Origin: a virus
Strand: one strand, 5' to 3'
IMG/VR virus record: IMGVR_UViG_3300035698_001300
Coordinates: 1-20,945 of that record
Length of the DNA: 20,945 bases
This document shows positions 1 through 20,945 of the stretch, in pieces. The stretch's first letter is position 1, and each line of letters opens with the position of its first letter. Position numbers and translations under genes: made by a program. The notes under the pieces were generated by a model, which did no database searches, was not told the origin of the DNA, and saw only the letters and a list, made by a program, of their open reading frames with translations.

Positions 1-986
1 ATGTCTAACCAATATTCTTGTGTCTCTTCAGTCCAGAAAATTGTGTAATTATCTAAATCATAAGTATCAAAGGGTTGTGACCAAGCTAATTCTGTATCGT
101 TCCAACAAGATAATACTTTAGGGTTTACCGTATAATTATAAGTTTGTGGTGGAGCACATCTTGCAGATTCTTCCACAGTCACGTTATGCGGTTTAAAATA
201 ATCTGCTGTAGTTGGTTGTATATCACTTGTATTAAAACCAAATAAAATATCCACATTACCCCCATATTGTTTATTTATAAATTTAAATTCAACTTCTTGC
301 TTTCTTGTAATCGTATGCGGCGTTGCGCTTAAATACGCTTTAGAATTATTAACATAAACTGAGTTTCCATCTATCGTCCAATTCCATTTTACTATGGGGT
401 CAAATACTCTTAAAGTATAAACCTCTTCATTTTCATCTGGCATAAACCTAACTATTAGTTTGTCGTCAACTGTCTTTAACTGATATACTTTTGCCCACAT
501 AAAGTCGTCGTTATAATCCCAATCTATCTTAATTCTGTGTCCGAAAGATTCTGGGCTAGTAGCTTTTCTGGTTACCCCGTTATAATCAATATCTCTAATC
601 TCAAAATGTACTATTTTATTTACACAATTGATACATTGGAATTGCGACTCTATAGGAACTAACTCTACGTCAGTTTCATTATTTTTAAATTTATAAGAAG
701 AAATGGTTGTAATGTTATCCTTCCATTTAGATGTCCTATAAGCAAAAGTGTAATTTTCTCCAATATCATAACTAATATTACGAGATTTAGCTCGCATCTT
801 TGTGGTTCCCGAATAAAGGTTAACATATTCAGTTGCACCTAATACCCAGCTTTCATTCTCCCAAACTTTATATGTAGTCTTAGTATTCTCTATATCAATC
901 CTAATATTATCAGGCATAAGGAAGTAGAAACTACTAGTTAAGATTACTAGAATCAATGCAATTCCTAAATGTATTTTCTTAACCAT
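1..986 (-). CDS. Signal-anchored, sequon-rich surface protein (C-terminus outside window)
   Basis: Reading frame open from an ATG at 986 to the window edge, giving 328 residues with no stop. A GAGGA ribosome site lies 8 nt before the ATG. Residues 7-23 form a hydrophobic stretch after MVKK, fitting a signal peptide or N-terminal membrane anchor. The rest is extracellular in character: many aromatic and beta-prone residues, a CxxC pair (C118, C121), later cysteines C277 and C294, and about 12 N-X-S/T sequons (for example N44, N70, N78, N91, N202, N268, N313). The style resembles archaeal secreted or S-layer-associated proteins, but I recognise no named domain. It follows the tail-fibre gene as the last gene of the module. 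It could be an adhesin, a host-surface modifier, or a virion protein displayed through the membrane. The function is unknown; that it is a real partial gene is well supported. Confidence 0.85.
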   Translation of the reverse strand, partial: MVKKIHLGIALILVILTSSFYFLMPDNIRIDIENTKTTYKVWENESWVLGATEYVNLYSGTTKMRAKSRNISYDIGENYTFAYRTSKWKDNITTISSYKFKNNETDVELVPIESQFQCINCVNKIVHFEIRDIDYNGVTRKATSPESFGHRIKIDWDYNDDFMWAKVYQLKTVDDKLIVRFMPDENEEVYTLRVFDPIVKWNWTIDGNSVYVNNSKAYLSATPHTITRKQEVEFKFINKQYGGNVDILFGFNTSDIQPTTADYFKPHNVTVEESARCAPPQTYNYTVNPKVLSCWNDTELAWSQPFDTYDLDNYTIFWTEETQEYWLD

Positions 987-1059
987 CTAATCGTCCTCTA
1001 ATGATTTCTTTCATACCACTTGCTACAACTATTTTCATTTGTTTATTTAATAATGTCAT
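979..1059 (-). CDS. Tiny ORF, 26 aa, between fibre and surface protein
   Basis: An ATG at 1059 follows the fibre gene's stop by 4 nt and encodes 26 residues with a basic, helical C-terminal half, ending in TAA at 979-981. The stop overlaps the start region of the anchored protein, whose ribosome site (GAGGA) lies inside this ORF. It may be a real small protein or a leader that couples translation of the two neighbours. There is no clear ribosome site of its own and no recognisable motif, so confidence is low. Confidence 0.3.
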   Translation of the reverse strand: MTLLNKQMKIVVASGMKEIIRGRLDG

Positions 1060-1063
1060 TTTA

Positions 1064-1975
1064 TCAGTCGTCCGTAACAGAAATCGCAAAACCAAAAATC
1101 AAAGGCGTAACTGAACTATCCGTTGTTGCCAAGTTAAACTTTAAAGCTAAACTTGTACCTGTTAATGCAGTTGTATCAATATAAGTGTTAAGTGGTTGAG
1201 CAGTTAATTCCCAAGTAGTTCCACCGTCATCTGAAACATCTACAGTTATTGTAGTATTAGTTGGCAATGTTTTGTGTGCATAAACTACTATTGAATCCGG
1301 AGCTGTATCTAAAGAGATTATCTCATTAGTTTCTACTGTATCTGAAGAATTATAACTACCATATTCTAAAGAATAAATTGAACAAGTAGCATCGTCTACT
1401 CCTGCTGTTTTAGTAAATAATATTCTCAATCCTTGAACACTTGAACCTAATGCAATATACTTATGTATTGTTAATGTTCCTGGTCCTTGTGTACCTAAAA
1501 GTTCTTCATCGTTCCAACTTCCACCATCGTAAGATTGTAATTTTATAGTAAATGTGTTTCCCGCAATAACTACTACTGACGCTTTGATATAAACTACATC
1601 AATTGTTTTTGCACTAAATGTTTTACCTAAAGACACTCCTTGCCCAGATTTAGTCGCAGCAGTAGCATCATTTCCGTCAAATGCGTAAGTAGGGTTAGTA
1701 AAACTATCATCATCGTGAGTGCTGTCCCCACTCGCTTCGTCATCAATATCCAAAATATAAACTACATCGTCTACAAGGTATAAAGCAGTAGTAGTACCTG
1801 TATCAACTGTGTTGTTAGTTCCATTACTATCTAAGAACTCATCTGTACCTAAATAATCTCTATTAACAAACACATCATTCGCTTGTAATGTCTGGTAAGC
1901 GGACTGTGCAGCTAATCTTCCTATAGAAGTAACTATTTCTGTTACGTCTGGTGCATTTCCGTTTTTTAATGTCAT
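1064..1975 (-). CDS. Tail fibre / baseplate-tip adhesin, beta-rich
   Basis: 303 aa, started by ATG at 1975 with a strong AGAGGTGA ribosome site 8 nt upstream. After a short helical N-terminus (residues 10-35, a plausible attachment segment) the protein is almost entirely Thr/Ser/Asp/Gly-rich beta sequence. Residues about 90-205 look like a galactose-binding, F5/8-type jelly roll (NPTYAFDGNDATAATKSG opens the fold as the usual 'AFDGNxxT' does). Residues 220-303 look like a second beta-sandwich (DVSDDGGTTWE). Such modules bind glycans at the tips of tails. It sits directly after the baseplate hub and before the surface protein, the normal place for a receptor-binding protein. The domain assignment is by eye. 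Adhesin or fibre role is inferred from fold style and position. Confidence 0.6.
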   Translation of the reverse strand: MTLKNGNAPDVTEIVTSIGRLAAQSAYQTLQANDVFVNRDYLGTDEFLDSNGTNNTVDTGTTTALYLVDDVVYILDIDDEASGDSTHDDDSFTNPTYAFDGNDATAATKSGQGVSLGKTFSAKTIDVVYIKASVVVIAGNTFTIKLQSYDGGSWNDEELLGTQGPGTLTIHKYIALGSSVQGLRILFTKTAGVDDATCSIYSLEYGSYNSSDTVETNEIISLDTAPDSIVVYAHKTLPTNTTITVDVSDDGGTTWELTAQPLNTYIDTTALTGTSLALKFNLATTDSSVTPLIFGFAISVTDD

Positions 1976-1988
1976 AATATTTCACCTC

Positions 1989-3611
1989 TTAAAAAGTTAC
2001 AATCCTCGTAGTTGTATTTATTGTAGCTTTTGTATTTGTTGTATTTATAAAGTCATTATCGTAAAAGAACTCACGATATTTATTATTGCCTTGTACTACT
2101 CTTTCAATTACTACTGAACCGAACTGAGTACTGTTATCTCCCCACACACCGCCTAAAGCGGCAATTGCCGTGTAAGTTCTCAAATCTCCCCAAACCCAAC
2201 CAGTAGCAGTTAAAGTTTGTTTAGTTAGTTTAATATACCTACGTCTAGGTTTAAAAGTTCTAGTGTAGTCGAATATTTGAATAAGTAAATCATCATTCTT
2301 GTTAAACTCTTCTTCTATCCTTTTCAGTCTATCTAAGAAAGAAACGTTTAGATCAGCTATTTTATACACTTCATCACCGCAAAGGATAACATCAAAACTA
2401 TGTGGCCATTGTCTTTGGATCTTAGTAATAACTAATTCTGCACTTTTATTGTTCACGTCATCAGTTATAGTAACCTTTTGACCGACTTTATAGTCATTAG
2501 CAATAGAAGGTACATTTAAAACTACTTCAGTAAAAGGTTCAGCGTAAGTATCTAAATAAATGTTGCCTCTATTAATTGCGTCAGATACAGTTTTAATGTC
2601 TGAAAAAGTTCTAGTTACTGAAGTAATTGTATAAGTATCTATACTGGTTTGTCTTTTTCTAATGATAGGAATAGGTTGAGGATAAGTATATTGAACAATA
2701 GCAAAGTCGTTAGCGTCAGGAGTATAAGTATCAGAAAAAACTAGTTTCTTTTCTTCAAAGTCTACAGAGTAATCGAATAAAGCTGTCGAGTCAGGTACAC
2801 CACCAATTTTAAGTGTAGTCGGAGGATCTGCTGCGTCTATGTAAACCTTAGTACTAAAAGGAGAATGGTTTAAAGTAATTGAAGTAGTCGTATAAGTTGA
2901 ATCTACACCTATCTGTCCAGTCTCGGTAGTTTCTACCATCTGTTCAGCACCTTCAACTCTAACCTCATTTACTATCTGTGTAGCGTCAGTTTTCCATTTA
3001 GGTAAGTTAGACACATTAGTTCCAACTATTAAGTCATTAGTGTTAGTTGTAAACCCTCTCGGTTCAAAATGTACATAATCGGTTGCATAATCGTAATAAA
3101 TCTGGTAATCGAATAAACGCTTAATAACTTGTATCCTTTCCCAAATGTCAGTCTTTCTACAAACGAACTTATCTAAAATAATAGCTGTACCTGTAGACTG
3201 AACAGTAGCTCCACTATTAGTAGACAACTCCCCGTAAGTGGTTATAAGTGTATTAACTATCGCTGAACCTACTCCTGCTTCGGTGTCAATATCTTTATCG
3301 AAAGAAGTATTAACCGACTTTTTAATTAGATCAACTAAAATATTTTTAGCTTTAATTGTAATGTAAGGTTTATTTTCAATTAGGTCATCTACTCTACCTC
3401 TGAAAACTGAATATTCTTGACCAGTAGTTTCGCCACGTTTTACTATAACTTCCATACCATTAGTTGGAGTTACTAGATCTAAAACAGTCCAAGCGAACAA
3501 CATAGTCATATCAGGAATTTCGTTACCTGAATCGTCAGTAAATTTCCAATTAATACATTTACTTTGAACTTCAATTCCATTTATTGTGACATAAGTTTGA
3601 ACTTTTACCAT
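1989..3611 (-). CDS. Baseplate hub / tail-tip protein
   Basis: 540 aa from the ATG at 3611. This start overlaps the previous stop as TAATG and is preceded by AAGGGGA, so I prefer it to an upstream ATG at 3653 that lies inside the previous gene. The N-terminal 330 residues have the alternating beta pattern of siphovirus tail-hub (gp27-like, 'late control D') proteins: an early GRVDDLIENKPYITIKAKN segment at about 71-89, then a domain with VNEVRVEG at about 225-232. Near residue 400, SIDTYTITS and DYKVGQKVTITDD match the closing barrel of hub proteins. A coiled segment (DRLKRIEEEFNKNDDLL) follows, then a beta-rich C-terminus. It would form the ring closing the tail tube and carry the fibre encoded next. 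Family call by pattern; position fits well. Confidence 0.65.
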   Translation of the reverse strand: MVKVQTYVTINGIEVQSKCINWKFTDDSGNEIPDMTMLFAWTVLDLVTPTNGMEVIVKRGETTGQEYSVFRGRVDDLIENKPYITIKAKNILVDLIKKSVNTSFDKDIDTEAGVGSAIVNTLITTYGELSTNSGATVQSTGTAIILDKFVCRKTDIWERIQVIKRLFDYQIYYDYATDYVHFEPRGFTTNTNDLIVGTNVSNLPKWKTDATQIVNEVRVEGAEQMVETTETGQIGVDSTYTTTSITLNHSPFSTKVYIDAADPPTTLKIGGVPDSTALFDYSVDFEEKKLVFSDTYTPDANDFAIVQYTYPQPIPIIRKRQTSIDTYTITSVTRTFSDIKTVSDAINRGNIYLDTYAEPFTEVVLNVPSIANDYKVGQKVTITDDVNNKSAELVITKIQRQWPHSFDVILCGDEVYKIADLNVSFLDRLKRIEEEFNKNDDLLIQIFDYTRTFKPRRRYIKLTKQTLTATGWVWGDLRTYTAIAALGGVWGDNSTQFGSVVIERVVQGNNKYREFFYDNDFINTTNTKATINTTTRIVTF

Positions 3612-3979
3612 TAATCCCCTTGAAATATTTTTAAAGTGTAATCTATAGACCAAATAGCGTCATTCACCCAAGTATATCCGAAAGAAGCTACTTTTACTGA
3701 TATAGTCCCGTTAATATCACTAACGAAACTTATACTACTGCCTTGGTTACCATCAATAAGTGCTTCAATTGCGTCAATTTTTACTTTTACTGCAGCTATA
3801 GTTGAACCTGTCAAATTTCCACTTACAGTAATAACTCTTTCAGCACCTAACAAATCATAAACTAAATTATCGTCACTATCAGCGCCAGGCAAAGTTATAG
3901 GGATTAAATTTGCACTTTTATCTGAACCTATAGATTTTACATTAGCTAAAGCGACTCCACCTAAAGTTATTGCTGTCAT
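3611..3979 (-). CDS. Small tail-tip / distal-tail-like protein
   Basis: 122 aa. The ATG at 3979 overlaps the preceding stop by one base (TAATG), and its own stop overlaps the hub start in the same way. The sequence is beta-rich with a single amphipathic helix at about residues 62-76 (AAVKVKIDAIEALID) and ends in strands (FGYTWVNDAIWSIDYTLKIF). Its size, the pattern and its place between tape measure and hub fit a distal-tail or tail-tube-like adaptor protein that docks the hub onto the tube. No diagnostic motif is visible, so the role rests mainly on gene order. Confidence 0.5.
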   Translation of the reverse strand: MTAITLGGVALANVKSIGSDKSANLIPITLPGADSDDNLVYDLLGAERVITVSGNLTGSTIAAVKVKIDAIEALIDGNQGSSISFVSDINGTISVKVASFGYTWVNDAIWSIDYTLKIFQGD

Positions 3980-4149
3980 TATAAACCGAACCCTGAACTG
4001 TTTCTTCCAGCCATTTCTCTTTTCATATCTTCTCTTAATTCTGCTTTAATTTTGTCTAAATTAACTACGACCTTAGTAGTAATTGTAGTGTCTAATTTAC
4101 TTAATTCTGAATTTAAATTCTTAAAATATTCTACTCCGTCTTCTGCCAT
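3979..4149 (-). CDS. Small helical protein, 56 aa, between tape measure and tail tip
   Basis: A 56-residue frame from ATG 4149 to TAA 3979-3981, linked at both ends by TAATG overlaps, which strongly argues that it is translated. It is charged and helical: residues 5-20 and 30-48 look like two amphipathic helices (LDKIKAELREDMKREMAG in the second), then a flexible SSGFGL tail. No family is recognised. Because it sits directly after the tape measure, it may be a detached C-terminal piece of it or a small tail-assembly factor. Real-gene confidence is good; function unknown. Confidence 0.6.
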   Translation of the reverse strand: MAEDGVEYFKNLNSELSKLDTTITTKVVVNLDKIKAELREDMKREMAGRNSSGFGL

Positions 4150-5315
4150 TATATATGCACCGTTTTTATATAGTGAGTTGTTGTTACGTCAGTATTTAAC
4201 TTCATAATTTCTAATAATAATTTCCCTACTATTTTATTAGACTCTCCCATCGCAATATCTGTATCAGTCATAGCACTAGGAATCCCTGTACTAAATACGG
4301 CTTTTGCCTTATCTAGAATTGTTCCAAAGAAACCTTTCTCTTTTTCTTCAGTACCATAAAGAGCTTCTATTGCCGCAGCAAAAGCAGGGTGTTCTTCTTT
4401 GAATTTAGTAATAAAAGAATCAATCATTGGACCAACTATTTCGTCCCAACCAGTTTTAAACGCTACGAAGAATGGAGCCAAAGGACCAGCCCACCAAGAC
4501 TCACCTAATTCTGATAAAAATGTACCAAATAAAACCCAGGTCGCTTCTAATCCACCTTTCATTCCATTTAATGTTTCTTTCCAAGACTCAGGAGTTATCA
4601 AACCAATTAAATTCCAAAACCAATTCCAAGCAAGGCCCAATCCATCAGAGATTTTACTACCTAACCAAGATCCTGCTTCGCTGAAAGTTTCAACAAAGAA
4701 ATCCCAAGCGTCACCTGCGAAAGTTTTAACACCTTCCCAAATATCACCCACACTTTCTCCAAAAAATCCTAAAAATTCACTACTTAGATCCATCAATCCT
4801 GAAGCAATTTGACCTAGCCCTTCTTTTACTTGAGCAAAATCAAAATTAAGTAAACCATCTGCTACATTTCCTATACCTAAATTAATATCACCTAAACCTT
4901 CTTGAGCTTTAGCAGAGTCTAAGAACTCTCGCCATTTTTTATAAACTGGTACTGCGAATTTAAGTAAAGCAATTGCTAAAGGTTTAATAAATAAAGCTAT
5001 AGCGTCTCCTATTGGTCTAAGCATAATAGAAATACTTTTACCTAATAGTTTAAGAGAATTATTTAATAATGGACTTGAATCTTTTAATACTCCTAATATT
5101 TTAGATCCTACTTTAAATAAAGCTTCAATTCCTAAAACTGCACCTGATAATACTGCACCAATATCTCCAATTATTTGAGTATCAAAACCTTCTAATGCAC
5201 CTCTAATACCTTCAGCTATAGACTGACCTTTACTACCACCAGATCCACCTAAAGCCCCACTACCACCTAAAGACTTTGTGTCAAGTACTAATTTTGCTTT
5301 TATTTCCGCTACCAT
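4149..5315 (-). CDS. Tail tape measure protein (short)
   Basis: 388 aa, start ATG 5315 in a TAATG overlap with the chaperone frame. After a charged N-terminus there is a Gly/Ser linker (residues 16-30). Long helical and hydrophobic stretches follow (about 45-75, 85-125), then amphipathic Trp/Phe-rich repeats across 140-330 with recurring 'W...F....G' spacing. This is the make-up of a tape measure, which sets tail length inside the tube and can enter the host membrane at infection. It lies where tape measures lie, right after the G/GT chaperones. At the usual scale of about 1.5 angstroms per residue (established for siphophages) it predicts a tail near 58 nm, short for this group. No lytic or peptidase domain is visible. 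Confidence 0.8.
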   Translation of the reverse strand: MVAEIKAKLVLDTKSLGGSGALGGSGGSKGQSIAEGIRGALEGFDTQIIGDIGAVLSGAVLGIEALFKVGSKILGVLKDSSPLLNNSLKLLGKSISIMLRPIGDAIALFIKPLAIALLKFAVPVYKKWREFLDSAKAQEGLGDINLGIGNVADGLLNFDFAQVKEGLGQIASGLMDLSSEFLGFFGESVGDIWEGVKTFAGDAWDFFVETFSEAGSWLGSKISDGLGLAWNWFWNLIGLITPESWKETLNGMKGGLEATWVLFGTFLSELGESWWAGPLAPFFVAFKTGWDEIVGPMIDSFITKFKEEHPAFAAAIEALYGTEEKEKGFFGTILDKAKAVFSTGIPSAMTDTDIAMGESNKIVGKLLLEIMKLNTDVTTTHYIKTVHI

Positions 5316-5611
5316 TATCTACCTCTTTTTGCCCTGTTTTTTTCCATTCTAGACTCAAATTCTCTTTTCTTTTGTTGTGCTTCATTAATAATTAAAATGT
5401 AATCTACTAACGAATGGTGCATATCGTCAACTTCTCTGGGTGAAATGCCCTTTTCAATAAAGAAAGCGTAAGTAAAAGCTCCCCTTAAAAAAGGGTCCTG
5501 CGGTAATCTACCAGACTGTACCGCTGATACTATTCCCCCTTCTTTGCACCCGAAATGTTTATTACCTTTTGCATATTCAAGAATAAACTCAAATAATCTC
5601 CACCTGTACAA
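5315..5611 (-). CDS. Tail assembly chaperone, downstream (T) frame, made by -1 frameshift
   Basis: Frame of 98 codons lying in the -1 phase relative to the preceding chaperone and overlapping its end by 82 nt. The only start at its upstream end is a TTG at 5611 with no ribosome site, inside the other gene, so independent initiation is unlikely. Entering it by -1 slippage at 5533-5541 adds about 73 residues to the G protein: GIVSAVQSGRLPQDP, then an aromatic helix (RGAFTYAFFIEKGISPREV), then a long basic helix ending RMEKNRAKRGR. This mirrors phage lambda G/GT, where the fused protein binds the tape measure during tail assembly. The tape measure gene follows in a TAATG overlap. The frame is well supported; the fusion is inferred from layout and signal. 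Confidence 0.75.
   Translation of the reverse strand: MYRWRLFEFILEYAKGNKHFGCKEGGIVSAVQSGRLPQDPFLRGAFTYAFFIEKGISPREVDDMHHSLVDYILIINEAQQKKREFESRMEKNRAKRGR
5500..5541 (-). promoter_or_regulatory. -1 ribosomal frameshift signal (slippery G run plus stem-loop)
   Basis: On the coding strand the G frame ends AAG GGG GAA TAG. The five consecutive G (5539-5535) let the Gly tRNA on GGG re-pair one base back on GGG. Eight nt after GAA a perfect 6-bp stem begins: GCGGTA (5524-5519) with TACCGC (5505-5500), loop 13 nt. Slippery run, short spacer and stem-loop in front of the -1 frame are the standard parts of a programmed -1 frameshift. The A-site pairing after slippage (GAA to GGA) is imperfect, so P-site slippage next to the stop codon is the more likely mechanism. 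Confidence 0.6.
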
Positions 5612-5814
5612 TTATCTATTAAGAAATTAATTTCTCCTTCTCCCCAAGGATGACTAACTATACAAAAAGGCATTAGCTCTCTGAAAAAGCTAGACACATC
5701 AACGTCAGGTTTACCAACATTATGTTTAGCCATAGCTTCCTGCATTTCTTTACTTTTAATCATATCTTTTAATTCTACTATACCTTTACTTATTTCTACT
5801 TTTATTGCTTCCAT
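5530..5814 (-). CDS. Tail assembly chaperone (G-like)
   Basis: 94 aa from the second of two close ATGs. GAGGT lies only 2 nt before the ATG at 5820 but 8 nt before the one at 5814, so 5814 is the better start. The protein is helical with an acidic and amphipathic N-terminus (VEISKGIVELKDMIKS) and a central segment SFFRELMPFCIVSHPWGEGE. Size, position between the tail-tube gene and the tape measure, and the overlapping -1 frame at its 3' end identify it as the G-type tail chaperone. It would coat the tape measure before tube polymerisation. There is little sequence to recognise on its own, so the call rests on architecture. Confidence 0.75.
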   Translation of the reverse strand: MEAIKVEISKGIVELKDMIKSKEMQEAMAKHNVGKPDVDVSSFFRELMPFCIVSHPWGEGEINFLIDNCTGGDYLSLFLNMQKVINISGAKKGE

Positions 5815-5836
5815 TTTCATTTACCTCAATTTAATT

Positions 5837-6856
5837 TTATGCTGAAATTTCGTACCACCGAATTGGCACAACATCTGTGCTGTCAGATTTTCCTGATAAA
5901 CCAAACCCACTTACAGTAATTTCAATAATTCCACCTTCTAATGTGATCGGTTCAGACCAAGTATCAAACTGACAATTAGACAAGTCGATATTTAATACTC
6001 TGTCTCCTGCAGCTGCACCTTCAGTAATATCTAGACTAACTTCACTAGCAGTAATTGAGTTACCAGTATCAGGAGTGTTCGCTGCACCATAGAATAAATC
6101 TTGTAATTCTATTGAACTTAATGTACTAGCAGTATCATCAAAATTCTTTCTAAGTGTCATAGTAAAGTCGTAAGTACGTTTACCAGTAGTTGGCTGTACA
6201 ATAAACCTATCTCCTAAGTCTCTGCCTGTTTGCATATTGTTAGAAAAGTTTAAACTGAAACTCATACATTTTAAAGTATCAGATCCTACAGTAACTGAGC
6301 CACTTTGGAATACAAATACTTTATTTGTACTCGGAGTATAAGAAACTATACTTGTACTATCAGTCGGTTTCTGACCAATAAAACTTACTGAACCAGATAA
6401 TGCTTCTCCTTGAGTTGCACTAATAGAAAATGTATCAAACACTACACCACTAATAGTTTTCTCTGTATCAACTGCTCCACCTTCACTTCCAATTTCTAAA
6501 GCTATAGAAGGGATGTTAGTAGCTGCATAACCAATGTTTTCTAATTCAACTAATTCGTAAGGATTAGCTATTACACCTGCACCTTGAATTTTACCTATAC
6601 CATACTTTAAAAATGTAAAGTCACTAACTTGGAAATCTATAGTTCCTGAAATATCAAAAGAACCTAAGACTGCTCCAGTAGCGTTTCTTCCGTCACCTAA
6701 TCCTTGAGTTCGTATAAAATTGTTAGCTTCATCAATTGCTATATTTTGTATTTTTTCTATCTTATTTGCATTAGAAGGTGTTGCACCTGCTCCATAAGAA
6801 GTTTCTACATCGTAAACTACATAAGTTGAAAATCCTTGATAATATGTTAATGCCAT
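5837..6856 (-). CDS. Major tail tube protein
   Basis: 339 aa, ATG 6856, with GAGGT 11 nt upstream. It is almost all beta sequence. The N-terminus (YYQGFSTYVVYDVETSYG) is the typical opening of siphovirus tube proteins ('..Y..E..yG....'), followed by conserved-looking patterns GSFDISGTIDFQVSDFTFL (about 66-84) and FSLNFSNNMQTGRDLGDR. The C-terminal part (about 255-330) resembles a repeat of the tube fold, and the protein ends in FGLSGKSDSTDVVPIRWYEIS. It would polymerise as hexamer rings to make the tail tube. It comes directly before the tail chaperones, as expected for a major tail protein. Somewhat longer than the family norm, which suggests a two-domain tube subunit. Confidence 0.75.
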   Translation of the reverse strand: MALTYYQGFSTYVVYDVETSYGAGATPSNANKIEKIQNIAIDEANNFIRTQGLGDGRNATGAVLGSFDISGTIDFQVSDFTFLKYGIGKIQGAGVIANPYELVELENIGYAATNIPSIALEIGSEGGAVDTEKTISGVVFDTFSISATQGEALSGSVSFIGQKPTDSTSIVSYTPSTNKVFVFQSGSVTVGSDTLKCMSFSLNFSNNMQTGRDLGDRFIVQPTTGKRTYDFTMTLRKNFDDTASTLSSIELQDLFYGAANTPDTGNSITASEVSLDITEGAAAGDRVLNIDLSNCQFDTWSEPITLEGGIIEITVSGFGLSGKSDSTDVVPIRWYEISA

Positions 6857-6857
6857 T

Positions 6858-6974
6858 TTATTCTTTTACCTCTTTTATTTTGTTCTTCTTTTTTGATTTA
6901 ATAATCATCTTCTTAATCTCTTCTTCTTCCACCATTACTGGTCCACGTCCTTTAATTTTAATCCATTTCTTCAT
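6858..6974 (-). CDS. Small basic protein, 38 aa, before the tail tube gene
   Basis: ATG at 6974 lies within the end of the 66-aa gene in another frame and runs to TAA at 6858-6860, two bases before the tail tube ATG. The sequence is MKKWIKIKGRGPVMVEEEEI followed by a Lys-rich tail, so a short beta start, an acidic patch and a basic C-terminus. Its own 3' end carries the GAGGT used by the tail tube gene, which suggests coupled translation. Small basic genes of this kind often sit before tube genes in siphoviruses; no function is assigned. Confidence 0.55.
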   Translation of the reverse strand: MKKWIKIKGRGPVMVEEEEIKKMIIKSKKKNKIKEVKE

Positions 6975-7158
6975 ATTTTCCTAGTCTCCTCTTAATTTCC
7001 ACTAATAACCTGTAAATAACTATTTTGTTAGTTTGATAACCTAGAGCTTCTAATTCTCCTTGGTCAATGTGTAATATTTCTTCAATTTCTGAAGCCATCT
7101 GCTCACGAGTTGAACCTTCATACTCTTCAATGTCTATCACACTAAATGCCTTCACCAC
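6958..7158 (-). CDS. Small acidic helical protein, 66 aa
   Basis: The frame begins with tandem GTG codons at 7158 and 7155; another candidate GTG lies at 7140, 10 nt after a GGTGA and directly after the tail terminator's stop, so the start is uncertain. The protein is acidic and helical (GSTREQMASEIEEILHIDQG, then KIVIYRLLVEIKRRLGKYEE). It overlaps the upstream gene by 17 nt if the first GTG is used. No family is recognised. Its place between tail terminator and tail tube suggests a tail assembly or joining factor. Confidence 0.55.
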   Translation of the reverse strand: MVKAFSVIDIEEYEGSTREQMASEIEEILHIDQGELEALGYQTNKIVIYRLLVEIKRRLGKYEEMD

Positions 7159-7891
7159 AATTAAAAGCGTTCACTCTATACTCGACCATCTGCCTGTAAA
7201 TACCTATCTCTTCGTCTATAGGAATAGGAGTATTATTTATTTTGTTAGGATAATATAAACCTCTGAAAGTTGTATCAGTTCTCCAAAGAGTTCTAATAGC
7301 TTTAATTAATTCTCTAGCTAAATACATACAGATCTTCTTTTCTCCGCCTTTGAATATAGAAGTTGAAGTAATTGCCTGAGTATTGTAACTTGTTAAATCT
7401 GATGCACTAAAATTAAAGTTACCTGTAGTCTTACTAACCTGAACAGTACCCGCAGTTAAACTAGCTGGACTAGTAAACGCTGCATCGTTTGTCACTAAAG
7501 TTACTGTACCGAAAGAAGTTCCTGCGTGTTTAACGTTAGTTACAGTAGAAGGTATATACTCGTAACTTATTCTATCTGAATTAATTGAACTAGACATAGT
7601 GCCTAAAGCTTCATCAGTTGTAGTTAGGTTATAAAACAAACCTTTCTTTGCCCATACATCAATTTCTAAATTAATTGTTTCCCACTGGTCATTATCGAAT
7701 ATTCCTAATGCACTACTACTCTCAGATAGTTTAGTTATACTTATACGTGGAAAACTTTTATTACCTAAGTCAGCTATTCTTGGAAAGTCTGTCATAATCC
7801 AATTACCTGACCGACTAGAATTTGGATCTGTTAAATTTTGTCTTAAAAAGTTTCTAATAATTCTCTCTGGTTCTATTTGTACCTTTACCAT
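7142..7891 (-). CDS. Tail terminator / tail completion protein with insertion
   Basis: 249 aa, ATG 7891, with a strong GGGAGG ribosome site 6 nt upstream and a promoter of its own (7939-7962). Residues 1-80 (ERIIRNFLRQNLTDPNSSR then FPRISITKLSES and WETINLEIDVWAKKG) and the C-terminal helix-strand (CMYLARELIKAIRTLWR, then QMVEYRVNAF) match the alternating pattern of tail-terminator proteins, which cap the tail tube and join it to the head. A Thr/Ser-rich beta segment at about 95-170 looks inserted between the two halves. The family average is nearer 130-150 aa, which fits an added domain. Confidence 0.65.
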   Translation of the reverse strand: MVKVQIEPERIIRNFLRQNLTDPNSSRSGNWIMTDFPRIADLGNKSFPRISITKLSESSSALGIFDNDQWETINLEIDVWAKKGLFYNLTTTDEALGTMSSSINSDRISYEYIPSTVTNVKHAGTSFGTVTLVTNDAAFTSPASLTAGTVQVSKTTGNFNFSASDLTSYNTQAITSTSIFKGGEKKICMYLARELIKAIRTLWRTDTTFRGLYYPNKINNTPIPIDEEIGIYRQMVEYRVNAFNCGEGI

Positions 7892-7938
7892 ATTTTGCCT
7901 CCCACTTAGGATTTACAATAGTAAGAATTAATGCAAAG

Positions 7939-7962
7939 TACTATATAAATAACATTATTTTA
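7939..7962 (-). promoter_or_regulatory. Archaeal-type promoter upstream of tail terminator operon
   Basis: On the minus strand the block reads AATAATGTTATT followed by TATATAGTA. It includes a TTTATATA TATA box about 25 nt before a probable start near 7920, and the ATG lies at 7891 behind a GGGAGG site. The 24 bases are identical to the block before the portal gene and nearly so before the protease gene and the noncoding RNA. AATAA-TG-TTATT forms a 12-bp inverted repeat over the BRE position and could be an operator. Confidence 0.75.
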
Positions 7963-7971
7963 ATAGAATTA

Positions 7972-8073
7972 TTAAGGATAGAATTTCTCTTTTATACATA
8001 TATAAACTAGAACAATAAATGCAAAAGCTACTCCGCCTACATTCCACCCAAACATTACATTTTCTTCAGTCAT
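7972..8073 (-). CDS. Single-span membrane microprotein, 33 aa
   Basis: ATG at 8073 overlaps the end of the preceding 69-aa gene (the stop of that gene is read as ATGACTGA in this frame). The ORF runs 33 residues to TAA at 7972-7974. After MTEENVMFGW a hydrophobic stretch (VGGVAFAFIVLVYICI) spans about 16-18 residues, followed by KEKFYP. This predicts an outside-N, inside-C single membrane span by the positive-inside rule. It is the last gene before the promoter of the tail terminator. Function unknown; holin-like or host-membrane role is possible but unproven. Confidence 0.55.
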   Translation of the reverse strand: MTEENVMFGWNVGGVAFAFIVLVYICIKEKFYP

Positions 8074-8275
8074 ACATTTCACTCAATTTTGATTTAAGTC
8101 GTGCATCATTTAAGTCCTCTCCGACAGTTTCAAATATTTCTTTAGCTTTTAAGAAATTATCTTCTGCCTGAATATACCTCAAAGCCCAACCATATACCCG
8201 CCAATCATTTTTTTCTTTTGCTAAATTAATTATCTTAAACATATCCTCGGTAGAAAATGCCTTTTCTTCACTCAT
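8066..8275 (-). CDS. Small helical protein, 69 aa
   Basis: ATG 8275 with GAGGT 5 nt upstream. It overlaps the end of the 81-aa gene by 8 nt. The sequence is entirely helical with an arrangement like a TPR-type helix pair (DMFKIINLAKEKNDWRVYGW, then ALRYIQAEDNFLKAKEIFET). No catalytic residues or metal ligands are apparent. It belongs to a three-gene leaderless unit (81 aa, 69 aa, 33 aa) embedded between the head-tail joining genes and the tail terminator, so it may serve a function separate from virion assembly. Function unknown. Confidence 0.65.
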   Translation of the reverse strand: MSEEKAFSTEDMFKIINLAKEKNDWRVYGWALRYIQAEDNFLKAKEIFETVGEDLNDARLKSKLSEMYD

Positions 8276-8513
8276 CTTTTACCTCTTGAATATTAAAGAA
8301 ATATTTTATCCATAGAATCAAAGCGGACTTATTAGTGTTCTTTATTGTATAATTTTCATAGCCTTCCTCAGTACTACTTAATCCATTTCCTATAGTAAGT
8401 AAATCTGAATCTAATTCCTTAATCCATTTACTTGCTTCTTGTCTTACTTCGTCATAACTAAGAAATTCTGGGTATTTCACTCCCTTTAAATCATTTAATA
8501 TCTTTAGTGTCAT
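8268..8513 (-). CDS. Leaderless small protein, 81 aa
   Basis: Start chosen as the ATG at 8513. It ends a 33-bp promoter block shared with the gene at 19325, with the TATA box centred 25 nt upstream, so transcription should begin at or next to the ATG. An alternative upstream ATG at 8528 would lie inside the promoter. The protein opens with a helix (MTLKILNDLKG), has an acidic middle (DEVRQEASKWIKELDSDLL), and ends with a hydrophobic segment LILWIKYFFNI at about 66-76. No family is recognised. Its separate promoter inside a structural operon suggests independent timing from the head and tail genes. Confidence 0.7.
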   Translation of the reverse strand: MTLKILNDLKGVKYPEFLSYDEVRQEASKWIKELDSDLLTIGNGLSSTEEGYENYTIKNTNKSALILWIKYFFNIQEVKDE

Positions 8514-8543
8514 ACAATTAAATAACACTAACTAATATATAAA
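8511..8543 (-). promoter_or_regulatory. Leaderless promoter, copy 1 of a 33-bp repeat
   Basis: The minus strand reads TTTATATATTAGTTAGTGTT, then ATTTAATTGT and the start codon ATG. TATA centre to ATG is about 25 nt, the archaeal TATA-to-start distance. Copy 2 lies at 19323-19355 and differs at one base out of 33, although the genes downstream are unrelated. Identity through the initiator region as well as the TATA suggests a shared regulator or recent duplication of the control region. Confidence 0.7.
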
Positions 8544-8545
8544 CA

Positions 8546-8986
8546 TTACTTTATCCAAGCAACTGCTTCTTCTATTACTTCTTCCATCTTTTTATCATTA
8601 TAAAGAACTCTTCTTATCGGTGCGAAATTTTGCATACCACGAGGTAAATTGGCTTTCTCTCTCTGTTTAGGACTCAACTCTTTCTTCTTAGGAATAGCTG
8701 GGTAACCATTCTTAGGAAACCTCTCTGTGCCATATTTAGAAAAGTAATCTAATGTACCGAACTCGATATAAACTGCGTGTTTAGCTGAAGACTGAATTGT
8801 TACGCCTGTTTCATCTGTAGTGAAAGTAAAAGAACCTTTTAATTTACCTGTATCAACTAACCTCATTCGGTTAATCTCTTCAGTTATTTTTCTAACCATA
8901 ATGAACCCGATGGCATTAAATAATTTCTTCTTTACTTCATTCCAATTTGTGATCTTTACTTTCTGACCATCAACATTAATTATCAT
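8546..8986 (-). CDS. HK97 gp10-like tail completion / head-tail joining protein
   Basis: 146 aa, ATG 8986, two bases after the previous stop. The N-terminal helix (IGFIMVRKITEEINRMRLVDTGKLKGSF, residues about 27-54) with 'VDTGxLxxS' and the following segment AKHAVYIEFGT, at about residues 88-98, are the hallmark of the HK97 gp10 / phage minor tail family ('hA.yvEfGT'). The end carries a Lys/Arg loop and NFAPIRRVLYNDKKMEEVIEEA, where the family has 'P.l..a......'. It joins the connector to the tail during assembly. Family assignment is firm on motif and position. Confidence 0.8.
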   Translation of the reverse strand: MIINVDGQKVKITNWNEVKKKLFNAIGFIMVRKITEEINRMRLVDTGKLKGSFTFTTDETGVTIQSSAKHAVYIEFGTLDYFSKYGTERFPKNGYPAIPKKKELSPKQREKANLPRGMQNFAPIRRVLYNDKKMEEVIEEAVAWIK

Positions 8987-8988
8987 AG

Positions 8989-9399
8989 TTAGTCGCTACT
9001 ATTAGGTCTCCGTTTACATCTATAAGAATAATGACAAACTGTACCACCTAATTCTGGAGCTTGAATATTATCAACTATCTCCCAAACTGCGTTACCATCA
9101 ATAATTAAGTCTTGAGGTTTAGGGACAGTAGACAAAGCGTCAGGGTAAATATAAAGAACACCATCTCCTACTTCAACTATACCCAACTCAATTATCTTCT
9201 GGTCTAAGTCTAAACCGAATTGTAAGTCTCCAATGAAAGAAGTATCAGTAGTAGAAACTGAAACTATCTGGTCATCATCGTCATAAGTATTAGTAGGTAC
9301 TCTAATAATAAGAGTCTTACCAAATATGTTGTTAATCATATCTTTAGTTGCATTTATGTTAATTGCTGCGTGTGTACTTGGTCTATTAGTTTTTACCAT
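8989..9399 (-). CDS. Head closure (stopper) protein
   Basis: 136 aa, ATG 9399, AGGT about 8 nt upstream. It is beta-rich with the typical head-closure pattern: GKTLIIRVPTNTYDDDDQIV (about residues 27-46), DLQFGLDLDQKIIELGIVEVGDG, then GNAVWEIVDNIQAPELGGTV where stoppers have 'Y.v......... .....a'. It follows the gp6-like connector and precedes the gp10-like protein, the usual place for an SPP1 gp16-type stopper that closes the portal channel after packaging. No signature residue is available, so the call relies on order and fold pattern. Confidence 0.6.
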   Translation of the reverse strand: MVKTNRPSTHAAININATKDMINNIFGKTLIIRVPTNTYDDDDQIVSVSTTDTSFIGDLQFGLDLDQKIIELGIVEVGDGVLYIYPDALSTVPKPQDLIIDGNAVWEIVDNIQAPELGGTVCHYSYRCKRRPNSSD

Positions 9400-9400
9400 T

Positions 9401-10720
9401 TTAAATTACCTGTAAGTCTGCTCTTTTTCCTATCATTTTGTATATCTCAGTAACTCTGCCTTTAAATTCTTTTATTACCTGAGCGATATTTATATATACT
9501 TCCCCAATACTGACAGTTTTTGACCCCAAAACGTACATAGTTGCGTCATCATAGGAACCACCAGAGAGTCTAACGTAAGCTTTAATTGAAGCTAACAAAA
9601 CTGCCAACTCTTGAATATAAGTCGGAGTTGTATCTGTTCCATAGTAGTAATCTATTCTAACATTTCTAGATCCGTTAGGAATACTGCCTGAAGTTAAATA
9701 AATTGTTCCATTATCAGAAAACGTATAAGTTCTAGGTTCAAGTATTTTAGAAATTGAATCTACTAAACTCATAGTCGCACAAATTGGATCAACAGAATAA
9801 TTATCTGTCAAAGTTCCTCGAATCCAATAAGCTGTTTCTCCATTAACGGAAGTTGTAGCCCATCCGTAAGGATAGACCCAAACAAACTTACCGCTAGAGG
9901 TGAAAATGGAAGCACCACTGTCAACGTCTGACTCAGTTATATCAACCCAGCCAGAACCATTATAATATTCCCAATCTATAGTGCTTGCACCTACACCTGC
10001 TGTAGATAAATTAATTTCTAGCCCTACGAATTGGTAACCACTACCTATGTAAATTCTATCTCCAGTAGCTGGAGCATCATCGAATAAAGTAAAAGGTGCC
10101 TGTACTGAACTGTTTACTTCAGTTGTTTTATCTGTATAAGTTCCACTACCATCATCGTAATTGAAAAATTTACTTATAGCTTGAAGTTTTTGTAAAAAGT
10201 AAAGTTGATCTATTTTGTTAATAGGATATTTCTTTAAAACTAATAAGTCACTTCCATCATAATCTGACTGGAAAGGTTCGTCAGTTGTTGGGTATCTTGA
10301 AGTTGCTACTCCGTCTCTGTATTCAGTTATAGCAGTAGGAGTATCCCATTTCCTTCCTGTAGTTAAATCTATTTCCGAATCTGCTTTCGCTATCATATCA
10401 GTAACTTCAGAGTCACTAAATATGCCACCACTCCAATAAGTTGCGTATAGTATGTTAGTAGATAATTCAGTCTTACCTGCAGTTGTTAAAAGTATTTTAC
10501 CACTATCTTTGTCAAGTGTATAATCAGTTGTTTCTGTTAATGCAGTAAAGTCGTTACTACCACTAGCTGCGTAATTAAGTGTATAAGTTCCACTAATAAT
10601 GTTATCTTTGTCGAGGTCAAAAGAGGTCTCACTGTTATCTCCTGTACCTACAGTTTCGTCTATAATTTTTTCGCCTAGTCCAGATTGTTCTATGAACTCA
10701 GAGTTTGTGCTATATGCCAT
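9401..10720 (-). CDS. Head-tail connector (gp6/gp15-like) with inserted beta domain
   Basis: 439 aa, ATG 10720, with GAGGT 6 nt upstream. Residues 22-95 form a beta module (GDNSETSFDLDKDNI, SGKILLTTAG). Residues 100-122 (FSDSEVTDMIAKADSEIDLTTG) start the helical connector core, which resumes at about 365-439 with helices QELAVLLASIKAYVRL and VIKEFKGRVTEIYKMIGKR. Residues about 187-320 form an inserted Tyr/Trp-rich beta-sandwich (WEYYNGSGWVDI, ETAYWIRGTL), the kind also found in decoration or adhesin proteins. Connectors of this family are usually 100-200 aa, so both beta modules are additions. It would sit under the portal and connect to the stopper protein. Confidence 0.65.
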   Translation of the reverse strand: MAYSTNSEFIEQSGLGEKIIDETVGTGDNSETSFDLDKDNIISGTYTLNYAASGSNDFTALTETTDYTLDKDSGKILLTTAGKTELSTNILYATYWSGGIFSDSEVTDMIAKADSEIDLTTGRKWDTPTAITEYRDGVATSRYPTTDEPFQSDYDGSDLLVLKKYPINKIDQLYFLQKLQAISKFFNYDDGSGTYTDKTTEVNSSVQAPFTLFDDAPATGDRIYIGSGYQFVGLEINLSTAGVGASTIDWEYYNGSGWVDITESDVDSGASIFTSSGKFVWVYPYGWATTSVNGETAYWIRGTLTDNYSVDPICATMSLVDSISKILEPRTYTFSDNGTIYLTSGSIPNGSRNVRIDYYYGTDTTPTYIQELAVLLASIKAYVRLSGGSYDDATMYVLGSKTVSIGEVYINIAQVIKEFKGRVTEIYKMIGKRADLQVI

Positions 10721-10730
10721 TTTCTAACCT

Positions 10731-10928
10731 CTATTTTTTAATTAAGTGACTTAATAACCAACCAAGTATTCCACCGAAAGTCGAACTCACAGTAACAATA
10801 CCAGTAAAGAAACCACCTATCTGTTGTCTGAATTTAGTGTTTTTTTCTACACCAGTTTCAATTTTACAAAACCTGTGATCCAAACTATCTATCTTCTCAG
10901 CTAATACTGCGTTAGTTATTCTTGTCAT
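10731..10928 (-). CDS. Coiled-coil plus membrane-span small protein, 65 aa
   Basis: Start preferred at ATG 10928, which sits in a TTAAGATGAC junction also used at the capsid-proximal genes; an ATG at 10943 would overlap the upstream stop. After a helical, partly coiled segment (ITNAVLAEKIDSLDHRFCKI, GVEKNTKFRQQ) comes a hydrophobic span (GFFTGIVTVSSTFGGILGWLL) ending SHLIKK. That is the layout of XhlA-type phage proteins (coil, then C-terminal membrane span), but the identity is not clear. It lies in the head-tail joining region, odd for a lysis gene. A membrane-anchored assembly or entry role is possible. Confidence 0.55.
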   Translation of the reverse strand: MTRITNAVLAEKIDSLDHRFCKIETGVEKNTKFRQQIGGFFTGIVTVSSTFGGILGWLLSHLIKK

Positions 10929-10929
10929 C

Positions 10930-11106
10930 TTAAGATGCGTCATGTATTATTACTGCTTGAAATGTTTCGTTACCTACCTTAACATAAGATATATCTCGTA
11001 TAGTAAAGCTATCTGTTACCGTTTCTAAGTATGTTTCAACTAGTGCTGCAACAACTGTTAAAGAACCAGTTGCACTTACCCAATCGACTACTGCATAATT
11101 TGTCAT
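10930..11106 (-). CDS. Small beta-type protein, 58 aa
   Basis: ATG 11106 with GAGGT 8 nt upstream, ending in TAA at 10930-10932. The protein (VDWVSATGSLTVVAALVETY, LETVTDSFTIRDISY, VKVGNETFQAVIIHD) alternates helix and strand. It is coupled to the next small gene by a TTAAGATG junction. No motif is recognised; proteins of this size between capsid and connector genes are often decoration or joining factors. The good ribosome site and tight spacing make it a real gene. Confidence 0.6.
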   Translation of the reverse strand: MTNYAVVDWVSATGSLTVVAALVETYLETVTDSFTIRDISYVKVGNETFQAVIIHDAS

Positions 11107-11107
11107 C

Positions 11108-11431
11108 TCATTGTACCTCTGATAAGTTTAATAATATATAATCTATTAAATCATCTTCATTTAGTTTGCTATAACCTTTAATTCCTTTTTCTTTACAAAT
11201 AGCAACCTGTTCTTTTCTGTTTAAAGCTTTTAAACTTTCTTTATTTAGCTCAACTTCTTCTTTTATTTCAAGTTTAACTACCTCAGCGTAATCAAGAAAT
11301 TCAGCACCGTGTTTAATTGCTAAGTCATATAATTCATCAGGAACATCTTCCCCTTTTTTGAAAGTGAACCATTCACAATCTTTGCCTTCAATTTCCTTTT
11401 TTATATTGAGTATTGCATTTAATATTTTCAT
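11108..11431 (-). CDS. Acidic protein with C-terminal HeH/SAP-like domain
   Basis: 107 aa, ATG 11431, ribosome site GGTGA formed by the end of the previous gene. Residues 1-50 give a mixed helix-strand start (EWFTFKKGEDVPDELYDLAI), 51-66 are acidic (KLEIKEEVELNKESLK), and 69-101 (ALNRKEQVAICKEKGIKGY, then a helix NEDDLIDYIL) match the helix-extended-helix fold of SAP/HeH/Rho-N-like domains ('L.k.el...lk..gi.g...l.kdeLi..i'). Such domains appear in phage head or connector proteins and can bind DNA. It lies directly upstream of the small genes before the connector. Domain call moderate; exact role unknown. Confidence 0.6.
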   Translation of the reverse strand: MKILNAILNIKKEIEGKDCEWFTFKKGEDVPDELYDLAIKHGAEFLDYAEVVKLEIKEEVELNKESLKALNRKEQVAICKEKGIKGYSKLNEDDLIDYILLNLSEVQ

Positions 11432-11433
11432 AT

Positions 11434-11742
11434 TTAATCACCTATAAATTTTTCATATAAACTGTAATGTTCTTCTTTTAATTTGTTAGACTCATCTAAT
11501 TCTTTTAGACTTTTCTTAATTAAATCATTCTCGAATATAGTTAATTCTATTTCTACTGCTATATCACTAGCTTTATTCCATCTAACAAGTTCATTCTCTG
11601 TTACTAAATCGAATCTTTTAATTTCTTCTTCTTCAAAAGATAGTAACTCTCTAAGTCTTCTAACCACTTTCAAAGTAACAAAGTTACCTTCTTTTGGTAG
11701 TAAGTTTAATAATATAATTCTTTCTTGTATTTGTAGTTCCAT
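11434..11742 (-). CDS. Conserved-style small virion-module protein, 102 aa
   Basis: ATG 11742 follows GAGGT. The sequence MELQIQERIILLNLLPKEGN with EEEEIKRFDLVTENELVRWN then two charged helices (LIKKSLKELDESNKLKEEHY, SLYEKF) resembles a family of about 100-aa proteins of unknown function that I associate with siphovirus head modules ('LLPKEGNFxTLK'). It shares the pattern of strand start, acidic helix, tryptophan and amphipathic tail. Function unknown. It is preceded by a poly-U terminator, so its expression may be lower than that of the upstream capsid-related genes. Confidence 0.6.
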   Translation of the reverse strand: MELQIQERIILLNLLPKEGNFVTLKVVRRLRELLSFEEEEIKRFDLVTENELVRWNKASDIAVEIELTIFENDLIKKSLKELDESNKLKEEHYSLYEKFIGD

Positions 11743-11764
11743 TTTCCATTTACCTCATTAATTT

Positions 11765-11783
11765 AAAAGAAAAAAAAGAAAAG
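11765..11783 (-). terminator. Poly-U terminator after 216-aa virion gene
   Basis: On the minus strand CTTTTCTTTTTTTTCTTTT begins 4 nt after the stop at 11787. There is no strong hairpin, as is typical of archaeal intrinsic termination, where U-rich tracts suffice. It would reduce read-through from the abundant capsid genes into the connector genes. Confidence 0.6.
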
Positions 11784-11786
11784 ACT

Positions 11787-12437
11787 CTATGACTGAGTAC
11801 ACATAATCCAACTTTCAGTTCCGTAGATGTTAATTCTTATCTTATGGCTGAACTTAGACTCGTCGTTATCTGATTCAACTAAATTACCTGAAGCTACAGT
11901 ACCACCAATTAAACTAATAGCGAATACTTCATCTTCTACTGCTGCTAAACCAGTTGCATCTCCACCAAGTACACATCTTAAAAAAGAAGTTACACCTGAA
12001 ATGTCTGAACTAGTTCCTGCTGAATATATTTCTGCGTTTAAAGCTGTTAAACAACCTGCGTAAGAAGCGTCTCCTAATAATACCTGTGCGTCTACTCCTG
12101 CACCGAAACCTGAAACTGAACCTGCTGCTGCTAAATCTAAACTAATATGTGCACCTCTACAAGTTGCCGCTGCTACACTTACTTTAGAAAATGCTCTAAT
12201 AGCTTCTCCTGAAATACCTATACCATTTAATGAGTGTCTTAAATATAAACTTCTTGAATCTCCACTAGTTGCAGTAGACTCTGTTCGGTATTCCATAAAT
12301 ACATTGTCAGCTACAGAAGTTGTTGCTGGATCTGCTGAAGTACCAATACCGTGTAATAATGCGTTAGCTGGGTTTGCACCTGCTTGTTTTCTAAATATGA
12401 AAACTCTATTTTCTAATTGACTTATTCCGTTTGACAT
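11787..12437 (-). CDS. Virion-associated protein, possible decoration protein
   Basis: 216 aa, ATG 12437, with GGAGATGA as ribosome site. Composition is Gly/Ala/Ser rich and beta-prone with motifs SRSLYLRHSLNGIGISGEAI and VAAATCRGAHISLDLAAAG, then GCLTALNAEIYSAG. I recall this layout from phage structural proteins of unknown function that lie just after capsid genes ('YLRHSxxGxGxSGEAxRAF'). It is bounded on both sides by poly-U tracts, so it may be transcribed or regulated as its own unit. A capsid decoration or shell-stabilising role is inferred from position and composition. Confidence 0.55.
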   Translation of the reverse strand: MSNGISQLENRVFIFRKQAGANPANALLHGIGTSADPATTSVADNVFMEYRTESTATSGDSRSLYLRHSLNGIGISGEAIRAFSKVSVAAATCRGAHISLDLAAAGSVSGFGAGVDAQVLLGDASYAGCLTALNAEIYSAGTSSDISGVTSFLRCVLGGDATGLAAVEDEVFAISLIGGTVASGNLVESDNDESKFSHKIRINIYGTESWIMCTQS

Positions 12438-12488
12438 TTATAATCATCTCCATTGTTTTCTTCCACTAATTTAATGTGGGTAAATAAA

Positions 12489-12506
12489 TTAAAAAAATAA
12501 AAAAGG
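12489..12506 (-). terminator. Poly-U terminator after duplicated beta genes
   Basis: Minus strand CCTTTTTTATTTTTTTAA, 9 nt after the stop at 12515. No hairpin precedes it, matching archaeal U-tract termination. It closes the capsid and paired beta-protein unit. Confidence 0.6.
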
Positions 12507-12514
12507 TTACGCCT

Positions 12515-12832
12515 TTAGACGAATACGCCAGGGTCTGAACGACCTACAAGTTCAACTACTCTTACTGCGTTAGAATTTGCACTCTGTACAGTTATTGTAG
12601 CAACTCCTGCAGTTACTGAACAAGTAGCAATATCTGTTACAATAATGCTTGCACTAGTTGTATGAACCCAACTACGAATAGTTAGTAAACCAGTTGCAGC
12701 AATACCCCAATCAGATAATGTTACAGTAAAAGTATCGTTCTCATCAGCAGTATTAGGTGTCTGGAACATAGCAGTTACTAACTCAGAGTTAGATACTAAT
12801 TCCCAAGACTTCAAAATACTTGTTTTTACCAT
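12515..12832 (-). CDS. Beta protein, second copy of a tandem pair
   Basis: Start at ATG 12832, two bases after the first copy's stop; an upstream ATG at 12865 lies inside the first gene and is less likely. Both copies are then exactly 105 aa and align end to end without gaps: TSILKSWE, TPNTADxND/TNT, G(I)AATGLLxxxSWVHT, then a repeated VTIxS/TV pattern and GRSDPGVFV. Predicted to be a single beta sandwich. The pair lies right behind the major capsid gene, where head decoration or stabilising proteins are usual. Function is inferred. The conserved C-terminal VGRSDPGVFV may be an interface. Confidence 0.65.
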   Translation of the reverse strand: MVKTSILKSWELVSNSELVTAMFQTPNTADENDTFTVTLSDWGIAATGLLTIRSWVHTTSASIIVTDIATCSVTAGVATITVQSANSNAVRVVELVGRSDPGVFV

Positions 12833-12833
12833 C

Positions 12834-13151
12834 TTAAACGAATACTCCTGCGTCAGCTCGACCAATTACTTGAACAACTCTCATATCGTCGTTAGTTCCT
12901 GAAGCAATAGTTACAGTTAAAACTCCTGAGCTTACTGCACAAGTGTTTAATTCTGTAGTAATTACTGAACCGTTTGATGTATGTACCCAACTTTCTACTA
13001 CTAATAAACCAGTTGCACTAATACCATAATCACCTAAAGTAATTTCTAAAGTATTTGTTGCGTCTGCTGTATTAGGAGTAATGAAAAGTAAACTTTTCAA
13101 TTCTGCGTTAGGCAATACTTCCCAAGATTTTAGAATACTAGTAGCTGTCAT
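12834..13151 (-). CDS. Beta protein, first copy of a tandem pair
   Basis: 105 aa, ATG 13151, one base after the capsid stop in a TTAAGATG junction. It aligns end to end with the following 105-aa protein, so the two arose by tandem duplication. Shared landmarks are TSILKSWE at residues 4-11, TPNTAD at about 25-30, a GISATGLL segment at about 43-50, SWVHT at 54-58 and VIGRADAGVFV at the end. The divergence is moderate (roughly half identical by eye), with the two kept the same length. Suits a decoration or fibre-like capsid accessory that forms pairs. Function is inferred only. Confidence 0.65.
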   Translation of the reverse strand: MTATSILKSWEVLPNAELKSLLFITPNTADATNTLEITLGDYGISATGLLVVESWVHTSNGSVITTELNTCAVSSGVLTVTIASGTNDDMRVVQVIGRADAGVFV

Positions 13152-13152
13152 C

Positions 13153-14199
13153 TTAAGCTATACCGTATCTTTGAGCCATTGCACTTTCGAATGAAACCAC
13201 TAAGCTACCATACCATTTTAACATATATTTCTGAGAGTCGTTAGTTTTAGCTAATTCTTCGTAAGAAATGTCTAGTAATACTGCCATAAATAAGTATCTT
13301 GTATCTAAGTAGATAATTCTGTGACTTGTAGCAGTAGTTGGCATAAATCTATCTTTGATCCATAATGCACCATCAAATACGAAAGCGTCAGGAATACCGA
13401 ATGACATTTCTGCACTAGGTCTTTCTACGTTTCTTTGGAAGTCCATTAATAAACCTTTAATGTAATTGAAAGTTGAACCGTCAGTTACACATAAATCTAT
13501 CATACCATTTGCTTCAAAAGCAGTGTTCATATCGTCTCTAATTAAAGCTAGAGTAATATTTGCACTTGAGTTGTCAGTTGAGTTAGTTGTAATAGACTGT
13601 ATTAAACCCTGGAAACCATTTGCATTAGTGGATGTGTTACCATTAATAATTTCGTCTTCCATAGCTTCGTACATACTAGCAGTTTTTACTCTAATATCTT
13701 CAGCTAATAAATTTATGTAACCTTCTCCGCTTGCTTGTGCTGGACCAGTTACTCTACCTACTGCGTATAAATATTTCATTACTACATTAGCGTCATCTCT
13801 AGTATCAACATCTTCAGAAAGTGCTGCGTCGTCTCCTAAGAAACCTGCTCCGCCTTTAGCTGAGATTAAGTTGTAAATGTAAGATCTACCTTTAATTGCT
13901 TTACGTGGTAACATAAAAGCTAATGGAGTTTGTCTTACTGTTTTATCAACTATACTTGGATCTAAGAAAGGTGGCATTAATGAGTACATAGTGGAAGTTC
14001 CACCAGAAGTAGCATTAATTGAAGGTGCTTTCTGTAAGCTTGTGTTAATAGTTTCTAAAGCTTTTTTTGAAGCTTCTAAACCGCCTCTTAATCCTGGGTA
14101 ATATTCTTGTTCGTCTGCAATACCAGCTGCACCGAATACTTTAGTAAAAGCACTCTCTACACCTCTATTGTTTAAGTTTGCTGTTTTAAATCCTGACAT
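13153..14199 (-). CDS. Major capsid protein, HK97 fold
   Basis: 348 aa, ATG 14199, GGAGGA ribosome site 8 nt upstream, stop adjacent to the duplicated beta genes. N-terminal about 70 residues are a helical, linker-like arm. The mature part begins near MYSLMPPFLDPSIVDKTVRQ and has the usual landmarks: TPLAFMLPRK with an E-loop-like stretch SAKGGAGFLGDDAALSEDV, a spine helix MYEAMEDEIINGNT followed by ANGFQGL (a typical capsid 'DxxiinGtg...GF.Gl' segment), a P-domain region around FNYIKGLLMDFQRNVERPSA, and a terminal strand WYGSLVVSFESAMAQRYGIA. It follows the protease/scaffold, so this is the shell protein. Family call firm by motif order and context. Confidence 0.85.
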   Translation of the reverse strand: MSGFKTANLNNRGVESAFTKVFGAAGIADEQEYYPGLRGGLEASKKALETINTSLQKAPSINATSGGTSTMYSLMPPFLDPSIVDKTVRQTPLAFMLPRKAIKGRSYIYNLISAKGGAGFLGDDAALSEDVDTRDDANVVMKYLYAVGRVTGPAQASGEGYINLLAEDIRVKTASMYEAMEDEIINGNTSTNANGFQGLIQSITTNSTDNSSANITLALIRDDMNTAFEANGMIDLCVTDGSTFNYIKGLLMDFQRNVERPSAEMSFGIPDAFVFDGALWIKDRFMPTTATSHRIIYLDTRYLFMAVLLDISYEELAKTNDSQKYMLKWYGSLVVSFESAMAQRYGIA

Positions 14200-14200
14200 T

Positions 14201-14557
14201 TTATTGTCCTCCGTACTTTTTTCTTAATGAATCTTCAATAGACATAGCTTTTGCTACATTCTCTTCTTCTCCATCAAAGTTTTTATCTACTTGAGTTTCT
14301 CGAGTAGGCAAGTTTACTGACTTAGTTTTTAAATCTGTAATCTCTTTTTTTGTTGCTTCTAATTCAGTCTTCATTAAGTTAAATTCCTTTTTGAAAACTT
14401 CTAATTCAGAAACTTGTTTTTCTTCAACTACTGGTGCTGGATCTTCTACCTTAGCTTCAGGTTCAGCTTCTACTTTTGCTTCTTCCTTTACTTCAGGGAT
14501 TAACTCCTTAGTCACTTCTGTAGTTTCAGTAATTTCTTCAGTTGTTTGTTCTGTCAT
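14201..14557 (-). CDS. Nested scaffold protein, in-frame internal start
   Basis: In frame inside the protease gene, ATG 14557 has a GAGGT ribosome site 7 nt upstream, as good as any in the window. It would give a 118-aa protein made only of the acidic and coiled-coil scaffold part. This corresponds to phage lambda C/Nu3, where a separate scaffold is made from an internal start. The start codon is read as Met178 of the protease. The protein would help assemble the capsid in larger amounts than the protease. Inferred from ribosome site and domain border. Confidence 0.55.
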   Translation of the reverse strand: MTEQTTEEITETTEVTKELIPEVKEEAKVEAEPEAKVEDPAPVVEEKQVSELEVFKKEFNLMKTELEATKKEITDLKTKSVNLPTRETQVDKNFDGEEENVAKAMSIEDSLRKKYGGQ

Positions 14558-15088
14558 ATTAATTACCTCTTCAGTTTCATTATCAAGAGAAAAGTCGAAC
14601 TTCTTAGCTATTGCTGCAAATGAATTTCTATTACTTTGAATAGGTACCCAAGTCGCTTCAACTAATTCAGCTTCGTCATATCCTCTGTGAATGTTACCAT
14701 TAATTTCTTTTTCTATCATCTTAGTAGGAATTGCACCGATACTAATACCTGCATTTTCTCCTTTTGCTAAAGCTTCCTCAACTTGCTTACGTACTTGCTC
14801 AGCTAGAGGGTTTGCATCTTTAGAGAAAAACCAAGGTTCAGCTACTAATGCAGTATGTCCTTTCTTTTCAATAGTTTTCAAGTTGTTCCAACCGCCTACC
14901 CACTTTTCCATTTTGTTTTCGTGGTTAGCAAGTGCTTTCAAAGAAGTGTTCAATGCCCAAGATTTTAATAATTTCTTTGACATAAATTCTCCGTCTCTGT
15001 CTAAACTTGAATCTGATAGAATACCAATTAATTTTCCTTTCGCATTTTTGGTTACTACCATAAACGCATTAAACTTTTTATGTTCCAT
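14201..15088 (-). CDS. Prohead protease fused to scaffold domain
   Basis: 295 aa from the ATG at 15088, which has GGTGA 5-6 nt upstream; an upstream ATG at 15124 lacks a ribosome site. Residues 1-165 are a caudovirus U35-type serine protease: SDSSLDRDGEFMSKK, LANHENK with His56, then ENAGISIGA with Ser116, followed by YDEAELVEATWVP. Residues 166-225 are acidic (repeats of TE and EVKEEAKVEAEPEA). Residues 226-256 form a coiled coil (SELEVFKKEFNLMKTELEAT) as in scaffolds. It would scaffold and then process the prohead. The gene carries its own promoter and a nested start. Catalytic residues are visible; confidence high. Confidence 0.85.
   Translation of the reverse strand: MEHKKFNAFMVVTKNAKGKLIGILSDSSLDRDGEFMSKKLLKSWALNTSLKALANHENKMEKWVGGWNNLKTIEKKGHTALVAEPWFFSKDANPLAEQVRKQVEEALAKGENAGISIGAIPTKMIEKEINGNIHRGYDEAELVEATWVPIQSNRNSFAAIAKKFDFSLDNETEEVINMTEQTTEEITETTEVTKELIPEVKEEAKVEAEPEAKVEDPAPVVEEKQVSELEVFKKEFNLMKTELEATKKEITDLKTKSVNLPTRETQVDKNFDGEEENVAKAMSIEDSLRKKYGGQ
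14565..14569 (-). promoter_or_regulatory. Internal ribosome site for nested scaffold
   Basis: GAGGT on the minus strand, 7 nt before the in-frame ATG at 14557. The site lies at the border of the protease domain and the acidic scaffold part. Confidence 0.55.
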
Positions 15089-15156
15089 ATCTTTCACCAT
15101 CTTTTTTAAAATTATAATACACATACTTCTAATACTAGAATTAATTAATGCTTTTT

Positions 15157-15177
15157 AGTATATAAATAACATTATTC
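15157..15177 (-). promoter_or_regulatory. Archaeal-type promoter before protease/capsid genes
   Basis: Minus strand GAATAATGTTATTTATATAC, a third version of the structural-gene promoter block. The upstream gene's stop (15172-15174) is embedded in it. The TATA box lies about 25 nt before a start near 15138, well ahead of the preferred protease ATG at 15088. Contains the AATAA-TG-TTATT inverted repeat. Confidence 0.7.
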
Positions 15178-16311
15178 TTTTACGAACTGAATAGTACATC
15201 TATCGTTAGGTTTATGAGGTGGATGCATAAATTGTTGTCCTGTTTTAGGGTCAGTGAATGGCTGGTCTAAACCAACCTTCTGCCCATTTAGTCTTTTACT
15301 TTGAGGTCCAGTCCTATCATCGAAGAAAGCGTCCCACATCTTTTTCCCAACCAGTCCACTCTCTTTATATGTATTTAACTTAGACGAATTTATCATCCTT
15401 GAGCTTTCTGTCCTCGCTATTCTCATAACTCTTCCTTCAGTTACTTCGCCATTTACTTTCTTTCCGCCTTTATATGTTATCATTAATTCTTTAATCTCAT
15501 TCTTTATTTCTTTAAGTGAACTCTTATCAGCTAATCCGTTCATTACTATTTCCCTAGTCTCTCTTTGGACTTCTTGAGTCATACCTTTTATTCCGTGCCA
15601 CCTTTGACCACTCTCTAATGTGAAACCTTCTATTTGTCTGTTAGTCCAGAAGTTTACTCTATCACCAAAATTAACCCCTACACCAATATCCATATTTAGT
15701 TCTTGCTCACCACTTTCTATTCCTGTCTTTAAGTTAAGAGTCACTACTCTTCTTAGACTTTGTACGAACTGAGAAGTGTTAATATTATTCAAAATAGATC
15801 TAAGGAAATCTCCTAAACCTTTCTCTATGTACTTTACTTCTTTGTTTATTTCAATTGTGTCTACTACATCTAGGATCATATTCTCCCATCGGTTAAATGT
15901 TCTAACTAATAATTTATCATAAGAGTCAGCTTCTTCTACCATATCTTCTCCAGCGTCTACTTCCTCATCAACTTCTTTAGTCAAAGACTTTTTCTCATCT
16001 ATATAATTGATAACTTCATCTGTGTACTCAACTTCAATTTCTAAAGGTTGTTCTATCTCTTGTGCGTTATGTAGGAAATTAAATTTAAAGTCTTTAATAG
16101 CTTCAAGTGAATCTGCTTCATACTGGTTTCCAAAGGAAATGATAGTGTCCTTTTTGATAACTGAATAGTATTCCCAGTAGTCTACACTTTTTAAATAAAG
16201 ATAAAACTCTGTATCAGTCTCAGCGTAATGTAACTTTCTTCTATCTTCATTAACCCTAGAAGTATTCTTTTCAACCAATTCTACAAATTTATTAAATTCT
16301 ATCTTCATCAT
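15172..16311 (-). CDS. Phage Mu gpF-like head morphogenesis protein
   Basis: 379 aa. ATGATG at 16311 overlaps the previous stop. The C-terminal half has the standard Mu-F/SPP1 gp7 signature: helical lead (GLADKSSLKEIKNEIKEL), RIARTESSRMINSSKLNTYK ('aRTE....n...y'), then WDAFFDDRTGPQSKRLNGQ and HPPHKPNDRCTIQF ('dRTg..H..lnG....PP....CRC'), though without the usual paired cysteine just after dRT. N-terminal 150 residues are specific and acidic in places (SLTKEVDEEVDAGEDMVEEA). It acts at the portal during head assembly, and some relatives are injected with DNA. Family call firm by motif, position right after portal. Confidence 0.8.
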   Translation of the reverse strand: MMKIEFNKFVELVEKNTSRVNEDRRKLHYAETDTEFYLYLKSVDYWEYYSVIKKDTIISFGNQYEADSLEAIKDFKFNFLHNAQEIEQPLEIEVEYTDEVINYIDEKKSLTKEVDEEVDAGEDMVEEADSYDKLLVRTFNRWENMILDVVDTIEINKEVKYIEKGLGDFLRSILNNINTSQFVQSLRRVVTLNLKTGIESGEQELNMDIGVGVNFGDRVNFWTNRQIEGFTLESGQRWHGIKGMTQEVQRETREIVMNGLADKSSLKEIKNEIKELMITYKGGKKVNGEVTEGRVMRIARTESSRMINSSKLNTYKESGLVGKKMWDAFFDDRTGPQSKRLNGQKVGLDQPFTDPKTGQQFMHPPHKPNDRCTIQFVKE

Positions 16312-17054
16312 TCTCGGTTCTCCACTTTAGCACCAGCACCAACTCGAAGGTATAACAAACCAGATAAGTCGTCGTTAATTGTAAGTGTCATCTTATCTTC
16401 ATCTTCAGCTTTTAATACAACTTCTTCATTAAATTGTACGTTTACAGATACCCAATTGTTTGTAGCGTCTCCGCCCTGACCTGTGATGGTTGCATTACTC
16501 AATCCCATAAAATCTACAAATTTATTTATAGTTGCAGAACTTATAGTTACACCACTAGCAATCCTTTTATAATTAATTCCTGAAGCGATTGAAGTTCCAA
16601 GAACCGTATCGTAAGGTATATTCGGAGAGACTGCTGTTCCTGTTGCAGCTACAACTATCTGAAAACTTTTAACTAATAACCAAGTACCTTTATCTGGTTT
16701 TAATTCAAATTCAATAGGTGTTCCTGTTTCTTCAATTTGCACATCATCTAAATAATATTTAGGTGCTTTACCTTCTGTTGCTGCTTGTTCTACTCTAAAT
16801 GAATCAATAGTCAAACCTGTCAAGCCCATATCTGATAAAGGGATATTTAATTTATGCCAAGTATCATAATCATCATATATAAAATAATCACTTAAATCAA
16901 CTTTAGTTCCAACTTGGGCTGCTCCTCTCCAAGCATAAAAATCAACTGCGTCTCCGTCTTTTCCTACTAAAAGAACTCTTCTAGCTTTAGCGTCATCTGC
17001 ATAAGACTCGTGGCCTTGGTCAGTAGCTTGTTTTCTTGTATCACTATTAGCCAT
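16308..17054 (-). CDS. Carbohydrate-binding-like (jelly roll) virion protein
   Basis: 248 aa. ATG 17054 directly follows the portal stop (TAAATG). Residues about 25-110 show a jelly-roll pattern as in carbohydrate-binding modules: VDFYAWRGAAQVGTKVDLSD, DTWHKLNIPLSDMGLTGLT, then IDSFRVEQA and YYLDDVQIEE, where the last strand 'yYlDDv.i' closes CBM-like domains. Residues 115-248 form a second beta domain (WLLVKSFQIVVAATGTAV; MTLTINDDLSGLLYLRVGA). A binding module between portal and Mu-F protein is not standard. It could be a capsid-exposed or portal-associated accessory protein. Fold by eye; function inferred. Confidence 0.6.
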   Translation of the reverse strand: MANSDTRKQATDQGHESYADDAKARRVLLVGKDGDAVDFYAWRGAAQVGTKVDLSDYFIYDDYDTWHKLNIPLSDMGLTGLTIDSFRVEQAATEGKAPKYYLDDVQIEETGTPIEFELKPDKGTWLLVKSFQIVVAATGTAVSPNIPYDTVLGTSIASGINYKRIASGVTISSATINKFVDFMGLSNATITGQGGDATNNWVSVNVQFNEEVVLKAEDEDKMTLTINDDLSGLLYLRVGAGAKVENRE

Positions 17055-18431
17055 TTATTCTTCCACGAAATTCTTGATTAACTTCTGATACAGCTTTTTA
17101 GTATCTTCATCTTCCTGTTTCTTCTTATCCTTCTCAGGTTTAGGGTTAGGTATTTTAGGATCCTTTTTGTCTAAAGGGTTATCTCCTGGCATATTAACAT
17201 CGAAACTAGAAGACTGTTTAACGTGTTCGTCTCCACCTTCAACTGGATCTAATCCTTCAATAGCTCGGACTTCATTAATGCTAAGTACGCCATCTTTAAG
17301 TTTGCCCATCATCTGGTCGAACTCTATCTTTTCTTTTACATTGTCCTTTATAGACCATCTAAATTCTAAGTTATCGTGTTCAAGGATTTCGTTAATTATT
17401 TCTTGGTTAATTTTATCCTTAATTAAATTCAAGTAAGGTAACACAGCATTTTTTATAGATACTCTTTCCTGACTGTCACCTGTAGATCTATTAGAATTTT
17501 CATAGAAACCTACTTCTTGTGGACTTAATCCGTAAGCTGCAAAGACTAAATGGAAATACCACTTTTGTCCTTCTAACCATTCCATATCTTTATTGTTAGT
17601 TCTGATCTGTTCAAATTTAGCTTCAGAATTATGGAAAGCTAGTTTATGTGGTTTACCTTTAATTTCAGTATTCCAAGATTGCTTAAACCTTTCTAATCCG
17701 TCTCCGTCTGTATTAAGGGAGATAATTCCGTCAGGTATTGCATTATTTTGAAAGAACTCTTTATTATAACGAGTAGACTGTATCATTAACTCTACTTCTT
17801 GTACTATAGACTGAAGTGGACTGAATCCGTAAGGGTAATATTCATTGTTAGGGTTCATCTTACCATACAAAACATCACATTTAGGGAAAAACTTAGGTCC
17901 ATTACGAGGATGTCTAAAACTGTACTGAAAAAATCCGTCTACTATTCCGTTCTTGTCTATTTCATATAAAAATCTAAAACCATCGTAAGAAAATAACTCA
18001 ACTATTTCTCCGCTTATGTTACGACCTTTGAATATAACTCCACAATCTCCATCTAATAAATCGTCTACGAAAGGGATCCATACTTCCCAAAAAGTATCTC
18101 CGTTTCGGTTAGGTTGTTGGAGTAAAGTTTTAATTTTTTTAATATCTTCAGAGTAATCTGTTTGGTCTTCTTCATCTACTTTAACTATATCCCAAGGAGA
18201 GTTCATTATCTGTTTTTTAATAGAATTTTTAACCATTTGTACCCAAGAAGACTTAGCGTATTGTCTTAACTCAACTACATTAACTCTACGAGGCATACCA
18301 AATTTAGCGTGCCAAAACCAGTTATACTTAAGTGGCATATTAGTTTCAGCCACAGTCTCTGCTCCATTGAACGCTCTAATGTCCTTAGACAGAAAAGACC
18401 GTATATCTTTAATTGTTTGTAAAAATCCCAT
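17055..18431 (-). CDS. Portal protein
   Basis: 458 aa, ATG 18431, downstream of a promoter block (18485-18508) with GAGGT 12 nt before the start. Standard features of the phage portal family: early strand and helix (VVELRQYAKSSWVQMVKNSI), SPWDIVKVDEEDQ, the wing core DDLLDGDCGVIFKGRN, a long central helix with IQSTRYNKEFFQNNAIPDG ('....n.f.n.a.p.G.i'), the stem-near EVGFYENSNRSTGDSQERVS and the crown-near SINEVRAIEGLDPVEGGDEH ('..NE.R...gl.p..ggd'). The last 50 residues are charged. It forms the dodecameric DNA entry and exit ring at one vertex. Call firm by motif and position after terminase. Confidence 0.9.
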   Translation of the reverse strand: MGFLQTIKDIRSFLSKDIRAFNGAETVAETNMPLKYNWFWHAKFGMPRRVNVVELRQYAKSSWVQMVKNSIKKQIMNSPWDIVKVDEEDQTDYSEDIKKIKTLLQQPNRNGDTFWEVWIPFVDDLLDGDCGVIFKGRNISGEIVELFSYDGFRFLYEIDKNGIVDGFFQYSFRHPRNGPKFFPKCDVLYGKMNPNNEYYPYGFSPLQSIVQEVELMIQSTRYNKEFFQNNAIPDGIISLNTDGDGLERFKQSWNTEIKGKPHKLAFHNSEAKFEQIRTNNKDMEWLEGQKWYFHLVFAAYGLSPQEVGFYENSNRSTGDSQERVSIKNAVLPYLNLIKDKINQEIINEILEHDNLEFRWSIKDNVKEKIEFDQMMGKLKDGVLSINEVRAIEGLDPVEGGDEHVKQSSSFDVNMPGDNPLDKKDPKIPNPKPEKDKKKQEDEDTKKLYQKLIKNFVEE

Positions 18432-18484
18432 TGTATCAGTATTACCTCTTTAAATTGTAGACTATAGAAAGATAGAACACTTTT

Positions 18485-18508
18485 TACTATATAAATAACA
18501 TTATTTTA
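18485..18508 (-). promoter_or_regulatory. Archaeal-type promoter before portal gene
   Basis: Identical over 24 bases to the block at 7939-7962: AATAATGTTATT followed by TATATAGTA on the minus strand. TATA centre lies about 25 nt before a probable start near 18465, with the portal ATG at 18431. It also marks the 3' border of the noncoding RNA region. Confidence 0.75.
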
Positions 18509-18519
18509 ACAATTAATTT

Positions 18520-19165
18520 TCCGACTTAGTGGGTTACTCTTGGTTTTCACGAACTCTTGCTTCAGGTCTTTTAAGACGTCCACAAGACAATTTCACCGTA
18601 ACCTGTTTCGCCAGTACTAGGTTGACTACTAGTGGTATGACCTTTCCAAACTACACAGCACCAACACTGGGGTAGGTATTGCTACCTAATTGGAGACTGC
18701 AGGACTTTCGATAATGTGAGAATAGTTTCATATTCTCATCTCAGCAACTTTTTTAACAATGCATCCGCTGAATGATTAATTACACCAACATTATTTCGAA
18801 CCTGCAACGTTACCGTACCACACTGCCTTAGTAACGAGCAAACAGTGTTGCTCCGACGAGCTATACTCTGCGGCTTTCCTCTCCGCCCTAGTCTCCATTG
18901 ATTTTAAACAGGAAGAGGGGGGATTTGCACCCTCAACAAGTTCACCTTATAGTCAGTCACCTTGCTTTTTGATTAAGTCTGTCTATAACGCTCCTCTCAA
19001 ATACACGGAAACACCGCAATCTCTTCCCTTGATTCACGCCCCTGAACAACTAATACTGCATCGTGATATAGTCATCGTTTATTTGGAACCAGTGCTTCGG
19101 TTAGTAGTATTTCAACATCCCCCAAATCAGGTTTAGCGATTATTTTATTTTACTTCTTTTCAAAT
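18520..19165 (-). ncRNA. Large structured noncoding RNA between terminase and portal
   Basis: No reading frame of note on either strand across 18432-19199. By hand count, 18541-19140 has 259 G/C in 600 (43%), richer than the genes around. A promoter copy lies at 19185-19206. Minus-strand pairs I checked base by base: TAGGTA-GCAA-TACCTA (18688-18673, GNRA tetraloop); TGAGAATA-TGAAAC-TATTCTCA (18738-18717); TGGAGACT (18897-18890) with AGTCTCCA (18698-18691); TGCAGG+TTCGA+TAATGT (18806-18788) with ACATTA+TCGAA+CCTGCA (18717-18698), two short bulges; GAGCAA/TTGCTC (18853-18836); CGTTAC/GTAACG (18836-18808); GGTTAC (18603-18598) with GTAACC (18537-18532). Boundaries are approximate: the 5' end from the promoter, the 3' end before the portal promoter. 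Context and size suggest an ornate viral RNA of the ROOL/GOLLD kind; class not assigned. An intron, tRNA or rRNA is not supported. Confidence 0.8.
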
Positions 19166-19184
19166 AGGGTTTCAAATTCTTCTT

Positions 19185-19206
19185 TACTAATAAATAACAT
19201 TATTTA
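19185..19206 (-). promoter_or_regulatory. Promoter for the noncoding RNA
   Basis: Minus strand AAATAATGTTATTTATTAG, the structural-gene promoter block with one base missing in the TATA part (TTTATTAG in place of TTTATATAG). Predicted start is near 19165. The stop of the 41-aa gene lies inside it. The altered TATA suggests a strength different from the other three copies. Confidence 0.65.
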
Positions 19207-19325
19207 GGGAATATTTTAATACCTAACACTTTCTCTAATCTTCTTAATATATCAAATGTATCTTTTTGTTTTTTAACTATTTGTTTATCTAAACTTGAAG
19301 GTATTATCCATTGTTTATTTTCCAT
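19200..19325 (-). CDS. Leaderless small protein, 41 aa
   Basis: ATG 19325 to TAA 19200-19202, giving MENKQWIIPSSLDKQIVKKQ then a basic helix ending EKVLGIKIFPK. Start chosen because it ends the 33-bp leaderless promoter block (TATA centre 25 nt upstream). One helical segment with positive charges (DTFDILRRLEKVLG), maybe a winged or ribbon-like DNA or RNA binder, but no family is recognised. It lies between terminase and the noncoding RNA. The separate promoter suggests a role apart from packaging. Confidence 0.6.
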   Translation of the reverse strand: MENKQWIIPSSLDKQIVKKQKDTFDILRRLEKVLGIKIFPK

Positions 19326-19355
19326 ACAATTAAACAACACTAACTAATATATAAA
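19323..19355 (-). promoter_or_regulatory. Leaderless promoter, copy 2 of a 33-bp repeat
   Basis: TTTATATATTAGTTAGTGTT followed by GTTTAATTGT and ATG on the minus strand; differs from the copy at 8511-8543 at one position (C for T on the plus strand). TATA box 25 nt before the ATG, so the transcript should begin at the start codon. Lies between the terminase stop and the 41-aa gene. Confidence 0.7.
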
Positions 19356-19360
19356 TGTTC

Positions 19361-20734
19361 TTAACCAAAGAAGAAACCTAGTTCTTTGTTACCTTTCCAG
19401 ATAAAATAAACTAAAGCGTCAGCGAAATCAGGAGATTTTTCTTCAGGATCAATTATTTTAACCTTACCACTAAGACTAGTGTCCCATTTCATATTCATTA
19501 ATTCAGTCCGTAGTTTAGTGTGGTTAGGCATATCAATATCGCCCTCACGCATAATATCTGCTAACCTGAAAAACTGCTCAGCCTTCTTATTCTGAAAACG
19601 CTTTTTAGATCCTGTAGGTTTATCCTTATCATATTTGTTAATAGAACTTGGTGACTCGCCATAATGACAAGCGTGTACTTTAACTCCTGGTAATAGTTGT
19701 TTTACTCTAGAAACTACTCCACTACCTAAACCGATACAGTCTATATTAATATCATCAGCACCTTTGTCTTTGTAAATGGTTTGTATTCTCTCTGCGATGT
19801 TCATTAAGTCACTCTTAGGTTCGGAAAATATATATTCTAGTTTATATCTTCCATCAAGTTCATAACCCCACATTATTACAGTTAAGTCTCTTCCTTTCTC
19901 TGAAACGTCACAGGAGATAATTTTTCTACCTTTACTCTCAAATTCACTCTTAGTAGCTGTCTCAATCCAGTCAAACATAATAAGAGAGTCATCAGCGTCT
20001 TTAGGGAAATTGCTTTTATAAAGTACAGTAAATTCTATGGGAGTTAATTCTGCTCTAACCTCATCTACGAAAGTCTGAGTTATCCTGCCTTCTTCTAAAG
20101 CTATCTCGTAACCTATATGTATCACATCAAACCTTCCACTTACGTAATGGTCATAGTATTTGTTATCCCTGTTCCAAGGGTTAGCTAATTCAATAAGTAT
20201 AGAGTTCTCTGGATCATCTCCCAACATCCTAATTATCTTAGCGTAAGCTGGTCTGGAAATTAAAGCTGCCTCGTCACAAATAATAAGGTTAGCACCGAAA
20301 CCCATTAGTCTGTTAGCTTCTCCGTGAGCAGAGATAGTCCTAAGTTCACATCCGTTACTGAAAGTCCATCTCTTTCTACTAGCTTCACGTTTTAATCGAT
20401 CTATAGAATTGTCAACTGCTATATCTACTAGGTTAGCAAGTCTAGGACAAGAAACAATAAGTTCAGCTATATAGTTACGAATAATTGTACTCTGGTCATC
20501 TTGAGGTGCAATAATAGCCACCTTCTTATTCTTATGTAAGTAAATGTAAAGAGCAACACCAACTGCTACACAGAAAGACTTTCCGTATCTAGTCATAGCG
20601 TTTATACAAGCTCTCTTACTTTCAGTAAAGGCAATTAGTCTAATTATTCTTATCTGAGTAAGAGTCAAGTCCTTATCGAATAGGAATTTAACCAAAGCTC
20701 TTACGTTTTTTGTTCTGACTAATTCTTCTAACAT
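19361..20734 (-). CDS. terL: Large terminase subunit (ATPase and nuclease)
   Basis: 457 aa, ATG 20734. The N-terminal ATPase has a deviant Walker A, AMTRYGKS at residues 46-53, Walker B LIICDE at 150-155 and a coupling segment ELANPW at 182-187. The C-terminal RNase H-type nuclease has acidic ligands at D276 (IISCDVSEKGRDLTVIMWG), D332 (DINIDCIGLGSGVVSRV) and the final pair D436/D439 (PDFADALVYFIW). It pumps viral DNA into proheads through the portal and cuts the concatemer. The gene lies upstream of the portal, separated by the 41-aa gene and the noncoding RNA. Its start overlaps the HNH remnant by 47 nt. Function firm on motifs. Confidence 0.93.
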   Translation of the reverse strand: MLEELVRTKNVRALVKFLFDKDLTLTQIRIIRLIAFTESKRACINAMTRYGKSFCVAVGVALYIYLHKNKKVAIIAPQDDQSTIIRNYIAELIVSCPRLANLVDIAVDNSIDRLKREASRKRWTFSNGCELRTISAHGEANRLMGFGANLIICDEAALISRPAYAKIIRMLGDDPENSILIELANPWNRDNKYYDHYVSGRFDVIHIGYEIALEEGRITQTFVDEVRAELTPIEFTVLYKSNFPKDADDSLIMFDWIETATKSEFESKGRKIISCDVSEKGRDLTVIMWGYELDGRYKLEYIFSEPKSDLMNIAERIQTIYKDKGADDINIDCIGLGSGVVSRVKQLLPGVKVHACHYGESPSSINKYDKDKPTGSKKRFQNKKAEQFFRLADIMREGDIDMPNHTKLRTELMNMKWDTSLSGKVKIIDPEEKSPDFADALVYFIWKGNKELGFFFG

Positions 20735-20834
20735 TCTCTTTCTTTATTAATTCTAATTCGACGTAATTGTGACATTTCTTACATAAGACAGTTAAATTAT
20801 CTATTGAATCTGTGCCGCCAACTCTCGCCATCAT
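20688..20834 (-). pseudogene. HNH endonuclease remnant, C-terminal half only
   Basis: 48 codons from ATGATG at 20834, overlapping the terminase start by 47 nt. The start region encodes MARVGGTDSIDNLTVLCKKC followed by HNYVE, the C-terminal half of an HNH domain ('GGxxxxDNLxxLCxxCH'). Frame-matched codons upstream read N-N-G-G-H-R-E-stop-H-stop before the Met, which looks like an earlier continuation now broken by TGA and TAA where Cys and His would be expected. The first zinc-ligand pair and catalytic His are lost. HNH genes often lie next to terminases and aid packaging in some phages; here the nuclease is probably inactive, or the piece is translated alone as a zinc knuckle. Confidence 0.5.
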
Positions 20835-20945
20835 TTAGTGTCATTCTCTATGTCCTCCATTATTGCAGTTAATTTATTTAGTTCTTTATTAGGATCAATT
20901 ATTTCTAGCTTATTAGCAAATATCTCTTTCTTACCGAACTTTTCA
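20831..20945 (-). CDS. C-terminal part of a gene cut by the window edge
   Basis: 37 residues of an open frame from 20944 to a TGA at 20833-20831, with normal codon use: EKFGKKEIFANKLEIIDPNK, then a helical acidic end (ELNKLTAIMEDIEN, DTK). The TGA overlaps the ATGATG of the HNH remnant. Being just upstream of the large terminase it could be the small terminase subunit, but no motif is visible in this short end. Real-gene confidence moderate. Confidence 0.5.
   Translation of the reverse strand, partial: EKFGKKEIFANKLEIIDPNKELNKLTAIMEDIENDTK

What the first reader, a model, noticed from the sequence alone, without database searches (positions are those of the whole stretch)
18520..19165. Large structured noncoding RNA of about 0.6 kb between terminase and portal
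A stretch with no gene of note, 43% GC by hand count in an AT-rich genome, its own promoter and many complementary segments: a GNRA-capped hairpin, an 8-bp hairpin with a 6-nt loop, an 8-bp closing stem of a multibranch junction (18897-18890 with 18698-18691) and a 17-bp bulged stem. Ornate phage RNAs of similar size (ROOL, GOLLD) are known, and recent structural work shows them forming homo-oligomers. I do not recognise this RNA as either one. In an archaeal virus it could be a new class, and its place beside the packaging genes allows a role in packaging or capsid content (inference).
Basis: partly seen in the sequence, partly recalled or inferred. Interest (0 to 1): 0.95.

Follow-up and report, generated by a model that had tools for sequence, protein, structure and literature searches.

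The report
Viral tRNA-like RNAs, one intron-split
A non-coding stretch of an uncultured archaeal tailed virus, taken for a giant ornate RNA, instead appears to hold two back-to-back tRNA-like pieces, the second interrupted by an archaeal-type intron that host tRNA-splicing enzymes could remove; what the virus uses them for is unknown.

Summary
The stretch 18512-19165 (minus strand) is a real non-coding insertion between terminase and portal. It has raised G+C, a copy of the virus's own promoter, and no protein or Rfam match. Read as one 0.6-kb ornate RNA it is not supported: whole-region folding energy equals shuffled sequence (z about 0) and long perfect stems are at chance.

What stands out is narrower. 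Its T loop holds a 90-nt insert in bulge-helix-bulge geometry. Cutting as archaeal splicing endonuclease would restores GCAGG-UUCGAAU-CCUGC, identical over 18-21 nt to T arms of tRNAs in host-phylum genomes. A phage-like contig binned in a DPANN genome carries an uninterrupted homologue with one compensatory acceptor change. Just upstream (18910-19027) lies a second acceptor plus T-arm element.

Neither element has canonical D or anticodon arms, so they are tRNA-like, not shown to be translating tRNAs. Only this virus of more than 40 examined carries the insertion. Function is inferred: host tRNA enzymes process a tRNA mimic. New variant of a known kind; interest moderate.

The parts
18512..19165 (-). 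non-coding RNA gene (predicted transcript; ends approximate)
   Evidence: no ORF or protein-family match, raised G+C, promoter at 19204-19187 (32)
19187..19204 (-). promoter of the RNA (imperfect copy of the virus's AATAATGTTATTTATATA motif)
   Evidence: start of transcription near 19165 inferred from archaeal TATA spacing
18488..18505 (-). portal promoter, exact copy of the same motif; with 19205-19182 it forms a near-identical direct repeat flanking the RNA
18910..19027 (-). tRNA-like element 1: acceptor GGAAGAG (19027-19021) / CUCUUCC (18917-18911), T-arm-like GAGGG-UGCAAAU-CCCCC (18934-18918)
   Evidence: only such pair in the 20.9-kb window, 9 of 2000 shuffled regions; 83% over 42 nt to the 3' end plus trailer of a DPANN tRNA-Ser (56, 58, 59); stem probability 0.94 (66)
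18897..18910 (-). spacer UGUUUAAAAUCAAU, identical to the trailer after a host-phylum tRNA-Ser
18691..18896 (-). tRNA-like element 2 including its intron: acceptor GGAGACU (18896-18890) / AGUCUCC (18698-18692), discriminator A 18691
   Evidence: homologue L138:1429-1525 (72, 76, 94, 97, 108)
18870..18886 (-). D-like hairpin GCGG-AGAGGAAAG-CCGC (non-canonical)
   Evidence: AGAGGAA also in L138 (97)
18699..18805 (-). T arm GCAGG-UUCGAA | intron | U-CCUGC
18705..18794 (-). predicted 90-nt archaeal bulge-helix-bulge intron in the T loop (after position 59)
   Evidence: top-scoring BHB of the region; excision raises tRNA-profile match from E 0.0038 to 1.8e-6 (86)
18717..18738 (-). 8-bp hairpin with 6-nt loop, inside the intron
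18673..18688 (-). GNRA-capped hairpin after element 2
   Evidence: probability 0.94

Best explanation
The stretch is a virus-specific non-coding RNA gene, inserted as a promoter-flanked cassette at the terminase-portal junction. Its transcript carries two consecutive tRNA-like elements, each made of an acceptor stem stacked on a T arm. The second is interrupted in the T loop by a 90-nt archaeal (bulge-helix-bulge) intron. Likely path: the host polymerase transcribes from the promoter at 19204-19187 (promoter motif shown, use inferred); host RNase P and RNase Z trim the elements at the acceptor stems (inferred from the substrate rule acceptor plus T arm); host tRNA-splicing endonuclease cuts the bulges and ligation restores a normal T arm (geometry and product shown in sequence, splicing inferred). 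The bodies lack canonical D and anticodon arms, so the products most likely act as tRNA mimics or decoys for host tRNA-handling or tRNA-targeting enzymes, or as processing signals that release the flanking RNA, rather than as decoding tRNAs (inferred).
For: Element 2: 7 Watson-Crick acceptor pairs lie directly against a T arm whose loop holds the top-scoring BHB of the region. The joint motif is unique in the window and occurs in 9 of 4000 shuffled regions. Splicing at the canonical BHB cuts raises the tRNA-profile match from E 0.0038 to 1.8e-6 and gives 18-21 nt exact identity to T arms in DPANN genomes (40 of 371 have a match at E <= 0.01, mostly T-arm matches at 95-100%), which in the fetched loci are called tRNAs, chiefly tRNA-Asn (72, 74, 75). 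A phage-like contig in a DPANN MAG (L138/L150) carries the uninterrupted counterpart: same leader and GGAGAC, AGAGGAA loop and 3' end, with U-A to G-C at acceptor pair 7; a pattern search for the shared 5' part hit only it in 371 genomes. Element 1: 9 of 2000 shuffles, similarity to a DPANN tRNA-Ser 3' end and trailer. Promoter: 32, 21. Non-coding: 2, 54, 55. Insertion unique at this junction: 23, 49, 65, 110.
Against: No canonical D and anticodon arms were recovered, with or without further introns, beyond shuffled controls. ARAGORN and Rfam tRNA models do not call either element. Element 1 has UGC instead of UUC in its T loop and an A-C mismatch in the T stem. Only one homologue of element 2 is known, and one compensatory change is weak (control reached in 263 of 500 shuffles). 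The 5' bulge of the BHB is 2 nt unless A18794 is left unpaired. The tRNA reading was found after the fact. About 300 nt of the stretch (19165-19028 and 18690-18512) remain unexplained.
Confidence: 0.5

Rival explanations
1. An ordinary cluster of virus-encoded tRNA genes with several non-canonical introns each, whose D and anticodon exons were not resolved here.
For: Archaeal tRNA genes can hold up to three introns, some removable only after another (PMC8450103); relative L002 carries two normal tRNA genes in the late operon; T-loop splicing restores a normal T arm.
Against: With one free deletion, or with one or two BHB-constrained introns, the best cloverleaf scores fall within shuffled controls and below real host tRNAs (8.9 constrained and 14.8 unconstrained against about 20). 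U8 is missing in both elements and in L138. The uninterrupted homologue L138 also lacks a canonical cloverleaf.
Confidence: 0.2
2. A large ornate RNA of the ROOL/GOLLD type, in which tRNA-like domains are embedded in a bigger fold.
For: Size, virus late-gene context, raised G+C and own promoter; GOLLD linkers sometimes carry tRNAs (PMC12286853); predicted leader-trailer helices.
Against: No Rfam match even at E 10; whole-region fold z about 0; leader-trailer pairing z -0.95; no relatives for covariation.
Confidence: 0.1
3. A decaying or foreign non-coding insertion (for example tRNA pseudogene debris) without RNA function.
For: Present in one virus only; the junction also holds cargo in relatives (methylase remnant in L039, a 190-aa ORF in L123); non-canonical bodies.
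Against: Intact 7-bp acceptors, intact T stem and BHB, a promoter copy, and a homologue in another contig with a compensatory change.
Confidence: 0.2

Closest known systems
Archaeal tRNA genes with non-canonical bulge-helix-bulge introns
   Same: BHB geometry with both bulges 3' of the central 4-bp helix; excision restores the T loop; acceptor stem adjacent to the T stem
   Different: no canonical D or anticodon arm found; carried by a virus; A instead of U at position 8
tmRNA and other tRNA-like structures
   Same: acceptor plus T arm with a degenerate rest; L150 gives a weak sub-threshold tmRNA hit (19.5 bits, cutoff 47)
   Different: no tag reading frame shown, no tmRNA match in the window, and archaea are not known to use tmRNA (own knowledge)
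GOLLD and ROOL phage RNAs
   Same: several hundred nucleotides, virus-encoded, unknown function; GOLLD may carry tRNAs in its linker (PMC12286853)
   Different: no sequence or covariance-model match; no global fold signal

Membership tests
ROOL / GOLLD | match to the Rfam covariance model | tested here: not met
   none, even at E 10
ROOL / GOLLD | whole RNA folds better than shuffled sequence | tested here: not met
   z about 0; leader-trailer pairing not significant
ROOL / GOLLD | covariation across relatives | tested here: inconclusive
   no relatives of the whole RNA found
ROOL / GOLLD | homo-oligomeric cage | not testable with these tools
   needs purified RNA and cryo-EM
canonical tRNA | 7-bp acceptor stem next to a 5-bp T stem with UUCRANN loop | tested here: met
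   element 2 after splicing; element 1 only with a UGCAAAU loop (42)
canonical tRNA | D arm and 7-nt anticodon loop with U33 | tested here: not met
   not above shuffled controls
canonical tRNA | match to tRNA models | tested here: not met
archaeal BHB intron | two bulges, each 3' of the central 4-bp helix, with outer and inner helices | tested here: met
   (top score 15.0; best of 40 shuffles 14.5); one bulge is 2 nt unless A18794 is unpaired
archaeal BHB intron | excision restores a known mature sequence | tested here: met
archaeal BHB intron | spliced RNA observed | not testable with these tools
   no RNA data
self-splicing group I / II intron, RNase P RNA | Rfam match | tested here: not met

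The most novel reading that the evidence does not exclude
A new class of archaeal-virus RNA: tandem tRNA mimics without decoding arms, whose mature form is made only after the host's tRNA-splicing endonuclease removes a T-loop intron, serving as decoys or guides against tRNA-centred host functions.
Probability: 0.2. Interest if true: 0.75.

Novelty: new variant of a known kind. Interest (0 to 1): 0.5.

Why it matters
If the splice and processing steps are real, a probable DPANN-archaeal virus encodes tRNA-like RNAs that depend on host tRNA splicing, a dependency I did not find described in the papers searched. It also shows how intron-split tRNA-like genes can pass for 'ornate' non-coding RNAs and escape standard tRNA finders.

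Tried and rejected
Known RNA families (nothing); decayed protein gene (six-frame Pfam and PHROG scans, 54, 55: nothing); a self-splicing intron or RNase P (no Rfam match); nucleotide relatives in phages, plasmids, viral pattern scans and about 130 loci (none; the 18-mer hit L022, in an ARAGORN-called tRNA-Glu, is probably a coincidence, 27, 28, 31); att site for integration (no identical tRNA 3' end in 371 DPANN genomes, 56, and no integrase recognised in the window); canonical tRNA with an anticodon-loop or single free intron (not above controls); leader-trailer closing helix (not significant). Weak E-values against L106, L023 and L024 are low-complexity or coding matches.

Full report
WHERE IT IS. 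The window is a 20,945-bp virus record with the head and tail genes of a tailed virus on the minus strand. The capsid protein's nearest named relative is haloarchaeal HHTV-2; the terminase's hits include haloarchaeal HGTV-1 among bacterial phages; the only capsid relative found in the collection of 84,980 species genomes is in a Woesearchaeota MAG. An archaeal, probably DPANN, host is therefore likely but not proven. The stretch lies between terminase (19361-20734) and portal (17055-18431).

THE OBSERVATION. The stretch is non-coding and richer in G+C than its surroundings. Among 41 intergenic gaps of 200 nt or more in this virus and relatives, the gap that holds it (929 nt as delimited there, G+C 35.6%) is the longest and one of few not poorer in G+C than its genome; the mean difference is -5 points. 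It has a promoter: AATAATGTTATTTATATA occurs exactly before three gene starts and with 3 mismatches at 19204-19187 (32); the same motif occurs in relative L006 (21). The copies before the RNA and before portal form a near-identical direct repeat about 700 bp apart, which suggests the RNA arrived as a promoter-flanked cassette (inference).

NOT ONE BIG FOLD. The whole stretch folds no better than dinucleotide shuffles (z 0.08 and 0.16). Perfect stems of 8 bp or more number 3 against 1.8 expected. The 5' and 3' thirds do not pair beyond chance. No Rfam family of interest matches even at E 10. The one domain with a signal is 18897-18691.

WHAT THE DOMAIN IS. Its closing helix GGAGACU/AGUCUCC plus A is an acceptor stem with discriminator base. 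Directly inside lies GCAGG-UUCGAA...U-CCUGC, a T arm whose loop is opened by a 90-nt insert. The insert junction has the archaeal bulge-helix-bulge form: outer helix GCAGG/CCUGC, central helix UUCG/CGAA, a bulge after the central helix on each strand (AA or AAA; AGU), inner helix UAAUGU/ACAUUA (69, 70). Cutting after the second bulge base on each side gives UUCGAAU, a normal 7-nt T loop. The spliced form matches a profile built from 25 tRNAs at E 1.8e-6 against 0.0038 unspliced. It is identical over 18-21 nt to T arms in genomes of the host phylum (40 of 371 genomes have a match), which in the fetched loci are called tRNA-Asn, -Ser and -Arg (74, 75). T arm plus BHB plus acceptor occurs once in the window and in 9 of 4000 shuffled regions.

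A RELATIVE. The best hit of the spliced form is in L138/L150, a 3.9-kb contig of short overlapping ORFs in a DPANN MAG. It reads GGAGACG...AGAGGAA...GCAGG-UUCGAAU-CCUGC-CGUCUCC without an intron. It shares the leader, acceptor, AGAGGAA loop and 3' end with the window and changes acceptor pair 7 from U-A to G-C. A pattern for the shared 5' part finds only this contig in 371 genomes. Its body is not a canonical cloverleaf either.

THE FIRST ELEMENT. Fourteen bases upstream, GGAAGAG/CUCUUCC closes a 117-nt element ending in a T-arm-like hairpin (9 of 2000 shuffles). Its 3' end and following spacer match a DPANN tRNA-Ser and its trailer, 83% over 42 nt (56, 58, 59). Its T loop (UGCAAAU) and one T-stem mismatch are irregular.

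LIMITS. Neither element yields D and anticodon arms above shuffled controls with one free deletion or with BHB-constrained introns, so they are called tRNA-like here. The remaining 300 nt are unexplained. The element is missing from 44 related viral records, and terminase and portal are adjacent or nearly so in most relatives. Splicing, processing and function are inferred from known enzyme rules; non-canonical and multiple introns in archaeal tRNAs are documented (PMC8450103; PMC4090602).

FUNCTION. The most likely use is as tRNA mimic or as RNase P/Z processing signal. Codon supply would need a resolvable anticodon, which was not found. A packaging role is unsupported.

Noticed in passing
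L166:2490-2530 (Streptococcus phage Javan117), L167 (phage LF1): Streptococcus phages share an unannotated acceptor plus T-arm minihelix (TGAGACG-TATGGA-GCAGGTTCGAATCCTGC-CGTCTCA in Javan117) in a non-coding gap, with no D or anticodon arm and no tRNA or Rfam call; 46 Streptococcus phage records matched.
   Followed up: partly
L124:493-740: A relative of this virus has a G+C-raised non-coding stretch that starts with an acceptor/T-arm-like minihelix (AGTGAGA...GAATG-TTCAAAT-CATTC-TCTCACT) followed by long stems; minihelices of this kind also occur by chance in shuffled controls.
   Followed up: partly
window 7942-7959, 15159-15176, 18488-18505: Three exact copies of a virus promoter AATAATGTTATTTATATA, 35-57 nt before start codons.
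   Followed up: partly
L039:6180-6690, L123:1791-2363, window 18512-19165: The terminase-portal junction is a cargo site: cytosine-methylase-like remnant in L039, a 190-aa ORF in L123, the RNA here.
   Followed up: no
L002:2308-4671, L003:4483-6924, L132, L133: Terminase genes of several relatives are interrupted by inserts; in L002 the Pfam Hint domain indicates an intein.
   Followed up: no
window 19201-19328, minus: A possible 41-aa gene (MENKQWIIPSSLDKQ...) between terminase and the RNA promoter.
   Followed up: no
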